Assembly (NCBI GenBank): GCA_021773365.1
Contig: JAJFKF010000145.1
Coordinates: 1 to 64,000, forward strand
Length of the DNA: 64,000 bases
Origin: Gammaproteobacteria bacterium
GTDB lineage: Bacteria; Pseudomonadota; Gammaproteobacteria; Steroidobacterales; Steroidobacteraceae
Reading direction: 5' to 3'
Shown: one piece after another, positions 1-64,000 of the stretch
How positions within the stretch are numbered: the first letter of the stretch is position 1
How the letters are laid out: each line of letters starts with the position of its first letter
Made by a program: the position numbers and the translations under genes
The notes under the pieces: generated by a model
The model's database searches: none
What the model saw: only the letters and a program-made list of their open reading frames with translations
What the model was told of the DNA's origin: nothing

Positions 1-23
1 GCCCCCGACACCGCGCCCCACCT

Positions 24-2723
24 TCAAGCATTAACCGCCTTAAGCACCCGCTGCGGCTTCGACACCCCATACCCCTGCGCATAATCCACACCCAGCCCGC
101 GCAGCATCTGGATGATCTCCTGATTCTCCGCAAACTCCGCAATCGTCTGCTTTCCGGTCAGATGCCCGATCTCGTTGATCGACCGCACCATCTCGCGGTC
201 GATCGGATCGTGCAGAATCTCTTTGACAAACGACCCGTCGATCTTCAGAAAGTCCACCGGAAAGTGCTTCAGGTACCCGAACGATGACAGCCCGGTACCA
301 AAGTCATCCAGCGCGAACCGGCACCCCAGCTCCCGCAGCGAACGAATGAAGCGGTTGGCCTGCGAGAAACTCGCCACCGCCGAGGTCTCGGTGATCTCGA
401 AGCAGATCTTGCGCGCGTCGAGACCGCTGCGATGGAACTGCTCGATGACGAAGGGCAGGAACTTGTCATCGCCCAGTGAAAGCCCGGAAAGATTGATCGA
501 ACACATCGACAACCGCTCGCGCTCGTCGGCCTCGGACACCAGCCAGCGGAAGGCATTCTCGATCACCCAGCGGTCGATGCTGGGCGTAATGCCGTAGCGT
601 TCAGCTGCCGTAATGAAATTGTCCGGCGAAACAATCTTGCCGGTCTCATCGCGCATGCGCAGCAGCAACTCGTAGTGCGCGCCCTGGTCCTGTTTCTGCA
701 GCGGCTGGATTGTCTGGCGGAACAATTCGAAGCGCGACTCCTCCAGCGCATTGTTGATACGCGCCGCCCACTGCATCTCGCGCCGGCGGCGCATCAGCTC
801 GATGTCATTCTCCGCGAAGCTGTGTACGCGGTTGCGCCCGGCCTCTTTGGCCGCCGCGCAGGCACTATCGGCCGCACTGATGATGGAAGCCACGTCGGCA
901 TTGTCCGCCGCCACCGGCACTACGCCCACGCTCGCGCCCATGCGGAAGGTGCGTTCCTCCCACAGAAAGCGGAAATTGCGCACCGTCTCGCGCAGGGTCT
1001 CGGCCATGCGCAATGCCTCCTCCAGCGTGCAGTTCTCCAGCAGCACACCGAATTCGTCACCACCCAGGCGCGCCAGCGTGTCGCGCCAGCGGATCTTCGA
1101 CTTCAGCAGCGCGCCCACCTGCCCGAGCAGGGCGTCACCGGCGCTGTGCCCGCAGGTGTCGTTGATGATCTTGAACTGATCGAGATCCAGATAGCAGATC
1201 GCGTAGGCGTTCTCGCGCGCCCGCGCGCTTTTCAACGCCCGCTCCAGCCGCGCCTCGAACTCACGACGGTTGACCAGCCCGGTGAGCACGTCGTGGCTGG
1301 CGTGGTAGGACAGGCGCCGGTTCAGTTCGCGCGATTCGCTGACATCGTGGAAGACCAGAACGCCGCCACCCACCCGCGCCTTGCCTGGTTTGTCGCCCTC
1401 GCTGTGCCGCGCCGGGATGGGCGCCGCCGTGCTGTCCACGTACAGTTCATTGCCGTCACGGCGGATGAGCAGCATGGGGCGCACGGACTTGACCGGGCGC
1501 TCGCGGCGAATGGCCACCGACATCGGATTTTCCAGCGGCTCGCAGGTTTCCTCGTGAAAGGCGCGGAAGATCTCGCCGATGGGCCGGCCCTGGGCGTCCT
1601 CGAGTTTCCAGCCGGTGAGCTCCTCGGCCACTGGATTCAGATACTCCACGCGCGAATGCTCATCGGCGGTAATCACCCCGTCGCCGATGGATTGCAGGGT
1701 GACCTGCGCGCTTTCCTTCTCGCGGAACAGGGCCTCCTCGAAGAGCCGGCGTTCGGTAATGTCCAGCTCGGCGCCAACCAGCCGCAGCAACCGGCCCTGT
1801 TCGTCCAGCCGGGCCTTGGCGCGGCTGCTTACCCAGCGCCACTCGCCATTGCGATGGCGCACGCGATGCACGCTTTCAAACACAGGGCTGCGCCCCTCGA
1901 TGTGTTCGCGGATTCCGGTACGCACGCGGGACAGGTCATCCGGATGGATGAGTTCGCGCCAGTCCGGCGAGTGGTTCATCTCATCGTCGCGGTAGCCGAG
2001 CATGGCCTTCCAGCGCGGAGAGAATTCCGTATGGTTGGCCACCGCGTCGAAATCCCACACGCCTTCATTACTGGTGGCCAGCGACAATGCGCTGCTGTCC
2101 TGCAGGCGAGTGAGATGGGCCTGCATGCGCAGCCGTTCCAGGCCGGAGGCAAAGCTGGCGCCGATGAGTTTCAGCAGCAGATGCAGTTCGGCGTCCCAGC
2201 TCGCTCGCGCCTGCACGGTGCACAGGCCGATGAAGCCGGCCAGCTTCCCCTGCACGGAAAAGCCGATGAGCAGCGCCGCGCCGATGCGCAGGTGTTGCAG
2301 GCGCTGGCCGTCGAGGAGATGTTCGCGCGCCAGGACCGCAGTGTCGCGCAGCTCCACCACACGCAGGTGATCCAGGCGGGTGCTCAACCAGGGCAGGGAG
2401 TCGAGGCTGTCACCCTTGAGCACCTCGGGTGTGCACTGACCGAAGGTCCCCTTGGAAACCGGCACCGATTCGAACCGGCTGCCGCTGGCATCAAGGAAGG
2501 CGACAAAGGTGGCGTCGGCATCGGTGGATTGGCGCAGCACTTCCAGGCTCTGGCGGATGCAGACCTCGGCGCCGGCCTCGGTCATGTTCTGCAGATCGAC
2601 GGCGATTTTGGTGCAGGCCAGGTCCAGGCCCAGTCTCAGTCCGGGACGCGGATGCGAGCCTGTCAGCATGGCGGATGACAGGGCTTCGGCGGGCGCAGGA
2701 TCGTTCGTCGTTTCGGTCGGCAC
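24..2723 (-). CDS. GAF-PAS-PAS-GGDEF-EAL cyclic-di-GMP signalling protein
   Basis: 899 residues from a GTG start; no clear ribosome binding site is visible and an ATG at 2669 is an alternative. The order is an N-terminal GAF-like domain (about 45-200), a PAS domain with PAC-type end DITERR (about 210-330), a second PAS domain (about 335-470), GGDEF (about 480-640) and EAL (about 660-895). The diguanylate cyclase signature GGDEF is intact and is preceded five residues earlier by RWRD, a product-inhibition (RxxD) site. The EAL domain reads ELL for EAL but keeps the catalytic and metal-binding positions seen as INLSG, EITET, DDFGTG, LKIDGSFV and AQGYG. It probably makes and/or degrades c-di-GMP in response to a cytoplasmic signal. 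No membrane segment is visible. Family assignment is firm; the input signal is unknown. Confidence 0.93.
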   Translation of the reverse strand: MPTETTNDPAPAEALSSAMLTGSHPRPGLRLGLDLACTKIAVDLQNMTEAGAEVCIRQSLEVLRQSTDADATFVAFLDASGSRFESVPVSKGTFGQCTPEVLKGDSLDSLPWLSTRLDHLRVVELRDTAVLAREHLLDGQRLQHLRIGAALLIGFSVQGKLAGFIGLCTVQARASWDAELHLLLKLIGASFASGLERLRMQAHLTRLQDSSALSLATSNEGVWDFDAVANHTEFSPRWKAMLGYRDDEMNHSPDWRELIHPDDLSRVRTGIREHIEGRSPVFESVHRVRHRNGEWRWVSSRAKARLDEQGRLLRLVGAELDITERRLFEEALFREKESAQVTLQSIGDGVITADEHSRVEYLNPVAEELTGWKLEDAQGRPIGEIFRAFHEETCEPLENPMSVAIRRERPVKSVRPMLLIRRDGNELYVDSTAAPIPARHSEGDKPGKARVGGGVLVFHDVSESRELNRRLSYHASHDVLTGLVNRREFEARLERALKSARARENAYAICYLDLDQFKIINDTCGHSAGDALLGQVGALLKSKIRWRDTLARLGGDEFGVLLENCTLEEALRMAETLRETVRNFRFLWEERTFRMGASVGVVPVAADNADVASIISAADSACAAAKEAGRNRVHSFAENDIELMRRRREMQWAARINNALEESRFELFRQTIQPLQKQDQGAHYELLLRMRDETGKIVSPDNFITAAERYGITPSIDRWVIENAFRWLVSEADERERLSMCSINLSGLSLGDDKFLPFVIEQFHRSGLDARKICFEITETSAVASFSQANRFIRSLRELGCRFALDDFGTGLSSFGYLKHFPVDFLKIDGSFVKEILHDPIDREMVRSINEIGHLTGKQTIAEFAENQEIIQMLRGLGVDYAQGYGVSKPQRVLKAVNA

Positions 2724-2924
2724 TGTGCGGGTGTGCCTTGTGATAAGTGCGCCGGCATTCTGACACAGTCAGACAGGAAAACAAGGTAAGCGATTGATAG
2801 GGAAGAGGTCTGCCACGGTTCTGGACGGCGCCTCGTCGGCCTCGCGCGACAGGATCGGTGTCAACGGACGCCCGGGGCTCCCGTTATTGCCCGCATGACT
2901 GATCAACAGCGGGAGAATCCAGTG

Positions 2925-4814
2925 ATGTCACCTTCTAGTTCGAGCCTTCGCGGCTGGCTCCTTACACCCCTGGCGGCCCTGCTGCTCGGCCGGGTCGTCT
3001 GCGGCGGCGGCGGTAGCGGCAATGGCGGTAGCACGGCGAACAACGACCCGGGCAGCTCCGGCTCGCAGCAATGCGCGTCGGGTGGCTGCGGCGAGGTGCT
3101 GGTCGCGCTGACCGATGCGGATGGCGATTTTCTCAGCTACAGCGTCGATGTGCTGTCGCTGACACTCAAGAAAGCCAACGGCGACGAGGTGCAGACCCTG
3201 CCCAGCAGCACACGCGTGGACTTCGCGCAGCTGGTGGACCTCACCGAGTTTTTCACCGCGGCCACCATTCCCAATGGCGCCTATGTCGAAGGCAGCATCC
3301 GCCTGGACTTCAGCAATGCCGAGGTCACGGTGGAAGTGAACGGCGAACCGACGGCGACCACCGTGGCGGATGAAGACGGTGCGCCGCTGGGCACAGTGGA
3401 CCTGCAGATCGTGCTCGACAACGCCAATCACGTTGTCGTCGCGCCGGGGCGCCCCGCCTTCCTGCAGCTGGACTTCGACCTGGCCGCTACGCACGCCGTG
3501 GACATCAGCACCAGCCCGGTGACGGCCGTGGCCCGCCCCCTCATTGTGGCCACCATCGATCCGATCGAAGAAAAGGAGATGCGCGTGCGCGGTCCTCTGC
3601 TCAGCGTCGACACCGAGGCGAGCAGTTACCTGATCGACGTGCGTCCCTTCCTGCACCGCACCGCCCGCTTCGGCCGGCTGACGGTAAACACCACCGCTGA
3701 TACCGCCTTCGAGGTGGATGGCGTGACCTACACCGGCGCCACGGGTCTGCGGGCGATGGCCGACCTCGATGCCGGCAGCGCCACGGCCGCCTTCGGCACA
3801 CTGAACCTGGAGACGCGCCGCTTCACCGCCGAGCGTGTGCATGCCGGCACCAGCGTGCCGGGCGATCGCTTCGATGTGCTGTGGGGCAATGTGACCGCGC
3901 GCCGGGGCGACACGCTCATCGTGCGCGGCGGCACCCTGATCCGTCGCTCCGGCACCCGCAGCTATGTGCGCAATGACATCGAACTCAAGGTCGGACCGGA
4001 CACCGGCGTGAGCCGCGACGGTCGCGATGGCAGCGACCTCGACGCCGGCGCCCTGTCAATCGGCCAGCGCATTCACGCCTTTGGCGAGGTCAGCCAGGAC
4101 GATGAAGGCAAGCTGACACTGGATGCCAGCTCCGGCCGCGTGCGCATGCACCTCACGCATCTGTGGGGCACGGTGAAATCCAGCCTGCCAGGAATGCTGA
4201 CGCTGGACCTCGACGCCATTGACGACCGCCGGGTGAGCATTTTCGACTTCAGCGGCACCGGCATGGCACCGCTCATGGACGCCGATCCCGATAACTACGA
4301 AGTGTCCACCGGACAGCTGGACCTGAATCTGTTCCCGCAGACCGCACCCACCCGCGTGTTCGGTTTTGTCACGCCCTTCGGCCTGGCGCCGCCGGACTTC
4401 GAGGGCCGCACCATCGTGGACTTCGCCACGGTGCGCGCCATCATGGGCATCGGCTGGGGCCTACAAGGTTCGGCTGCGCCCTTCTTCAGCGTGCAGGCCA
4501 GCGGCATCGTGCTTGATCAGACAAACGACGAACTCGGCGTGCGTCATCACATCAAGATCGGGCCACGTCTGATCGACATCACCGCGCTGGCGTCCTCGCC
4601 AACCATCGTCCCCTTCGGCGAGCGCGGGCTGTACGCCATCGGCATGGGCCGGCGCGTGGAAATGTTCTCGAACTTCGAGCGTTTCACCGCGCGGCTGAAC
4701 GAAAAACTGGGCGCGGGCAGCAAGGTGCTGAGCCTCAGCGCCAGTGGCGGCTACGACACGGCGAGCTCAACGCTGAGTGCGCGCGAGGTGCACATCAGCA
4801 TGACGGATCAATAG
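2925..4814 (+). CDS. DUF4382-type cell-surface protein, probable lipoprotein
   Basis: 629 residues if translation starts at ATG 2925, which has GGGAGA at 2911-2916; an upstream in-frame ATG at 2895 lacks such a site. A short hydrophobic leader (PLAALLLGRVVCGGGG) ends in Cys then Gly-rich linker, as in lipoproteins, but the residues before Cys (RVV) are a poor lipobox. The first folded part (about 55-190) resembles the DUF4382 family (CGEVLVALTDADGDFLSYSV and a following VDFAQLVDLTEFF stretch). The rest is repeated beta-rich segments of DUF5666-like character (for example RVRGPLLSVDTEASSY and WGTVKSSLPGMLTLDL). Proteins of this kind are surface or periplasmic and of unknown function. It is a single-gene unit ending at a strong terminator. 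Confidence 0.75.
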   Translation: MSPSSSSLRGWLLTPLAALLLGRVVCGGGGSGNGGSTANNDPGSSGSQQCASGGCGEVLVALTDADGDFLSYSVDVLSLTLKKANGDEVQTLPSSTRVDFAQLVDLTEFFTAATIPNGAYVEGSIRLDFSNAEVTVEVNGEPTATTVADEDGAPLGTVDLQIVLDNANHVVVAPGRPAFLQLDFDLAATHAVDISTSPVTAVARPLIVATIDPIEEKEMRVRGPLLSVDTEASSYLIDVRPFLHRTARFGRLTVNTTADTAFEVDGVTYTGATGLRAMADLDAGSATAAFGTLNLETRRFTAERVHAGTSVPGDRFDVLWGNVTARRGDTLIVRGGTLIRRSGTRSYVRNDIELKVGPDTGVSRDGRDGSDLDAGALSIGQRIHAFGEVSQDDEGKLTLDASSGRVRMHLTHLWGTVKSSLPGMLTLDLDAIDDRRVSIFDFSGTGMAPLMDADPDNYEVSTGQLDLNLFPQTAPTRVFGFVTPFGLAPPDFEGRTIVDFATVRAIMGIGWGLQGSAAPFFSVQASGIVLDQTNDELGVRHHIKIGPRLIDITALASSPTIVPFGERGLYAIGMGRRVEMFSNFERFTARLNEKLGAGSKVLSLSASGGYDTASSTLSAREVHISMTDQ

Positions 4815-4871
4815 GCATCCCCCTGCCCTGAAGGGCCTTGGCCTGATGGACCTGGCCTGATGAAAGATAAC

Positions 4872-4900
4872 GGCCCGCGCCTCGGCGCGGGCCTTTTTTT
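4872..4900 (+). terminator. Rho-independent terminator after the DUF4382 gene
   Basis: A perfect 9-bp GC stem (4872-4880 with 4885-4893), a four-base loop and seven T residues at 4894-4900. It lies between two convergent genes. The A-rich sequence before the stem may let it also stop transcripts of the glycosyltransferase gene on the other strand. Confidence 0.92.
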
Positions 4901-4912
4901 GCTCGCAGCGGA

Positions 4913-5641
4913 TCAGGACTCGGTGACATCAAGGCCCGCCTTGTAGCGCGCCCTGAGCCACATCACACCGAACAGATCGACAATGCCCACCCAGAGGCGG
5001 TTATGCAGACCGTACTTGGAGCTGCCGCGCGTTCGCGGCCGATGACTCACGGGTATGGAGACCACCTTCGAGCCGGCACGCTGGAACAGCGCCGGCAGGA
5101 AGCGATGCATGTGATCAAAGGCCGGCAGCGCCAGGAAGGTCTCACGGTGATACAGCTTGATGCCGCAGCCGGTGTCCGGCGTCCCGTCGCCCAGCATGCC
5201 GCCGCGCACCCCGTTGGCGATGCGCGAGGACAGCCACCGCAGCCAGGTATCGCGCCGGCTGACCCGATTGCCCATGAACAACATCACTCCGGCGTTCTGC
5301 GCCTGATCGCGCGCGGCAATCAGCGCCGGAATATCGGCCGGATCGTTCTGCCCATCACCATCCAGCGTCGCAATCCACGGCCCGCGCGCGGCCACCGTGC
5401 CGCTGCGCACGGCCGCACTCTGCCCGCTACGGAATGAATGACGCAGCAGCCGCAACTCTGTCAGCCCCTCCGCCCGCGCCTGCAGGGCCGCCTGTGCGGT
5501 GCCATCGGTGCTGCCGTCATCGACAAAAATCATCTCGAAGACAATCCGGCCACGCAGCGCAGCGGCAATCTCCCGCGCCAGCGGCGCCAGATTCTCCACC
5601 TCATTGCAGACCGGTACGACAACAGATATTTCAGGATTCAT
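4913..5641 (-). CDS. Family 2 glycosyltransferase (polyprenyl-phosphate type)
   Basis: 242 residues, about the length of dolichol-/undecaprenyl-phosphate sugar transferases without C-terminal membrane segments. The GT2 A-fold is plain: SVVVPVCNEVENL at the N-terminus, FVDDGSTDGT (nucleotide-sugar binding) and LDGDGQNDPADIP (metal-binding DxD region). The HRPRTRGSSKYG motif is typical of the DPM1-like subgroup that transfers sugars to lipid phosphate carriers for envelope glycan or lipid A modification. Start ATG at 5641 is followed directly by the fold. It is transcribed in the same direction as the acyltransferase operon upstream but is separated from it by a large palindrome. The donor sugar cannot be told. 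Confidence 0.88.
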   Translation of the reverse strand: MNPEISVVVPVCNEVENLAPLAREIAAALRGRIVFEMIFVDDGSTDGTAQAALQARAEGLTELRLLRHSFRSGQSAAVRSGTVAARGPWIATLDGDGQNDPADIPALIAARDQAQNAGVMLFMGNRVSRRDTWLRWLSSRIANGVRGGMLGDGTPDTGCGIKLYHRETFLALPAFDHMHRFLPALFQRAGSKVVSIPVSHRPRTRGSSKYGLHNRLWVGIVDLFGVMWLRARYKAGLDVTES

Positions 5642-5675
5642 AGCTTCTCGATAAATTGCATGCCGACAGCTCGCT

Positions 5676-5764
5676 GCGTGGCGTCTGACCGGGGGAAGTT
5701 ATCCACAGTTTAAGGGGGGGATTCCCATAAACTGTGGATAACTTCCCCCGGTCAGACGCCACGC
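5676..5764. repeat. 37-bp-arm perfect palindrome with two inverted DnaA boxes
   Basis: Left arm 5676-5712 and right arm 5728-5764 are exact reverse complements (37 of 37), separated by 15 bases that themselves contain a G-run and CCC. Each arm carries the consensus DnaA box TTATCCACA: at 5699-5707 on the plus strand and 5733-5741 on the minus strand. The right arm covers the stop codon and last codons of the DUF374 acyltransferase gene. It could form a very stable hairpin and act as a transcript end, be a small mobile palindromic element, or bind DnaA. Only the symmetry and boxes are seen directly. Confidence 0.95.
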
Positions 5765-6498
5765 CCTCCACTGCCCATCCTTTGCATCTCCCACGCCTGC
5801 TCAAACAACCGCTGCATCCTCGCCTCCATCTCCCGCTGTATCCGCTCAACCTCGGCATCATCCGCCCCCCTCGGCACGAACAAAGGCTCCCCCACTACCA
5901 GGACCACCCGCGTAAACGGCCGCGGAATCACGAACCGGTCCCAGGTACGCAGCACCCAGGCATGCCGGGCCGACCAGGCCAGCGGTACCAGCGGCGCACC
6001 CGAGAGCTGGGCCAGCTTGACCACACCCGGCTTGAACTGCGAATGCGGACCGGAGGGTCCGTCCGGCGTCACCCCAATGGAAATACCTTCGCGCATCAGC
6101 GCCTTGCTCATCGCGCGCAGCGCCTGTGCGCCACCCGCCGTCGTCGACCCGCGAAAGACCAGCCCGCCGCCTATGCGCCTGGCCACTGCGGCAGGCACTT
6201 CCCCATCAACCGAAGCGCTGATCAGCCAGCCGATGCGTGCGCCACGGCCGATCAATCCGCACAGATACCGCCAGCACAGCAGCTGATGGCGATGCCAGTA
6301 ACAGACCACCGCCGTTTGCCCGGAAAGCAGACGGCCTTCCAGGTATTCGCCGCCTTGCACACGTTCGATCCGACAGGTCGACCAGAACAGCCGGAGCAGC
6401 CCCACGCCGATGGGCACCAACAGTGCGTATCCCATGCGCCGCAGAGGCGTCAGCTGCCGCTTGGTACGCTTAGCGCTCTTTTGTCGAATTCTTCGCAT
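5752..6498 (-). CDS. DUF374-family lysophospholipid acyltransferase-like protein
   Basis: 248 residues from ATG 6498, chosen because the reading frame upstream lies inside the preceding gene and lacks family character. It overlaps that gene by 29 bp. The DUF374 domain is seen in TAVVCYWHRHQLLCWRYL (the HRxxLL-type acyltransferase box), LVFRGSTTAGGAQALRAM and ISIGVTPDGPSGPHSQFKPG, all characteristic of this family. One N-terminal hydrophobic segment (about 22-40) may anchor it in the inner membrane. It is the last gene of a three-gene operon with two LpxL-type acyltransferases, so a role in acylating lipid A or another envelope lipid is likely but inferred from position. Confidence 0.88.
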   Translation of the reverse strand: MRRIRQKSAKRTKRQLTPLRRMGYALLVPIGVGLLRLFWSTCRIERVQGGEYLEGRLLSGQTAVVCYWHRHQLLCWRYLCGLIGRGARIGWLISASVDGEVPAAVARRIGGGLVFRGSTTAGGAQALRAMSKALMREGISIGVTPDGPSGPHSQFKPGVVKLAQLSGAPLVPLAWSARHAWVLRTWDRFVIPRPFTRVVLVVGEPLFVPRGADDAEVERIQREMEARMQRLFEQAWEMQRMGSGGRGV

Positions 6499-7399
6499 AG
6501 TAGTTCGGATAGTCCTTGCCCACGCCCTTGAAGCGGCGGTGGATCCACAGATACTGCTCGGGCACGCGACGCACCTGCGCTTCGACCAGTGCATTCAGCC
6601 GCGTCGCATCGGCCAGCGCGTCGCCGCTGGGGAAATTATCCAGCGCCGGGTAAATCACTGCGCGATAACCCCGCGCGCCTGGCAGGCGCTCGGGAAAATA
6701 GGGCAACACCACTGCCCCGGTGGTGCGCGCCAGGCGTGAAGTGGCCGAGTTGGTGCCGGCGGCAATGCCGAAGAACGGCGCCATCACCGCACCCTTGTGC
6801 CGATAGGCCTGATCCGGCGCATACCAGACACTCTCGTTGGCCCGCAGCGCGCCCACCAGCGTGCGCACATCGTCACGGGGAATCGCGCGCCTTGAGCGGC
6901 GCGCGCGCACTTTGCCGAGGACGTAGGCCAGCGCACGGTTCTTCGACGGCCGGTACATGATGTTCACCGGCGCACGCGCGGTCAAAGCCCGGGCGCCGAT
7001 CTCCAGCGCGGTGAAATGCGCCGAGAACAGGATGGCGCCGTGACCCTGCGCCAGGGCGGCCTGAATATGCTCCATACCCTCGACCTGGATCAATCCGATG
7101 ATGCGGCGATCCGAAGCCCACCAGCTCAGCGCGGTCTCGAAAGGCGCCAGACCCAGACTGCGGAAGTGACGCCTCAGCAGCTGCTCCCTCGCTGGTTCAT
7201 CGAGCTCAGGGAAACACAGCTCAAGGTTCCGACTGGCAATGCGTACATAGCGCAACGGCAGACGGCGCACCACTGCGCCCAGCAATGCTCCGAGAATGGT
7301 CAGTACCCGGTATGGCAACAGTGCCGAAATGCGCAACAACCCCAAGCCGATCCACGTCGGCCAGTAGCGCGGCGCCAACAGGTTCAACTGGAATTTCAT
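6470..7399 (-). CDS. LpxL/LpxM-type lipid A acyltransferase (second copy)
   Basis: 309 residues starting at ATG 7399, which overlaps the stop of the upstream paralog by the 4-bp ATGA arrangement. Like the LpxL/HtrB family it starts with a hydrophobic anchor (LAPRYWPTWIGLGLLRISAL) and has the catalytic HX4E box as SAHFTALEIGAR, with RPSKNRALAYVL and the later WYAPDQAYRHKG box. Members transfer a secondary acyl chain from acyl-ACP to Kdo2-lipid A at the inner face of the inner membrane. The adjacent paralog shares the same landmarks, so the pair may supply the two secondary acylations (LpxL then LpxM), although which does which cannot be decided here. Confidence 0.92.
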   Translation of the reverse strand: MKFQLNLLAPRYWPTWIGLGLLRISALLPYRVLTILGALLGAVVRRLPLRYVRIASRNLELCFPELDEPAREQLLRRHFRSLGLAPFETALSWWASDRRIIGLIQVEGMEHIQAALAQGHGAILFSAHFTALEIGARALTARAPVNIMYRPSKNRALAYVLGKVRARRSRRAIPRDDVRTLVGALRANESVWYAPDQAYRHKGAVMAPFFGIAAGTNSATSRLARTTGAVVLPYFPERLPGARGYRAVIYPALDNFPSGDALADATRLNALVEAQVRRVPEQYLWIHRRFKGVGKDYPNYYAKNSTKER

Positions 7400-8403
7400 G
7401 ACTTTCTGTACGGATCGTCGGCCGTGTCCGGACGCTTGAAACGTTTGTAGGTCCACAGGTACTGCTCGGGACACAGGTAGACCTGTTCTTCAACCAGCGC
7501 GTGCAACCGTGCAGCATCGACGGCCGGGTCCGCAGAAGGGAAATCTGCCAGCGGTTCGCCGATACGCACCCGATACCGATGGCACGAGACACCGTCATCG
7601 GACCGCCGCATCGTCAGACGCTCAATCGAGAACGGCAGAACCGCAGCGCCACTCATGCGCGCGATCCTCGACGGCGCGGTATTGCTCAGTACGGGGATGC
7701 CAAAGAAGGGGGCCAGCACGCTGGAACGCGCGTCCTCTACCTGATCAGCGGCGAACCATACCGGACGGGTCTGCCGCAGAACCCCGATGAGTTCACGCGC
7801 CTTGTCGCTGGGAATCAGTTGCATCGCATCTGCCCCCAGGCTGTGCTCGAACTGCCAGGCCAGCAGTGCATTCTTGGGTCGCTGGTACATCACCGCCGCC
7901 GCTGTCCGACCGGCCAGAGCGCGCGCACCGAGTTCAGCCGCCGTGAAATGCGCGGTGAACAGCAGCACACCGCGACCGCTTTGCAGCACCTGCTCCAGCC
8001 GTTCCAGCCCCTCCACCCGGATCAGCGCCACGATACGTGCGGGGGAAGCCCACCAGGCCAGCGCCGTCTCGAACAGCGCGCAGCCCAGCGACTCGAAATG
8101 CCGCCGCAGCAGCGCCGAACGCTCCCCCGCCGTGAGCTGGGGAAAGCAAAGGCCCAGGTTGATCTGCCCGATTCGCCGCTCGCGGCGCGCCAGGCGCCCG
8201 GCCAACCGCCCCAGCCCCCGCCCCAGCGCCATCTGTGTCGAAAAGGGCAGCAATACCAGCAGGCGCATCAGGCCCAGCCCCAGCCACACCCCCCAGTAGC
8301 GCGGCGCCAGAGACCAGCCGGGCGGGGAGCCGCCTTGACGCTTCACGGGCATTGGCGAACGCGCGGGTACAGATTCAGGGCATTCATGAAGGGGGCGAAG
8401 CAT
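7396..8403 (-). CDS. LpxL/LpxM-type lipid A acyltransferase (first copy)
   Basis: Up to 335 residues; an ATG at 8352 (318 residues) is an equally plausible start because neither has a clear ribosome binding site. The conserved core begins at SLAPRYWGVWLGLGLMRLLV. The catalytic HX4E box is TAHFTAAELGAR, followed by YQRPKNALLAW and WFAADQVEDARSS. First gene of the acyltransferase operon, translationally coupled to the next gene (ATGA). It is divergent from feoA, and the 64-bp gap holds a Fur box, so iron status might also affect this gene; that is an inference from spacing only. Confidence 0.92.
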   Translation of the reverse strand: MLRPLHECPESVPARSPMPVKRQGGSPPGWSLAPRYWGVWLGLGLMRLLVLLPFSTQMALGRGLGRLAGRLARRERRIGQINLGLCFPQLTAGERSALLRRHFESLGCALFETALAWWASPARIVALIRVEGLERLEQVLQSGRGVLLFTAHFTAAELGARALAGRTAAAVMYQRPKNALLAWQFEHSLGADAMQLIPSDKARELIGVLRQTRPVWFAADQVEDARSSVLAPFFGIPVLSNTAPSRIARMSGAAVLPFSIERLTMRRSDDGVSCHRYRVRIGEPLADFPSADPAVDAARLHALVEEQVYLCPEQYLWTYKRFKRPDTADDPYRKS

Positions 8404-8436
8404 ACCAATGTTGGCTTGCCGCAGAGCTTGAACAAA

Positions 8437-8459
8437 TGAGAATTATTATCATCTATACT
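8437..8459 (+). promoter_or_regulatory. Fur box and -10 element of the feo promoter
   Basis: Positions 8437-8451 read TGAGAATTATTATCA, matching the 7-1-7 Fur consensus TGATAATNATTATCA at 14 of 15 bases including the free centre. A near-consensus -10 TATACT follows at 8454-8459. Initiation 7 bases later would fall at or next to the feoA start codon (8468), so the message may be leaderless; no Shine-Dalgarno sequence is present. Ferric-uptake-regulator repression of ferrous iron uptake under iron sufficiency is the expected logic. Confidence 0.85.
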
Positions 8460-8467
8460 GCACACAC

Positions 8468-8785
8468 ATGAGCCATCTCCCCCCCCAGACTGACGGCAGC
8501 CCGGACACCAGCGGGCCGGCCGTCCCCCTGAGCACGCTGCGCCGCGGGATCGCCGCCCACGTGGTCGAGGTCATCGACCGGCAGGAGTCCCTAGGCGATG
8601 AAGCCCGCTCCACACTGGCCCGGCGGCTGGTGGAAATCGGCTTCGTGCGAGGCGAGCGCTGCGAAGTGATAGGCGAATCCTGGCCCGGGCGCGATCCGAT
8701 CGCCGTGCGCATCGGCAACAGCACCTTCGCCCTGCGCCGCCGCGAAGCCAGTGCCATTCTGGTCACCATCGAGCACCGGCCATGA
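8468..8785 (+). CDS. feoA: FeoA-family ferrous iron transport accessory protein
   Basis: 105 residues, longer than the usual 75-85 because of a roughly 25-residue Pro/Ser-rich N-terminal extension. The SH3-like FeoA core is visible from about residue 38: LARRLVEIGFVRGERCEVIGES and then IAVRIGNSTFALRRREASAILV (each spans the beta-barrel strands). FeoA is a small cytoplasmic partner of the FeoB channel. The gene overlaps feoB by 4 bp (ATGA) and lies directly behind a Fur box. The start codon sits about 9 bases after the putative -10, suggesting leaderless translation. Confidence 0.9.
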   Translation: MSHLPPQTDGSPDTSGPAVPLSTLRRGIAAHVVEVIDRQESLGDEARSTLARRLVEIGFVRGERCEVIGESWPGRDPIAVRIGNSTFALRRREASAILVTIEHRP

Positions 8786-10668
8786 GCGCCGCGGCCACCG
8801 CCGGAAACGTCATGCGGCTTGCGCTGGTGGGCGTTCCCAACTGCGGCAAGACGGCCCTGTTCAACCGCCTCACCGGCAGCCGGCAGAAGGTGGCCAACTA
8901 TGCCGGCGTCACCGTGGAGCGCAAGGAAGGCAGTTTCACCGGCGCCGGGCACCGCCGCCAGTACCGCATCCTCGATCTGCCGGGCGCCTACAGCCTGACG
9001 CCCACTACCCTCGATGAGGCCATCACCCGCGACATGGTGCTCGGCCGCCTGCGTGGCGAACCGCCGCCGGAACTGATCGTCTGCGTTGCCGATGCCACCA
9101 ACCTGCGCCTGAACCTGCCGCTGGTACTGCAACTGCGCCGCCTGAATCTGCCCATGGTGGTGGCGCTCAACATGTCGGATCTGGCGCAAAAGCGCGGCTA
9201 CCACCTGGACCCGCAGGCCTTGCAGCGCGAACTGGGCGTACCGGTGGTGGAAACCGTGGCCGTTCACGCCGGCGGACACCGTGCCCTGGTGGATCTGCTC
9301 GATGCCCAGGCGCCACAGGGAATGGCTGACGCCACCAACCCGGACAGCGACCCGGGCAGCCTGGACATAGAAGAGATTCAGCGCGAAGCCCACGGCATCC
9401 TCAGGCACATCGGCTACCGCGAGCCCGCACGGCAGCTCTGGCTGCACCGGCTCGATGCGGCGGTCATGCACCCGCTGCTTGGCCTTGGCGTTCTGGCCGC
9501 CCTGCTGTTCCTGGTGTTCCAGGCGGTGTTCAGCTGGGCCAGCGTCCCCATGGACTGGATCACCGCCGCCGTGGAAGGCGCCGGTGCATGGCTGCAGGCA
9601 ACAATGCCGGCGGGACCGCTGCGCAGCCTGCTCGTCGACGGCGTGGTGGCGGGTGTGGGCAGCGTGCTGATCTTTCTGCCGCAGATTCTCATTCTTTTCT
9701 TCTTTATATTGCTGCTGGAGGACAGCGGCTACCTGCCGCGCGCCGCCTACCTGCTCGACCGCCTGATGGGCAAGGCCGGACTGTCGGGACGCGCCTTCAT
9801 CCCGCTGCTGTCGAGCTTTGCCTGCGCCATTCCGGGCATCATGGCCGCGCGCACCATCCCCAACATGCGCAACCGCCTGGTGACCATCATGATCGCTCCG
9901 CTGATGACCTGCTCGGCACGGCTGCCGGTCTACGCATTGATCATTGCCGCCTTCATTCCGCAGCAGGCCGTCGGGCCGTTCAACCTGCAGGGCGTGGTGC
10001 TGTTCTCCCTGTACTTTGCCGGCGTGCTGTCAGCACTGCTCGTGGCCTTTGTTCTGAAGTGGCTGTTTCACCGCGACCAGTACCACCCATTGCTGCTGGA
10101 GTTGCCCGAATATCACTGGCCGAGCATGCGCAACCTCGCCATGGGACTGTGGGAGCGGGCAGCCATCTTCATGCGCCGGGTGGGCGGCATCATTCTCACG
10201 CTGATGATCGTGCTGTGGTTCCTCAGCAGCTATCCGGCCCCGCCGGCAGGCGCCACCGGCCCGGACATCCAGTACAGCTTCGCCGGCATGCTCGGTCGCG
10301 GACTGGAGCACATCTTCGCCCCCATCGGCTTCAACTGGCAGATCTCGGTGGCCCTGGTACCCGGACTGGCCGCGCGCGAGGTGGCCGTCGGCGCACTGGG
10401 CACCGTCTACGCGCTCTCTGCGACCGAGGCCGACACCGCCGCCTCACTGACGCCGCTGATTGCCGGCAGCTGGAGCCTGGCCACGGCATTGTCACTGCTG
10501 GCCTGGTATGTCTTCGCCCCGCAATGCCTGTCGACCCTGGCTGTGGTGAAGCGCGAAACCAACTCCTGGCGTTATCCATTGATCATGGCCGGCTACCTGT
10601 TTGCGCTCGCCTACGCGGCCTCGTTTGTCACCTATCGCGTGGCGCTGGCCATGGGAGGTGGCGGGTGA
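8782..10668 (+). CDS. feoB: FeoB ferrous iron transporter
   Basis: 628 residues; somewhat shorter than E. coli FeoB (773). The N-terminal GTPase domain shows G1 GVPNCGKT, the switch region NYAGVTVERKEG, G3 DLPGAYSL and G4 NMSD. The polytopic membrane part has the two Gate-type repeats (SVLIFLPQILILFFFILLL, GYLPRAAYL, SFACAIPGIMAARTI; then PGLAAREVAVGALGTVYAL and FAPQCLSTLAVVKRET). It moves Fe2+ across the inner membrane. The ATG at 8782 is coupled to feoA; an internal ATG at 8812 is the only nearby alternative. The downstream small Cys-rich membrane protein begins within its stop codon. Confidence 0.97.
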   Translation: MSAAATAGNVMRLALVGVPNCGKTALFNRLTGSRQKVANYAGVTVERKEGSFTGAGHRRQYRILDLPGAYSLTPTTLDEAITRDMVLGRLRGEPPPELIVCVADATNLRLNLPLVLQLRRLNLPMVVALNMSDLAQKRGYHLDPQALQRELGVPVVETVAVHAGGHRALVDLLDAQAPQGMADATNPDSDPGSLDIEEIQREAHGILRHIGYREPARQLWLHRLDAAVMHPLLGLGVLAALLFLVFQAVFSWASVPMDWITAAVEGAGAWLQATMPAGPLRSLLVDGVVAGVGSVLIFLPQILILFFFILLLEDSGYLPRAAYLLDRLMGKAGLSGRAFIPLLSSFACAIPGIMAARTIPNMRNRLVTIMIAPLMTCSARLPVYALIIAAFIPQQAVGPFNLQGVVLFSLYFAGVLSALLVAFVLKWLFHRDQYHPLLLELPEYHWPSMRNLAMGLWERAAIFMRRVGGIILTLMIVLWFLSSYPAPPAGATGPDIQYSFAGMLGRGLEHIFAPIGFNWQISVALVPGLAAREVAVGALGTVYALSATEADTAASLTPLIAGSWSLATALSLLAWYVFAPQCLSTLAVVKRETNSWRYPLIMAGYLFALAYAASFVTYRVALAMGGGG

Positions 10669-10895
10669 TGGTGCAGACGCTCATCGTCGCGGTACTGGTT
10701 ACCGCCAGTGCGCTGTATGCGGCGTGGCTGCTGATGCCGCGCACGCGGCTGCGGATGCTGCAGGCGATGGCGCGGCGCCTGGACCCGCACGGCAGCGCGC
10801 ACGGCGTGGTTTCGCGACTGATCAGCAGGACATCGCCGGGCGGGTGTGGGGGCTGCGCTGCCAACGTAGCGGTGCAGCGGCCGCCTGCAGATTGA
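10668..10895 (+). CDS. FeoB-associated small Cys-rich membrane protein
   Basis: 75 residues, starting at an ATG that shares its A with the TGA stop of feoB (TGATG), so it is translationally coupled. One N-terminal membrane helix (about residues 3-23), a basic stretch RTRLRMLQAMARR and a C-terminal GGCGGCAAN with a CxxC pair. This layout matches the small FeoB-associated Cys-rich proteins (sometimes placed in DUF6587) that follow feoB in many proteobacteria and may stand in for FeoC. The exact role is unknown. Confidence 0.75.
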   Translation: MVQTLIVAVLVTASALYAAWLLMPRTRLRMLQAMARRLDPHGSAHGVVSRLISRTSPGGCGGCAANVAVQRPPAD

Positions 10896-10994
10896 AAATC
10901 CGCGTGCCAGCGATTTGATTCCGGCCCTGGCCACCGTTCACTTAAATCATCCAGGTACGCGAACGCTGTAGCGTAGCTCTACCTGTGGTTAAGG

Positions 10995-13900
10995 TCATGG
11001 GCACGAACCTGCATCCCGCGAGGAGAAAACAAGACGCTGGATCGAGAGAACATACAGCGCAAAAAACATAAGCCATCCCAGACTCCCGCCGCCGCCTTTG
11101 CTTTCGGAAGCGGAAGGCGTTGTCGCCACTGTCTGGATGATTACGGTAGTGGTATGTGCATTGTTGTCCCGCTCCGTATCATTATTCGCGGTTGCCGTGG
11201 CAAAGAGGGAGAAGCTGCCGGTGGCAACCGGATTCAATGTCGCACGAATCTGGTGTGTCGTGCCCCCGCTGATGTTGCTCAGGGTACATTCGAAACCGGT
11301 AATATTTTTACTGCAGTTCGAGGAAGCATCAGCGCTGACATAGGTGGTTTGTGTCGGCAGCCGCACATCGACATTTATTTCAGAAGCCGTGGCATTTCCC
11401 GTCACGTTCACATCCAGGCTATAGGTGAAGTTCCTGCCAAGGGTAACGGTCAGCTCATCGGCACTGGCGGCAAGGCTGACTTCTGTCGTGGCCACTGACT
11501 CGAAATTCAAAGTCCTGCTGTCGTTACTGCTATCCACATCCGCGTCGACGTAAAGACGTGCGGAGCTGCCTAATGATCCCGGGCCTGTGGTATACAGGCG
11601 CATATTGATGGTGACCACGCTGTTGGCCGAGAGATCACCCAGGTCACAGTCTATAAGACCGGAATCGACAACGCATGAGCCCACATCTGTCTGCACAGAA
11701 TCAACTTTAACCTTGCTGAATACATTGCCGAACGTAAACCTGACGCCGGGAACTGCCCGCAAGTCGGTTGCCACTTGCAACGTGGCATCGAAGGGCTCAT
11801 CCACCACAACGTCAAACTGACTTTGCTCAACCAGAATGCTGGCATCAACCAGGGATTCGACGCGCAACACGGGACTGACCGAGTTGTTGCTATCATCGGC
11901 ATCCTCATCTGCGCTTACCGTCAGGACGGGCGAGTACTCCCCGGGCTCATCGCCGCGTACCGTAATAGTAAAATCTTCGGTGGAATTGAATCCAAGTTCA
12001 TCAAGCGTACAGGTCACAACATTATCGGCGATAGAGCAGGCGGAATATTGGCTGCTGACCTTCACCGGAACAACACCCACTGGGAAAGTGGCGGTGAACT
12101 CAATATTGCGGGTGGGGCTGTGGCCGGCTGAGTACACCGTGGCAGTCAGAAACTTTTCGCGCGTTTCATGAATTACGCCCGGCGGGCGCGCGCTGAGACT
12201 GGCATCGACCGCCTGCTTGACTTCCACGGTCAGATACCCGGAGTTGTTTCCGTTGGACTGGTCGTTATCCGCAGAAACATTGAAGCGCAGCTGAAAAGCG
12301 CCGACCTGGGTGCCGCTAAGGGTCACTGCAATATGGCGCGTGACGTCCGGCGCGAGAGAGTCCAGAGTGCAGCTGAACGCATTGTCATCCACGGTGCAAT
12401 CCGCTCCTTCCAGGACAACGGATTCAACCGTGAAGGCGGCATTTACTTCATTGCTAATGACGATACCCGTGGAAGCCTGTCTGCCGGTGGTAGCCAGCGT
12501 AAGATCAACTTCAAACGGCTCATTCAGTGTCGCAACCACGTTTGTAGTACTGGCCCACAAAGCCACGTCTGAATCAGGCAGTACCTGCACTGCGGTGGTC
12601 GCTCTATTGTTGTCCTGATTGGTGTCGTTGTCCGCAATGATCCGCGCCGAAATCTGATAGCTGCCAACTTGAGTGCCGGTCAGCTGAATGCTTAGCGCGT
12701 GGGTTTCGCCAGGCTGCACTTCACCCAGCTCACAGACCACAACATCGTTGATAGAGCACGCGTTGCCATCCAGCGTTACGGAGTCAAAGCGCATTCCATC
12801 CGCTTCAATGCGCACGGATGCGCCAGTGGCTGCCGCGATTCCGCCCGCCGTGAGGGTTCCGGCCACAGTCACCTGGTCATTAAGAAAGCTTGTTATGGAC
12901 AGGGGGTTCAGTGAAACGCCGAGGTCCACGCGGGGATCTATGTGGAATTGAGTAGTCTGTTCGTTGTTGATGAAGTTGCGATCGTTGCTGGCAGTGAGCT
13001 TGACCGTGCCGATGAAATCGCCGTGGGCCTGAATCCGCAATTGCATCTGAATGCGGCGGGTGGCCTCGGCCGGCACGGTTCCAAGCCGGCAGGTCACCGT
13101 ATCTAGTCCAACAGCGCAACTGCCGCCTGGCACACTTGCAGAATCGACTTCAAATGACAGGTGGGGCAGCGTGAGCGTCACTACCGCATTTTCGACCGCG
13201 CGACTCTCAAGCGAAATCACGTCGATGACATAGTCAAACGGCTCATTGCCATAGACCAGCATGGAATCCGGCGCGCTGACAGCAGCATCGGCAGTCTGGA
13301 TGGTTTTGATGCAGCTGGCAGACTGAATACCCGCGGCCATCTGCTGGCGACTGCATGGAGAAAAGGTGGAACTGCCATTGATCTGCGGCGCCATCAGATA
13401 TGTTTGCGCCGTGCCGGCGCAGACGCCTTCACCGTCGTGCACCGCTCCGAAGCTATGGCCGATCTCATGCGCGGCCACCAGCGCACTGCCGGTCAGATCA
13501 TGGGTGCCTTTGCTCAGGCTGACGCCGGTACGCGGCTGGCACAGTGAATCCAAGTATGCAATACCGGCGATGTTGTCCTGCAGGACGCGCCCGGTAAACA
13601 AATGAGTGAGGCCATAAGCACGGATGTTGGCATGGGAGTTGCGGTAGTCGGCCAGCTCCGATAGCAAGTCCTCGGCCACGCTGGTGGTGAAGGGATTGTC
13701 GGATTCGCCGAACATGAGCAATTCAGGCACGGCAATGATGACGCCAACCTGCTCGCTGAAAATGCCATCCACAATATTCATGCGCGCCAGCGCTGCGCCC
13801 ACCTCATCAGGGAAATTCCCTGAGAAGAGCACGTCACCCAGAACGACGACATCGAGTTGCTTGTATTCGGAAGCTTCAGCCGCCGCGCTAAGCTCCGCCA

Positions 13901-14429
13901 CCATGACCTGGTAGTCGGCCAGGGCGGTTTGTCGCCCTGCCATAGCCGACCCGGCCAAGGCTGCACCGCAGATTTCAGTGTTCAGATCACTTCGGGCATC
14001 AGCCAGCCGATAAATGATTGTCGTGGCGCCCTGCGCAGCGGCCAGACGCGCCGGTTCAATGGTGTAAAGATCGTGGCCGTCCCAGAATGCTCCGTGCAGC
14101 TCCGAATTGATCCGCGTAATGCGCACCCAGGAATTGGATTTTCCCTTCAAACGGCCACGATAGAGCTGGTAGCGCTCCAGGGCCTGGCGCTGCGCACGGG
14201 GAAGCTTGTTCAGGAGACGACTGTTGCGCTTGAGCTCCAGCTCGAAATTGCGCCCATAGGCTACAAATGACAGATCCGCGGCGCCCTCGGGCTCACCGGG
14301 GCCGGCTCGGGGCACAATCCGGGCCGAAGGGCCCAGGGCTTCGGAATGCAAAATCCGGAAATGATGATCGGCTGCCGTGACGAGGCCTGTCATCAGCAGC
14401 AGAGCCAGAGCCACCCCTTGCTTGAGCAT
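10995..14429 (-). CDS. Secreted reprolysin-like metalloprotease with Ig-like repeats and GlyGly-CTERM-like tail
   Basis: 1,144 residues from ATG 14429, preceded by GAGGGG; a signal peptide (LALLLMTGLVTAADHH) follows. The catalytic zinc motif HEIGHSFGAVHDGEG (about residue 320) is the HExxHxxGxxHD of the adamalysin/reprolysin (M12B-like) group. After it come six repeats of about 110-120 residues, each DUF11/CARDB-like with a Cys pair C-x(7-8)-C (such as GSCAVGLDTVTCRLG and GADCTVDDNAFSCTL) and an ending like DNDxxxxNN, probably calcium- or disulfide-stabilised Ig folds. The C-terminus GGGGSLGWLMFFALYVLSIQ plus Arg resembles the GlyGly-CTERM sorting signal cut by rhombosortase, although a 12-residue tail follows the usual end. 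Substrate unknown. Confidence 0.88.
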   Translation of the reverse strand: MLKQGVALALLLMTGLVTAADHHFRILHSEALGPSARIVPRAGPGEPEGAADLSFVAYGRNFELELKRNSRLLNKLPRAQRQALERYQLYRGRLKGKSNSWVRITRINSELHGAFWDGHDLYTIEPARLAAAQGATTIIYRLADARSDLNTEICGAALAGSAMAGRQTALADYQVMVAELSAAAEASEYKQLDVVVLGDVLFSGNFPDEVGAALARMNIVDGIFSEQVGVIIAVPELLMFGESDNPFTTSVAEDLLSELADYRNSHANIRAYGLTHLFTGRVLQDNIAGIAYLDSLCQPRTGVSLSKGTHDLTGSALVAAHEIGHSFGAVHDGEGVCAGTAQTYLMAPQINGSSTFSPCSRQQMAAGIQSASCIKTIQTADAAVSAPDSMLVYGNEPFDYVIDVISLESRAVENAVVTLTLPHLSFEVDSASVPGGSCAVGLDTVTCRLGTVPAEATRRIQMQLRIQAHGDFIGTVKLTASNDRNFINNEQTTQFHIDPRVDLGVSLNPLSITSFLNDQVTVAGTLTAGGIAAATGASVRIEADGMRFDSVTLDGNACSINDVVVCELGEVQPGETHALSIQLTGTQVGSYQISARIIADNDTNQDNNRATTAVQVLPDSDVALWASTTNVVATLNEPFEVDLTLATTGRQASTGIVISNEVNAAFTVESVVLEGADCTVDDNAFSCTLDSLAPDVTRHIAVTLSGTQVGAFQLRFNVSADNDQSNGNNSGYLTVEVKQAVDASLSARPPGVIHETREKFLTATVYSAGHSPTRNIEFTATFPVGVVPVKVSSQYSACSIADNVVTCTLDELGFNSTEDFTITVRGDEPGEYSPVLTVSADEDADDSNNSVSPVLRVESLVDASILVEQSQFDVVVDEPFDATLQVATDLRAVPGVRFTFGNVFSKVKVDSVQTDVGSCVVDSGLIDCDLGDLSANSVVTINMRLYTTGPGSLGSSARLYVDADVDSSNDSRTLNFESVATTEVSLAASADELTVTLGRNFTYSLDVNVTGNATASEINVDVRLPTQTTYVSADASSNCSKNITGFECTLSNISGGTTHQIRATLNPVATGSFSLFATATANNDTERDNNAHTTTVIIQTVATTPSASESKGGGGSLGWLMFFALYVLSIQRLVFSSRDAGSCP

Positions 14430-14540
14430 CGTCGCACCCCTCAGCGATCGCGCCTTATCTATTCTAGGGGGAGGACGTATAGCAGGTGCATGGCATCTGC
14501 GCAAAAAAAAGGCCGCTGCGGACGGTGCAATTTGTCAAAA

Positions 14541-14569
14541 CGGGCCGGCTACCTGGTCTGTCCGGCCCG
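14541..14569 (-). terminator. Hairpin with short T-run upstream of the protease gene
   Basis: CGGGCCGG (14541-14548) and CCGGCCCG (14562-14569) are perfect inverted repeats with a 13-base loop; on the minus strand TTTT follows. It may insulate the protease gene from minus-strand transcription. The T-run is short, so this is a weak call. Confidence 0.35.
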
Positions 14570-14598
14570 ATCCTTCCTGCCCGCACGCTGCGAACTAA

Positions 14599-15232
14599 CC
14601 GCCCTCGATCATCGGCCTGACCTCACTGCGCAGCGTCTCACCACGAGCGGCTTTGCCCGAGGTGCTGCTCAACGCGATCGTTCATCGCGACTACGCAGTT
14701 CCGACACCGATCCAGATTCGGGTCTATGAGGATCGGCTGTCGATCCGAAACCCCGGGGAGCTGCCGGAGAACTGGACCCAGGCCACCTTGCTGGGTTCGC
14801 ACGCTTCGCGGCCCTACAACCCCGACATTGCCCACGCGTTCTTCCGGGCCGGCGAGATTGAGGCCTGGGGGCGGGGCATGGAGCGCATCTTCGGAGCTTG
14901 CCGGCAGGCTGGCACGCCGGAGCCGCTGCTTCGCCTGGACGCTCGGGATTTCTGGTTCGAGTTTCCTTTCTCCGAGATTTACCTGGGCAGCCTGACTTCG
15001 GGGGAAGAAGCTGGCAGGGGATTGGAGAAGACTACCCAAGAAACTACCCAAGAACAGATTCTTGCCCTCTTGCGCGAGGATTCGACGCTGACCCGAAAAG
15101 TCCTGGCTGACCGCATCGGCATCACGCCCGATGGCGTCAAATACCACCTCGACAAGCTCCGCGATACCGGCCGCATCCGTCATGTCGGTCCGACCAAGAA
15201 GGGCCGCTGGGAAGTCCCATCACCCATGCGAC
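14599..15232 (+). pseudogene. Truncated AlbA-type ATP-binding transcriptional regulator (C-terminal half)
   Basis: An in-frame stop at 14596-14598 is followed by open frame with clear homology from LPEVLLNAIVHRDYA, the HATPase_c_4 motif of the AAA_4/AlbA_2 (Schlafen-like, formerly RecG-like) regulators. GDG-like ATP-lid features (SIRNPGELPENW, EAWGRGMERIFGAC) and a C-terminal winged helix (TQEQILALLREDSTLTRKVL then GVKYHLDKLRDTGRI) are present. The N-terminal AlbA domain, normally 200 or more residues, is missing and no ATG precedes the motif. The 3' end also looks replaced: the frame runs on without stop into sequence antisense to the neighbouring receptor. The exact end is uncertain. A relic cut on both sides. 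Confidence 0.75.
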
Positions 15233-15286
15233 ACCGTCTGAAGAAAGTCTTCATCAAGAAGATCCCTTCGTTCGTTCGCGTCGCAA

Positions 15287-18200
15287 TCAGAAACTCTTGC
15301 GGAACGAGATCGAGTAGCGGCGCAGGCGCGGATCGCCATAACGGCTGTAGCCACCCAGGGTGTTCGTCGTGGGCAGGGCGGGCGGCAGGGTATCGAATAC
15401 ATTGCTGATGCCCAGCATGATTTCGCTGTTGGCCAGCATGCCACCCGCCAGTGCGGATTCCTCGACGCGGTACTTGACAAACATATCGTGGTAAATCTGC
15501 CGGGGAATGCGGGCCCTGCCGTAGTTGAGAACCACGCCGGCGATGTAGGCCTCGTAGCCGGGTTGGTCAAGCGGCGAAAAGTTGTAGGATTTGTAAGAGT
15601 TATACCACTGCGCATTCCAGCCGGCAGACCACACTCCACGCTGCCAGTTCAGGCCGCCATTGCCGCGCCACTCCAGCGGACCATTGGCGTAGCCCACCGG
15701 ATCAATCAGAGCCGAATCGGCTACCGCCCTATATTCGCGGTGGAGCATGTGCGTGCCGATGACATAGGCCCGGAACATGCCGTAAGCGGTGTTCCAGTCA
15801 TAGTCGGCCTGAATGTCCACCGCCTCCACCTTGGTCTGGGAGATATTGATCTGACTGTCATTCAAATCCGTTATCACGCCGCCGGTAAAGCCCAGGGCCT
15901 GGTCTTCCGGCGTCAGCGGCGCTCGCACGATGCGCCCCGGAAAGAACTCCTCGAGTTCCGCCAGCGTGATGACATTACCGAAGCTGATTTCATCCGATTT
16001 TTCAATCCGGGTGTAGTCAATCGACAGCCGCAGACCCGGCAGAATGGCAGGCGTGAAAACAGCTCCGGCCGACACGCTGCGCGAGGATTCCGGCAGCAGA
16101 TCCGGGTTTCCCTGCTGCTGACGGCTATTCAGCAGAATCACCTGCTCATTGCCACGTTTGTGGTCGAGAATTCTGGAAAAATTGCCGTAATCAAGGTCGT
16201 ACACGAGGCGCGGCACCAGCTGACTGAGCGAAGGCGGCAGCACACCCTCGCCGTAACTGGCGCGAAGCGCCACAGACTCGACCGGCTGGTAGCGAATCCC
16301 GAAGGTATATTGATTGGCTACCACCTCGCTCTCCAGATACTCCGTGTCGCCGTTGGTAAATGGACCATCAGGAGAGGGGCTGGTCTGGAAACTGAAGGCG
16401 GATTCAGCCAGCGCGCGGGTCGTTCTTTCGTCCCGGCGATACGAAGCCTGAATGTCGAGCGCTCGCAATCCGGGCAACGCGTTGGCGGCCGAGAACAGCG
16501 GTATCGTCGCCTCGATGTAGCCGCTCAGGTTTCGCTCGCCGCGCGGCGCAACACTGCGGTATGACGCATCGTAAGGCGCATAAAACTGGGTGGTCTGGAT
16601 GATGTAAGGCAGCGTTTCCTGAGTACGCCGCTCGAGCAGGGCGGACAGGACGACCGGGCCGCCCGGCAGGTTGACTGTCGGCCCGGCCAGGCGCAGGGCG
16701 GTGGTGATCTGTTTGACTCTGGAAGGATCGAGAAACTTCACCCCCGGAATACTTGGGATAAGGTAGGGCGTGTAGTCATGCGGATAGGTATTCTCATCGC
16801 GCAGCACGTCCAGGGTTCCATCCCAGATTCCGAGCAGTGCCGGTCCCGGCGGAAAATCACGGTCCGTGAAGGCAAAACGCGAACCTGCGGATTGAAAGCT
16901 GGAAAGGCCCCAGCCGTATTCGCCCTGCACCGTCCACTCATATGGCAGACGGATGTTCAACCCGATGTTGCTGGCGATTGACTCGTTGGTGGTGACAGCG
17001 GCGCCGCCATGGTAGAAATCTGATCCAGCAAACTGAATCCGTATGTTCTGCTCGAAGGGGTTACCCGCATGGGTCGCCAGCAGGCTGTAATTGCCGAAAA
17101 ACACGGCATTCAGTCGTGAGTTCTCACTGCTGGACGAGGTTACGTCGACGAAGGCTTCGATGCGGTCGGTGAAATTACGCCGGACATTGATCGAGGCGGA
17201 CAGGGTCGTGGGACTGGCCAGAAGGGTCTGGCCCTTGCCCGCCAGCCCGGACGGCAGTTCGAGATTGTACTGGCCGGCTGTCGTCAGGAAGGCCTGACCG
17301 CCATCGCTTGCCGGTCCGGCGTACCCGCCAGGCACATGGGTGATAGGCGAACCCAGCGACTGACCGGTGCTCTTCAGCACCAGATCCTGGCCGTTTGTGC
17401 TGCGGATATTGGTGGTTCCACCAATGGGCGGGGAACTGGCGTTGAGGATGGCGGCCGGATTATTCAGCAGCTGCAGCTGACGGCCGCGTTCCGTCAAACC
17501 GGTCTCGCCCTGCGTGAAGGGGTTCGAATCGCTGTAGCTGGCCGAAATCATGACATTGGTCCTGCCACCCTCCAGACTGAAGCCCGCGTTGGCGTTGAGC
17601 GTGCGGCGTGCCGCATCGCTGCCAAACACATTGTCATACCGCGCATTCAGTTCCAGGCCGCGATAGTCCCTTTTCAGGATGATGTTGATCACCCCACCGG
17701 TGGCGCCGCCACCGTAGATGCCGCCCGCGGTGGACGGCAGCACTTCGATCCGCTCCACCGAAGACAATGGAATGCCGTTGATGCTGGGCTGCTGGAATTC
17801 GGCGGTATTGAACGAACCTGGTATGCGACGCCCGTTAACCAGGATCAGGGTTTGGTCCGCTCCCATTCCGCGCAGGTCGATCCGGTTGCCGTCGTAGTTT
17901 GACTCGGCGTTCAGCGCAATCTGGCTGTCCGTATACTCCTGGGTGTTCATCGGCAGACGGGTCCTGAGAAAATCCTCCAGATTGCCCGCCATGGACTGCT
18001 CGATGTCCTCGGCGTTGAACACCACGTAGGGCTGCACGTCATCCTCAGAGCGACGAATATCCACGTTTGATGTACGCCGGTCGCGCACCAGAATCTCTGG
18101 AATGCCGCGGCCCTCATTGGCATCACTCTGTTGTTTGTCAGCATCCACTACGGCCTGCTCCGCCGCCGCGGGGCTATCGGCAGCGGCGCGCGCCAGCCGG

Positions 18201-18574
18201 AAGAGGCCTCGCGACCCGTCAGCGGATGCGGGGGTCAGCTGGCCCGAGACCGGCCTGACCTCTCGCGCCCTGGCCATGCGCACTGCCACGGTACGCGCAT
18301 CGAGGAACTCGTAGCGCAGATTGGTCTTGGCCAGCAGGTGCTGCAGCGCGACTTCGGGCGTGAAATCGCCCTTCAGACTTGGCGCCGTGGCGCTCTGCGA
18401 GGAGACATCGGCATCGAGCAGCAGCTGCAGGCCGGCCTGGTGGGCCAGGTCATTCAGCGCATCAACCAGCGGCTGGGCGCTGATATCCAGCTTTACCGAC
18501 TTGGGCGCGACTGCCTGGGCATTGAGCCCCATCAGCACGAACGCAAGCCCCAATACCATGCAAATACGTTTCAT
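15287..18574 (-). CDS. Module 1 TonB-dependent receptor with STN signalling domain
   Basis: 1,095 residues from ATG 18574 (AGGGGA six bases upstream). Signal peptide (about 1-22), STN secretin/TonB short N-terminal domain (about 27-101; VKLDISAQPLVDALNDLAHQ), a variable linker, a candidate TonB box IPEILV, the family signature EDDVQPYVVF, then the plug (LILVNGRRIPG, RIEVLPSTAGGIYGGGATGG) and a 22-strand-type barrel ending YSISFRKSF with the C-terminal Phe of outer-membrane proteins. STN receptors pass ligand occupancy to a FecR-type protein, freeing an ECF sigma factor. Divergent from sigma 1 and anti-sigma 1, its likely partners. Ligand unknown. Just after the stop, 23 bp match the flank of the module 2 receptor. 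Confidence 0.93.
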   Translation of the reverse strand: MKRICMVLGLAFVLMGLNAQAVAPKSVKLDISAQPLVDALNDLAHQAGLQLLLDADVSSQSATAPSLKGDFTPEVALQHLLAKTNLRYEFLDARTVAVRMARAREVRPVSGQLTPASADGSRGLFRLARAAADSPAAAEQAVVDADKQQSDANEGRGIPEILVRDRRTSNVDIRRSEDDVQPYVVFNAEDIEQSMAGNLEDFLRTRLPMNTQEYTDSQIALNAESNYDGNRIDLRGMGADQTLILVNGRRIPGSFNTAEFQQPSINGIPLSSVERIEVLPSTAGGIYGGGATGGVINIILKRDYRGLELNARYDNVFGSDAARRTLNANAGFSLEGGRTNVMISASYSDSNPFTQGETGLTERGRQLQLLNNPAAILNASSPPIGGTTNIRSTNGQDLVLKSTGQSLGSPITHVPGGYAGPASDGGQAFLTTAGQYNLELPSGLAGKGQTLLASPTTLSASINVRRNFTDRIEAFVDVTSSSSENSRLNAVFFGNYSLLATHAGNPFEQNIRIQFAGSDFYHGGAAVTTNESIASNIGLNIRLPYEWTVQGEYGWGLSSFQSAGSRFAFTDRDFPPGPALLGIWDGTLDVLRDENTYPHDYTPYLIPSIPGVKFLDPSRVKQITTALRLAGPTVNLPGGPVVLSALLERRTQETLPYIIQTTQFYAPYDASYRSVAPRGERNLSGYIEATIPLFSAANALPGLRALDIQASYRRDERTTRALAESAFSFQTSPSPDGPFTNGDTEYLESEVVANQYTFGIRYQPVESVALRASYGEGVLPPSLSQLVPRLVYDLDYGNFSRILDHKRGNEQVILLNSRQQQGNPDLLPESSRSVSAGAVFTPAILPGLRLSIDYTRIEKSDEISFGNVITLAELEEFFPGRIVRAPLTPEDQALGFTGGVITDLNDSQINISQTKVEAVDIQADYDWNTAYGMFRAYVIGTHMLHREYRAVADSALIDPVGYANGPLEWRGNGGLNWQRGVWSAGWNAQWYNSYKSYNFSPLDQPGYEAYIAGVVLNYGRARIPRQIYHDMFVKYRVEESALAGGMLANSEIMLGISNVFDTLPPALPTTNTLGGYSRYGDPRLRRYSISFRKSF

Positions 18575-18641
18575 ATTCAATCCCCTGCAGACCGTGATGG
18601 TTCATCTATCACCGGCTCCGCGTAGCAAAGCCGCCTGCGGG

Positions 18642-18716
18642 TATAGTGTGTCGGGCCATCCAAAACTCCGCAGCACGCAATTCGCTGCGGAATTCCCTCA
18701 CTCCCGACACACTATA
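18642..18716. promoter_or_regulatory. Module 1 divergent promoter motif pair
   Basis: The 14-mer CCCGACACACTATA occurs twice in opposite orientation: minus strand 18642-18655, facing the receptor and 68 bp from its ATG; plus strand 18703-18716, facing sigma 1 and only a few bases before its GTG. Forty-seven bp separate the copies. Equivalent but different motif pairs exist at the other four modules, so this is read as the promoter/operator recognised by the module's own sigma factor. On the sigma side the message would be nearly or fully leaderless. Confidence 0.7.
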
Positions 18717-18721
18717 TAGGC

Positions 18722-19261
18722 GTGGATACCGAAAAAACCCAGCCCAGTGCGTCAAATGAGCCGGCCGCGGCGCAGCAGGAGCGCTTCGAGCGCTACATCC
18801 CTGACCTGCACCGCTTCCTGATGCGCTTCATCCAGCGCAGCCAGGATGCCGAGGACATCCGCCAGGAGGTGTTCGCGCGGGTCAGCCGCATCCGCGATCA
18901 CGAGCTGGCGCGTGATCCAAAGGCTTATCTGTTTGGCGTGGCTTTTCACGTGGTGCATGAATTTCGCATGCGCCAGCGCCGCGAGCGGGTGACCTTCGAC
19001 TCCGAAGCGGTACACCATGTGCTCGAACACCCGCAGGAGCTGCAGCCGGATGAGCTTGTCGACCGGCTGCACCTGCGCCAGGAACTCGAGCGCGCGCTGC
19101 TGCAGCTGCCGGCCGGCGAGCGCGCCACACTGCTGATGGTCAAACGTGACGGACTGTCCTACGAGGAGGCGGCCGACCGCAGCGGCCTGTCCGTACATCA
19201 GATCGAGCGTCACATGACCCGGGCACGCGCAAGAATGAAAGCGCTGCTGGCAGAACACTGA
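18722..19261 (+). CDS. Module 1 FecI-type ECF sigma factor
   Basis: 179 residues from GTG 18722, the only start that leaves region 2 whole. Region 2 spans about 22-90 (LHRFLMRFIQRSQDAEDIRQ with the core-binding DAEDIRQEVFARV helix), then a short linker and region 4 (about 120-175; LPAGERATLLMVKRDGLSYE and the DNA-reading helix GLSVHQIERHMTRARARM). No extra domains, as in FecI. It is followed 18 bp later by its anti-sigma gene. Expected to direct RNA polymerase to the module 1 motif upstream of itself and the receptor. Confidence 0.93.
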   Translation: MDTEKTQPSASNEPAAAQQERFERYIPDLHRFLMRFIQRSQDAEDIRQEVFARVSRIRDHELARDPKAYLFGVAFHVVHEFRMRQRRERVTFDSEAVHHVLEHPQELQPDELVDRLHLRQELERALLQLPAGERATLLMVKRDGLSYEEAADRSGLSVHQIERHMTRARARMKALLAEH

Positions 19262-19279
19262 GATCAGGGACGACATGCC

Positions 19280-20353
19280 ATGAAATTACCGCGACTACAT
19301 CGCCAGGCACGAAAAATGGGACAGCTGCAAACGCAAGTGGACCGCATGCTCGCCGAGCAGGCTTCCGAGTGGGTGGACATCATGAAGCGGCCCGGCGCAT
19401 CTGACCGCAAGGTGTTCGCCGAATGGCTCAAGCAGCACGACCGCAACGCCAGCGAGTACCTGCTGATGGAAGCCATCGATCGCGAACTGGGGGGCATCGA
19501 TGCCGGGCGGCGGCATTCAGTGGACGCGCTACTGACTACGGGCGCGCCGGTGGTAGCCCTGATGGACAAACAAGGCAGCGCTGGCCCGCGGCGACACCGC
19601 AGTCGCCGGCAAGCCGCAGCCTGGGGTACAGCTGCCGCAGCGGCCACGGTGGCATTGGCCGCATGGTGGTTCTCACCACTTTCCAGTCATGGCTGGCAGC
19701 AGCTCACCACGGCGGTGGGCGAGCAACGCAGCCTGGAGCTGGCTGACGGCTCCACGGTACACCTGAACACCCGCTCGCGGCTGCGCGTGCGCTTCACCGA
19801 GGCGGGGCGCGACCTGGAGCTGCTGTCCGGCGAAGCCTTGTTCAAGGTGGCGCCCGACGCACAGCGTCCGTTCAAGGTGCGCGCCGGAGAGACGCTCATT
19901 CACGCATTGGGCACGCAGTTCAACGTGTACCGCAAACGCAGCGGCGAGACGCCGGTAACCGAAGTGGCCGTGCTGGAGGGGAAAGTCGAGGTCTCACGCC
20001 AGGCCGCGCCTAAACGTCCTGCCGAGGCCACCGTGCTCGGCGCCGGCGAAACAGCCAGCGTGCACCGGGACCGCCCCATCGACAAACATGCCGCCGCCGA
20101 TACCACCGCCACCGTAGCCTGGCAGCAGCGGCGATTGATGTTCCGCATGAACACGCTGGCGGACATTGTCACAGAGTTCAACCGCTACAACACGACGCCA
20201 CAGATACGCATCGAAGACCCCGCCGCACGCACCCGGCGCTTCAGCGGCGTATTCGACGCCGACGATCCGGAAGCGCTGTCGAACATGCTGGCTGACGACA
20301 CCACCCTCAGCATCACCCGGGAAGGCGACGCCATAGTGATCCGGGCGCGCTAG
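19280..20353 (+). CDS. Module 1 FecR-type anti-sigma regulator
   Basis: 357 residues. Cytoplasmic N-terminal DUF4880-like region with the FecR signature EWVDIMKRPGASDRKVFAEW (about 30-50), one membrane helix (about 112-135; AAAWGTAAAAATVALAAWWF), then the periplasmic FecR domain (TTAVGEQRSLELADGSTVHL, GEALFKVAPDAQRPFKVRAG, ALGTQFNVYRK) and a C-terminal STN-like part (RLMFRMNTLADIVTEFNRYN). It holds sigma 1 at the membrane and senses the receptor's STN domain in the periplasm. Co-transcribed with sigma 1. Confidence 0.93.
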   Translation: MKLPRLHRQARKMGQLQTQVDRMLAEQASEWVDIMKRPGASDRKVFAEWLKQHDRNASEYLLMEAIDRELGGIDAGRRHSVDALLTTGAPVVALMDKQGSAGPRRHRSRRQAAAWGTAAAAATVALAAWWFSPLSSHGWQQLTTAVGEQRSLELADGSTVHLNTRSRLRVRFTEAGRDLELLSGEALFKVAPDAQRPFKVRAGETLIHALGTQFNVYRKRSGETPVTEVAVLEGKVEVSRQAAPKRPAEATVLGAGETASVHRDRPIDKHAAADTTATVAWQQRRLMFRMNTLADIVTEFNRYNTTPQIRIEDPAARTRRFSGVFDADDPEALSNMLADDTTLSITREGDAIVIRAR

Positions 20354-20390
20354 CAGCCTGTCCGGGTAGCGATGGCCGAAAGGCGGAGCC

Positions 20391-20420
20391 CACTTCCCGT
20401 CTCCCAGGAAACGGGAAGTG
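20391..20420. repeat. 10-bp inverted repeat downstream of fecR 1
   Basis: CACTTCCCGT (20391-20400) and ACGGGAAGTG (20411-20420) are perfect inverted repeats with a 10-base loop. They could form a terminator-like hairpin for the sigma 1-fecR 1 operon, with only a weak T-rich stretch after it. It lies about 17 bp beyond the 3' end of the group II intron. One arm (CCCACTTCCCGTC-like) recurs near 37880, beside the module 5 receptor. Confidence 0.55.
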
Positions 20421-20436
20421 TCTTCATTCAAGTCAC

Positions 20437-20990
20437 GACCGAGTAGGCCGAGGGCTTACGCCCCCAGCCCCTCACAGATCCGTGCTTGAAACTCTCGCTT
20501 CACACGGCTCGCGCCTTCCAGTGAACGCTGTCGCGTTCCCCTCGCTCCCAAGAGCTCCTCCCGTTTCCGGTTGGCCCACGGAGTACAGGGTGGATGGCCC
20601 ACTCCCTTCGCTCCACTGGCATTACCCAGCTTCATCACTACTACGGAGTAGTCTGCCCCTGACGATGGCATCGATACTTCCAGCCTCATGTTTCTAACAC
20701 TTGTGCCTTTTCTCTTCACATCCATCTCCAGGTTCACGCGTTTCACACTAATGCCCATGTCGAGTTCATGCCGTCTGTACACCGGTTGCCATCTGGGCAG
20801 TAAACAGGCTCCTTCCAGACTGATCCCACGAACTTCTGACCTCCGTGGTTTTGACAACACTTCTCAAGCTCACGATGCGTCATCGAACGGTTTGCTTACG
20901 CTCATCTCCTCGACACATACCTGACATCCTCAATGGAATGCCTTTTCCGGAGTCGCTCACCACCACGACCCTTAGGCCACAGCAGCACCC
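20437..20990 (-). mobile_element. ORF-less group II intron (5' boundary uncertain)
   Basis: Read on the minus strand, 20510-20477 is an exact 34-nt domain V: GAGCCGTG lower stem with the AGC triad, a 2-nt AG bulge, an upper stem and a GAGA tetraloop. One pair (G3 with A32 where G-U is usual) is off. After a 3-nt linker, domain VI (20473-20441) is a 14-bp stem with a GTAA loop and a single bulged A (opposite plus-strand T20444), the branch-point position. The 3' end should be about 7-8 nt further, near 20437. Some 450-500 bases of structured non-coding sequence lie 5' of domain V, consistent with domains I-IV, but no reverse-transcriptase ORF is present. The 5' end lies between about 20950 and 21000. 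The 134-codon frame through it (20456-20860) is an artefact. Confidence 0.8.
20477..20510 (-). ncRNA. Group II intron domain V (catalytic hairpin)
   Basis: 34 nt, the canonical size. Pairing on the minus strand: bases 1-8 with 34-27, bulge at 25-26, bases 9-14 with 24-19, and loop GAGA at 15-18. All pairs are Watson-Crick or G-U except the G3/A32 mismatch, which touches the catalytic AGC triad and may weaken splicing. Confidence 0.88.
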
Positions 20991-21105
20991 GGCGGTTTGA
21001 GATCAGCTCCTGCAAGCCGAACTCGGGAGGCCTGCTCCCATCATCAGTGCAACACTGAATTGAAGGCCCTTCCGGAAAAGAACCCTTCGTTCATTCGCGT
21101 CGCAA

Positions 21106-24100
21106 TCAAAATCGCTTGCTGAATGAGAGCGAGTAGCGCCGCAGGCGCGCGTCACCATGGGTGCTGTAGCCGAGGCGGCCACTGGCAAAGCCGGATGAGG
21201 CGATGACCGGCGGCAGCGCATTCAACACATTCTGCACCCCGATCTGCAGTTCAGTGCCCGCCAGCCAGCCGGAGAGCCAGGCCGACCCCGGTTGCTCGAA
21301 GCGATAGCTGGCGAAAACGTCGTGATACATCTGGCTGGGAATCATGGATGCGCCCTGCTGGTCCAGGTAGATGTATGCGTAGCCGCCCAACTCTGAAGCC
21401 ACTGAATACGCCTTGTAGCTGTCGTAGTACTGCATGTTCCAGCCCGCAGCCCAGCCACCCCGCTCCCAGGTCAGCCCGCCGTTGTAGCGCATTTTCAGCG
21501 GGCCGGCGTCGTAGCCGACCAGATCGTAGGGCGACGAATCGGCCGTCACCTGCCGCGTCAGATGCGGCTGGTAGGCGCCGAGCAGGTTCGCACGGAAATC
21601 CCCGTAGGCGGTCTCCCAGGTGTAATCCGCTGAAACGTCGAAAACCTCCACCAGGCTGTGGGCAAGGTTCACCGCGCCAAGGTTCAGGGAAATGATGGGT
21701 CCCCCCGTGTAGCCCGCCACCTGGTCCGCCGCCGACAACGGGCCGCGCACGATACGGCCGGGCAAGGCGTCTTCCGCGTCGATCACGGTCTGGCCAGGGT
21801 CTTCGAGAATTTCGCCTGTCTTGCGGATGCGGGTGTAGTCCACCGACAGCCTGAGGCCGGGAAGGGCCCGGGGCGTGAAGATGATGCCCGCCTCGAAACT
21901 CGAGGACTGTTCCGGCCTCAGCGTCAATCCGGAGTCCACCCATTCATCGGCGCTCTCGATGAGCGTATCGCCACGTTTCGGATCGATAAAGTCGTAATAG
22001 ATGAGGTAGGCCGGCTCCTGCACATACGGCGCGATCTGATTGATGGCCGGCGGCAGGACCCCTTCCGCGTAGCTGAAACGAAACGTCAGGTCTTCTACCG
22101 GCTTGTAGCGAAAGCCCAGGGTGTACTGGTTGGCTGAATTATCCTTGATCACGCTGGGCGGCAGATCCGGGAATGGACCGTCGGCCGAAGGTACGTCCAC
22201 GGACGCGTACAGGTCATGCGTGCGCGTTTCAATCGTGTCGTACCGATAGGACAGCTGCAGATCGAGGCCCTGCAATCCGGCTCTCGCGTTCGACGAGGAG
22301 ACCAGCGGTGCGGTGATCTCCGCGTACGCACTGCGTGTCGTGTTGCCCACCGACGGACGAAAGATAAAACGTTGCACGCCCGTAAAGGTGTTGTACTGGG
22401 TTTGCACCGTGTCTTCGGTATCCTCCTTGCGCCGCTCCATCAGGGTTGACAGCATCACCGGCCCGCCGGCCAGCGTCCACACCGGCCCCGCCAGGCGCAG
22501 TGTGGCATTCGAGGTGGCGCTGTTACGGTCGTTGACGTTACCGAAACCACCCGGCACATCGTTGTACAGCGGACTGAAATCCAGTGGATACAGGTTGACG
22601 TCCCGCAGTACCTGCAAGGTGCCGTCATTGATGCCACTGGTTATGGCGTTGGTCGGAAGAACGGCGGGGAGAAAGCTGGACTGCGATCGATTCTGCGATC
22701 GATCCACGCGGTACTCTGCCTGCGCCGTCCAGCCACGGGATAGCTGGATGATGGCCCCACCGCCGAGCTGTTCGGTGAGCACCTTCGAATACCATTGCCC
22801 CAGCGATGGATCGAAGCCCACCAGGGGTACTTGTACGGACACCGCCTCGGTAAAGGGACTGGCCGGACCGGGATTCAGGGTGTAGGTGCCTATCGAAGTG
22901 ACGAAGTTGACCGAGCCGTTATCGTAACGGGACGCGTCGAGAAAGAGATTGATACGGTCGGTCACGTGCTGATTGATATTGATCGAGGCGGAACGGCTCT
23001 CCGGCGTACTCAACACCGCTTGTTTCCGCCCCCTGAAGTCATTCGGCTGATCGAAATTGAACTGTCCGGCGGTGCCCAGGAAGGCCGCACCATTGTCGCC
23101 TCCCGGCCCCCCGTACCCCACCGGGACGGAAGCATGACTGAAACCCAGCGATTGATCGCCATCGACCAGCACCAGGTCGTTGCCGCTCCTGCTCAGGATA
23201 TTGGTGGTGTAGCCGTAGGGCATGGAGAACGAATTGAGAAATGTATCCGGGGCGTTTTCCCGCACCAGCGCCACGCTGCGACTGAAAATGGCGGCCCGGT
23301 CGCCATAGGTCATCGGCTGGCCGTCGTGATAGCTCCCCGTGAGCATGACCTCGGTGCGCCCGCCCCACAGGGCAAAGCCCCCGCTGGCCTCCAGACGCCG
23401 CTGCGAACCCCCGCCGGCAAAGGTGCCGTCGTAGCCCGCCTTCACATCCACGCCGTTGTAGTCGCGCTTGAGGATGATGTTGACCACTCCACCGGTGGCC
23501 CCGCCACCGTAGATGCCGCCTGCCGTGGACGGCAGGATCTCGATCCGCTCCACCGCCGACAAAGGAATGCCGTTGATGTCTGCCTGCGAGAACTGGCCGA
23601 TTTCGGGCACTCGCGGCATGCGTCGGCCGTTGACCAGAATCAGTGTCTGATTGGGCCCCAGGCCCCGCAGGTCGATGGTGCTGGCGGCGGTGTCTGCATT
23701 GCCGACATCCTGCGATTTACTCACATAGGACTGATTCATCGGCAGGCGTGAACGCAGAAGATCTTCGATATTGCGCGCCGGCGCGCGCTTGATGTCCTCG
23801 GCGTCAATCACTACGTAGGGCTGAACATCATCTTCGGTACGGCGGATATCCACGTTGGAGGTGCGGCGGTCGCGCACCAGGATTTCAGGAATGCCCTTTG
23901 AGTTCTGGACATCCTGCTGCGTGGAAGCCGCCGCGAGCTTCCCGCTGCCTTCATCCGCGGCAGCCACAACTGCCGCTGTCCGTGCGGATGGGTTCGCACG
24001 CTGCAATGCCACCCGAAGATCGCCCGTCTCGGCAACCCTGAACGATTGGGCTTCCTTGTCAACACCAACGGACATGATCGTAACCGTGTTGGCATCCAGG

Positions 24101-24372
24101 TACCGGAACGTCAACCCGGTTCCATTCAGCAGCGTCTTGAGCGCCTCATTCGGCGTAAAATCCCCTACCGCACCCTGCGTACGCAACGTGCTGACCGCCT
24201 GCGAGGCATACACAATCTGAAAATCCAGCGTCTTGGCCAGCGCCCGCAATGCGGGCGCCAGCTCCTGGGCCGGAATATTGGTTTGTCTGCGGGCAGACTC
24301 TCCCGCATCTACGGCCATCGATGCCGCTCCGATCATCGCTCCCAACACCACCGCAATCGCTGCAATACGCAT
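21106..24372 (-). CDS. Module 2 TonB-dependent receptor with STN signalling domain
   Basis: 1,088 residues from ATG 24372 (GGGGAGA five bases before). Signal peptide, STN domain (about 30-103; NIPAQELAPALRALAKTLDF), candidate TonB box IPEILV, signature EDDVQPYVVI, plug (LILVNGRRMPRV, IYGGGATGGVVNIILKRDY) and barrel ending YSLSFSKRF. It is most like the module 5 receptor: both have FAGGGSQRRLE and a GSYHD-Q-T-GDR run after the plug. Unlike the other modules it lies on the same strand as, and 87 bp behind, its own fecR and sigma genes, with its own copy of the module motif in that gap. Ligand unknown. Confidence 0.93.
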   Translation of the reverse strand: MRIAAIAVVLGAMIGAASMAVDAGESARRQTNIPAQELAPALRALAKTLDFQIVYASQAVSTLRTQGAVGDFTPNEALKTLLNGTGLTFRYLDANTVTIMSVGVDKEAQSFRVAETGDLRVALQRANPSARTAAVVAAADEGSGKLAAASTQQDVQNSKGIPEILVRDRRTSNVDIRRTEDDVQPYVVIDAEDIKRAPARNIEDLLRSRLPMNQSYVSKSQDVGNADTAASTIDLRGLGPNQTLILVNGRRMPRVPEIGQFSQADINGIPLSAVERIEILPSTAGGIYGGGATGGVVNIILKRDYNGVDVKAGYDGTFAGGGSQRRLEASGGFALWGGRTEVMLTGSYHDGQPMTYGDRAAIFSRSVALVRENAPDTFLNSFSMPYGYTTNILSRSGNDLVLVDGDQSLGFSHASVPVGYGGPGGDNGAAFLGTAGQFNFDQPNDFRGRKQAVLSTPESRSASININQHVTDRINLFLDASRYDNGSVNFVTSIGTYTLNPGPASPFTEAVSVQVPLVGFDPSLGQWYSKVLTEQLGGGAIIQLSRGWTAQAEYRVDRSQNRSQSSFLPAVLPTNAITSGINDGTLQVLRDVNLYPLDFSPLYNDVPGGFGNVNDRNSATSNATLRLAGPVWTLAGGPVMLSTLMERRKEDTEDTVQTQYNTFTGVQRFIFRPSVGNTTRSAYAEITAPLVSSSNARAGLQGLDLQLSYRYDTIETRTHDLYASVDVPSADGPFPDLPPSVIKDNSANQYTLGFRYKPVEDLTFRFSYAEGVLPPAINQIAPYVQEPAYLIYYDFIDPKRGDTLIESADEWVDSGLTLRPEQSSSFEAGIIFTPRALPGLRLSVDYTRIRKTGEILEDPGQTVIDAEDALPGRIVRGPLSAADQVAGYTGGPIISLNLGAVNLAHSLVEVFDVSADYTWETAYGDFRANLLGAYQPHLTRQVTADSSPYDLVGYDAGPLKMRYNGGLTWERGGWAAGWNMQYYDSYKAYSVASELGGYAYIYLDQQGASMIPSQMYHDVFASYRFEQPGSAWLSGWLAGTELQIGVQNVLNALPPVIASSGFASGRLGYSTHGDARLRRYSLSFSKRF

Positions 24373-24436
24373 ATCTTCTCCCCCGCAAATGGCGAGCTGC
24401 ATTTGCTACATGCGTGTTAAGAGCCCTCGGCGCACC

Positions 24437-24455
24437 CGATTTCTACCCCCCCCCC
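24437..24455 (-). promoter_or_regulatory. Module 2 receptor promoter motif with G10 tract
   Basis: On the minus strand the motif GGGGGGTAGAAATCG (24451-24437) lies 65 bp from the receptor ATG, the same spacing class as in the other modules. The preceding G-run is ten long in total (24446-24455). The same motif with one change (GGGGGGTGGAAATCG) precedes sigma 2. The homopolymer could vary in length and so change promoter strength. Confidence 0.6.
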
Positions 24456-24459
24456 ACGT

Positions 24460-25497
24460 TCATTGTTCTTTCGTAATCAATATTGCATCCCCGCGCTCAA
24501 CGACTCCAACGCCAGGACGCTCGCGCAGAAACCGCACCAGCGCGGCCGGATTGGTGGAAGAAAACACCCCGTCGATCTCAAACGATTCCAGCGCCTGATC
24601 TCTCACCACCAGCTGACGCTCATTGTATCGATTGAATTCTTCCACCACCTCCGACAACGGTGTTGAAGCAAACACCAGCCGTCGCTGCATCCAGGCGGTA
24701 ACCCGTACAGGGTCTGCACGCCGGGTTGTCTCGACGGCTGCCGCGGTGACCACGGCCTGCTCACCGGCGGACAGCACAGAGGCCGGTTCCGCCTTCGCCC
24801 CTTCCACCTGACCCGGGGGCAGAGAAGAAACTGCGACGCGGCCTTCGACCACGGTGACAGTGATGCCGTTCGGCGTGCGATTCACGTCGAATTTCGTGCC
24901 AATGGCGCTGACACGCACCGCATCGCTTGCCACGATGAATGGCCGTGCAGACTCCTGCGCAACATCAAACAAAGCCTGACCCTGCCGCAGATCGATCAGC
25001 CGCATCTGTTGCGAGTACCGGACCCTGACCTTCGAACGCGCGTTCAAATGCACCGTCGAGCCGTCCGGCAAGGACACCGAGCGCTGCTCACCGATCGCGG
25101 TCACATAGGTCGTCGCCTGCAGCTCCCACCAGAGAAACCCGGCGCCCAGCGCCACGGATACCGCAGCAATCGAAGCGGCAAACGCCCAGCGGCGCCTGGT
25201 GCGAGTGGATTTCGCAGCGCTGCACTTCTCCCCCGACCCGGACGGCAAATCCGACAACGCAATCACATTGTCATCGCCGCGCCGCGCCTCCGCGATCAGC
25301 GCCTCCATCGGCCACTTCTCCCGCACCGGAATTCCAGCGCTCTCATTCCACAGCGCGGTGACTTCCAGATACGCGGCAAGATGGGCCGGCGCCTCCTTGA
25401 GCCAGGCGTGAAAGGCCGAGCGCGTGGATTCGTCCGGCTCCACTGCACGCAGCTCGACCAGCCATTCACAAGCCCGTTCATACACTTGAGTATTCAT
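24460..25497 (-). CDS. Module 2 FecR-type anti-sigma regulator
   Basis: 345 residues from ATG 25497, with GGAGTAGGGAT just upstream that overlaps the stop of sigma 2. N-terminal cytoplasmic region (ACEWLVELRAVEPDESTRSA and FHAWLKEAPAHLAAYL), a membrane helix (about 100-120; WAFAASIAAVSVALGAGFLW), FecR domain (VTAIGEQRSVSLPDGSTVHL, IGTKFDVNRTPNG, VVEGRVAVSS) and a C-terminal STN-like segment (RLVFASTPLSEVVEEFNRYN). The longer open frame upstream in this phase overlaps sigma 2 and is spurious. Second gene of the sigma 2-fecR 2-receptor 2 operon-like order. Confidence 0.92.
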   Translation of the reverse strand: MNTQVYERACEWLVELRAVEPDESTRSAFHAWLKEAPAHLAAYLEVTALWNESAGIPVREKWPMEALIAEARRGDDNVIALSDLPSGSGEKCSAAKSTRTRRRWAFAASIAAVSVALGAGFLWWELQATTYVTAIGEQRSVSLPDGSTVHLNARSKVRVRYSQQMRLIDLRQGQALFDVAQESARPFIVASDAVRVSAIGTKFDVNRTPNGITVTVVEGRVAVSSLPPGQVEGAKAEPASVLSAGEQAVVTAAAVETTRRADPVRVTAWMQRRLVFASTPLSEVVEEFNRYNERQLVVRDQALESFEIDGVFSSTNPAALVRFLRERPGVGVVERGDAILITKEQ

Positions 25498-25507
25498 GAC
25501 AGCATCC

Positions 25508-26026
25508 CTACTCCAGGCCACCGAGATGCTGGCGAAAACGCAGCAGCGCCTTCGCCAGATACTTCTTTGCCATGGGAAAGGAAATTCCCAGCCGCTGGCT
25601 GATCTGCTGCAGCGACAAACCATAGTGGCGCTGCAGGATGAATGTCGCTCGCACCTTGGGCGAAAGCCCGTCGAGCGCGCGATCGAGCTGCTCCAGACAT
25701 TGATCGACGCTGGTCTGCAGCACCGGATCGCTTTCGGGAGTCGCGTAAAGATCGGAGAGCATTCTGGAAACCTCGACCGACGGCGGCGCGGCGGCCTCGC
25801 GCAGCGCATGTTGTTGCGCCACGTGCTGGGCAACCGTGAACAGATACGCCTCAGGCGAACGGATCGCCTCGTGGTCGGGTACGCGCAGCATGCGCAGGAA
25901 AATCTCCTGCATGAGGTCGGAAATATCGGCCGCGTTGCGCACCCGCCCCAGCAGAAACCGCCGCAGCTGCCCTCCATGGCTGGCGGCAAGTCCCACGATC
26001 AAGGCTTGAGGGTCTTTCTCGGCCAT
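25508..26026 (-). CDS. Module 2 FecI-type ECF sigma factor
   Basis: 172 residues from ATG 26026; a longer frame from 26077 would run through the promoter motif and is less likely. Region 2: LRRFLLGRVRNAADISDLMQ plus EIFLRMLRV; region 4: LSPKVRATFILQRHYGLSLQ plus QRLGISFPMAKKYLAKALLR. It stands apart from the other four sigma factors in sequence (for example the AADISDLMQ core-binding helix). It precedes fecR 2 by 10 bp. Expected to recognise the GGGGGGTRGAAATCG motif at 26053-26067 and upstream of its receptor. Confidence 0.92.
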   Translation of the reverse strand: MAEKDPQALIVGLAASHGGQLRRFLLGRVRNAADISDLMQEIFLRMLRVPDHEAIRSPEAYLFTVAQHVAQQHALREAAAPPSVEVSRMLSDLYATPESDPVLQTSVDQCLEQLDRALDGLSPKVRATFILQRHYGLSLQQISQRLGISFPMAKKYLAKALLRFRQHLGGLE

Positions 26027-26041
26027 TACCCGATAAGAGCG

Positions 26042-26070
26042 CCTGGGGGTGGCGATTTCCACCCCCCAGG
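26042..26070 (-). promoter_or_regulatory. Module 2 sigma promoter motif within a GC hairpin
   Basis: The minus-strand motif GGGGGGTGGAAATCG (26067-26053) lies 27 bp before the sigma 2 ATG. It sits in a near-perfect palindrome: CCTGGGGGTGG (26042-26052) against CCACCCCCCAGG (26059-26070), with one extra C. The palindrome could be an operator or form a leader hairpin. Confidence 0.55.
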
Positions 26071-26140
26071 CAAACATTTATGGCGCGGGCGGGAAGACCG
26101 GCCTGGTTATGTCTTGTAAATCAAGGCCTTCTTCGCCATA

Positions 26141-29100
26141 TCAAAACCGCTTGCGCAATGTGATGGAGTAGCGCCGCAGGCGCGGATCACCGAAGAAGCT
26201 ATAACCGCTGCTGGGCACCGAGGTGGCAACGATAGGCGGGCTGGTATCGAACACATTCTTCAAGCCGATGTGCAACTCGGTATCCGAGAGAAATCCAGCC
26301 GTCGCCCCGGCCAGCTCGCCCAGGCGGACGCGGGCGGTGAGATCGTGATAGATCTGCCGGGGAATGCTGGGTGATCCCTGCTCGGTTACGCGGCTTTCGA
26401 TCAACCCCTCGTTCAGCCCAGCGGCATAGATCAGGTAGCTGTGGAAATACTGCATGTTCCAGCCCAGCGACCACAGCGACCGCTCGAAAGTCATACCGGC
26501 GTTGCCTCGCCACTTCATCCGGAACTGATGACCGGCATTATTGATCGGATCAGTGTCGGGACCGAACTGGTTGATGTGATCATCTATATAGGAGCCCAGC
26601 GCGTAGAGGCGAAATGAGCCCAAGGTGGTATCAAACAGATAGTCGAGCTGTACATCCCAGGCACGCACGGTGGTACTCGCGATGTTGATAGAACTGAAAT
26701 CAATCGCAGTAATAGGTCCGGCTGTATAGTTCAGAGGCGGCTCCATATCAGCTTGGGTCAATGGGCCGCGTGTCACCCGATCGCCGAACAGTCCAAACAT
26801 CACTGCGTAATCGAGGATAGTCTGCGCCTGGACGTTGGCAATCTCGTTGTTCTTGCGTATCTCGGTGAAGTCCACCGACAAACGCAGGCCCGGCAGAACT
26901 CGCGGGGTGAAGATCGCGCCCACTGAGAGGCTTTCGGATTTCTCCGGATCAAGGTTGGGGTTGCCGCCGCTGGTGCGGTCGATTCCAGTCAGCGTCATGC
27001 TCGTGCCTCCCCGCTCGGGATCGACCAAACGAACCGAGCCCGTCGAGGTGCTGGGGATGATCTGCGCCACTGTCGGCGGCAGAAACCCCGTGCCAAAGCT
27101 GGCGCGCAGAGCGATATCCTCGATGGGCGCATAGCGTAAGCCCACGGTATAGTCAGCCGAATTCAGCTCAGCGACACTGCGCTCCACGTCGTCCAGTTGG
27201 TCCCGGGGCACAACACCGAGTTCCACACCGTTGATCCGATAGTCGTCATAGCGAACCGCGGCCTGCAAATCCAGCGCATGCAAGCCGGGGCGCGCATTGC
27301 GCGGGGAGATCAGCGGAGCGGTCGCCTCCAATGACAAACTTTCGGCCGAACGCGACCGGTAGGGATAGATGGTTTCCATATATTCCTCGGTCGAGGCATC
27401 CTGCAAGCGCACCAGGGCGTCGTCCGCTTCGGATTGACGGTTCTCGTAGAAGGCCGACAACGTCAGATCCCCGCCCGGCAGCTCCAACACCGGTCCGGCA
27501 AGGCGCAGTGTCGTACTGGTGCGCGTGTTATCGAACGGGCCGCGGAAGCTGTTGGGTGAATCGAGCAGGTAGGGACTGAAATCCGCTGTAGCCACGTTCA
27601 AATCCCGGAAAATATCCAGTTCGCCGGTGAGAAGCGCCGAGAATATGCTTGAGTTGAATATGGGCGAGGTTTCTTCAATCTCACTGCGCGCGCGACTCCA
27701 CGAGTACTCTAGCTGACCCAGCCATTCACCGGGCAGGCGCACGATGAGTCCACCGGTGGCCGCTGTGGTTTCAGAGGTGAAGTTACGGTCGAACTCCAGG
27801 CCCGGCATCGGAAAAGTGACTTGTATGAAATTGTTGAACGGGTTGCCCCCCAGTCCGGGGAACAAATCAATGGAGGTATTGTTCGATCCATACGGCACCC
27901 GCCCTTCATTGTTATTGCGGCTCAGGTCAATAAACCCCTCAATGCGATCGGTGAACTGACGGCGAATATTGGCGCTAAAGGACGTCACCACAGGATTATT
28001 GACGATACCGGATTTCAGGCCCTGAACATCGGCGGGCAGATTGATGTTGTAACTGCCGGCCGTAGCCGCCAGCGGCGCGACGCCGTCGGTGGCCAGGCCT
28101 GCATACCCCAGCGGCACGTGGGCGATTAGCGAGCCCAGCCCCACCGGGGCGCCGCCGTTGGGATCGATCAGCACCAGCTCCGGACCAAAGAAACCGTACG
28201 CCTTGATATTGGTGGTGGAACCCAGTGGCGGAGAGAACCCGCCGGTGAAATCCTCTTGAGTATTATCGAGGTACAGCTCATAGGCACGCTCCACGAAGTT
28301 CCGATCACCCACCAGCAGAGAATTGCTGTCCGAGTAGCTGCCGGTCAACAACACGTTGGTGCGCCCGCCTTCGAGGGCAAAACCCAGCGTGGCATCGAAG
28401 CGCCGCTTGGCCGAATCGGTATCGAAGGTGTTGTCGTAGTTGGTCGAGAGCTCCAGTGCGTTGTAGTCACTTTTAAGGATGATGTTGACCACGCCGCCGG
28501 TCGCACCGCCGCCATAGATACCTGAGGCCGTAGCCGGCAGAATTTCAACGCGTTCCACGGCGGAAAGTGGAATGCCGTTGATGTCGGGCTGACCCAGCTC
28601 GCGTCCGGTGAACACCCCGGGCATGCGCCGGCCATTGACCAGCACCAGCGTCTCATCGGTCCCCAGGCCGCGCAGGTTGATGCTGCTGGTATTGCCATTC
28701 AACAGGGTCTGCTGCGCATTGGTATCCGCGACAGTGTTCATCGGCAGGCGGGTCTTGAGGAACTCCTCCAGGTTCGTCGTCATGGAACGCTCAATCGTCT
28801 CCGCGTCATACACCACGTAGGGCTGCACGTCGTCTTCGGTGCGCTCGATATCGGTGTTGGAGGAACGCTTACCCTTAACCAGCATCTCGGGAATGCCCTT
28901 GGTCGGATTCGGCTTATTCTCTTCCTGACTGCCCGGCTGCCCGGCCTCGGACGTCCCGGCCACATGCGCCAGCCTCATCTGCCTCGCCGCCGGCACGGCG
29001 CGCGAGGTCTGCTGCACTCGGGAAATACGCACGGTATGTTCATTGACGAACTCATAGCGCAGGTCGGTGCCCGACAACAGCCGGCCGAGCGCCTGCTGGG

Positions 29101-29341
29101 CGGAGAGCTGCCCAGCCACCCGGGTGGCGATCAGCCTGTCCGCCTGCACGTCTTCGTCACGCAGCACCACCTGCAGACCGGTCTGATTGGCGAACTGTTC
29201 CAGCGCGCCGCGGATCGGCTGGCGTTCGATACTGACCTGAATCTTTTCTCCGGCCTCCTCTCCGGCCTCCGTCCCGGCACGAACCCCCGTACTGAACATA
29301 AAGCCCAGGACAACCGGCAGTACATAGCGCGATAGCAACAT
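26141..29341 (-). CDS. Module 3 TonB-dependent receptor with STN signalling domain
   Basis: 1,066 residues from ATG 29341 (GGAGAA upstream). Signal peptide (LPVVLGFMFSTGVRAG), STN domain (about 30-105; IERQPIRGALEQFANQTGLQ), candidate TonB box IPEMLV, signature EDDVQPYVVY, plug (LVLVNGRRMPGV, IYGGGATGGVVNIILKSDY) and barrel ending YSITLRKRF. Its nearest relative here is the module 4 receptor (shared DNTFDTDS and GSYSDSN-type runs and a QIYHDL box near the C-terminus). Divergent from sigma 3 and fecR 3. Ligand unknown. Confidence 0.93.
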   Translation of the reverse strand: MLLSRYVLPVVLGFMFSTGVRAGTEAGEEAGEKIQVSIERQPIRGALEQFANQTGLQVVLRDEDVQADRLIATRVAGQLSAQQALGRLLSGTDLRYEFVNEHTVRISRVQQTSRAVPAARQMRLAHVAGTSEAGQPGSQEENKPNPTKGIPEMLVKGKRSSNTDIERTEDDVQPYVVYDAETIERSMTTNLEEFLKTRLPMNTVADTNAQQTLLNGNTSSINLRGLGTDETLVLVNGRRMPGVFTGRELGQPDINGIPLSAVERVEILPATASGIYGGGATGGVVNIILKSDYNALELSTNYDNTFDTDSAKRRFDATLGFALEGGRTNVLLTGSYSDSNSLLVGDRNFVERAYELYLDNTQEDFTGGFSPPLGSTTNIKAYGFFGPELVLIDPNGGAPVGLGSLIAHVPLGYAGLATDGVAPLAATAGSYNINLPADVQGLKSGIVNNPVVTSFSANIRRQFTDRIEGFIDLSRNNNEGRVPYGSNNTSIDLFPGLGGNPFNNFIQVTFPMPGLEFDRNFTSETTAATGGLIVRLPGEWLGQLEYSWSRARSEIEETSPIFNSSIFSALLTGELDIFRDLNVATADFSPYLLDSPNSFRGPFDNTRTSTTLRLAGPVLELPGGDLTLSAFYENRQSEADDALVRLQDASTEEYMETIYPYRSRSAESLSLEATAPLISPRNARPGLHALDLQAAVRYDDYRINGVELGVVPRDQLDDVERSVAELNSADYTVGLRYAPIEDIALRASFGTGFLPPTVAQIIPSTSTGSVRLVDPERGGTSMTLTGIDRTSGGNPNLDPEKSESLSVGAIFTPRVLPGLRLSVDFTEIRKNNEIANVQAQTILDYAVMFGLFGDRVTRGPLTQADMEPPLNYTAGPITAIDFSSINIASTTVRAWDVQLDYLFDTTLGSFRLYALGSYIDDHINQFGPDTDPINNAGHQFRMKWRGNAGMTFERSLWSLGWNMQYFHSYLIYAAGLNEGLIESRVTEQGSPSIPRQIYHDLTARVRLGELAGATAGFLSDTELHIGLKNVFDTSPPIVATSVPSSGYSFFGDPRLRRYSITLRKRF

Positions 29342-29403
29342 GGCATTCTCCAGACAGTAGTGTAGGCACTTCTGTGCGGGTAGTGCGCTACCGGCCTCGA
29401 AAG

Positions 29404-29429
29404 CTTGATTTTCTCTATCGAAAATCAAG
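29404..29429. promoter_or_regulatory. Module 3 divergent promoter motif pair
   Basis: A perfect 10-bp palindrome: CTTGATTTTC (29404-29413), spacer TCTATC, GAAAATCAAG (29420-29429). Read outward, each strand starts GAAAATCAAG. The minus copy ends 63 bp from the receptor ATG and the plus copy 57 bp from the sigma 3 ATG. This matches the two-copy layout of the other modules with a different sequence. Confidence 0.65.
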
Positions 29430-29485
29430 GAAATCCAGGCACGGACAGACTAAGGTTCCGAGGAGAATTTTTTCAGCTGCCAGCC

Positions 29486-30034
29486 ATGCCCAAGAATCCA
29501 CACACTGCTGTGCAACAAGCCGCGGCCGCCGCGTACCGCAAGTACCAGGACGCCCTGCACCGCTACGTACTGCGGCGCCTGCGCAGCCCACAGGATGCCA
29601 GCGATCTCACCCAGGATATCTTTGAGCGGTTCATGAAAGTCGACCGCACCGAGGCCATCCGCAACCCCCAGGCCTACCTGTTCGGCATCGCCTCGCACGT
29701 GGTAGCCGAGGCGCGCTACGCGGAGGAACGCAACCCCGTGACTTTTGATTCTGAACTCACCGACCGACGCACCGAGGACTTCGATCCGCACACCCCCGAC
29801 GCGCTGGCCGACAAACTCAACCTGCAGCACGACATCATTCATGCGCTGCGCCTACTGCCCGACGCGCAACTCGCCACGGTGCTACTGGTCAAGGGCGAAG
29901 GTCTCTCCTATGAGGAAGCCGCCCGCCAGGCCGGTTTCACTGAAAGCACTATCGGAACTTACCTCACCCACGCACGTGCGCAGCTCAAGGAACTACTGGA
30001 GGCGTACTGGAACAAGAAGGATCGGCGCCCATGA
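29486..30034 (+). CDS. Module 3 FecI-type ECF sigma factor
   Basis: 182 residues from ATG 29486. An in-frame extension to 29405 exists but would include the promoter palindrome; a GAGGAGA stretch lies too far upstream to serve the ATG well, so the start is somewhat uncertain. Region 2: LHRYVLRRLRSPQDASDLTQ then DIFERFMKV; region 4: LLPDAQLATVLLVKGEGLSY with the recognition helix AGFTESTIGTYLTHARAQL. Overlaps fecR 3 by 4 bp (ATGA), so the two are coupled. Confidence 0.92.
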   Translation: MPKNPHTAVQQAAAAAYRKYQDALHRYVLRRLRSPQDASDLTQDIFERFMKVDRTEAIRNPQAYLFGIASHVVAEARYAEERNPVTFDSELTDRRTEDFDPHTPDALADKLNLQHDIIHALRLLPDAQLATVLLVKGEGLSYEEAARQAGFTESTIGTYLTHARAQLKELLEAYWNKKDRRP

Positions 30035-31143
30035 CCGTGCAGCGGCAAATCGACCGTCTGATCACCCACCGCGCCTCGGAATGGGTGCAGATCATGAAAC
30101 ACCCCGGCCCGGCCGAGCAGGCGGCTTTCGTGGACTGGCTGCGCGAGTCGCGGCGGCATATCGAGGAGTACCTGACGCTGGTGGCGCTGGAGCACGAGCT
30201 GGATGATCTCGGCGATCCGGGCGATATGACGCTGACACAGGCCTTCGACCGCGACGCAGTGCTGCGGCGACTAAACCCCGGCATCACTGCCCTGCCCGGC
30301 GCACTGCCAATCGCATCTGCGAACCGGGCTACATCCGCCCCACCCGCGTCGCGCACCGCCACGCGCCGGCGACGGTGGCGCGCAACTACACTGGCAGCCG
30401 GCCTGGCCGCAGCGGCGATGATGCTGGCCCTGTTCATGAATCGCCCGCCGGCGACACTGGCCTATGTCACCGCTGCCGGTGAGCAACGTGCCATCGAACT
30501 GGCGGACGGTTCGGCGGTCCACCTGAACGCTCAGTCTCATCTGAAGGTGCAATTCGATGGCGATTCACGTGCGCTGGAACTGGTGGCCGGCGAAGCCCTG
30601 TTCGACGTGGCCCGCGACCCTCACCGCCCCTTCACGGTACGCAGCGCCAATACGCTGGTCGAGGCCCTGGGCACGCAGTTCAACATCGACATGCGCAGCA
30701 CTGCCACCGAGGTCTCGGTGGTGGAAGGCAGGATCCGCATTTCCGTCGATACGCCCGCAAGCCTGGCCTCTGGGCCGCACGGCCAGCACCGCGCCACCGT
30801 GCCCACAAACGAACTGCGCGCCGGTGAAACCGCGTTCATCGGCACAGGCGGCACAATCCAGCGCCAAGCGCATACGGATATCGCCCGCGCCATCGCCTGG
30901 CGCGAGAAGCGCACAGTTTTCCAGAGAACGCCCTTGGAAGAGGTGGTGCGTGAATTCAACCGCCACAACGCGGCGCCGAAGCTGCGCCTGGAAGGCATCG
31001 CGCCGGGCACCAGGCACTACTCGGCCAGCGTCAACCTCGATGACCCGCGATCTTTCGCCGACCTGCTCTCCCGCGAGGCTGACCTGGCGGTCGACCTCGC
31101 GGGAGAGGAAATCATGATCCGATTAAAAACGCTTGCGGACTGA
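30031..31143 (+). CDS. Module 3 FecR-type anti-sigma regulator
   Basis: 370 residues, the longest FecR of the set because of a Pro/Ala-rich stretch before the membrane helix (about 115-138; TLAAGLAAAAMMLALFM). FecR signature EWVQIMKHPGPAEQAAFVDW at about 18-37; periplasmic FecR domain (VTAAGEQRAIELADGSAVHL, GEALFDVARDPHRPFTVRSA, ALGTQFNIDMR); C-terminal STN-like part (RTVFQRTPLEEVVREFNRHN). Coupled to sigma 3. Its last 21 bp, stop included, are antisense to the last codons of the module 4 receptor. Confidence 0.93.
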   Translation: MTVQRQIDRLITHRASEWVQIMKHPGPAEQAAFVDWLRESRRHIEEYLTLVALEHELDDLGDPGDMTLTQAFDRDAVLRRLNPGITALPGALPIASANRATSAPPASRTATRRRRWRATTLAAGLAAAAMMLALFMNRPPATLAYVTAAGEQRAIELADGSAVHLNAQSHLKVQFDGDSRALELVAGEALFDVARDPHRPFTVRSANTLVEALGTQFNIDMRSTATEVSVVEGRIRISVDTPASLASGPHGQHRATVPTNELRAGETAFIGTGGTIQRQAHTDIARAIAWREKRTVFQRTPLEEVVREFNRHNAAPKLRLEGIAPGTRHYSASVNLDDPRSFADLLSREADLAVDLAGEEIMIRLKTLAD

Positions 31144-34100
31144 AATCGAATAACGTCGCAGGCGTGGATCGCCGAAGAAGCTGTAACCACCGGACGGAAC
31201 GAAAGTAGCCAGCGTGGGCGGGCTGGTATTGAAGATGTTGCGGATGCCGATCTGCACATCGGTATTCGCAAAAATGCCGCTACTCAGTCCCACAAGATCC
31301 GACAGACGGAGACGCCCGACCAGATCATGATAGATCTGCCGTGGAATCGTGTCCGAACCCTGCTCGGCGATGTAGAACGGAATGGACGCGGCCGGCAGGG
31401 TGGCCGGGTAGAACAGATAACTATCGAAGTACTGCATGTTCCAGTCCAGCGACCAGGCATCACGCTCGAAGACCAGACCCGCGTTACCACGCCACTGCAG
31501 ACGGGTCGAGTGTCCGGCATTGTCGATCAGCGGCGCGCCGGGCTGGAACTGCGTGATGTAGTCGGACAGGTAGCTCGCCAGCGCATAGGCGCGCAACGAA
31601 CCATGGGTCGTATCGAACAGGTAGTCGATCTGAACGTCGAAGCTCCTGACGCTGGTCCTGGCGAAATTGATTGAGGAGGTATCGATGGCAGTTATCACCC
31701 CGCCGGTGTAGTTCGCATCGATGTCCTCCTGCGTCAGCTCGGCGCGGGTGACCCGGCCCGGCGCCAGGTCCTCATTCGCCAGCAGCGTGGCGCTGGACAC
31801 GAAGGAAATCTCATCCGTCTTGTCGATGGCCGTGTAGTCCAGCGACAGGCGCAGCCCCGGCACGATCCGCGGCGTGAGCACCACGCCGATCGACAGGCTG
31901 GTGGATTCCTCGGGGTCCAGGTCGGGATTACCGCCGCTGATCTGGGTCACATTCGGTGTCGACGAGAACAGTCCGCCACGCTTCGGATCGGTGGCAAACA
32001 GATTGCCGACACGCATGCTCGGGGTGATCTGCGCCACCGACGGCGGCAGGAAGCCGGTGCCGTAGCTGGCGCGAAACGCGATATCCTCCGAAGGCGCGTA
32101 GCGGAAACCCAGCGTGTAGTCGCTGGAACTCAGGCTGGCCGTCCTGCGATCCAGGTCGGGGAAGGGATCACCCACATCCAGAATGGCGGCGCCGGTTTCA
32201 ACGCCGTTGATCTGATAGTCGTCATAGCGCACCGAGATCTGCCCTTCGAGCGCATGGACAAAGCGGCGCGCGTTGCCCGACGAGATGAAGGGTGCGTTCA
32301 ACTCCAGCGAAAGGCTGTCCACTTCACGGGAACGGTCCGCATAGTACAGAATCGTGTTGCCGTAGTATTGCTCGAACGTATCAGGGTCGAACTCCAGCGA
32401 CGCGGTTTGCGTACTGCCCTCATCGGCCTCCTCCTCGCGATGCTCATAGAAGGCCGAGAGCACCACCGCTCCGCCCGGCAACTGATAAACAGGGCCGGCC
32501 AGGCGCAGGGTCGCACCGGTTTGCGTATTGATGAACGGGCCAGCCAGATAATTCGGCGAGTCGAGCAGGTAGCCGCCGCTGGCGAAATCCGGTGTGAAGA
32601 GATTCAGATCGCGAAAGACGTCCACCGTCCCGGCGCGCACCGCCGGATCCAGCACCAGATCGTTGACAAAGGGCGAGGTATCCAGCCCTTCCGTACGCGA
32701 GCGGCTCCAGCTCAATTCGGCCTGACCGATCCATTCGCGCGGCAGCCTGGCGATCAATCCGGCATTGGCCACCCGGTTCTCGGATTCGAACACTTTGTCG
32801 ATGGACAGCCCCGGCGTCGGGAAAGTCACCCGTATGCGATTGTCGAATGGATTGCCTTGATCTTCCGGGTCCAGTCTGTACGAGATGGTATCGGAGGCAC
32901 TCTGCACGTGGCCTTGATTCGTTGACCAAGACAGATCGAGGAAGCCCTCCAGGCGCTCACCGAACTGATGGCGTACGTTGGCGCCCAGCGAAGTGACCGT
33001 GGGATTGTTGACGATGCCGGCTGCCAGGCCCTGCACATCGCGCGGCAGCTCGATGTTGTAGCTGCCGGCGTTCGCCAGCAGCGCCGCACCACCATCCGAT
33101 TGCACGCCTTCATAACCGATCGGCACATGAGTGATGCGATAGCCCAGCGGAATGGACGGTCCGCCGTTCGGATCCTTCAGCCTGAGCTGGGTGTCACCGC
33201 TGCGCAGGTTGATGTTGGCGGTGGAGCCCAGCAGCGGCGTAGAGCCGCTGGTCAGATCATTCTCCGTATTCTTCACATACAGCTTGTAGCCACGATTGAC
33301 GAAGTCGCGATCACCCACCGCCAGGCCGTTGCCGTCCGAGTAGCTGCCGGTGAGCAAGACATTGGTCATGCCAACGAACAGATTGAATCCACCGGTGAGG
33401 TCCAGCCGTCGGGTGCCTGAATCGGTATCGAAGGTATTGTCGTAGGTCACGCCCGCTTCGAAGGTGTTGAAATCGCTTTTCAGGATGATGTTGACCACCC
33501 CGCCCGTGGCGCCGCCGCCGTAGATGCCCGATGCCGTGGACGGCAGCACCTCGATGCGCTCCACCGCCGAAATCGGGATGCCGTTGATATCGGCTTGACC
33601 GATGGCTCCGCCGCGGTTCAGATAGGACACGCCCGGCAGGCGGCGGCCGTTGACCAGGATCAGGGTTTCATCAGTACCCAGGCCGCGCAGATCGATGCTG
33701 CTGACATTGCCGGGCAGGTCGGCCTGCTGTGAGTTGGTGCCCACCACCGCATTCATCGGCAGACGCGACTTGAGGAAGTCCTCCAAATTCGGCGCCATGG
33801 AGCGATTGATGGTCTCGGCATCGAAGACCACGTAGGGTTGCACGTCGTCTTCGGTGCGGCGGATGTCGGTGTTGGCGCTGCGCCTGCCTTTGACGAGCAT
33901 CTCCGGGATGCCGCGTATTCCTTGTTCTGCATCTGTCTCTGCCCTGCTTCCGTCCTGGACATCCTCCGTGGCGGTCGTCGTTTCCTTCCAGGCCAGCCGT
34001 AGCGCAGGTTGCGCAATACGCACCGCCGAAGTTTCCTCACTCCCGGCGCCACTGCCAGGCTGCGCCGCGCGGATGGCCACCGTACGCGCATCAATGAACT

Positions 34101-34392
34101 TGAAAGCCAGGGCGGTATTGGCCAGCAGCTGTTGTAGCGCATCCTGCGCGGTATAGGTTCCGACCAGCCGGGGCGCGGTGATGTCCCTGGCCACTGCATC
34201 GGCCCGCACCAGCAGCTGCAATCCTGCCTGTTCGGCAAAATCGTTCAGAGCCTGCTCCATCGGCTGCGCATCGATGTTGATCGTTACCGTCCGCTCAGCC
34301 GGTGGCGCGGCCAAAACTACCGAAACCGGCAGGCTGATGCTGCAAAGCAATCCCACTAACGCCGCCATCACGCTGCTGCTGAAGATACTCAT
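31123..34392 (-). CDS. Module 4 TonB-dependent receptor with STN signalling domain
   Basis: 1,089 residues from ATG 34392 (GGGGAG six bases before). Signal peptide (LVGLLCSISLPVSVVLAAPP), STN domain (about 35-108; INIDAQPMEQALNDFAEQAG), candidate TonB box IPEMLV, signature EDDVQPYVVF, plug (LILVNGRRLPGV, IYGGGATGGVVNIILKSDF) and barrel ending YSISVRKRF. Closest here to the module 3 receptor. Divergent from sigma 4 and convergent with, and overlapping, fecR 3 by 21 bp, leaving no room for a terminator between them. Ligand unknown. Confidence 0.93.
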   Translation of the reverse strand: MSIFSSSVMAALVGLLCSISLPVSVVLAAPPAERTVTINIDAQPMEQALNDFAEQAGLQLLVRADAVARDITAPRLVGTYTAQDALQQLLANTALAFKFIDARTVAIRAAQPGSGAGSEETSAVRIAQPALRLAWKETTTATEDVQDGSRAETDAEQGIRGIPEMLVKGRRSANTDIRRTEDDVQPYVVFDAETINRSMAPNLEDFLKSRLPMNAVVGTNSQQADLPGNVSSIDLRGLGTDETLILVNGRRLPGVSYLNRGGAIGQADINGIPISAVERIEVLPSTASGIYGGGATGGVVNIILKSDFNTFEAGVTYDNTFDTDSGTRRLDLTGGFNLFVGMTNVLLTGSYSDGNGLAVGDRDFVNRGYKLYVKNTENDLTSGSTPLLGSTANINLRSGDTQLRLKDPNGGPSIPLGYRITHVPIGYEGVQSDGGAALLANAGSYNIELPRDVQGLAAGIVNNPTVTSLGANVRHQFGERLEGFLDLSWSTNQGHVQSASDTISYRLDPEDQGNPFDNRIRVTFPTPGLSIDKVFESENRVANAGLIARLPREWIGQAELSWSRSRTEGLDTSPFVNDLVLDPAVRAGTVDVFRDLNLFTPDFASGGYLLDSPNYLAGPFINTQTGATLRLAGPVYQLPGGAVVLSAFYEHREEEADEGSTQTASLEFDPDTFEQYYGNTILYYADRSREVDSLSLELNAPFISSGNARRFVHALEGQISVRYDDYQINGVETGAAILDVGDPFPDLDRRTASLSSSDYTLGFRYAPSEDIAFRASYGTGFLPPSVAQITPSMRVGNLFATDPKRGGLFSSTPNVTQISGGNPDLDPEESTSLSIGVVLTPRIVPGLRLSLDYTAIDKTDEISFVSSATLLANEDLAPGRVTRAELTQEDIDANYTGGVITAIDTSSINFARTSVRSFDVQIDYLFDTTHGSLRAYALASYLSDYITQFQPGAPLIDNAGHSTRLQWRGNAGLVFERDAWSLDWNMQYFDSYLFYPATLPAASIPFYIAEQGSDTIPRQIYHDLVGRLRLSDLVGLSSGIFANTDVQIGIRNIFNTSPPTLATFVPSGGYSFFGDPRLRRYSISVRKRF

Positions 34393-34454
34393 AATTGCTC
34401 CCCGTCGAGTGTATAGGCTCTCTGGCGGGTGTAGAGCCATCCACGCAGCTGTTC

Positions 34455-34473
34455 TGGGTAGTCAAACTACCCA
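34455..34473. promoter_or_regulatory. Module 4 divergent promoter motif pair
   Basis: GGGTAGT (34456-34462), spacer CAA, ACTACCC (34466-34472): a 7-bp palindrome whose outward reading on both strands is ACTACCCA. The minus copy is 63 bp from the receptor ATG and the plus copy 59 bp from the sigma 4 ATG, the same distances as in module 3. A further half-like GGGTAGA lies at about 34505. The short motif makes this the least certain of the five. Confidence 0.55.
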
Positions 34474-34531
34474 TATTCGCCTGCTGGATCGCTCTATGAT
34501 TCATGGGTAGAACTGACAGGCCGCTCAATCC

Positions 34532-35068
34532 ATGCAACCGTCCGGACCAAAACAGGCCCATGCCTGGGTCGCCGCCGTCTTCGAGAAATACCAGGGCGAG
34601 CTGCACCGCTTCCTGGTCCGCCGCCTGCGCACCGGCCAGGACAGCGCTGACCTGGCTCAGGAGGTATACCTGCGCCTGCTGCGGCTGGAGAAGAACGAGC
34701 TGGTGAACCAGCCGCAGGCCTATATCTACACCATCGCCTCGCACGTGGCCTCGCAATTCCGTCTGCGCGCCGAACGCGGCGGCGTGGTATTCGATTCGGA
34801 GATCGCCAAGGCGGTGCTCGAGCGGCCCCGGCATGTGGCCACGGATGAACTGCTCGATCGTCTCGACTCCGAACGCCAGGTTGAACAGCTGCTGCAGCTG
34901 TTGCCGCCGACGCACCGGGCAGTGTTCGTGCTGTGCAAGCGCGACGGTCTGTCCTATGCCGAGATCGCGGCACAGCTGAGCCTGTCGGCACACACCGTCA
35001 AGAAATACGTTCAGGAAGCGACTGTGCGCATCAGAACGCAGGCCTGGAGCCAGAAGGAGCGTCAATGA
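34532..35068 (+). CDS. Module 4 FecI-type ECF sigma factor
   Basis: 178 residues. Region 2: LHRFLVRRLRTGQDSADLAQ then EVYLRLLRLEKNEL; region 4: LLPPTHRAVFVLCKRDGLSY with the recognition helix LSLSAHTVKKYVQEATVRI. Very like sigma 5 in region 2 (DLAQEVYLRLLRL against DMAQEVYLRLLRL). Coupled to fecR 4 by a 4-bp ATGA overlap. Start ATG 34532 leaves about 12 residues before the region 2 helix and has only a weak ribosome binding site. Confidence 0.93.
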   Translation: MQPSGPKQAHAWVAAVFEKYQGELHRFLVRRLRTGQDSADLAQEVYLRLLRLEKNELVNQPQAYIYTIASHVASQFRLRAERGGVVFDSEIAKAVLERPRHVATDELLDRLDSERQVEQLLQLLPPTHRAVFVLCKRDGLSYAEIAAQLSLSAHTVKKYVQEATVRIRTQAWSQKERQ

Positions 35069-36105
35069 AACCGCATCGCCAGGAAGAGCTTGGCATCGTG
35101 CGGCAGGCCGCCGAATGGATCATCGTCCTCGAGGATGCCGGCGTCCGCGAGCAGGAGGCTTTCGCAGAATGGCTGCTGAAGTCGCCGTTGCACGTACAGG
35201 AGTTCCTCAATCAGACCGCCGTGCACAGGCTGTTCGACAATCTCGATCCGCAGCACCGGCTGGACGTCAAGGCCATGCTGAAGGGCTCGACGGACAACGT
35301 GATCGAACTGCAACCGGTGCCTGAATCATCACTCGCAACAGGCGCTCCCGCATCCCGCGCAGCGCCACAGCCGGCACGCCGTTCACGGCGGCGCTGGATT
35401 CTCGCCGCCGCCGCCACGCTCGCAATGGCCATACCCGTCGCCGGCTGGCTGCTCATGCAGCAGGAACGGCCGCACTACATCACCGCCGTGGGCGAGCAGC
35501 GCATCGTCGAGCTCGATGACGGCTCATTGATGCATCTGAGTGCGCGGTCGCGTGCGCAGGTGCGCTTTGATACCCGGGCGCGCGAGATCCGCCTCTTGCA
35601 GGGCGAGGCGCTGTTCACCGTGCGACACGATGCGCAACGCCCGTTTCGCGTACGCGCCGGCGACACCGTCGTTCGCGCGCTCGGCACGCAGTTCAACGTA
35701 AATCGCCGCTCGCGCGATACCACAGTGGCGGTGATTGAAGGCACGGTGGAAGTCACGGAAGGATCTCGCGCACCCGCGCGGGTTGCGGCGGGGGAAACCA
35801 TACAGGTTGGCGCAGCCGGCGTGATCGGCCGGGCGACCGTGGAGCCGGAACGCATGGCCGCCTGGCGGCAGCGGCGGCTGGTGTTTCAGTCCGATACGCT
35901 GGAAGACATGGCCGCGGAATTCAACCGCTACAACCGCACACCGATTATCCGCATCGAAGGCGACACCCTGCGCCAGCGCCGCTTCAGCGGCGTACTCGAT
36001 GCAGACGATCCGCAGTCCCTGCTGCACCTGCTGGAGGAAGCCGACGATCTGACCACCGAAAGACGTGGCGAGGAGCTGTTGATTCGCGTGCGTGGGAGGT
36101 CATAG
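35065..36105 (+). CDS. Module 4 FecR-type anti-sigma regulator
   Basis: 346 residues from ATG 35065; the longer frame upstream lies inside sigma 4. N-terminal signature EWIIVLEDAGVREQEAFAEW, membrane helix (about 112-132; WILAAAATLAMAIPVAGWLL), FecR domain (ITAVGEQRIVELDDGSLMHL, GEALFTVRHDAQRPFRVRAG, ALGTQFNVNRR) and C-terminal STN-like region (RLVFQSDTLEDMAAEFNRYN, RFSGVLDADDPQSL). Thirteen bases after its stop begin the remains of another receptor on the opposite strand. Confidence 0.93.
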   Translation: MKPHRQEELGIVRQAAEWIIVLEDAGVREQEAFAEWLLKSPLHVQEFLNQTAVHRLFDNLDPQHRLDVKAMLKGSTDNVIELQPVPESSLATGAPASRAAPQPARRSRRRWILAAAATLAMAIPVAGWLLMQQERPHYITAVGEQRIVELDDGSLMHLSARSRAQVRFDTRAREIRLLQGEALFTVRHDAQRPFRVRAGDTVVRALGTQFNVNRRSRDTTVAVIEGTVEVTEGSRAPARVAAGETIQVGAAGVIGRATVEPERMAAWRQRRLVFQSDTLEDMAAEFNRYNRTPIIRIEGDTLRQRRFSGVLDADDPQSLLHLLEEADDLTTERRGEELLIRVRGRS

Positions 36106-36117
36106 CACCAGGCCATC

Positions 36118-36270
36118 TCAAGAGTTTATACGGACCGAGATCGAATAGCGCCGAAGCGATAACGCACGAACAGATCATGATAGGCCTGGCTGGCGACTCC
36201 GCTCGAGCCCTGTGCAACGATCCACAGGCGCTGGCCGACCTGACGGTCGGCCAGCGAGGCGCGGAGATCG
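36118..36270 (-). pseudogene. Receptor remnant A: TBDR C-terminus with internal deletion
   Basis: On the minus strand this encodes GSSGVASQAYHDLFVRYRF, the conserved Q-x-YHD box found about 60-70 residues before the end of every receptor here. It then jumps, with a frame change, straight to RRYSISVRINS and a stop (36118-36120). About 45-60 codons that normally lie between are missing. It sits where a receptor would end next to fecR 4. Related to the module 2 and 5 type. Confidence 0.75.
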
Positions 36271-36278
36271 TGATCCGG

Positions 36279-36345
36279 CTAGAACTGCTTGCGAATCGAG
36301 AGCGAGTAGCGCCGCAGGCGCGGGTCGCCATAACTAGTCGTCCCT
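36279..36345 (-). pseudogene. Receptor remnant B: last codons of a TBDR cut by the insertion sequence
   Basis: The minus strand reads SYGDPRLRRYSLSIRKQF and a stop (36279-36281), the C-terminal strand of the receptor family. It is interrupted at the left end of the IS5-type element. The sequence on the other side of the element (37815-37928) does not continue the receptor, so the rest was deleted rather than merely split. Confidence 0.8.
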
Positions 36346-37810
36346 AAAAAATCATTTAAAGCCTTGGATATTAGGGAATTGTGTTCAGGCAATGCGGTCT
36401 TAAATTGCCAGACAAAGGCCGGTGAGGCCGCGAAAGCTGGTGATTTTAAATGCGTCCCAAAGAGCTTGAGAGCACCCCGCAGCCTGACCTGTTTCGGCTG
36501 AAACTTGAGAACCTGATCGATCTGCGCCACGAGCTTTGCCGCCTGGCCGGACAGATGGAATGGTCAGGGTTGTTGGAGGATTTTGGCGCGCTGTATTCGG
36601 AGAATGGCCGCCCGGGTATTCCCATCCGCCTGATGGCGGGCCTGCACTATCTGAAGCATGCCTTTGGGTTATCGGATGAGGCGGTGGTCAAAGGCTGGGT
36701 AGAGAATCCGTACTGGCAATATTTTTGCGGCGAGGAATATTTTCAGCATCGGCTGCCCATTGATCCATCACAGATGACGCGCTTTCGCGCGCGGCTTGGA
36801 GCGTCTGGCTGCGAGCGGCTGCTGAAGCTGACCATTGAAGCAGGTCTTGGTGCGAAAGCGGTCAAGTCGAGTAGCTTTACTGAAGTGACGGTGGACACCA
36901 CGGTACAGGAGAAAGCGGTGGCTTTTCCGACCGATGGGCGGCTCTATCACAAAGGCCGGGTGTGGCTGGTGCGCCTGGCCCGGCAATCGAATATTCCTTT
37001 ACGGCAGAGCTATCTGCGCAAGGGCAAGCAAGCGCTGTTTATGCATCAGCGCTACGCTGCTGCGCGGCAGATGCGCCGCGCGCGGCGGGAATTAAGACGC
37101 CTGAAGGTGTATCTGGGCCGGGTACAGCGGGATGTGCAGCGCAAGCTGGAGGCTCAACCTGAGACGGTGCGCGCGCGTTTTGCTGAACCCCTGGCGCGAG
37201 TGCATCGCCTGCTCGCTCAGCAGCGGCATGACAGCAAGAAGCTCTACAGCCTGCGCGCCCCGGAAGTGGAATGCATCGCCAAAGGAAAGGCGCACAAGAA
37301 ATACGAGTTTGGCGTGAAGGTCAGCTTGGCCGTGACCCAGCGCGATCATTTCATTGTTGGGGCCATGAGCTTGCCCGGCAATCCCTTCGACGGTCACACG
37401 TTGGAACAGGCGCTGCATCAGGTTAAGCGCCTGACCGGAAAACGCCCCGAGAGATGTTTTGTTGATCGTGGCTACCGGGGGCACAAGGTGAAAAACACCC
37501 GGGTGTACATCGCCGAGCAGCGTCGCGGCATCAGCGCTTCCTTGCGTCGGGCGCTGAAGCGCCGCAATGCGATCGAGCCGGTTATCGGCCATGCCAAACA
37601 TGATGGACTGATGGGGCGAAACTACCTGCTGGGCAAGAGCGGTGATGCCATCAACGCCATCCTGGCCGCCGCCGGGCACAACCTGCGCATCATCCTTCGA
37701 AGGCTCAGGCTTTTTTGGCTCTCGATTATCTATGGCCTTTTCAACCCGCGGCCCTTACAGGCTCTCCAGCCGTCCTCGGCTTGAGCGGAAAACGGGTTTT
37801 TCAGGGTCGA
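36338..37810 (+). mobile_element. IS5-family insertion sequence, about 1.47 kb
   Basis: Imperfect terminal inverted repeats: left TCGTCCCTAAAAAATC (36338-36353) against right, read inward, TCGACCCTGAAAAACC (37810-37795). The flanks are CTAG (36334-36337) and CTAA (37811-37814); both fit the YTAR target of IS5-type elements but are not identical, in line with a deletion or recombination after insertion. One transposase gene fills it. Confidence 0.8.
36450..37784 (+). CDS. IS5-family DDE transposase
   Basis: 444 residues and apparently intact. N-terminal DUF772-type region (GLHYLKHAFGLSDEAVVKGW then VENPYWQYFCGEEYFQ) and a catalytic DDE core: first Asp in VTVDTTVQEKA, second in CFVDRGYRGHKV, Glu in RRNAIEPVIGHAKHDG. 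This layout fits the longer IS5/IS1182-like transposases of Xanthomonas-type bacteria. It lies wholly inside the element. No frameshift is seen, so the element may still be active. Confidence 0.9.
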   Translation: MRPKELESTPQPDLFRLKLENLIDLRHELCRLAGQMEWSGLLEDFGALYSENGRPGIPIRLMAGLHYLKHAFGLSDEAVVKGWVENPYWQYFCGEEYFQHRLPIDPSQMTRFRARLGASGCERLLKLTIEAGLGAKAVKSSSFTEVTVDTTVQEKAVAFPTDGRLYHKGRVWLVRLARQSNIPLRQSYLRKGKQALFMHQRYAAARQMRRARRELRRLKVYLGRVQRDVQRKLEAQPETVRARFAEPLARVHRLLAQQRHDSKKLYSLRAPEVECIAKGKAHKKYEFGVKVSLAVTQRDHFIVGAMSLPGNPFDGHTLEQALHQVKRLTGKRPERCFVDRGYRGHKVKNTRVYIAEQRRGISASLRRALKRRNAIEPVIGHAKHDGLMGRNYLLGKSGDAINAILAAAGHNLRIILRRLRLFWLSIIYGLFNPRPLQALQPSSA

Positions 37811-37928
37811 CTAAATACCCCGGAAGTCTGACGTCAAGATTCCTGGGATCCAAACCCCATCGCCAGGGCAACATTGAACCCACTTCCCGTCCCTGACAAG
37901 CAGAGTCGTATCGTCAGTCGTGCCGCAC

Positions 37929-40900
37929 TCAAAATCGCCTGCGGAAAGATATCGAATAGCGCCGCAGGCGCGGATCACCGTGGCGGCTGTAGCTACCGGA
38001 ATTGACCACCTGCGCGATGATCGGCGGAACAGTGTCCAGGACGTTCTGCACGGCGAACAGCAGCTCGGTATCCGCCAGCCAGCCGGGCAGCCCTCCTGTC
38101 CCCTGGCTAAAACGATAGCCGCCGAAAAGATCGTGATAGGTCTGGCTGGGAATGGATGCCGAGCCCTGCCAGAGCATGCGCTGTGCGCGCGAGGCGTCCG
38201 AAGCATCGGACTCGTACACCTGGTAGCTGTCGTAGTACTGCATGTTCCAGCCCAGCATCCAGCCGCCCCGCTCCCAGCTCAGCTCGGCATTGCCACGCAA
38301 CTTCAATGGACCACGGCTGTAGCCGACCCGCTCGTACTCGGGAGTGTCCTCCAGCACCTGCTGAATCAGATGCGGCTGGTAGGTGCCGATCAGGCGCGCG
38401 CGGAAAGCACCGTAGGCGGTTTCCCAAGTGTAGTCAGCCTGCACGTCGAACGCTTCGAGCAGACTGTGCGCGATGTTAACCCGCCCGAAATTCATCTCCA
38501 GAATGGGCCCGGCCTCGAAGCCCAGCATCTCGTCCTCCGGGGTCAACGGGCCGCGCACGATCCGCCCGGGAAAGGCTTCTTCCTGATTGAGAATTGTCTG
38601 CGCGTCCACGGAAGCAATCTCGTCTTGCTTGCGAATGCGAGTGTAGTCGATCGACACCCGCAATCCCGACAGGCTCCGGGGCGTGAAAATCACCCCGGCC
38701 GACCAGCTCTTGGACAACTCGGCCGTGAGATCCAGGCTGCCGCTGCTGAGCCACCGGTCGACGAAGGTAATGAGCGAATTGCCCCGCTTCGGATCGGTAT
38801 ATCCGTAGAACGAGGGCACCGCCCCGCTGCGCTCGCTCGGTGAGAGTTCATTGACCGACGGCGGCAGGATGCCCTCCCCGTAGCTGGCGCGGAAGGCCAG
38901 GCTCTCGACCGGCCTGTACCGGAAGCCGAGGTTGTATTGACTGGCGGTCACTTCGTTTGTCAGGAAAGACACCTCTGGAAACGGTCCGTTGGGGGAATCC
39001 ACCAGGATGGAGGTGAACACCGGGTGCGTGCGCGAGCTGGTCTTGTCATGTCGGTAGGAAAGCTGGACGTCGAAGCCCGCCACCGCGGGTCGGGCATTTC
39101 CGGCGGAGATAATGGGCGCGGTGATCTCCGCGTAGGCGCTGCGTGTCGTGACCCCCACCGGCGGACGATAGGTGAATCTTGGCGTCGCCAACGTAAAGTT
39201 GGCCTGAACGGAATCGGCCGTGTCTTCCTTGCGGCGTTCCACCAGCGTGGCCAGCATCACCGGTCCTGCCGGAAGCGTCCATACTGGCCCGGCAAAACGC
39301 AGCGTGGCATTGGAGGTTTCACCTCTGAGATCGTTGACGGCCCCGAAGGGCACATCCTGCGCCGCTATCAGCGAAACGATGTCCAGCGGATACAGGTTCA
39401 CGTCACGCAGAGCGTTCAGACTGCCGTCGTTGAGGGCGCCTTGCACGGTAGCGCGCGGAAGAAACGCGCTGGCAGTGTTGAACTGCGCCAGGCTCTGCGA
39501 TTCATTCATCCGGTACTCGGCCTGCGCAGTCCAGTTGTGCGCCAGGCGCACGATCAGGCCGCCGCCGATCTGCCCGGTCAGCGATTTCGACGGATGTCTG
39601 GACAAGCCCGTGCTGACGTCCGGATAGGGAAAGGAAACCGTCACTGCCTCGGTAAACGGGTTGGCCGGACCGACGGCGAGGGTGTAGGTGCCGGTCGTAT
39701 TCCAGTACGTCGCGGCGCGGTTGTCGAACCGGCTCGCCTCCAGAAACCCCGTGATCCGGTCCGTGAAACGGTGGTTGACATTGACCGACAGGGAGCGCCC
39801 CTCCGCGGCGCTCAGCAGCGCAAACTTGCGGCCCCGGTAGTCGTTTGGCAGTTCCAGGTTGAACTGCCCCGCGGTATCCAGAAAGGCCGCCCCGTCGTCA
39901 CTGGCTGGCCCGGCATAGCCCGCCGGCACGGACGCATGATTGGCGCCCAACGGCTGGCCGCTTTCCACCAGTACCAGCTCGTTGCGGCTGACGCTCCTGA
40001 TGTTGGTCTGGCTGCCGTAGGGCAGATCGTAGTAGGTGGCGAACGCATCCGGCGCATTGTCCATAACCAGCTGCTTGCTGCGTGCGGGAATAAAATCGCG
40101 GTCACCAAAGGTCAGCGGCTGCGAGTCATGATAGCTGCCCATGAGCAGCACCTCGGTCCGCCCGCCGAACAGATTGAATCCACCGCTCACCTCCAGCCGC
40201 CGCTGCGAACCCCCGCCGGCAAAGGTGCCGTCGAAACCCGCCGCAATCTCCATGCCGCTGTAGTCGCGCTTGAGGATGACGTTGACCACTCCCCCGGTGG
40301 CCCCACCGCCGTAGATGCCACCAGCCGTGGATGGCAGGATTTCGATGCGCTCCACCGCGGACATGGGAATGCCGTTGATATCGGCCTGATAGAGCTGGCC
40401 AATGCCGGGGACGCTGGGCATGCGCCGGCCGTTGACGAGGATCAACGTCTGATCGGCGCCCAGGCCGCGCAGGTCGACGGTGCTGCGCGCGCCGTCGACA
40501 TTGCCGGTATCCTGCGAATGGCTCTCGTAGCTCTGATTCATCGGCAGGCGCCGGCGCAGGAAGTCCTCCAGGTTGGGCGAGTGGGCGCGCTTGATGTCCT
40601 CGGCATCCAGCACCACGTAGGGCTGCACATCGTCTTCCGTGCGGCGGATATCCACATTCGAAGTCCGCCGGTCGCGCACCAGGATCTCGGGAATGCCCCT
40701 GGCATCCACGGCGATGTCCATGCCCTCGCCCTGCGCGTCCTTCGTGGTTTCATCCCGCGCATCCGATCCGCTCGCCGCATCCGCAGTCACCTGAGTCAGG
40801 CGAACCCTGCCGGCACCACCTGCGCGATCGTGCAGCACTGAACCGATACTGGAGGCCCGCGAGCCGCCACTGGCGGCCGGGCGAATCTCCACCGTCCGCT

Positions 40901-41192
40901 CATTGACGAAGTTGTACGCCAGCCCGCTATTGGCCAGCAGCTTCTTCAGCGCCGCACGCGGCGTCAACGCACCCACCACTGCCGGGGCGGTGAGCTCCGC
41001 CGGCATGACGTTCTCGACGTGGAACAGCAGCTGCAGCCCGGTCTGGGCGGCCAGTTCGTTCAGCGCATCGCTCATGGCCTGTGCGCGGATATTGACGCTG
41101 ATGGTCTTCTCCGCCGGCGGCTGAGCGCTCGCGGCAACGCACCATGTCAGGGCACTGATGCCCATCACCAGAATTCGTATACTTTTCTTCAC
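37929..41192 (-). CDS. Module 5 TonB-dependent receptor with STN signalling domain
   Basis: 1,087 residues from GTG 41192 (GGGGGA eight bases before). Signal peptide (MGISALTWCVAASAQPP), STN domain (about 28-103; VNIRAQAMSDALNELAAQTG), candidate TonB box IPEILV, signature EDDVQPYVVL, plug (LILVNGRRMPSV, IYGGGATGGVVNVILKRDYS) and barrel ending YSISFRRRF. Most like the module 2 receptor, with which it shares the linker RDRRTSNVDIRRTEDDVQ and FAGGGSQRRLE. Divergent from sigma 5 and fecR 5. Ligand unknown. Confidence 0.93.
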   Translation of the reverse strand: MKKSIRILVMGISALTWCVAASAQPPAEKTISVNIRAQAMSDALNELAAQTGLQLLFHVENVMPAELTAPAVVGALTPRAALKKLLANSGLAYNFVNERTVEIRPAASGGSRASSIGSVLHDRAGGAGRVRLTQVTADAASGSDARDETTKDAQGEGMDIAVDARGIPEILVRDRRTSNVDIRRTEDDVQPYVVLDAEDIKRAHSPNLEDFLRRRLPMNQSYESHSQDTGNVDGARSTVDLRGLGADQTLILVNGRRMPSVPGIGQLYQADINGIPMSAVERIEILPSTAGGIYGGGATGGVVNVILKRDYSGMEIAAGFDGTFAGGGSQRRLEVSGGFNLFGGRTEVLLMGSYHDSQPLTFGDRDFIPARSKQLVMDNAPDAFATYYDLPYGSQTNIRSVSRNELVLVESGQPLGANHASVPAGYAGPASDDGAAFLDTAGQFNLELPNDYRGRKFALLSAAEGRSLSVNVNHRFTDRITGFLEASRFDNRAATYWNTTGTYTLAVGPANPFTEAVTVSFPYPDVSTGLSRHPSKSLTGQIGGGLIVRLAHNWTAQAEYRMNESQSLAQFNTASAFLPRATVQGALNDGSLNALRDVNLYPLDIVSLIAAQDVPFGAVNDLRGETSNATLRFAGPVWTLPAGPVMLATLVERRKEDTADSVQANFTLATPRFTYRPPVGVTTRSAYAEITAPIISAGNARPAVAGFDVQLSYRHDKTSSRTHPVFTSILVDSPNGPFPEVSFLTNEVTASQYNLGFRYRPVESLAFRASYGEGILPPSVNELSPSERSGAVPSFYGYTDPKRGNSLITFVDRWLSSGSLDLTAELSKSWSAGVIFTPRSLSGLRVSIDYTRIRKQDEIASVDAQTILNQEEAFPGRIVRGPLTPEDEMLGFEAGPILEMNFGRVNIAHSLLEAFDVQADYTWETAYGAFRARLIGTYQPHLIQQVLEDTPEYERVGYSRGPLKLRGNAELSWERGGWMLGWNMQYYDSYQVYESDASDASRAQRMLWQGSASIPSQTYHDLFGGYRFSQGTGGLPGWLADTELLFAVQNVLDTVPPIIAQVVNSGSYSRHGDPRLRRYSISFRRRF

Positions 41193-41256
41193 TGCCGTAT
41201 CCCCCGGATTTTCACGTTGCGGCCCATGGCCTCTGCGGGGATAGTTGGCCGCCCGG

Positions 41257-41300
41257 CGTAAGAGTCAGTAATCGGGAAAAAACCGTACTGACTTTTACTG
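41257..41300. promoter_or_regulatory. Module 5 divergent promoter motif pair
   Basis: GTCAGTA (41264-41270) and TACTGAC (41286-41292) are inverted; read outward both continue TACTGACTYTTAC (minus copy to about 41257, plus copy to about 41298). The extended minus copy is about 65 bp from the receptor start, the same as in the other modules (72 bp if only TACTGAC is counted). The plus copy ends about 23 bp before the sigma 5 GTG. Confidence 0.6.
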
Positions 41301-41321
41301 CCCCGGCCCAACCAGGTAATC

Positions 41322-41861
41322 GTGAGTCACTCTAACTCAAAGCCCTCCGGCGCGATCACGCAGTTCGTCGCCAGTACTTTCAGGCAGTACGGCCTGGGAT
41401 TGCACCGTTACCTCGAACGCCGCCTGCCCTCGCCGCAGGACGCCGACGACATGGCCCAGGAGGTCTACCTGCGCCTGCTGCGCCTGGGCGATACGGAGTT
41501 CGTGCGCGAGCCGCAGGCCTACCTGTACGGCGTGGCCTCCAATGTGGTGCGTGAATTTCGCATCCGTTCGGAGATCGAGCGTGGGCGGATGACCTTCGAT
41601 TCGCAGACCGCGGATGACGAGGTGGAGCGCGGCGTGGCGCTGCAGCCGGATGAACTTGCCGATCAATTGAACATCACGCGGCAGATGGAAAAGGCGCTGC
41701 TGCGGTTGCCGCCCATGCACCGCGCCATTCTGGTGCTGCTCAAGCGGGACGGATTGACCTATGACGAAGTGGCCGCACGCACCGGCCTTTCATGGTGGAC
41801 AGTGGAAAAGTACTACCACCAGGCCAAGGTGCAGATGAAGACCATGCGCTGGGAACGATAG
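41322..41861 (+). CDS. Module 5 FecI-type ECF sigma factor
   Basis: 179 residues from GTG 41322. Region 2: LHRYLERRLPSPQDADDMAQ then EVYLRLLRLGDTEFV; region 4: LPPMHRAILVLLKRDGLTYD with the recognition helix TGLSWWTVEKYYHQAKVQM, where the WW pair makes it unlike the others. Followed after 17 bp by fecR 5. Its promoter motif (TACTGACTYTTAC) is distinct from those of the other modules, which fits a distinct recognition helix. Confidence 0.93.
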   Translation: MSHSNSKPSGAITQFVASTFRQYGLGLHRYLERRLPSPQDADDMAQEVYLRLLRLGDTEFVREPQAYLYGVASNVVREFRIRSEIERGRMTFDSQTADDEVERGVALQPDELADQLNITRQMEKALLRLPPMHRAILVLLKRDGLTYDEVAARTGLSWWTVEKYYHQAKVQMKTMRWER

Positions 41862-41878
41862 GCCAGGAGCGATAGACG

Positions 41879-42919
41879 ATGGACGAACGACAGATCGCCG
41901 AAGAAGCCGTGCAGTGGTTCGAGACGCTGAAGGCACCTGCGTCCGGCGCCCGACAGCACGCCGGGTTTGCGCAGTGGCTGAAGCGCTCGCCCCGCAATGT
42001 GCAGCATTTTTTGTTTGCCACCACGCTGGACCATAGTCTGCAGTCCATCGACCCGCAGCGCCGGCTCGACGTGGACGCCATGCTGGCCGAAGCCGGACAG
42101 ACGGCCATTCCGATGCGCAAGACGCCTCTGCCGGCAACTGCACCACGGCTGCGCAAGACCGGCATCAGGCGCGCGGTCTGGCCGATTGCGGCCGGCATTG
42201 CCGCGACGTGCGCGCTTGCGGCGCTGCTGTGGCAGCAGACCACGAACACGAGCGGGCGCGGATCGTATGTCACAGCTGTCGGAGAACAACGCACCTTCCA
42301 GCTGGCGGACGGTTCCATACTGCAGATGAATACCGGTTCGCGCGTGCAGGTTCGCTTCTCCGCACAGGCGCGCGATATCGAATTGCTGGAAGGCGAGGCG
42401 CTGTTCAAGGTGGCGCAGGAGGCGGCGCGCCCGTTCAGGGTGCAGGCCGGTGACAGCGTCATTCAGGCGCTGGGCACGCAGTTCAATGTTTATCGACGGA
42501 ACAAGGAAGTGACGGTTGCCGTGCTGGAAGGCCGCGTGGCAGTGCATGCGGACAGTTCGCCGGCCGAAACCGGCAGTGCGGTCGCGGAGAAGCGCTCCGC
42601 CGTGCTGGCAGCCGGTGAAACCGCGCGGGTAGAGGACGGCGCGGTGAGTCGTGCGCAGAACACGGATATCTCCAATGCGGTGGCCTGGCGCCAGCGCCGA
42701 CTGGTGTTCAAGGTCAGTCCGCTGGGAGAAGTGGTCGCCGAGTTCAACCGCTACAACCGCGCGCCCCGCCTGCGCCTCGATGGCATTGACGGCAATGCGC
42801 GCCACTACACCGGCACATTCGACGCCGACGATCCGGAGTCACTGGCATTGCTGCTGTCGCAGGATGCAACGCTGGAAGTGCGGCGCGACGGCGGGGAAAT
42901 CGTCATCCGCCAGCGGTAG
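41879..42919 (+). CDS. Module 5 FecR-type anti-sigma regulator
   Basis: 346 residues. N-terminal region (EEAVQWFETLKAPASGARQH and AGFAQWLKRSPRNV), membrane helix (about 100-120; AVWPIAAGIAATCALAALLW), FecR domain (VTAVGEQRTFQLADGSILQM, GEALFKVAQEAARPFRVQAG, ALGTQFNVYRRNK) and C-terminal STN-like region (RLVFKVSPLGEVVAEFNRYN, YTGTFDADDPESLALL). It closes the signalling array; tRNA-Thr follows. Confidence 0.93.
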   Translation: MDERQIAEEAVQWFETLKAPASGARQHAGFAQWLKRSPRNVQHFLFATTLDHSLQSIDPQRRLDVDAMLAEAGQTAIPMRKTPLPATAPRLRKTGIRRAVWPIAAGIAATCALAALLWQQTTNTSGRGSYVTAVGEQRTFQLADGSILQMNTGSRVQVRFSAQARDIELLEGEALFKVAQEAARPFRVQAGDSVIQALGTQFNVYRRNKEVTVAVLEGRVAVHADSSPAETGSAVAEKRSAVLAAGETARVEDGAVSRAQNTDISNAVAWRQRRLVFKVSPLGEVVAEFNRYNRAPRLRLDGIDGNARHYTGTFDADDPESLALLLSQDATLEVRRDGGEIVIRQR

Positions 42920-42940
42920 GAGGCTTCCCTTGCCTCTTTT
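42918..42940 (+). terminator. Terminator after fecR 5
   Basis: GAGGC (42920-42924) pairs with GCCTC (42932-42936) across a 7-base loop, extended by weaker pairs, and TTTT follows at 42937-42940. It overlaps the fecR 5 stop and would end the sigma 5-fecR 5 transcript before tRNA-Thr. Confidence 0.55.
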
Positions 42941-42982
42941 CCAATCAATCAGTTAGCATTCGCGCCCCTCGCGGAATCCAGC

Positions 42983-43058
42983 GCCGGAATAGCTCAGTTG
43001 GTAGAGCAGCGCATTCGTAATGCGAAGGTCGTAGGTTCGACTCCTATTTCCGGCACCA
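42983..43058 (+). tRNA. tRNA-Thr (CGT)
   Basis: 76 nt including an encoded CCA end (43056-43058). Acceptor stem GCCGGAA pairs with TTCCGGC, the D-arm reads AGCTCAGTTGGTAGAGC, the anticodon loop ATTCGTAA gives anticodon CGT, and the T-arm contains GGTTCGACTCC. A weak promoter (TTGCCT, 17 bp, TTAGCA) can be drawn at 42930-42958. Confidence 0.95.
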
Positions 43059-43087
43059 CTTCCTCCCGATCAGGGCCTTGCTGCAGG

Positions 43088-43504
43088 TCAGGCCTTCTTC
43101 CGCAGTCGCAGCACGACTTCCACGCCCGCCAGCTCCATGCCTTCGGGTGGGGCGGGCAGGCGCTGGAACTGGACTTCCGGCGCCTGCACGTCGATGAGTT
43201 CGCCGGTATCCAGGTTGTGGAAGTGGTAGTGGGTGTCGGTGTTGGAGTCGAAGCAGGCCCGCTGGGGGTCGACGGAAATCTGTCTCAGCAGACCGCGGGA
43301 GGCAAACAGATTCAAGGTGTTATAGACGGTGGCCTTGGAGATACGGGCCCCGCCTGCCCGCAGGCCGGCGAGCACCTGCTCTGGGGTGGCGTGCTGTGCC
43401 TCACCGAACAGCAGCTCGCCCACCTTGATCCGCTGCGCCGTGGGCGCGATGCCATGGGACTGCAGCACCTGGACCACGTACTCCGGGTCGGCGTAACGCG
43501 GCAT
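43088..43504 (-). CDS. Fur-family transcriptional regulator, Irr-like
   Basis: 138 residues from ATG 43504 (GGAG five bases upstream); the longer frame above it is not family-like. The N-terminal winged helix is typical (PTAQRIKVGELLF, ISKATVYNTLNLFASRGLLR). The C-terminal half has FDSNTDTHYHFHNLDTGELI then PAPPEGMELAGVEVVLRLRK, the arrangement of the Irr branch, and it lacks the CxxC zinc motifs of Fur, Zur and PerR; its only Cys is in QRACFDSN. Irr proteins respond to haem and iron status. It stands next to the receptor array and could link iron or haem state to it, but no Irr-type operator was identified. Confidence 0.82.
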   Translation of the reverse strand: MPRYADPEYVVQVLQSHGIAPTAQRIKVGELLFGEAQHATPEQVLAGLRAGGARISKATVYNTLNLFASRGLLRQISVDPQRACFDSNTDTHYHFHNLDTGELIDVQAPEVQFQRLPAPPEGMELAGVEVVLRLRKKA

Positions 43505-43704
43505 CGGTTCTCCGGGAGCAGCATGCGGCATGGGCGGCATTATAAGCATCGATGGCAAATGGATGCCCGCAGGCCCGCGGACGCATTTCACACTGCCTGC
43601 AAGGGGTCGATCCCGCAGGTAAACAAACTGTAACCGGCTGCCCTGCCGGGCCATGCTGGAGCTGAAGGTTGCGGCCATGCTGATCCCGCAACAAGGAGGT
43701 TGCC

Positions 43705-44316
43705 ATGCATGCAGGATGCTTTTCTCTGCGGGTCTGTCCCCGTCCGCACCCGCGCGGCGCACCATACTCATGGCCGCGCGGCGTTCGCGGCTTCACATTG
43801 CTGGAGCTGATGCTGACCTGCGCCATCGTCGCCGTGCTGGCCGGTGTGGCCACCCCCTCCTTCCGCGACTACCTGGCCAATGCTCGACGCACCTCGCAGG
43901 TCAATGCGCTGGTCCATGCCCTGCACGCCTCACGCAGTGCAGCCATCCGGCGAGGGCAGCCGGTGGTGCTGTGCAAAAGTGTCGACGGCCGACACTGCGC
44001 AGCCACGGGCGAGTGGAGCGAGGGGTGGATCGCCTTCGCCAATCTTGATCGGGACAGTCCGGCCGTCGTGGATCCAGGAGAGCCCGTGCTGCTGCATCAG
44101 CCGGCGGTGCAGCGGCTGCACATCCGTGGCAACCGCGATGCCATCATCTACTGGCCGGTGTCGCGCGCCGGCACCACGGCCAGCTTCACCTTCTGCGATG
44201 CGCGCGGTCCGGCGACCGCCCGGGCGGTGATCGTCAGCCAGACCGGGCGGCCGCGGACATCCGATCGCGACGCCTCCGGCAAGGCGCTGGTTTGTGCCGC
44301 GGCTTCGCGGGACTGA
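43705..44316 (+). CDS. fimT: FimT/GspH-family minor type IV pilin
   Basis: 203 residues, with AAGGAGG six bases before ATG 43705. The prepilin leader is unusually long (about 29 residues) and ends RGVRG before the N-methylated Phe; then comes the hydrophobic helix FTLLELMLTCAIVAVLAGVA with Glu5 present. The C-terminal part has the GspH/FimT fold signature (SAAIRRGQPVVLCKS, EWSEGWIAFANLDRD). Minor pilins prime pilus assembly in the inner membrane. First gene of fimT-pilV-pilW-pilX, in the same order as in Pseudomonas. Confidence 0.88.
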   Translation: MHAGCFSLRVCPRPHPRGAPYSWPRGVRGFTLLELMLTCAIVAVLAGVATPSFRDYLANARRTSQVNALVHALHASRSAAIRRGQPVVLCKSVDGRHCAATGEWSEGWIAFANLDRDSPAVVDPGEPVLLHQPAVQRLHIRGNRDAIIYWPVSRAGTTASFTFCDARGPATARAVIVSQTGRPRTSDRDASGKALVCAAASRD

Positions 44317-44320
44317 CGCC

Positions 44321-44788
44321 ATGCGCGGCTTCAGCATGATCGAGACACTGGTGGCGCTGGTGGTGCTGTCGCTGGGCTTGCTGGGCATTGCGCGGCTGTT
44401 TGTTGAAGGCATGGCCGACAACCGCTCCGCACTGCACCGCGCACAGGCCGTACACCTGGCGCGCGATCTGGCCGAGCGCATCCGCGCCAATCGGGGCGCC
44501 GGCATGGGAGGTGACGCTTACCTGTTGAATGCGAACGGCGAGCCCCTGCTGCAGGACTGCATCACCGCCGTAGCCGGCTGCACGCCCATCGCACTGGCGC
44601 AGGATGATCTGTCGCGCTGGCTGGTGGCCATTCATGACACGCTGCCGGGAGACGGCAGCCGCACGCCGGGAGGAACCGTGGCGGTGAACACCGCCACCAC
44701 GCCGGCGACATACACCATCACCGTTTTCTGGTCCGAACCCGGCGCCGGCGAGCGCAGCTTCGTGCTGCAGGTGCAGGTGCAGGCATGA
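44321..44788 (+). CDS. pilV: Type IV pilus modification protein PilV
   Basis: 155 residues from ATG 44321, four bases after fimT; the class III leader is only MRG before FSMIETLVALVVLSLGLLGI. The body has the PilV pattern of AQAVHLARDLAERIRANRGA and a Cys pair (LLQDCITAVAGC). A minor pilin that joins the priming complex. Overlaps pilW by 4 bp. Confidence 0.88.
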   Translation: MRGFSMIETLVALVVLSLGLLGIARLFVEGMADNRSALHRAQAVHLARDLAERIRANRGAGMGGDAYLLNANGEPLLQDCITAVAGCTPIALAQDDLSRWLVAIHDTLPGDGSRTPGGTVAVNTATTPATYTITVFWSEPGAGERSFVLQVQVQA

Positions 44789-45801
44789 GAGCGCGCGGCA
44801 TGGGGCTGATCGAACTGATGCTGGCATTGGCCATCGGCGCCTTCCTCATCGCCGGGGCGGTTACGGTCTACGTGCGCAGCTGCGCAACGTACGCCATCAA
44901 TGAAACCATCGCACGCATGCAGGAAGCGGCGCGCTTCGCGTTGAACACGCTGGAACCGGAGGTACGCCTGGCCGGATTCTGGGGGCTGACCGGCGACGCG
45001 ATGCATATCCGCGGGACGATCGATCACTCACCGCTTTCCCTGTCCAGTAGCGCGGAACGTTGCGGCGCAGGCTTCGCGCTGAATCTGCGCAGGCCAGTCG
45101 AAACGGCGAACAACACCTATCCGCTGCCCTGCGCGGCTGCGGGCGGCGGCGCACTGTCCGGGACCGACACGCTGCTCGTGCGCCATGCGCAAACCGGAAC
45201 CTCGCCACCGGACGGAGAGCGGCTGCAGGTGTACACAGCACGAAACGGACAGGCTGATGCGGTGTTCCTGGCAGGCAGCGCGCCGGGCCCGCTGGCAGTC
45301 GATCCGTTGTCTGGCGCCCAGGCCCAGGTACGCGATCTGGTCGCGCAGGCGTACTACATCGCCCGCAATGCCAACGGACAGACGGGCCTGCCCGCGCTGC
45401 GTCGCAAGACCCTGCAGGGCGGTGCTGCGGGCCCGCGCATTGGTGACGAGGAACTCATGCCCGGCGTGGAGGACCTGCAGGTACAGCTGGGCATTGATCC
45501 GGGCGTTGATGAAGACGGCGATGGCATTCCTGATGATCTCAACGCAGACGGTCAGCCGGATCGCCATGCCGGGGTAGCCGCACGGTACGTCAATCCGGGC
45601 GATCCGGCGCTGGCATCAGCCAGGGTGGTGGCGGTCCGGCTGTGGATCAGGGTGCGGGCCGATGCGGCAGAGCCCGGATACAGCGACACTAAAACGTACA
45701 ACTATGCGGATGTGAGTTTCAGTCCCGCCGGCGAAGACGCCGCCTACCGCCGCCTGCTGATATCCCGCACCATTCGCCTGCGCAACGCCGGCCCGTCATG
45801 A
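44785..45801 (+). CDS. pilW: Type IV pilus assembly protein PilW
   Basis: 338 residues. Short leader MRARG then MGLIELMLALAIGAFLIAGA, the prepilin helix with Glu5. MQEAARFALNTLEPEVRLAG is the conserved PilW segment. A mid-region DEDGDGIPDDLNADGQPD resembles a thrombospondin type 3/calcium-binding loop, an unusual touch for a minor pilin. Overlaps pilV and pilX by 4 bp each, so the four genes are coupled. Confidence 0.87.
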   Translation: MRARGMGLIELMLALAIGAFLIAGAVTVYVRSCATYAINETIARMQEAARFALNTLEPEVRLAGFWGLTGDAMHIRGTIDHSPLSLSSSAERCGAGFALNLRRPVETANNTYPLPCAAAGGGALSGTDTLLVRHAQTGTSPPDGERLQVYTARNGQADAVFLAGSAPGPLAVDPLSGAQAQVRDLVAQAYYIARNANGQTGLPALRRKTLQGGAAGPRIGDEELMPGVEDLQVQLGIDPGVDEDGDGIPDDLNADGQPDRHAGVAARYVNPGDPALASARVVAVRLWIRVRADAAEPGYSDTKTYNYADVSFSPAGEDAAYRRLLISRTIRLRNAGPS

Positions 45802-46346
45802 GCGCGAACCGACAAACCGGCGCTGCGCTCGTGATCTGCCTGATGCTGCTTTCAGTGCTGACGCTGCTGGCCACCTCCACGCTGGGCACGGCAGCCATTG
45901 CGCTGGCGCTCGCCGGCAACGACCAGTACCAGACCCGCGCATTCGAGGCGGCGGAGGCGGGCATCGAACGAGCAATCGCCGTGATTGCTGCAGGTGGCGC
46001 AACGCCCGGGACAATCGCCAGCACAATTGCCGGCACACTCGCCAGCGGCGACAGCTATGAGGCCGTGATCCGCATGCGTGGCACAACCGCGCCGCCGCCC
46101 GGCTATCTCGATACCTTCACGGCCGAACATTTTGAAATAGAGAGCACCGGCACATCGCTGCGCGATGCACAAACAACGCTGGTACAGGGCCTGTTCCGTG
46201 TGCAGCCCCCTGCAGTCGGCGGCGAAACCACGCCCGGCGCACCACCGGCCTGCCTGCCGGGCATCGAACTGCGGCTGAATCTGTGCGTGGAAACAGGCTG
46301 GACCGTGCGCACGTACTGGCGCACGGCGGCAGCTGCAGGCACATAG
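45798..46346 (+). CDS. pilX: Type IV pilus assembly protein PilX
   Basis: 182 residues. The PilX N-terminus is RQTGAALVICLMLLSVLTLL, without the Glu5 of true pilins, as usual in PilX/PilX_N proteins; then DQYQTRAFEAAEAGIERAIA. Last intact gene of the operon: PilY1 and PilE, which follow in most gammaproteobacteria, are not in this window. Confidence 0.85.
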   Translation: MSANRQTGAALVICLMLLSVLTLLATSTLGTAAIALALAGNDQYQTRAFEAAEAGIERAIAVIAAGGATPGTIASTIAGTLASGDSYEAVIRMRGTTAPPPGYLDTFTAEHFEIESTGTSLRDAQTTLVQGLFRVQPPAVGGETTPGAPPACLPGIELRLNLCVETGWTVRTYWRTAAAAGT

Positions 46347-46365
46347 CTACACGGGGAGGATGGCC

Positions 46366-46470
46366 ATGCCTGTCATTTCAAGTTTCTGCGGCATCATTAT
46401 CCGTATGTACTACTTCGACACGCAGCAGCACTCGATGCCACATATTCATGCGTGTGATCAGCGCGCAGGC
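46366..46470 (+). pseudogene. DUF4160 gene fragment
   Basis: GGGGAGG precedes an ATG, and the first 29 residues read MPVISSFCGIIIRMYY then FDTQQHSMPHIHA. This is the N-terminal signature of the small DUF4160 proteins (family pattern: MPxI, FxGI, IRMYxxDHxPPHFHA). The homology then stops after about 30-35 residues and the frame runs into sequence antisense to ispH. The true protein is about 80-90 residues. A broken toxin-antitoxin-associated type gene at the spot where pilY1 would be expected; the 3' limit is approximate. Confidence 0.65.
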
Positions 46471-46472
46471 GC

Positions 46473-47435
46473 TCAGCCGTCCGTCACACCCGGCGCTTCT
46501 TTCTTGCGCAGTTCCCTGGGCAGGGCAAAGACGATGCTCTCGGTGCGGCCCTGCGATTCGTTGACCGTCTCGCCGCCCCACTCCTGCAGACGCGCCACCA
46601 CCTGTTGCACCAGGATCTCCGGCGCCGAGGCGCCGGCGGTCACGCCCACGGCCTGCCTGCCTTCGAACCACTCGCGGCGCAGGTTCTCCGCGCCGTCGAT
46701 GAGATAACCGGGAATGCCGCGCTTGTCGGCGATCTCGCGCAGGCGATTCGAATTGGAACTGGTGGGCGAGCCGACCACCAGCAGCACATCGCAGCGCTCC
46801 AGCAGGTTCTTCACCGCGTCCTGGCGATTCTGCGTGGCGTAGCAGATGTCCTCCTTGCGCGGACTGCTCAACGACGGAAAACGCCGGCGCAGCGCTTCGA
46901 CCACGCGCGCGGTGTCATCGACCGACAGTGTGGTCTGCGTGACGAAGGCCAGACGATCCGGATCGCGAATCTGCAGCGCGGCGACATCTTCAGGCTTCTC
47001 CACGAGATGAATATGACCGCCAGACGCAACATCGAACTGGCCCATGGTGCCTTCCACTTCCGGATGTCCCGCATGGCCGATGAGCACCACATCACGCGCC
47101 TCGCGCGCGTAGCGGGTGACCTCCATGTGTACCTTGGTCACCAGCGGACAGGTGGCATCGAAGACCTTGAAATTGCGCCGCTGTGCTTCCTCCTGCACCG
47201 CGCGCGGCACGCCGTGGGCACTGAAGATCAGCGTGGCCTCATCCGGCACATCGTCGAGATTCTCGATGAATACCGCGCCGAGCGCGCGCAGCCGGTCGAC
47301 GACGAAACGGTTGTGCACCACCTCATGGCGCACGTAGATCGGCGCGCCGAACAGCGACAGCGCCCGCTCGACGATGTCGATGGCGCGATCGACGCCAGCA
47401 CAGAAGCCGCGGGGATTGGCCAGGTGAATCTGCAT
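46473..47435 (-). CDS. ispH: 4-hydroxy-3-methylbut-2-enyl diphosphate reductase
   Basis: 320 residues, normal length. Last enzyme of the MEP isoprenoid pathway, giving IPP and DMAPP. The three iron-sulfur cluster Cys are in [21 protein letters not shown] and [12 protein letters not shown]-adjacent [22 protein letters not shown]; also [21 protein letters not shown] and [15 protein letters not shown]. Final gene of the murJ-ribF-ileS-lspA-ispH run, 10 bp after lspA. FkpB, which lies between them in Pseudomonas, is absent. Confidence 0.96.
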
Positions 47436-47445
47436 GCTTTTCCGG

Positions 47446-47952
47446 TCAGCCCTTCTTGCGCCTCATGTCCAGCAAGGCATCTAGTATCAACAGCCCCGCA
47501 CCCACGGTAATGGCGGTATCGGCCACATTGAAGGCGGGAAAATGCGCCTCGCCCCAGTGAAAATGAATGAAGTCCACTACATGCCCATGCAGGATGCGGT
47601 CAATGGCGTTGCCCAGCGCACCGCCCAGAACCAGCGCCAGGCCCGAGGCCAGCAGCGGCTGGCCGCGCCGCGGCAGGCGCTGCAGCCACACGGCAATCAC
47701 CACCGACACCACAGAAGCCAGGCCGACAAAAAACCATCGCTGCCAGTCCGGCCCCCCGGCCATGATGCTGAAGGCCGCGCCGGTATTGTACAGGTGCGTG
47801 ATCTCCAGCACCGGCAGCACCGCGATGATGTCGAACAGCTCCAGCTGCGCGACGATGGCCGCCTTGGTGATCTGGTCGAACAGAATCACCAGCAGCGACA
47901 GGGCCAGCCAGCGCAGCGCGCCCAGGTGCTCCCGCCAGGCAGAATCGGTCAT
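47446..47952 (-). CDS. lspA: Lipoprotein signal peptidase (signal peptidase II)
   Basis: 168 residues with four membrane helices. Family motifs are present: [17 protein letters not shown] (conserved first Asp region), [26 protein letters not shown] and [20 protein letters not shown] with [10 protein letters not shown] holding the catalytic Asp pair. It cleaves prolipoproteins in the inner membrane. Overlaps ileS by 4 bp. Confidence 0.96.
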
Positions 47953-50777
47953 GCGAATACCCTCGTTTCTCCCGGACCTTCAACGTTCAGCGCACATCGC
48001 CCGCACAGCTGCGGATGCCGGACGTCGGCGCCCACGTCCGCGCGCTTGTGCCAGCAACGCACACATTTGTTTGCCGCGGCCGGATGCACGCGAATCCACA
48101 CGCCGGACTTCGCCACATGGGAAGCCGCATGCGCATCCTCTGGCGCGTGTGTCACTTCCTGCACGGTGGCTGCCGAGGCAATCAGCAGGAAGCGCAATTC
48201 CTCGCCCAGCACGGTCAGGCGGGCCAGATGTTCCGCGGTGCAGAACACGGCCACTTCCGTATCGAGCGAGGAACCGACCGCACCGGCGCCACGCAAGACT
48301 TCGATCTGACCGGCAACGTCGGTGCGCAGGTCGATGAAGGCCTGCCAGTCGATGGACTCCGGAGGCGCGGGGGGCGCGGGCAACCCGGCCCACTGCGACA
48401 GGAACACCGACTCGGCCCGTTCACCCGGCAGGAAACGCCACAGCTCTTCGGCCGTGAAACTCAGTATCGGCGCCAGCCATCGCGCCATGGCCTCGGCCAT
48501 CCAGTACAGCACCGTCTGCGCCGAGCGGCGCGCCAGGCTGTCCTCGCGCAGGGTGTACAAACGATCCTTGAGCACATCCAGATAGAATCCCCCCAGATCC
48601 ACTACACAGAAGTTGTGCACCTTTTGATAAATCAGGTGGAACTGATAGTTGCGATACGCAGCGACGATCTCCTCCTGCATCTGAATGGTGCGCGCCAGCG
48701 CCCAGGCATCCAGCGGCAGCAACTGCTGCGGCTCCAGCAGATGCTGCCGGGGATCAAATTTGTGCAGGTTGCCCACCAGGTAGCGGAAGGTATTGCGCAT
48801 ACGGCGGTAGGAATCCGCCGCACGGTTGAGAATCTCGTTCGACACGCCGATCTCACCGCTGTAATCCGTGGCCGCCACCCACAGGCGCAGGATGTCCGCG
48901 CCGAGTGCATTGACCACCTTCTGCGGAGAAACGACATTGCCCATGGACTTGGACATCTTGCGGCCCTTCTCATCCACGGTGAAGCCGTGCGTGAGCACCG
49001 CCCGGTAAGGCGCGCAGCCATGCTGCGCCACCGAAGTCAGCAGCGAGCTGTGAAACCAGCCGCGATGCTGATCGGAGCCTTCCAGGTACAGGTCCGCCGG
49101 CACGGTCATCTCCGGGCGCATGCGCGCCAGGCAGTGATGCATCAGTCCGGAGTCCACCCAGACGTCCATCACATCGGGCACCTTCTCATACTGAGCCGCC
49201 TCATCACCGAGCAGCTCGGCCGCCTCCATGTCGAACCAGGCATCGATGCCGCCCTGCTCCACCCGCTCCGCCACCGCCTCCAGCAGTTCAGGCGTGCGTG
49301 GATGCAACTCACCACTTTCGCGATGAATGAACAAGGCAATGGGCACACCCCAGGTGCGCTGACGCGAGATGCACCAGTCCGGGCGGTTCTCGATCATGCC
49401 GTAAATGCGCTGCTCGCCCCAGGCGGGCATCCAGCGCACCTTGCCGATTTCCGCCAACGCCTGCGCGCGCAATCCCTTCTGCTCCATGCCGATGAACCAT
49501 TGCGGAGTGGCGCGGAAGATCACCGGTGTCTTGTGGCGCCAGCAATGCGGATAGCTGTGACGGTATGCCTCATGCCTGAGCAACTGACCACGCTGTTCCA
49601 GCGTCTCGACCACCTGTTTGTTGGCCTCCCAGACCGTAAGACCGGCAAACAGCGGCGTGGCGGGCAGGAAGCGGCCATCGCCGCCCACAGGATTGTCGAG
49701 CGGCAGCCCGTACTGCTGTCCGACGGCAAAGTCCTCCTGGCCGTGGCCGGGCGCGGTGTGTACGGCGCCGGTACCGGCCTCCAGGGTGACATGCTCGCCC
49801 AGGATCACCGGCACCTGGCGGTCATAGAAAGGATGCTGCAGCTGCAACCCCTCCAGCACGCGGCCCTCGACCTGCGCGACGTCCTGCCAGTCGGCGATTT
49901 CATAGCGCTGCATGCAGGCGGCAGCAAGATCGCTGGCGAGAATGAGGTGTTCGCCGGTGGCGACTTGTAGCAATGAGTACTTCAACTCCGCGTGCAGCGC
50001 CACCGCCTGATTGGCGGGCAGGGTCCACGGCGTGGTGGTCCAGATGACCGCGGCCGCCTTGCCCTGCAGTGGCGTCTGCAGTCCAAAGCGCTTGCTGACT
50101 TCGCCGGTATCCACGGCATCGAAACGCACATCCACTGCCGGCGAGGTTTTCTCCTCGTACTCGACCTCTGCCTCGGCCAATGCGGAGCGGCAGTCCAGAC
50201 ACCAGTACACCGGCTTGAACCCTTTATAAAGGTGTCCGTTGCGGATGATCTGCGCGAATGCGCGCAGCTGCTCGGCCTCGTACTGCGGCATCATCGTCAG
50301 ATACGGCCGCGACCAGTCGCCCATCACACCCAGTCGACGAAAGTCCTCGCGCTGTGCATCCACCTGCGTCTGCGCATAGGCGCGGCAGGCCGCGCGGAAG
50401 GCACGCGCATCGAGCTTCCTGCCCACGCGGCCGTGCTTTTTCTCCACCTGCAACTCGATGGGCAGGCCGTGACAGTCCCAGCCCGGGATGTACGGCGCAT
50501 CGTAGCCATCGAGCGTGCGCGACTTGACGATGATGTCCTTGAGCACCTTGTTGACCGCATGCCCGATGTGGATGGCGCCGTTTGCATACGGCGGCCCGTC
50601 GGGGAGGATGAAAGTCGGCCGGCCCTTGGCAGCCGCACGCAGCTTGCCGTACACATCCTGCTGCTCCCAATGCGCCAGCTGCTCCGGCTCGCGCTGCGCT
50701 AGGTTCGCCTTCATCGGCAGATCCGTGTGCGGCAGGTTCAGCGTATTTTTGTAGTCTCTGGTTTCTTGTTCGCTCAT
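47949..50777 (-). CDS. ileS: Isoleucyl-tRNA synthetase
   Basis: 942 residues. Class I synthetase landmarks: HIGH as GAIHIGHAVNK near the N-terminus, KMSKS as GRKMSKSMGNV, the editing domain with the TTPWTLPANQAV motif, and a C-terminal zinc domain (CVRCWHKRADVG, LCGRC). Overlaps ribF upstream and lspA downstream by 4 bp each, the arrangement common in gammaproteobacteria. Confidence 0.98.
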   Translation of the reverse strand: MSEQETRDYKNTLNLPHTDLPMKANLAQREPEQLAHWEQQDVYGKLRAAAKGRPTFILPDGPPYANGAIHIGHAVNKVLKDIIVKSRTLDGYDAPYIPGWDCHGLPIELQVEKKHGRVGRKLDARAFRAACRAYAQTQVDAQREDFRRLGVMGDWSRPYLTMMPQYEAEQLRAFAQIIRNGHLYKGFKPVYWCLDCRSALAEAEVEYEEKTSPAVDVRFDAVDTGEVSKRFGLQTPLQGKAAAVIWTTTPWTLPANQAVALHAELKYSLLQVATGEHLILASDLAAACMQRYEIADWQDVAQVEGRVLEGLQLQHPFYDRQVPVILGEHVTLEAGTGAVHTAPGHGQEDFAVGQQYGLPLDNPVGGDGRFLPATPLFAGLTVWEANKQVVETLEQRGQLLRHEAYRHSYPHCWRHKTPVIFRATPQWFIGMEQKGLRAQALAEIGKVRWMPAWGEQRIYGMIENRPDWCISRQRTWGVPIALFIHRESGELHPRTPELLEAVAERVEQGGIDAWFDMEAAELLGDEAAQYEKVPDVMDVWVDSGLMHHCLARMRPEMTVPADLYLEGSDQHRGWFHSSLLTSVAQHGCAPYRAVLTHGFTVDEKGRKMSKSMGNVVSPQKVVNALGADILRLWVAATDYSGEIGVSNEILNRAADSYRRMRNTFRYLVGNLHKFDPRQHLLEPQQLLPLDAWALARTIQMQEEIVAAYRNYQFHLIYQKVHNFCVVDLGGFYLDVLKDRLYTLREDSLARRSAQTVLYWMAEAMARWLAPILSFTAEELWRFLPGERAESVFLSQWAGLPAPPAPPESIDWQAFIDLRTDVAGQIEVLRGAGAVGSSLDTEVAVFCTAEHLARLTVLGEELRFLLIASAATVQEVTHAPEDAHAASHVAKSGVWIRVHPAAANKCVRCWHKRADVGADVRHPQLCGRCALNVEGPGETRVFA

Positions 50778-51697
50778 GACAACATCTTTCTGGCCTGGGC
50801 GGCATCGAGCCGCATCTGCGCCACCATGGCATCCAGCGTGTCGAACCTGAGCTCATCGCGCAGGAAGGCCACAAACTGCACTTCGAGGCGCCGGCCATAC
50901 AAGTCCGCCTCGAAATCAAATACATGCACCTCGAGCAGCCGCTCCAGGCCCGCGGCCACCGTGGGACGCGTACCCACGCTCGCCACAGCGTTCAGTGGCA
51001 GCGGCCCCGCACCCAGCACGCGCACCGCGTAGATGCCGCGCACGGGTGAGACCCGGCGCGCCAGGCGGATATTCGCCGTGGCGAAGCCCAGTTTGCGTCC
51101 CAGCCGGTCTCCCGCCACCACGCGCCCGCACATCGCGTAGCGCCGGCCGAGGAAGTGCTGCGCGCGATCCATATCGCCTGCCGCAAGCGCGGCGCGCACC
51201 AGGGTGGAACTCACCCGCTCACCTTCCATGTGCACCGGCTCGAGCACCTCGACCTCGAAACCGCGCGCCGGGCCCGCCGCGCGCAGTACTGCAACATCGG
51301 CTTCGCCGTGGCGAGCGAAACGAAAATCGTGCCCCACCGTCACACCACGGGCGCCCAGCCGCTCTTCCAGCAGATCCAGGAACGCCGCGGCACTGAGCAT
51401 CTGCAGCGTCGAGTCGAAACGCAGCACGATGCAGCGATCCACCCCGTACTGTGCCAGCAACGCCAGCTTCTCGCGCAGCCGCGTCAGCCGGGCGGGGGCG
51501 CCGTCCCGATCGAAGAACTCCCGCGGACTGGGCTCGAAGGTAAGCACCGTGGCGGGCACTGCCAGCCGGCTGGCTTGTGCGTGCAGGCGCTCGAGCATGA
51601 CCTGATGGCCCAGATGCACCCCGTCGTAGTTACCGATGGTCAGTGCGCACCCGCGGTGTTCCGCGCGCAGATTGTGCAGGCCGTGGATGAATTCCAT
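50774..51697 (-). CDS. ribF: Bifunctional riboflavin kinase/FAD synthetase
   Basis: 307 residues. N-terminal FMN adenylyltransferase with TIGNYDGVHLGHQ (HxGH-type) and FRFARHGEADV; C-terminal riboflavin kinase with GRKLGFATANIRL and GIYAVRV. It makes FMN and FAD from riboflavin. The start ATG 51697 is 18 bp after the murJ stop. Confidence 0.96.
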   Translation of the reverse strand: MEFIHGLHNLRAEHRGCALTIGNYDGVHLGHQVMLERLHAQASRLAVPATVLTFEPSPREFFDRDGAPARLTRLREKLALLAQYGVDRCIVLRFDSTLQMLSAAAFLDLLEERLGARGVTVGHDFRFARHGEADVAVLRAAGPARGFEVEVLEPVHMEGERVSSTLVRAALAAGDMDRAQHFLGRRYAMCGRVVAGDRLGRKLGFATANIRLARRVSPVRGIYAVRVLGAGPLPLNAVASVGTRPTVAAGLERLLEVHVFDFEADLYGRRLEVQFVAFLRDELRFDTLDAMVAQMRLDAAQARKMLS

Positions 51698-51715
51698 CGG
51701 GCATTCTAACCCGCA

Positions 51716-53278
51716 TCAGCGCATCCGGAACTGCGCCGGGCGCAGCCCCAGCACCCAGAGCACGGCGAAATAGGTCGCCATCCCCCCAGTCACACAGCCG
51801 GCCATCCAGCCCACGCGTACCCAGGTGGAGGCCACCATCCACGCCTGCACGTCGGCGGCGATGGCATACAGCACCGCGGCCATCACCGCGTTGGCCAGCG
51901 CGATTCTCAACAACAGCGCCCGCCAACCGCCGCCCGCCCTCAGCGCCCCGTCCCGGCGCAGGCCGCGGAGCAGCAGCCAGGCGTTGAGCAGCGCACCGAC
52001 GCCATTGGTCAGCGCCAGGCCGATGTGCAGGCCATGAATATCGAGCGAGTAATAGACCACAGCCACGGTCAGCAGCAGCACGTTCAGGCCCATGGTCACG
52101 CCCAGCGACACCATGGCGATGCGCATGGGCGTGCGGGTGTTCTGCCGCGCGTAGTAGCCCGGCGCCAGCACCTTGATCAGACTCCAGCCGAACAGCGCCA
52201 TGGAATAGGCCATCAGCGCCATGGAGGTCATGTGCACATCCAGCGCCGTGAAGGCGCCACGATGAAAGATCACCACCGTCAGCGGCCCGGCCAGCACGAA
52301 CAGCGCCACGGTGGCCGGCGCGACGATCAGGCACAGCAGTCGCAGCGCCCAGTCCAGCGTATTGCTGAAATGCTCCATGGACTGCTCGGCGTGCTGTGAA
52401 GACAGCCGCGGCAGGATGACCGTGGCCAGCGCAATGCTGAAAACGCCCAGCGGAAACTCCACCAGCCGGTCGGCGAAGTACAGCCAGGCCAGGCTGCCGG
52501 TGGCAAACATCGTTGCAATGGCCGAGCTCAGCAGCACGCTGATCTGCCCCATGGACGAACCCAGGATTGCCGGCCCCATCAGGCGTGCAATGCGCCGCAC
52601 CCCCTCATGCGCCCCGCCCCACCGGGGCCGGCGGAACAGCTTCATCCGGATCACCGGCGGCATGACGATCAGCAACTGCACGATGCCGGCGACGAAGACG
52701 CCGATGGCCATCGTCACCTCCGGCACGGCGGTGTGCGGCGCGATCCAGGCCGCCACCACAATGCCGGTGATGTTGAGCGCCACCGAAGTCATCGCCGGAA
52801 TGGCGAAACGCTGGTAGCTGTTCAGCACCGCGCCGCCCAGGGCGGTCAGCGAAATGAACAGCACATAGGGAAAGGTCCAGCGCAGCATTTCCGTGGCGCG
52901 GGCGAAGGTGTCGGCATCTTCGGAGAACCCCGGACCCAGCACCATCACCAGCACGGGTGCGGCCAGCACACCCAGCAGCGACAGCCCCAGAAGAAACAGA
53001 CCCAGCGTGCCGGTGGTGCTCTCCACCAGCGAACGCACTTCATCCCGGGATCGCTGCGAACGATATTCAGACACCACGGGTACGAAGGCCTGGGAAAAGG
53101 CGCCCTCGGCGAACAGCCGACGCAGGGTATTGGGGATCTGGTAGGCCCACAGGAAGACGCCGATCAGCCCCGTGCCGGTGGGAAACACCCCCGCCCACAC
53201 CATGTCGCGCGCCAGCCCGGTGACGCGGGATAGCAGGGTGGTGGAACCGACGACGGTGGTATTGCGAAAGACGCTCAT
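51716..53278 (-). CDS. murJ: Lipid II flippase MurJ
   Basis: 520 residues from ATG 53278, the usual MurJ start (MSVFRNTTVVGSTTLLSRVT), rather than 15 codons further upstream. About 14 membrane helices; MVWAGVFPTGTGLIGVFLWA near the N-terminus and FAEGAFSQAFVPVVSEY are family hallmarks, with the cavity Arg residues in the RLFAEGAF and SRV regions. Flips lipid II for peptidoglycan synthesis. Divergent from rpsT, as in Pseudomonas. Confidence 0.96.
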   Translation of the reverse strand: MSVFRNTTVVGSTTLLSRVTGLARDMVWAGVFPTGTGLIGVFLWAYQIPNTLRRLFAEGAFSQAFVPVVSEYRSQRSRDEVRSLVESTTGTLGLFLLGLSLLGVLAAPVLVMVLGPGFSEDADTFARATEMLRWTFPYVLFISLTALGGAVLNSYQRFAIPAMTSVALNITGIVVAAWIAPHTAVPEVTMAIGVFVAGIVQLLIVMPPVIRMKLFRRPRWGGAHEGVRRIARLMGPAILGSSMGQISVLLSSAIATMFATGSLAWLYFADRLVEFPLGVFSIALATVILPRLSSQHAEQSMEHFSNTLDWALRLLCLIVAPATVALFVLAGPLTVVIFHRGAFTALDVHMTSMALMAYSMALFGWSLIKVLAPGYYARQNTRTPMRIAMVSLGVTMGLNVLLLTVAVVYYSLDIHGLHIGLALTNGVGALLNAWLLLRGLRRDGALRAGGGWRALLLRIALANAVMAAVLYAIAADVQAWMVASTWVRVGWMAGCVTGGMATYFAVLWVLGLRPAQFRMR

Positions 53279-53341
53279 CGCTGCGGGCGGCACTATAGCG
53301 GAAATACCCTTGCAAACGGGCACTTACGCATCGCGCGGCCG

Positions 53342-53370
53342 TTGACAAGCGCCGCTGCGATCATCACACT
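53342..53370 (+). promoter_or_regulatory. Possible rpsT promoter
   Basis: A perfect -35 TTGACA (53342-53347) is followed at 17-18 bp by CACACTA, a poor -10. It lies 54 bp before rpsT. Confidence 0.4.
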
Positions 53371-53400
53371 ACGCGCCCTTTTTTCCTGCATCCGAAGACC

Positions 53401-53664
53401 ATGGCCAACACTCCTTCCGCCGAAAAAGCCGCCCGCCAGGCCGTCAAGCGCCGCATCGACAATATCGCCGCCATCTCCAAGATGCGCACCGCCATCCGCA
53501 GCATCACCCTGCCCATCGACGCCGGTGACAAGGACAAGGCCCAGGCTGCCTACACGGCCGCCGTGCCCACCATCGACGCCATGGTCAGCAAGGGCATGAT
53601 CCACCGCAACAAGGCCGCCCGGCACAAGAGCCGCCTGGCCCACCGCATCAGCGGAATGGCCTGA
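53401..53664 (+). CDS. rpsT: 30S ribosomal protein bS20
   Basis: 87 residues, normal size. MANTPSAEKAARQAVKRR begins the typical basic N-terminus; SKGMIHRNKAARHKSRLA is the conserved C-terminal helix. Single gene, convergent with obgE. Confidence 0.97.
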   Translation: MANTPSAEKAARQAVKRRIDNIAAISKMRTAIRSITLPIDAGDKDKAQAAYTAAVPTIDAMVSKGMIHRNKAARHKSRLAHRISGMA

Positions 53665-53674
53665 GATTCCCACG

Positions 53675-53710
53675 CCCTCTCCCTCTCCCTCTCCGGCCCT
53701 CCGGGGAGGG
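53675..53710. repeat. CCCTCT tandem triplet and hairpin between rpsT and obgE
   Basis: Three CCCTCT units (53675-53692) run into a hairpin: CCCTCTCCGG (about 53687-53696) with CCGGGGAGGG (53701-53710), one G-T pair and a 4-base loop. No T-run. It may mark the end of both convergent transcripts, or be an interspersed repeat. Confidence 0.5.
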
Positions 53711-53723
53711 GCATTGATGAATC

Positions 53724-54740
53724 CTACTTACGGTTCTTTTCCAGATACTCCATCACGCTCGCGGACAGCGCTTCCGTCCCGCGCCCGGTAGCCCCTGAAA
53801 TACGGAACACCGGCCGCTTCCACCGCAGCCGCCGCACGATTTCAGCGCACCGCGCCTCGGCTTCGGCCTCCGGCAGCAGATCCAGCTTGTTGAGCACCAG
53901 CCAGCGTTCCCGCCGGCTCAACTTCGTATCGAATTTCTTCAGCTCGCCGATCAGCGCCCGTGCATCCTTGACCGAATCGGCCGCCGGATCGGGCGGTGCG
54001 ATATCCACCAGGTGCAGCAGCAGGCCAGTGCGCTGCAGATGCTTCAGGAAGCGGATGCCCAGGCCCGCCCCATCGGCCGCGCCTTCGATCAGCCCGGGAA
54101 TGTCGGCCATGACGAAGCTGCGATGCTCACCCACGGCGACCACGCCCAGATTCGGGTACAGGGTTGTGAAGGGATAGTCGGCCACCCGCGGACGTGCCGC
54201 CGACACGGCCCGGATCAGCGTGGACTTGCCCGCATTCGGCAGCCCCAGCAACCCCACATCGGCAATCAGCTTCATTTCCAGCTTCAGCGTGCGCCGCTCG
54301 CCGGGGAGCCCCGAGCCGTGCTGTCGCGGCGCGCGATTGGTACTGCTCTTGAAGCGGGTGTTGCCCCAGCCGCCCTTGCCGCCGCGCGCCACCATCACCG
54401 TCTGCCCCGCCTGCGTCAGGTCGCCGATGATCTCCTCGGTATCCACATCCTGTATCACCGTGCCCACGGGTACCGCGACGTAAAGGTCGTCCCCGCAGGC
54501 GCCGGTGCAGTCGCGCGCACCACCGGGCTCGCCATGCGGCGCCTTGTAGGTGCGGGAAATGCGGAAGTCGGCCAGCGTGTTGATGCCCTCCTTGGCGCGC
54601 AGGTAAACGCTGCCGCCATGACCGCCGTCGCCGCCATCGGGACCGCCAAAGGGAATGAACTTCTCGCGCCGGAAGCTGGTGGATCCACGCCCGCCGTTGC
54701 CGGCCTGGACCTTCAACGCAGCTTCATCGTAGAATTTCAT
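53724..54740 (-). CDS. obgE: Obg-family GTPase
   Basis: 338 residues. N-terminal Gly-rich Obg fold ([39 protein letters not shown]) then the GTPase: G1 [10 protein letters not shown]3 [10 protein letters not shown]4 NKLD. The C-terminal extension seen in some homologues is absent. Acts in ribosome assembly and stress control. Downstream of rplU-rpmA but separated from them by a terminator. Confidence 0.97.
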
Positions 54741-54783
54741 GGGATTGGACCTGGAAGCGCTTGCTCACCGGAATGGCGCGCAT

Positions 54784-54810
54784 AAAAAACCCCGGTCATC
54801 CCGGGGTTTT
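54784..54810 (-). terminator. Terminator after rpmA
   Basis: AAAACCCCGG (54786-54795) pairs perfectly with CCGGGGTTTT (54801-54810) around a 5-base loop; on the minus strand the T-run is six long (54789-54784). It ends most rplU-rpmA transcripts before obgE and could also work on the plus strand. Confidence 0.9.
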
Positions 54811-54830
54811 CGTTCAATAAGTCAAGTGGG

Positions 54831-55088
54831 TCACGCAGTGACCACGTTCACGAAGGTGTTGCCGGCCTTGCCGCGCACCTTGAACTCCACCGTGCCGTCG
54901 GCCTTGGCGAACAGCGTGTGATCGGTACCGATGCCGACATTCACACCCGGATGCATCTGCGTGCCGCGCTGGCGGACGATGATGTTGCCGGCAACGACCT
55001 GCTCGCCGCCGAAACGCTTCACGCCGAGACGCTTGCTGTGGGAATCGCGACCGTTACGGGAGCTGCCGCCTGCTTTTTTATGTGCCAT
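54831..55088 (-). CDS. rpmA: 50S ribosomal protein bL27
   Basis: 85 residues, normal. [20 protein letters not shown] is the hallmark N-terminus; [20 protein letters not shown] follows. 17 bp after rplU. Confidence 0.98.
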
Positions 55089-55105
55089 GGCTGATTACCT
55101 TGAAT

Positions 55106-55417
55106 TCATCCAACAATCTTGTCGATCTTGATCTCGGTGTACGGCTGGCGATGGCTGCCCTCGCGCCGGTAGTGCTTGCGGCGACGGAATTTCACGATCC
55201 GCACCTTGTCACCCTTGCCGTGCGACTGCACGGTGGCAGTGACCTTGCCACCGTCGATGTAGGGCGCGCCGATCTTCACGTCCGCCCCGGCACCGGTCAG
55301 CAGCACCTTGTCGAATTCCACGGCCGCGCCAGCCTCGGTTTCCAGTTTCTCAATCCGTAGCACGGCGCCTTCCTGCACCCGATACTGCTTGCCGCCCGTT
55401 GCAATCACCGCGAACAT
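55106..55417 (-). CDS. rplU: 50S ribosomal protein bL21
   Basis: 103 residues, normal. Begins [20 protein letters not shown] and ends with the conserved [20 protein letters not shown] segment. First gene of rplU-rpmA. Confidence 0.98.
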
Positions 55418-55475
55418 TATTTGTTCTCCAGAAGGGGGCCGCGCGAATGGCTGGCCCGATCAAAAAAGGCTGCGA

Positions 55476-55504
55476 ATTCTATAAGTTAGCCGCTGGCAGG
55501 TCAA
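55476..55504 (-). promoter_or_regulatory. rplU promoter
   Basis: On the minus strand: -35 TTGACC (55504-55499), exactly 17 bp, -10 TAGAAT (55481-55476). The leader to rplU would be about 50 nt. Near-consensus housekeeping promoter. Confidence 0.75.
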
Positions 55505-55576
55505 ACCTTTTACCGCTACCATGCCCGGCGCGCTCCGGCGCTGGTGAGCAGGATCTGCAAGGCAACCCTTAGAGCG

Positions 55577-56545
55577 ATGATATTAGACGAGATACGCGCC
55601 CCCGTGCGCGAAGACATGACCGCCGTGGACCAGGTCATCCGCGACAGGCTTCACAGCGAAGTGGTCCTGGTAGACCAGGTATCCACCTACATCATCTCCA
55701 GCGGCGGCAAGCGGTTGCGCCCCCTGCTGGTGCTGCTGACCGCCCGTGCCGCAGGCTATCAGGGCCAGCGGCACATCGAAACGGCCGCGCTGATCGAGTT
55801 CATCCACACCGCCACCCTGCTGCACGACGATGTGGTGGACGCCTCCTCCCGCCGCCGCGGCCGCGATACCGCCAACCAGGTGTGGGGCAACGAGGCCAGC
55901 GTGCTGGTGGGAGATTTCCTCTACTCGCGCGCCTTCCAGATGATGGCCGACCTCGGCCTGCTGCCCATCATGCGCATCATGGCCGATGCCACCAACACCA
56001 TCGCCGAGGGCGAGGTCCTGCAGCTGCTCAACGCCCACGACCCGCAGACCACCGAGCAGCGCTATCTGGACGTCATTTACCGCAAGACCGCCCGCCTGTT
56101 CGAAGCGGGGTCGGAGGTCGCAGGCGTGCTGGCCGGAGCGCCCGACGCACAATGTGAAGCCTTGGCAGCCTATGGCCGGCACCTGGGGACGGCATTCCAG
56201 CTCGTCGACGATGTACTCGACTATCGTGGCAACACCACTGCCCGGGGCAAGAACCTGGGTGAGGATCTGGCCGAGGGCAAGCCCACCCTGCCCCTGATCC
56301 ACGCGCTGCGCCACGGCACGGCGGAAGAAAAGGAGCTGATCCGGCTGGCAATTGAACAAGGCGGGCTCGAGCAACTGCACCGGATTACCACGGCCATCGA
56401 AAGCACCGGAGGCCTGGACTACACGCAACAGATGGCGCGCCGGGAAGCCGATGCCGCCCTGGAGGCACTGAAGGATCTGCCCGACTCTGCCGCGCTGCGA
56501 TCACTGCAGGCCCTGGCCGCCTTCGCGGTGGAGCGCGACCACTGA
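55577..56545 (+). CDS. ispB: Octaprenyl diphosphate synthase
   Basis: 322 residues from ATG 55577 (MILDEIRAPVREDMTAVDQV), the family-like start; an upstream in-frame start at 55544 is less likely. Trans-prenyltransferase motifs: first Asp-rich LLHDDVVDASSRRRG, second FQLVDDVLDYRG, plus GGKRLRPLLVLL. It makes the polyprenyl tail of ubiquinone; the chain length is inferred from homology. Divergent from rplU as in many gammaproteobacteria. Confidence 0.95.
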   Translation: MILDEIRAPVREDMTAVDQVIRDRLHSEVVLVDQVSTYIISSGGKRLRPLLVLLTARAAGYQGQRHIETAALIEFIHTATLLHDDVVDASSRRRGRDTANQVWGNEASVLVGDFLYSRAFQMMADLGLLPIMRIMADATNTIAEGEVLQLLNAHDPQTTEQRYLDVIYRKTARLFEAGSEVAGVLAGAPDAQCEALAAYGRHLGTAFQLVDDVLDYRGNTTARGKNLGEDLAEGKPTLPLIHALRHGTAEEKELIRLAIEQGGLEQLHRITTAIESTGGLDYTQQMARREADAALEALKDLPDSAALRSLQALAAFAVERDH

Positions 56546-56586
56546 CCGGACCCGGCCGGAAGTCCCGGAAGTCATTGATACGCTTA

Positions 56587-56615
56587 TTGCTGCGAGGGGG
56601 ACCGTTCAGTACACT
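56587..56615 (+). promoter_or_regulatory. Possible tRNA-Pro promoter
   Basis: TTGCTG (56587-56592), a 17-bp spacer and TACACT (56610-56615), 48 bp before the tRNA. Confidence 0.45.
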
Positions 56616-56663
56616 GCCCGCCCTCACCGACGGGGCCCCTCCAAGCGCCTCGACACGACACCT

Positions 56664-56740
<77 letters not shown>

Positions 56741-56989
56741 ATGAATTCCAGTTTTTTTGACATTCAGCGCTTCGGTGCCAATGTCTTATGGACGCCGTAA
56801 GTCCACGGCAAGTCCATTTGGCGGAATTTTTGCCACACCCCTCCCATCCTTTCCATCGTCGCCTACGCTCAAGCATAGCGACTGCATCCGTTTGTCCGTG
56901 AGCCCACAACCAACCGAGGAGGAAGTGACATTGGCGCCTTCGCGGTCACGCGGGACATGAAGCTCTATCGCCCCATGCTCCTACCCATT

Positions 56990-57710
56990 CTAACGCCGAA
57001 CAAGCGTAACGGTACTTCCTCTCCCATGCGGATCCTCCTCGCACGTAAAATCCCCAATCCATAGTCTTAAGTTTTTATGCAGCCACTCGTCGCTATCAAG
57101 ATCACCGTGATATCCACCGTAGATGGATGCCAATTCTATTGCGCATAGCGAAGTGCGGCACTCAACAGCCCGAACTGTAAATGGCGTCGGTTCCGCCATT
57201 ATAAGGCTGCGAAGCCTCACTTCCGCCTCTGCTGCCCACACCTCATCTCGTGGCTCCTGAGACATCTCTGACAACAGGTCGAACCTCTTGGCACACTGCA
57301 TCGGGATTCTCAGCTATCTGCTGCCGGCAGGACTCCTTGATTGAATCAGATAGAGGGAAAGGGCGACCGACTACATTCAGCGTGCGCGGCGCCTGAAGCG
57401 CATTCCCCGTTCGAGCCTCCGCATCATCAACGCCATTCTGCCTAACGGTTTCACCTGGAATATGACCGGACAGCTCCGGGGACAGAGAGGTTGCCGTTTG
57501 ATCAGCTGGAGTCTTGCCTGCTGGTGCTCGTTTTTTGACGGCGAGTGAGATTTCGGTGCCCTCCGTTTTTGAATCCCTTCTATCGGAGACAGACGCTGCC
57601 GGTTGACCCGATTCTTTCAAGTCCGCCAAGTCAGCGTTACCAAACAATCCCTGCAGGCCCAGCGCGATCAACCCTACAACCAGAATCCCCAACATAATTG
57701 CCTTGAGCAT
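56990..57710 (-). pseudogene. Membrane-anchored hypothetical protein split by a frameshift
   Basis: Two overlapping frames make one protein. The first (57710-57243) starts MLKAIMLGILVVGLIALGLQ, a single N-terminal membrane helix, then a low-complexity linker, and ends just after SCRQQIAENPDAVCQ. The second, in another phase (to 56990), carries RFDLLSEMSQEPRDEVWAAE then VRAVECRTSLCAIELAS. The latter resembles the C-terminal domain of a widespread proteobacterial hypothetical family (pattern RDxxWA, ECRxxxC) of unknown function. The shift lies near 57290-57300. A genuine mutation, a sequencing error or a programmed shift cannot be told apart here. Confidence 0.6.
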
Positions 57711-57752
57711 AGTTATGTGCCATCCAAGTTATGCGGCGGAACATACAGCGGT

Positions 57753-58031
57753 ATGTCCGAGGCCGATTTCGCATCCGAAGGCATCATATTCCAGATCGGC
57801 AATAGCCCCAGACGCATCGACATCATTACCCGCATCAGCGGCGTCGAATTCGAACAGGCGCATGCAAACAGGCAAATGCTCTCGGTGGAGGGCATGGAAG
57901 TGCCCGTCATCTCGCAGCAGGATCTCATTGCAAACAAACGAGCCAGTGGCCGAACGCAGGATCTGGCGGATGCAGAGAAGCTGGAATCCGCGCAGTCGCC
58001 CATAATTCATCGTCTCGGGAAACCCGGCTGA
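57753..58031 (+). pseudogene. C-terminal fragment of a nucleotidyltransferase-like (AbiEii/DUF6036-type) protein
   Basis: 92 codons from ATG 57753. GIIFQIGNSPRRIDIITRIS, MEVPVISQQDLIANKRASGR and TQDLADAEKL match the C-terminal half of small nucleotidyltransferase-like proteins often paired with toxin-antitoxin or abortive-infection genes. The N-terminal catalytic part is missing, since the upstream sequence belongs to the divergent gene. The end overlaps the convergent tonB-like gene by 25 bp. Probably dead. Confidence 0.6.
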
Positions 58032-58762
58032 ATCGGCCCATCGGGAAACGGCCTGCGATATGGCGTGGAATCTGGCGTGGGAAACGGCGTCAGAAATGGC
58101 TCGCGATCGTCCAGTGTGAAGTTCACTCTGAAGCGCTGCCAGTGTGCGATGGGCTCTCCATCTGCCGTCGCCGGGTGGAATCGCCAGTGCCTGGCTGCCT
58201 CCCGCGCCGATTCATTGAGCCGCTCGGAGCCGCTGGATATCATCACCCGTGCTTCACCGACTTTGCCATCAGCCTGTATCAGCAACATGAGGGTGACCAT
58301 TCCTTCCTCGCCATACCTGCGGGATTGGGTCGGATACTCCGGCTTTTCAACCCTGTCAGGTCTGGCGGGGACAACCTGCGAATCTGCCAGCGAGAACTTC
58401 ATCTTGAAGTCGTACCACACAGCCGCCGGGACGCCATCCACCGTCGCCGGCTGAAACCGCCAGGTGACGGCATGTGCGTTGGCGGCTGCATCGAGTCCGG
58501 GGAACCCGCTGGACTCGGCGATTTGCGCTTCGCTGACTGTGCCATCTTCAAGAACCCGCAGACGAAGCATTACCACGCCTTCCTCACCGTTGACCCGGGA
58601 TTCAGGCGGATAGGCCGGCGCTGAGAGTCCAATGCCTCTTGGAGGAGTGGTCTTTGGTTCCGCCAACTCCTGCGCCTCGACGGGGAAAATCGCTGGCATG
58701 AGTACGAACAGAACTGCATACCAGCGGCGACCTGAAACCAGTCGGCAAAGCGAGCTCCGCAT
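58007..58762 (-). CDS. Periplasmic protein of two tandem TonB C-terminal domains
   Basis: 251 residues. An N-terminal signal (VSGRRWYAVLFVLMPAIFPV, then EAQE) rather than the anchored helix plus Pro-rich spacer of TonB. Two TonB_C domains follow: about 45-125 (APAYPPESRVNGEEGVVMLR and AVTWRFQPATVDGVPAAVWY) and about 137-220 (KPEYPTQSRRYGEEGMVTLM and ARHWRFHPATADGEPIAHWQ). The ends are Pro-rich. TonB-like proteins energise receptors; without the usual spacer and perhaps without a membrane anchor this one may instead modulate TonB boxes. No exbB or exbD is nearby. Confidence 0.85.
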   Translation of the reverse strand: MRSSLCRLVSGRRWYAVLFVLMPAIFPVEAQELAEPKTTPPRGIGLSAPAYPPESRVNGEEGVVMLRLRVLEDGTVSEAQIAESSGFPGLDAAANAHAVTWRFQPATVDGVPAAVWYDFKMKFSLADSQVVPARPDRVEKPEYPTQSRRYGEEGMVTLMLLIQADGKVGEARVMISSGSERLNESAREAARHWRFHPATADGEPIAHWQRFRVNFTLDDREPFLTPFPTPDSTPYRRPFPDGPIQPGFPRR

Positions 58763-59231
58763 GTCTTAACCCCCCTGTTAAGCCTTTTGTGTTTTTGTGC
58801 GGTGTTTTGCTCGGTGCCTTGACCCCTCGGTCAGGCATTGGAGAGCACTTTACGAAAAATGGCGATGCAAGGCGAGCTGTAGCAGGAGAGCCTGTGGGTC
58901 GTGACCTTCATCGGCGGCGGAGGAAGTGCTCTCCTGCACTATCATCACCATGCCGGCAAACGAATTGATGAGAGAGATTCACAACGCCAAGGCCAGGATG
59001 CCATGGACTGTTGCGTTTCCGTCACATGCATCCCCACCCCCACCCTTCTCGCGCCAGCCTGCCGCCACCGGGGTTGCCTGCCGCCTGCCATGAAGGCAGA
59101 TGCGTAATCGCCACTAGCCCACGAGATTTTCCGGCTATTCACCAATGGCAGCACAGGCGATGGCCGCGGGCTTCGGAGTCGAATATGTTACCGTTCCCTG
59201 ATTCAATAGAGGCTGAGAAGCCCGGATCGAT
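58763..59231. other. Non-coding gap upstream of the lpxO-like gene
   Basis: 469 bp with no convincing gene. It holds an imperfect palindrome at 58815-58837 (TGCCTTGACC against GGTCAGGCA) close to the start of the tonB-like gene, and a 9-bp inverted repeat GCAGGAGAG (58882-58890) / CTCTCCTGC (58929-58937). Nothing else is recognised. Confidence 0.5.
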
Positions 59232-60221
59232 ATGCTCATACTTGCTGTGATACTCACGCTGACCCTGGGCGGGATCGTGTATGTCTATCGCTTTCGAGGC
59301 GCTGCCCGCTACGCCAGCCTGAGTGAATATTTCTCCAAGGGCTGGCCGATATTTTCTCCGCTCAACTGCCTGCTCTACCTGACCACCAAGACCCGCGGCT
59401 CGCGCGCCATCCTGGATCCCGGGCAGTATCCCGAGCTCGACGTGCTGCGCGATAACTGGACCACCATACGCGACGAAGCCGAAGCGCTTTATCGCAGCGG
59501 TTACTTCGATGCGACCAAGCGCCCGGGCACGGCCGGTTACTACGATGTCGGCTTTCGCACCTTTTTCAAATACGGCTGGAGTCGCTTCTATCTGCGGTGG
59601 TACGGCTACACGCATGAGTCCGCGCGGTCACTTTGCCCGCAAACCGTTGAACTGCTGTCACGGGCGCGGTCGCTGAACGGCGCGATGTTCGCCCTGCTCC
59701 CCGTCGGCTCGGAGCTCACACGCCATGCCGATCCGATGGCGTGCTCAATGCGTTATCACCTGGGACTGGTGACGCCCAATTCGGAGAAGTGCTTCATCAA
59801 TATCGACGGAAACAAACGCTACTGGAAGGACGGCGAAGTACTGATGTTCGACGAAACCTATCTTCACTTTGCGCGCAACGATTCTGACCAGTACCGATTG
59901 ATACTGATGTGCGATATAAACCGACCAACCAATGTGCTGGGGTCGGCAGTCAATTTCTTCTACAAGCTGCTGCCACGCTTGTCAGTTGTGCCCAACACCC
60001 AGGCGGACCGCCGTGGCTTCGCCAATCGCGTCTTCGCGACTGTGAGCCCCCTGCTGCAACGCTCCAGTAGCCTCAAGCAGCGCAACCGGCCCGCATATCT
60101 GCTGTTGAAGTACAGCGTGAACACCCTGTTACTCGCGGTCGTACTGATATTGGTGGCGGGGTCTATCGCGCTGGTGGCACAGGTGACCGAGGTTGGCCGT
60201 TCGCTGGTAGGCGGCCCCTGA
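59232..60221 (+). CDS. lpxO: LpxO-like lipid A hydroxylase (aspartyl/asparaginyl beta-hydroxylase family)
   Basis: 329 residues. N-terminal membrane helix (MLILAVILTLTLGGIVYVYR), Fe(II)/2-oxoglutarate dioxygenase core with the metal ligands in ELTRHADPMACSMRYHLGL and FDETYLHFARN, co-substrate Arg in DQYRLILMCDINRP, and a further hydrophobic helix near the C-terminus (LLLAVVLILVAGSIALVAQV). This layout fits LpxO, which 2-hydroxylates a lipid A acyl chain in the inner membrane. Related hydroxylases with other substrates cannot be ruled out. It goes with the two LpxL-type genes earlier in the window in theme, not in position. Confidence 0.82.
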   Translation: MLILAVILTLTLGGIVYVYRFRGAARYASLSEYFSKGWPIFSPLNCLLYLTTKTRGSRAILDPGQYPELDVLRDNWTTIRDEAEALYRSGYFDATKRPGTAGYYDVGFRTFFKYGWSRFYLRWYGYTHESARSLCPQTVELLSRARSLNGAMFALLPVGSELTRHADPMACSMRYHLGLVTPNSEKCFINIDGNKRYWKDGEVLMFDETYLHFARNDSDQYRLILMCDINRPTNVLGSAVNFFYKLLPRLSVVPNTQADRRGFANRVFATVSPLLQRSSSLKQRNRPAYLLLKYSVNTLLLAVVLILVAGSIALVAQVTEVGRSLVGGP

Positions 60222-60458
60222 TCTAGAGACGGATCCCGGATCCCGCAGCAACGCCCCGCAAATCCTGCCGGTGCTCCGCTATCTGCGCCAGCGCTGACAA
60301 CGCTCAGCTGAGATGAGTCAACGGGCGATAAACAATGGCCCTATGGCAACACCGCGAAGAGAACTATCGCTAACCCGAAACCTCTACCCTTGCCGTCGTT
60401 CTGCAGGCCGTCGCCCCACAGGCAACTTGACCGGACACGCCATCATTGAGGACCAGTA

Positions 60459-61967
60459 ATGACAAAGTTCACTTCGCATGTACATCAGCTGATGCTGGCA
60501 ACCGCGCTGCTCTGCTTGCAGCTGCCGTTGGCCCAGGCCGCCCGGAACTCACCGGCCGACGACGACGAATTGCGGCAATGGGTAGAACAGCAGGCCATTG
60601 CTGTTCGCAGCGTCGACCCACGTGACGAGGACTTCTCCGATCTTGAGCCATTGATAGCGGCCATTGGCGATGCCCGCGTGGTGCAGCTCGGTGAACCCGG
60701 TCATGGCGCCGGCACCTCCTTCGCCGCCAAGGCACGCCTGATCAAGTTCCTGCATCAGCGCCTGGGGTTTGACGTGGTGCTGTGGGAGTCAGGCATGTTT
60801 GATGTACGTCAAAGCCAGATCGCCCTGCGCGGCGGCGAAGATCCGGCACAGGCCGCCCAGCGCGGAATATTTTCCCTGTGGTCGGCAACAGCGGAAGCCA
60901 GACCGCTGTTCGACTACGCCCAGGCCAGCCTGGCCGGCACACAGCCGCTGGAGATGGCCGGATTCGACATGCAGTTCTCCGGTACTGACATGCACCTGCA
61001 GTACTTTGAAGCACTGCGCGCCTTCATGCGGCCGCTTCATGACGGCGAGTTTCGCACGCGCATCACCGCCCTGACCGAGGAGGCCATTGCGCGCTACAAC
61101 GCCATTTCGGCGAAGCGCCTGGCCCGGAGCAAACAGTACGACAAGGTCCGCGAGATGCACTCCGGCGCCTCACAGGAGGAGAAGGGAAGGATCATGGGCG
61201 AATGGGAAGCGAGTGAAGGCGCCAGGCTGTCACCACAGCCGGCGGATCTGGAGAGCTTTCTGCAGGCGACCAATGCGCTGCTGGAAATAATGGACCAGCG
61301 ATCGGAGGCTTTCGCTCAGGCCCATGGCATGCGGGAAACGAAGTTCATGCGCCACACCGTGGAGAACTTCCGCAACTACGGCACCACGCTGTACGAACGC
61401 AATCAAGCCGACCAGCCCACAGGCGCGGAGCGCATCGCACGATCAGTCAAGGGCTGGAACCGGCGTGACACGCGCAATGGCGAAATCCTGCGCTGGCAGC
61501 TGGAAGACTACTACCGGGACCGCAAGATCATCATCTGGGCCCACAATGGGCACGTCATGAACGCCTACTACTCGGCCACCTTCGGCAGCCTGCATGCGCA
61601 GGCCCAGCCCGGCGGCGCCAAACCCAGCGGCTCATACCTGAAGGACTGGTATGGCGATCAGCTGTACACCATCGGATTCACCACCTACGCGGGCGAGGAC
61701 AGCTGGGTCTCGACTGACCAGGTCGTGCAGATACCCCCACCGGATGACGGTACGCTGGAATACCACCTGCACTCCCTGGCCAAACCCTATCTGTTCCTCG
61801 ATTTCACAGCGCTGGCCGACAAACCCGGGCATCCGATGCACCGCCCGCAGGCCATGCGGATCCGTGGTTACGGCAGTGGTGAGAGCATGCCTGATCTCAC
61901 CCATGTGTTCGATGCGGTGTTCTACACCGACCACATGGCGCCGCCCACGCCGCTGAAAAGCGACTGA
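60459..61967 (+). CDS. Secreted erythromycin-esterase-like hydrolase
   Basis: 502 residues with a signal peptide (LMLATALLCLQLPLAQAARN). The erythromycin esterase/succinoglycan biosynthesis (Ere-like) fold is seen in VVQLGEPGHGAGTSFAAKAR, LGFDVVLWESGMFDVRQ, a central helical region and IIWAHNGHVMNAYY; the His and Glu of GEPGHG and WESG form the expected active site. Ere enzymes open macrolide lactones, but most family members have unknown substrates, so resistance should not be assumed. Convergent with the sixth receptor (22 bp between stops). Confidence 0.85.
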   Translation: MTKFTSHVHQLMLATALLCLQLPLAQAARNSPADDDELRQWVEQQAIAVRSVDPRDEDFSDLEPLIAAIGDARVVQLGEPGHGAGTSFAAKARLIKFLHQRLGFDVVLWESGMFDVRQSQIALRGGEDPAQAAQRGIFSLWSATAEARPLFDYAQASLAGTQPLEMAGFDMQFSGTDMHLQYFEALRAFMRPLHDGEFRTRITALTEEAIARYNAISAKRLARSKQYDKVREMHSGASQEEKGRIMGEWEASEGARLSPQPADLESFLQATNALLEIMDQRSEAFAQAHGMRETKFMRHTVENFRNYGTTLYERNQADQPTGAERIARSVKGWNRRDTRNGEILRWQLEDYYRDRKIIIWAHNGHVMNAYYSATFGSLHAQAQPGGAKPSGSYLKDWYGDQLYTIGFTTYAGEDSWVSTDQVVQIPPPDDGTLEYHLHSLAKPYLFLDFTALADKPGHPMHRPQAMRIRGYGSGESMPDLTHVFDAVFYTDHMAPPTPLKSD

Positions 61968-61989
61968 TCCGCCGGCCCTGCGTGCCGGG

Positions 61990-64000
61990 TTACTGCCCGA
62001 AGCTCCTGGTGATACTGAGGTAGTAGTTCGCCATGCGCGGGTCGCCCAGCGTGCTGTAGTACCCGCTACCAAGCGCCTGTGTGTCCACTGGCGGACGGGT
62101 GTTGAGCACGTTGTTCACCCCGAAGCTCAGCCGCATGCCGGCCAGAAATCCATTGGTGGCGCCAAAGCTGTAGCTGCCGAACAAATCATGGTAAGTCTGC
62201 CCGGGCACGGTCGCCGCGCCCTGGTTGGCAGTCGCCACGCGCGCGGGATTCAGGAAGTAACCATCGTAGTAGCGCAGCGTCCATCCGAGATGCAGGTTCT
62301 TGAAGAACCAGTTCGCCGTCATGTTGCCGCGCCACTTCAAACCACCCGTGGTCAGATCAGTGAACGTAAATACACCGGTGTAATCCAGCAACGGTGCTGC
62401 TGACGCGACACGACTCTCGATGCTCAGATTGCGCGTACCACTGGCCGAGAAGCCGAGGTCGCCAAAGCGGCCGATTGAAGTCTGATACTCCAGTGCCAGG
62501 TCGAGCGCCTCGACATACAGCTCAGCCACGTTGATCGCCGTACTGTCAAGAACGGTAATCGGGCCGACATCATATCCGCCCGACGGAGCACCGCGATGTA
62601 CCCGTTCGGGGAAGTACATGATCGCCTGTTCCAGTGCCGACTGCTGAAACAGCGAGATCGCTGTGATGTTGTTGGTCTTGTCGATCCGGCTCCAGTCGGC
62701 GGAGAACCTCAGGCCCGGAATCCAGTGCGGCTCCAAAATAATGCCTGCTGAAAGACTTTCTGACTCCTCGGCCATCAGATCGGGATTTCCGCCCTGCCGA
62801 TACTCGGTAAAGCCCAGCGGCTCGTAACCACGTAACGGATCGGACAGAAAGAACCCGAGATTGAAGCTGAACGGCGGTATGGGCACCAGTTGAGAAACCG
62901 TGGGCGGCAGATAGCCGGTGCCGTAGCTTGCCCGAAACGTAACATCGCGCACCGGTCGATAGCGCATGCCGATGGTCGGGTCTACAGAGGATTCCTCGTT
63001 TGTTCGGCGGTCGATCGGCGCGGTAGAGCCGACGCTGACCATGGAAGGCGCGCCATTTATCTTGTAGCTGTCGGCCCGTACGGCCAGCTGCAGCTCCAGC
63101 AGATCCAGCCCGGCTCTGCTGTTTACCGCAGAAACAAACGGCACCTTGGCCTCCAGGTAGGCACTGTCTACGGACTGCGAACGATCCGGCACCAGGGACT
63201 GGGTATTGCTCGAAACAATGATCAGCTCATCCATTCGCTCCTCGCGCCGTTCGAGCAATGTTGACAGCGTGATGCGTCCGCCTGGCAGCGACCACGGCAA
63301 CGGCCCGCTCAGGCGCACGGTGGCGTTGCGCAGCGTCGCCACTGAAGGACCGGTGGAGTCATTTGGAGTGGACTCGGTCTGCAGCGCAACCGGATAGATG
63401 TTGATATCGCGCAGGATGTCCAGCGTGCCATTGCCAATGGCCGCAATCGTGGCGGCATTGATCTCTCGCTGACCGACAAACGTGGTCCGCGTGCGATTCC
63501 AGGTCAGATCCACCGCCGCCCGCCACTGGGCCGGCAATGCCACGATGATGCCGCCAACCGCCCGCGTATCGGCGGTACCGCTGCCCAGCACGCCATCGAC
63601 ACCGAGCGCGGGCAACGTGACATCGATGTCCTGCTCAAAAGGATTGTTGGGCGCATCGCCAGTAATGGTGACGACGGAACTGCTGAAATTGGCGGGGTTG
63701 AACGGAATGCGCATGGAGTTGTCGGAGGCGCGCAACTCCAGGAATGCGCTGACGCCTGGCGTGAATTCCCTGCGCACCGACATCATTGCCGACTTGACTC
63801 TGGTGGCGCTGAGCAGGGCACTGCGCCCGCCCCCCGTTTGTGCGGAATCCGCCAGGTCAAGGTTGTAGCGCCCCGCGTTGGCCGCGAGCCCCAGCCCACC
63901 GTCGCTGGAGCGACCGGCGTAGTCCTCGGGTACAAAGCTGAAGGGCGAGTTCAGCACCATGCCGCCATCAAGCACCAGGTTGCTGCCGTCGGCGGAACGG
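61990..64000 (-). CDS. Sixth TonB-dependent receptor, C-terminal part (runs off the window)
   Basis: At least 670 residues; the open frame continues to base 64000, so signal, any STN domain and the plug are outside. Visible: the barrel from SADGSNLVLDGGMVLNSP on, with the array-like segments FVPEDYAGRSSDGG, LPGGRITLSTLLERREER and FRASYGTGYLPPTVSQLVP, the QTYHDLFGSYSFG box and LGDPRMANYYLSITRSFGQ. It belongs to the same receptor family as the five array members but ends FGQ rather than RxF and is more divergent. Sigma and anti-sigma partners, if any, lie beyond the window. Confidence 0.9.
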   Translation of the reverse strand, partial: RSADGSNLVLDGGMVLNSPFSFVPEDYAGRSSDGGLGLAANAGRYNLDLADSAQTGGGRSALLSATRVKSAMMSVRREFTPGVSAFLELRASDNSMRIPFNPANFSSSVVTITGDAPNNPFEQDIDVTLPALGVDGVLGSGTADTRAVGGIIVALPAQWRAAVDLTWNRTRTTFVGQREINAATIAAIGNGTLDILRDINIYPVALQTESTPNDSTGPSVATLRNATVRLSGPLPWSLPGGRITLSTLLERREERMDELIIVSSNTQSLVPDRSQSVDSAYLEAKVPFVSAVNSRAGLDLLELQLAVRADSYKINGAPSMVSVGSTAPIDRRTNEESSVDPTIGMRYRPVRDVTFRASYGTGYLPPTVSQLVPIPPFSFNLGFFLSDPLRGYEPLGFTEYRQGGNPDLMAEESESLSAGIILEPHWIPGLRFSADWSRIDKTNNITAISLFQQSALEQAIMYFPERVHRGAPSGGYDVGPITVLDSTAINVAELYVEALDLALEYQTSIGRFGDLGFSASGTRNLSIESRVASAAPLLDYTGVFTFTDLTTGGLKWRGNMTANWFFKNLHLGWTLRYYDGYFLNPARVATANQGAATVPGQTYHDLFGSYSFGATNGFLAGMRLSFGVNNVLNTRPPVDTQALGSGYYSTLGDPRMANYYLSITRSFGQ

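What the first reader, a model, noticed from the sequence alone, without database searches (positions are those of the whole stretch)
5676..5764. 37-bp perfect palindrome with two inverted consensus DnaA boxes
The arms match at all 37 positions, far more than a terminator needs, and each contains TTATCCACA exactly. It lies at the end of the lipid acyltransferase operon, overlapping the stop codon. Possibilities: a DnaA-binding or titration site, a replication-coupled regulator of envelope genes, a small palindromic mobile element, or a recombination-made inverted repeat.
Basis: seen in the sequence. Interest (0 to 1): 0.62.

Follow-up and report, generated by a model that had tools for sequence, protein, structure and literature searches.

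The report
Dispersed DNA hairpins with matching arms
The palindrome is one of about 55-60 copies of a small, probably mobile DNA hairpin scattered through this bacterial genome: nearly every copy keeps two back-to-back DnaA-box-like sequences, but its outer stem differs from copy to copy while still matching itself almost perfectly, which suggests that one arm is repeatedly rewritten from the other.

Summary
In detail: window 5676-5764 is a 41-nt inverted repeat (40/41 paired) with an exact TTATCCACA in each arm. It is not unique. A covariance search finds about 58 places in the 3.97-Mb genome. They share a 45-49 nt core, GTTATCCACA...TGTGGATAAC; four copies have a longer interior (111-115 nt). 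In the roughly 280 kb of this genome read (overlaps counted twice), every exact TTATCCACA lies in a copy. Outside the core each copy carries its own 12-25 bp stem. These outer stems are about 38% alike between copies, yet 97% Watson-Crick paired within each, with 270 double-sided changes and few one-sided ones. Core mismatches, by contrast, are shared between copies. Copies sit mostly just 3' of genes, lack a U-tract, and twice lie in frame inside genes (NAD kinase, lhr); there, loop lengths in relatives suggest that the whole palindrome was inserted. Best reading: a REP/REPIN-like mobile hairpin family, found only in this genome among those searched, whose stems are renewed by arm-to-arm copying (hairpin template switching). 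DnaA titration is possible but untested. No mobilising enzyme is proven; one weak Y1/HUH-like gene with a DnaA-domain-like tail exists.

The parts
5676..5697 (.). left outer arm, copy-specific sequence (22 bp), complementary to 5743-5764
5698..5742 (+). conserved core of the repeat family, GTTATCCACAGTTTAAGGGGGGGATTCCCATAAACTGTGGATAAC
5699..5707 (+). exact DnaA-box consensus TTATCCACA, left half of the core
5733..5741 (-). exact DnaA-box consensus TTATCCACA, right half of the core, inverted
5743..5764 (.). right outer arm, copy-specific; contains the stop codon (5752-5754) of the neighbouring gene
5752..6594 (-). neighbouring gene, DUF374 lysophospholipid acyltransferase-like, whose 3' end overlaps the right arm (context, not part of the repeat)

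Best explanation
The palindrome is one copy of a small non-coding mobile hairpin (REP/REPIN-like in kind), present at about 58 places in this genome and not found in the other genomes searched. Shown: a conserved apex (two inverted DnaA-box sequences around a GGG...CCC mini-hairpin, or in four copies a long interior), flanked by a copy-specific outer stem of 12-25 bp that is almost perfectly self-complementary. Inferred: the whole palindrome, apex and both outer arms, is what inserts; the apex is what a mobilising protein recognises, and its two DnaA boxes may also bind DnaA. Inferred: the outer stem is free to change, but changes in one arm are copied into the other when the hairpin forms on single-stranded DNA (snap-back synthesis primed from the core, or quasipalindrome template switching), at insertion or at later replications. 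Stems therefore diverge between copies and stay perfect within a copy.
For: About 58 places by covariance model and about 50 by BLAST. 270 cells changed on both sides against 85 in shuffles; covariation 0.578 against 0.150, and 0.10-0.16 for slid partners. Outer columns 9-22: 409 of 420 cells Watson-Crick, 3 G.T, 6 A.C, 2 other; outer arms 38% identical between copies against 86% for cores. Core mismatches are shared between copies and one-sided (GTTACCCACA left, TATGGATAAC right) while the outer arms of the same copies pair almost perfectly. Free hairpins with such long arms were not found in the genome DNA read. In-frame insertions in NAD kinase and lhr: removing the whole palindrome gives loops of 14 and 7 aa, against 10-12 and 2-12 aa in most relatives. 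Some outer arms are shared by copies with unrelated flanks, more often than in shuffles. Template switching that makes and keeps perfect stems is documented (PMC8794818, PMC8604942, PMC7202029).
Against: No sister genome of the same genus was available, so no empty site was seen at nucleotide level. The alignment used for pair counts was chosen for copies with at least 12 paired outer bases, apart from one added by hand. No mobilising gene is linked to the element. Symmetric changes could in part come from strong selection for pairing.
Confidence: 0.6

Rival explanations
1. Inverted target duplication: only the core is mobile. On insertion its 3' end folds back and copies about 20 nt of the adjacent target strand, so one outer arm is native and the other is its inverted copy.
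For: Outer arms are unique to most copies, end abruptly at 12-25 bp, and have no source elsewhere in the genome. Shared core mismatches beside perfect outer arms fit synthesis primed from the core. Left flanks beyond the arm are G-rich like the left arm.
Against: Native loops in NAD kinase and lhr would then be about 20 and 15 aa, longer than in most relatives. Three copies share a related arm (GCGCCGTT..CCGG) with unrelated flanks, and arms in register are more alike than shuffles.
Confidence: 0.2
2. Selected RNA stem: a 3'-UTR hairpin (mRNA stabiliser or terminator) kept by ordinary compensatory evolution.
For: Most copies lie within about 50 nt of a stop codon; the fold is very stable; REPs are known mostly downstream of genes (PMC3733652).
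Against: Almost no G.U or other one-sided intermediates, no T-tract in 59 of 60 flanks tested, mixed orientation to genes, and two copies inside reading frames.
Confidence: 0.1
3. DnaA-binding or titration sites: the copies are kept because their paired boxes bind DnaA and buffer initiation.
For: Every exact TTATCCACA in the genome DNA read lies in a copy, and the boxes are the most conserved columns.
Against: Conservation is explained equally by recognition for movement; some copies carry TTACCCACA; no binding data; the position relative to oriC was not determined; it does not explain the matching outer arms.
Confidence: 0.07
4. Insertion of the core into pre-existing terminator-like hairpins, which supply both outer arms.
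For: Position downstream of genes; GC-rich arms.
Against: Free hairpins with 18-22 bp arms were not found in the genome DNA read; no T-tracts.
Confidence: 0.03

Closest known systems
REP / REPIN elements mobilised by RAYT (TnpA-REP) transposases (PMC3116915, PMC6006769)
   Same: Short extragenic palindromes in many copies in one genome, mostly downstream of genes, also found as closely spaced inverted pairs.
   Different: No conserved GTAG/GTRG foot (4 and 2 of 30 copies), no RAYT above cut-off in the genome, and the conserved part is the apex while the outer stem varies; in REPINs the REP ends are conserved and the spacer varies.
TIR repeats of TIRYT / HUH subclass 2.1 transposases (PMC3733652, PMC6006769)
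   Same: Self-complementary repeats in a genome with one weak Y1-like ORF that has a Bac_DnaA_C-like tail, as described for this subclass.
   Different: No GGGGWSAS motif in the copies and no copy within 1.5 kb of that ORF; the link is not shown.
Rickettsia palindromic elements
   Same: Palindromic elements that can sit in frame inside protein genes (own knowledge; named in papers found).
   Different: Here only two of about 58 copies are in genes; no sequence comparison was made.
Quasipalindrome correction by replication template switching (PMC8794818, PMC8604942, PMC7202029)
   Same: Makes or restores perfect arms in one event and gives double substitutions without intermediates.
   Different: Reported for RNA genes, yeast genes and E. 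coli; here proposed for a multicopy mobile hairpin family.
Coding palindromes of Nematomorpha mitochondria (PMC6649704)
   Same: Long perfect inverted repeats inside working genes.
   Different: There the arms encode conserved protein; here the palindromes are an inserted repeat family with a conserved apex.

Membership tests
REP/REPIN (RAYT-mobilised) | many dispersed, mostly extragenic palindromic copies | tested here: met
   about 58 places, nearly all intergenic
REP/REPIN (RAYT-mobilised) | GTAG/GTRG tetranucleotide at the hairpin foot | tested here: not met
   4 of 30 left and 2 of 30 right feet; 0.8 expected by chance per side
REP/REPIN (RAYT-mobilised) | RAYT gene in the genome flanked by the same repeat | tested here: not met
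   one Y1_Tnp match below cut-off and no core in its 3.2-kb locus
REP/REPIN (RAYT-mobilised) | movement shown or cleavage by the transposase | not testable with these tools
   needs strains or biochemistry
TIRYT-associated TIR repeats | GGGGWSAS motif | tested here: not met
   0 of 30 copies
TIRYT-associated TIR repeats | Y1 transposase with HTH / Bac_DnaA_C tail in the genome | tested here: inconclusive
   weak Y1_Tnp (17.5 bits) and Bac_DnaA_C (21.9 bits for the tail alone), both below cut-offs
DnaA-box cluster | exact consensus boxes | tested here: met
DnaA-box cluster | binds DnaA | not testable with these tools
   needs a binding assay
Intrinsic terminator | T-tract after the stem | tested here: not met
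   T4 within 10 nt in 1 of 60 flanks
Rickettsia-type palindromic element | in-frame insertion in protein genes | tested here: met
   NAD kinase and lhr copies, both open in frame; a small minority of copies

The most novel reading that the evidence does not exclude
A mobile hairpin family in which only the apex is inherited faithfully and the outer stem is rewritten in each copy by arm-to-arm DNA copying, recognised by a HUH transposase whose DnaA-like domain reads the DnaA boxes of the apex, so that its movement is tied to replication.
Probability: 0.12. Interest if true: 0.85.

Novelty: new variant of a known kind. Interest (0 to 1): 0.56.

Why it matters
Small palindromic repeats are common, but long perfect stems that differ in every copy are not their usual form. 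About 30 intact copies in one genome are a natural experiment on whether the arms of an inverted repeat stay complementary by selection or by DNA template switching; the near absence of one-sided states favours copying. The exclusive association with consensus DnaA boxes gives a simple, testable link to DnaA or to a DnaA-like transposase domain. Orthologous sites in a related genus, where different hairpins occupy the same positions or leave them empty, offer a place to watch turnover.

Tried and rejected
Rfam: only miRNA-precursor models far below gathering score, an effect of any perfect hairpin, and two weak chance matches. Viral contigs with inverted GTTATCCACA boxes: DnaA-box clusters, mostly without paired outer arms. 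Specific core in viral contigs: one hit without the palindrome. Phages: only 25-nt matches at E 0.8; plasmids: none. Genome-contig scan with the core pattern: none. 59 relatives by BLAST and 396 genomes of the order by exact pattern: only this genome has the family; two others have single inverted boxes with unrelated interiors. External source of the arms: no match elsewhere in the genome beyond chance. Homologs of the Y1-like ORF in genome contigs: none confirmed. PDB and NCBIfam matches to that ORF: none. Structure prediction of it was not attempted, because its locus came from a tool outside that tool's permitted list. The 53-bp arms of L192 and copies at noisy contig ends (L193, L200) were set aside as likely fold-back artefacts of assembly. 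attC, CRISPR and group II intron readings were considered and dropped: in attC the conserved parts are the outer core sites, and no arrays or intron domains were seen.

Full report
Observation. The window holds a 41-nt inverted repeat at 5676-5716 / 5724-5764, 98% complementary, with a 7-nt apex. Each arm has an exact TTATCCACA, the only two in 64 kb; chance expectation is 0.11. The palindrome is far stronger than shuffles (z -14.7) and than any other hairpin found in the window (next arm 15 bp). Its right arm contains the stop codon of a DUF374 acyltransferase-like gene.

It is a repeat. BLAST of the 89 bp against the whole genome (3.97 Mb, 157 contigs) gives about 50 places. A covariance model from 30 copies gives 58 places, 115 matches counting both strands. 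The conserved part is a 45-49 nt core, GTTATCCACA-n-TTTAAGGG(n)GATTCCCATAAA-n-TGTGGATAAC. Four further copies have a 111-115 nt core with the same box ends and a long interior, and one has a 62-nt core. Many copies end contigs, as expected for hairpins that break short-read assembly; some of the 58 places may therefore be two halves of one copy. In the own-genome DNA read (about 280 kb, overlaps counted twice), all 68 exact TTATCCACA occurrences lie in copies of the element; the five that the script scored as solitary are element halves at contig ends or in diverged copies.

The unusual property. Outside the core every copy has its own stem, usually 15-22 bp, that ends abruptly (up to 25 bp in a long copy). 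In the 30-copy alignment 270 cells are changed on both sides, against 85 in shuffles, with covariation score 0.578 against 0.150; slid partners give 0.10-0.16. In outer columns 9-22, 409 of 420 cells are Watson-Crick and only 3 are G.T, while the outer arms are 38% identical between copies and the cores 86%. Caveat: copies were chosen for at least 12 paired outer bases (one was added by hand), so the paired percentage is inflated. The double-change pattern is not produced by that choice, since unrelated arms would not pair at all. The few complete copies left out have indels or noisy contig-end sequence.

Why copying rather than compensatory selection. Stems evolving by selection on RNA normally show G.U intermediates; here one-sided states are nearly absent. 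Core mismatches are shared by several copies and always on one side (GTTACCCACA left, TATGGATAAC right), while the outer arms of the same copies pair almost perfectly. This is the expected footprint of synthesis primed by the core's own 3' end running outwards over the other arm. The core also has symmetric variants (columns 33, 36, 37), so copying can also start nearer the apex. Template switching that makes and maintains perfect hairpin arms is documented (PMC8794818, PMC8604942, PMC7202029).

Are the arms part of the insertion? Two copies lie in frame inside genes. In NAD kinase the variable loop is 41 aa; without the 27-aa palindrome it would be 14, and relatives have 10-12, one 17. In lhr the loop is 62 aa; without the 55-aa palindrome it would be 7. 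Relatives without palindromes have 2-12, one 28, and two relatives of another genus carry their own, different palindromes there. With only the core and one arm inserted, the native loops would be about 20 and 15. A copy between tRNA-Gly and tRNA-Thr leaves an 11-nt spacer when the whole palindrome is removed (the tRNA-Thr end was read by eye). Some arms are shared between copies with unrelated flanks. Together this favours insertion of the whole palindrome and argues against an inverted copy of the target, but no same-genus genome was held to prove it at nucleotide level.

Setting. Genes were called with a simple codon-usage script, not an annotation pipeline. Most copies lie within about 50 nt of a stop codon, in mixed orientation to the gene, without T-tracts. 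Seven pairs of oppositely oriented copies lie about 110-160 nt apart start to start, always plus then minus.

A related case. Genus g11 of the same family carries another hairpin family: conserved stem GGTGCCGGGTGGGGAAAGTGGGGAAA, variable symmetric inner stem, and in many copies a unique loop of about 31 nt. Orthologous sites in three g11 species are empty in some and occupied by different hairpins in others; one site (L334 / L374 / L375) has three different stems with 31-32 nt loops. These resemble REPINs or TIR repeats and show that hairpin turnover is common in this bacterial family. They do not prove the mechanism for the window's element.

Mobiliser. The only Y1_Tnp-like match in the genome is weak (19.1 bits, cut-off 23). 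Its ORF also has a weak Bac_DnaA_C-like C-terminal domain (21.9 bits for the tail alone, cut-off 31.5), the architecture described for HUH subclass 2.1 / TIRYT (PMC6006769, PMC3733652). No element lies within 1.5 kb of it, and no NCBIfam or solved-structure match was found. The link to DnaA boxes is therefore only a lead.

Verdict. This is a new variant of a known kind: a REP-like dispersed palindrome, found only in this genome among those searched, with an inverted-DnaA-box apex and outer stems that differ between copies yet match within each. That it is a dispersed repeat is near certain. Mobility is inferred from copy number and in-gene insertions. Arm-to-arm copying is the best explanation (about 0.6). 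A DnaA function is possible and untested.

Noticed in passing
G010, G030, G339 (genus g11, same family): L311-L337, L368-L387: Another hairpin family with a conserved stem, symmetric variable inner stem and unique loops of about 31 nt; orthologous sites are empty or hold different hairpins in sister species.
   Followed up: partly
L276:3-2300 (-), L282, L287: The lhr helicase gene carries in-frame palindromes of unrelated sequence at the same loop in three genomes of two genera.
   Followed up: partly
L388:808-1863 (-), G000:C142: Divergent Y1/HUH transposase-like ORF with a HMH motif and a weak Bac_DnaA_C-like C-terminal domain; no homolog confirmed in genome contigs.
   Followed up: partly
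L192:1-160; L193 and L200 contig ends: Contig ends where the sequence folds back over the hairpin or becomes noisy; probably assembly or sequencing artefacts caused by the palindromes.
   Followed up: no
L064:1501-1537 (G322:C15) and L065 (G252:C63): Single inverted-DnaA-box palindromes in another family of the order, one with 11-bp matching outer arms, with unrelated interiors.
   Followed up: no
window 15287-41192, minus strand: Five TonB-dependent receptor-like genes of about 1,090-1,105 aa on one strand within 26 kb.
   Followed up: no
L201:53-129: A copy of the element lies between a tRNA-Gly(tcc) gene and a tRNA-Thr-like sequence in a tRNA cluster.
   Followed up: no

What the first reader, a model, noticed from the sequence alone, without database searches (positions are those of the whole stretch)
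20437..20990. ORF-less group II intron between modules 1 and 2
A canonical 34-nt domain V, a 3-nt linker and a 14-bp domain VI with a single bulged A are present on the minus strand, with roughly 450 bases of structured sequence before them but no reverse transcriptase. Either a maturase elsewhere acts in trans, or the intron is a deletion relic. Domain V has a G-A mismatch in the catalytic triad region. It sits in intergenic DNA downstream of receptor 2, where splicing would be neutral.
Basis: seen in the sequence. Interest (0 to 1): 0.62.

Follow-up and report, generated by a model that had tools for sequence, protein, structure and literature searches.

The report
Intron homing to receptor stop codons
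A self-splicing type of mobile RNA element sits directly behind the stop codon of an outer-membrane receptor gene, and its guide sequence matches the last codon plus stop codon shared by many sister genes, so it belongs to an element family that could spread through a gene family without damaging the proteins.

Summary
Window 21105-20438 (-), 668 nt, is a group II intron with domains I-VI and no reverse transcriptase. Rfam matches D1 (100 bits) and D5-D6 (55.6 bits). 116 of 125 base pairs predicted from relatives alone are kept, 24 of them through compensatory changes. The true start abuts the TGA stop codon of a TonB-dependent receptor (TBDT) gene.

That position is the real finding. EBS1 (UCAGAA) pairs 6/6 with IBS1, which is the terminal Phe codon plus UGA; its G pairs with both Phe codons, UUC and UUU. 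Five of 117 TBDT ends surveyed carry intron 5' sequence directly behind the stop: this intron, a decayed IEP-bearing copy (C93), two 5' fragments in the window and one 21-nt shard. Four of these five are at ends that pair 6/6 with this EBS1.

Best reading: an intron lineage that homed to the conserved 3' ends of an expanded receptor family, where insertion leaves the protein intact, and that has since lost its protein. No intact maturase was found in the assembly. The D5 G-A mismatch is a clade variant. Stop-codon insertion has a precedent (Azotobacter groEL); family-wide targeting is the new part.

The parts
20438..21105 (-). ORF-less group II intron, 668 nt (UUGCG ... CUACUCGGU)
   Evidence: Rfam; R1, R2; boundaries
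20919..21039 (-). domain I core matching RF01999
   Evidence: 100.3 bits
20834..20839 (-). EBS1, UCAGAA
   Evidence: exon/intron covariation over 20 introns, own 0.82 vs swapped exons 0.35
20864..20869 (-). EBS2, GCUUGA
   Evidence: own 0.70 vs swapped 0.36; pairs 5 of 6 with its own exon
21106..21111 (-). IBS1, UUUUGA = last Phe codon + UGA stop of the receptor gene
21114..21119 (-). IBS2, GCAAGC (within the Ser-Lys-Arg codons)
20511..20614 (-). shortened domain IV with the stretch that precedes an IEP start and a possible remnant of the IEP's last codons
20477..20510 (-). domain V, 34 nt
20441..20473 (-). domain VI, bulged A at 20444
20422..20434 (-). shard in the 3' exon, GACTTGAATGAAG, 12 of 13 like the 5' end of the C93 intron
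21106..24402 (-). host gene: TonB-dependent receptor (STN, Plug)
15209..15286 (-). 5' intron fragment directly behind the stop of receptor 18580-15287
   Evidence: no Rfam match
37822..37928 (-). 5' intron fragment directly behind the stop of receptor 41192-37929, cut off by unrelated DNA next to the ORF 36450-37784
   Evidence: R1 15.9 bits, E 0.01, model position 1 at 37928; no group II match in Rfam
26141..26154 (-). unoccupied receptor end that pairs with the intron's EBS1 and EBS2 as well as its own exon does

Best explanation
This is a group II intron, ribozyme core apparently intact, whose IEP was lost by an internal deletion in domain IV. It belongs to a lineage that homed into the 3' ends of TonB-dependent receptor genes. 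Its EBS1 pairs with the conserved terminal Phe codon plus UGA stop, and EBS2 with the Lys/Arg codons before it. Reverse splicing therefore places the intron directly behind the stop codon of any paralogue with that ending, where the protein stays complete whether or not the intron splices. Shown: intron identity, boundaries, EBS/IBS pairing, location, the further intron 5' ends behind receptor stops. Inferred: the homing reaction itself, repeated insertion at one site, and that splicing is now weak or absent because no intact maturase was found.
For: Rfam D1 and D5-D6. Base pairs predicted from 11 relatives without the window row: 116 of 125 kept, 24 compensatory; partner-slid controls keep 42-49. 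EBS1 and EBS2 stand out in a scan of intron positions against 20 exons. The pattern 'stop + intron 5' end' has 4 exact hits in the whole genome, all four at TBDT stops. Of 117 TBDT ends, 5 are followed by intron 5' sequence: 4 of the 36 whose IBS1 pairs 6/6 with this EBS1, 1 of the other 81 (Fisher p 0.03). One random site hits a TBDT stop with chance 1.5e-5. Elsewhere in the clade 1 of 39 copies sits exactly at the stop of an ORF of 60 codons or more. Both long copies here have an intron 5' shard at the start of the 3' exon (p about 1e-4 each with 4 references); 14 other introns have not (p above 0.05 with 18 references).
Against: The C93 copy's own EBS1 (GUUAU) does not pair with its exon, so guide-directed homing does not explain that copy as it stands. 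32 of 36 pairing ends are empty. 9 of 125 pairs are broken, and the termini (UUGCG...GGU) deviate from GUGYG and AY. The 15286 and 37928 fragments are short and have no group II match in Rfam; the fifth case, in C20, is a 21-nt shard. No splicing or mobility data exist.
Confidence: 0.77

Rival explanations
1. The intron inserted once behind an ancestral receptor gene and was copied to the other stops by duplication of receptor modules; no family-wide homing.
For: Three of the five cases lie in one receptor cluster in the window; the occupied genes are clustered on the TBDT tree (2 changes, 3 of 500 shuffles as low).
Against: The gene tree pairs 21106 with 37929 (87/89) and 15287 with C93 (83/59), whereas the post-stop DNA pairs 15286 with 21105 (93% over 28 nt) while 37928 has no comparable match to either; starred branches force at least 2 changes. 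The C93 intron groups with introns of another genome, G379 (100/100), with the window intron outside that group.
Confidence: 0.15
2. A still active ORF-less intron, spliced and perhaps moved in trans by a maturase elsewhere in the cell.
For: Ribozyme fold and EBS/IBS pairing are kept; the review passages I read say bacterial ORF-less introns nearly always live beside related IEP introns (PMC4424553).
Against: No intact group II IEP found in the assembly; only one further intron copy with D5-D6.
Confidence: 0.12
3. The post-stop sequence TGCGACGCGAA... is an ordinary 3' UTR element of these receptor genes, and the intron begins further downstream.
For: The C20 receptor carries only the 21-nt stretch, followed by a hairpin.
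Against: Relatives at unrelated sites have the same 5' module (GUGYG.CACGAA + hairpin), and with the boundary at the stop EBS1 pairs 6/6; 112 of 117 receptor ends lack it.
Confidence: 0.05

Closest known systems
IEP-bearing introns of Paraburkholderia, Azotobacter and Stenotrophomonas plasmids (RF01999-type D1; IEP with RVT_1 and GIIM)
   Same: Homologous ribozyme, highest identity 72% over 434 columns (Paraburkholderia L003); same 5' hairpin module, same EBS positions
   Different: Those read carry a 422-aa IEP (L016, L017) and sit at unrelated sites; the window copy has no IEP and sits at a receptor stop
Azotobacter vinelandii groEL intron (Michel et al. 2007, seen only as cited in passages of PMC4465626; Ferat et al. 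2003 recalled)
   Same: Insertion at a translation termination codon; belongs to introns with a large insertion at the 5' end, and ours has a 5' hairpin module
   Different: One essential gene there; here a guide matched to a paralogous family. I did not have the groEL intron sequence, so kinship is untested
ORF-less bacterial introns (T. elongatus, C. tetani; PMC2882425 and PMC3919590 seen in search listings with the start of the abstract, PMC4424553 in passages)
   Same: Complete ribozyme, IEP lost
   Different: No intact related IEP found here; location at a stop codon
Bacterial class C introns behind transcription terminators (PMC8919778, passages)
   Same: Insertion at a kind of site that is harmless to genes and found many times in a genome
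   Different: Here the site is read as coding sequence plus stop, not as a terminator

Membership tests
Group II intron | Domain V and VI with bulged A | tested here: met
   RF00029 55.6 bits, R2 84.6 bits (the window row is one of the 8 in that model)
Group II intron | Domain I with conserved core | tested here: met
   RF01999 100.3 bits
Group II intron | Secondary structure of D1-D3 kept through compensatory change | tested here: met
   116 of 125 pairs, 24 compensatory
Group II intron | EBS1/IBS1 and EBS2/IBS2 pairing at the 5' splice site | tested here: met
   6 of 6 (one G-U) and 5 of 6
Group II intron | Termini GUGYG ... AY | tested here: inconclusive
   UUGCG ... GGU; in the clade the tail is CUYNNY and several copies start with U
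Group II intron | Splicing by lariat formation | not testable with these tools
   needs RNA
ORF-less group II intron | No RT/maturase between D1-D3 and D5 | tested here: met
   D5 595 nt after the intron start, no IEP match beyond chance
Intron lineage with En-lacking IEP | IEP with RT and maturase domain, no endonuclease | tested here: inconclusive
   met in 2 relatives (L016, L017); the window copy has no IEP
Azotobacter groEL-type stop-codon introns | Common descent with the groEL intron | not tested
   sequence not on hand

The most novel reading that the evidence does not exclude
A group II intron lineage evolved a guide that reads the terminal Phe codon (both UUC and UUU, through a G that pairs with C and U) plus the UGA stop of outer-membrane receptors. 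It thereby turned an expanded paralogous family into dozens of safe homing sites, and hit several of them repeatedly.
Probability: 0.55. Interest if true: 0.66.

Novelty: new variant of a known kind. Interest (0 to 1): 0.5.

Why it matters
Bacterial group II introns must find sites that do not harm their host; known solutions are terminators, attC sites, other mobile elements and, rarely, a stop codon. A guide matched to a codon-plus-stop shared by many paralogues would be a further solution: many sites per genome, protein always complete, tolerant of synonymous change. It would explain how introns persist in expanded gene families and gives a testable targeting rule.

Tried and rejected
Decay read from the D5 mismatch: rejected, 4 of 8 aligned introns share it. 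Looking for an intact IEP in the genome: none. Search for such introns in relatives: a DNA query over 148 genomes found partial matches in 2 genomes other than the window's own; model R1 over 369 class genomes found 28 genomes with 45 places, the window's own genome included. Of the copies read, 1 of 39 outside this genome sits exactly at an ORF stop: Paraburkholderia mobC, L018. Some of those 39 rows have uncertain 5' ends (for example L014, L081, L083, L085, L086 and the second L087 copy). Viral-contig searches with two patterns: 0 hits each. Naming the organism: not achieved; the only named TBDT relatives are two Verrucomicrobiota MAGs at 36-37% identity. The EBS scan was first run on 24 introns with a flaw in missing-value handling; one search repeats it on 20, leaving out L094_4182, L073, L078 and L068. 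ORF-less introns as one clade: rejected, 6 changes on the tree, at least 3 forced. Literature: no paper in the held library holds 'group II intron', 'TonB-dependent receptor' and 'stop codon' together; the library lacks most subscription journals, and a paper I asked for on ORF-less introns (Simon 2008) is not held.

The TBDT census (117 ends) is not complete: 9 more TBDTs known (L022-L029 and L031) were not among the 116 Pfam matches; their ends, read, carry no intron 5' end.

Full report
What is there. On the minus strand, window 21105-20438 is a group II intron. cmscan matches RF01999 (D1-D4-2) at 21039-20919 with 100.3 bits and RF00029 (D5-D6) at 20512-20438 with 55.6 bits. I derived a structure for the first 475 nt from 11 relatives with the window row left out: the window intron keeps 116 of its 125 pairs and breaks 9, and 24 pairs differ on both sides from the nearest relatives. 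With partners slid by 1-3 columns only 42-49 pairs are kept.

Boundaries. Relatives start with GUGYG.CACGAA plus a hairpin, which the window intron shows as UUGCGACGCGAAUGAACG at 21105. In an Azotobacter plasmid a relative splits an IS66 tnpB gene. Reading TACTGGG on into AGCGCAACGG restores a frame that I recall as the usual YWERNGF of that protein, and this puts the 3' end at CUYNNY after D6. A scan of 20 introns against their own and swapped 5' exons then finds exactly two places that fit only their own exon: intron position 267 for exon -1 to -5/-6 (0.82 vs 0.35) and position 237 for exon -9 to -14 (0.70 vs 0.36). These are EBS1 and EBS2. For the window intron EBS1 is UCAGAA, pairing 6 of 6 with UUUUGA (one G-U); EBS2 GCUUGA pairs 5 of 6 with GCAAGC.

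The site. The first intron base follows the TGA of the receptor gene 24402-21106 (STN and Plug domains). IBS1 is therefore the terminal Phe codon plus the stop, and IBS2 lies in the Ser-Lys-Arg codons before it. Because position 4 of EBS1 is G, it pairs with both Phe codons: the receptor 18580-15287 ends in UUCUGA, which pairs without any wobble. The same position in two more receptors of the window is followed by intron 5' sequence: 15286-15209 (93% identical to the window intron over 28 nt) and 37928-37822 (R1 model 15.9 bits, E 0.01 in the window, model position 1 exactly at 37928). A whole-genome pattern for 'stop + intron 5' end' has four exact hits, these three and contig C93; all four follow TBDT stops. 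A census of 117 TBDT ends adds a fifth, a 21-nt shard in C20. Four of the five are among the 36 ends that pair 6/6 with this EBS1, one among the other 81 (Fisher p 0.03). The receptor 29428-26141 pairs as well as the actual host but is empty. Nine further TBDT ends outside the census carry no intron.

Results against. The C93 intron does not pair with its exon by its own EBS1, the receptor sequence before it is a 5'-truncated gene and its IEP lacks residues about 140-338. So that copy is at a receptor stop for a reason that its present guide does not give. 32 of 36 pairing ends are empty. The three small fragments are recognised by position and similarity, not by Rfam (for two of them; the third was not scanned). 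Outside this genome only 1 of 39 copies of the clade sits exactly at an ORF stop, so the habit is local to this genome as far as sampled.

Repeated hits. Just after D6 the C93 copy continues with GTGCGACGTGA, identical to its own first 11 nt; the window copy continues with GACTTGAATGAAG three bases on, 12 of 13 like the C93 5' end. Against random 26-mers p is about 1e-4 for each with 4 reference 5' ends; none of 14 other introns reaches p 0.05 with 18 references, a looser comparison. A second insertion at an occupied site, where the IBS still stands, followed by loss of the older copy, would leave such shards. This is inference.

Homing or gene duplication. On a tree of receptor C-termini the occupied genes need two changes; 21106 pairs with 37929 and 15287 with C93. 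The DNA behind the stops groups otherwise: 15286 with 21105. On the intron tree C93 falls with introns of genome G379 (100/100) and the window intron beside that group (93/97). This favours separate insertions, but copies are few.

ORF loss. D4 of the window intron holds CAACCGGAAACGGGAGGA, identical to the stretch before the IEP in a Bradyrhizobium intron, and GTTCACTGG, like the VHW codons near the end of IEPs, just before D5. An internal deletion of the IEP is the simplest reading. No intact group II IEP was found in the assembly, which is 98.95% complete in 157 contigs; multi-copy introns can be lost in such assemblies.

Placement. It is a member of group II introns by D1, D5, D6, fold and EBS/IBS tests. 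An intron at a stop codon is known from Azotobacter groEL (PMC4465626, passages, citing Michel et al. 2007, which I could not read). New, as far as and my reading can tell, is a guide matched to the shared ending of a gene family.

Noticed in passing
An exact pattern finds two copies each in 2 of 369 genomes (G203, G363), so an ORF-less lineage seems to multiply, perhaps moved in trans.
   Followed up: partly
G000 C90:7830-8558 (L008): An RT-like open frame of 364 codons with a group II RT match (105 bits, below the 300-bit cut-off) in which I see no YADD motif; possibly a decayed or domesticated RT.
   Followed up: partly
G000 C69:5264-5692 (L009): An AbiP2-like reverse transcriptase of a defence type.
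   Followed up: no
window 36450-37784: A 444-aa ORF that I take for an insertion-sequence transposase lies next to the point where the 37928 intron fragment ends; not tested against a family library.
   Followed up: no
whole genome G000: An expanded receptor family: 116 TonB beta-barrel matches in 3.97 Mb; in the window two FecR genes and a sigma-factor gene lie beside the receptors.
   Followed up: partly
L018:2970: In a Paraburkholderia fungorum plasmid a relative sits directly behind the TGA of mobC, with EBS1 pairing to that end.
   Followed up: partly
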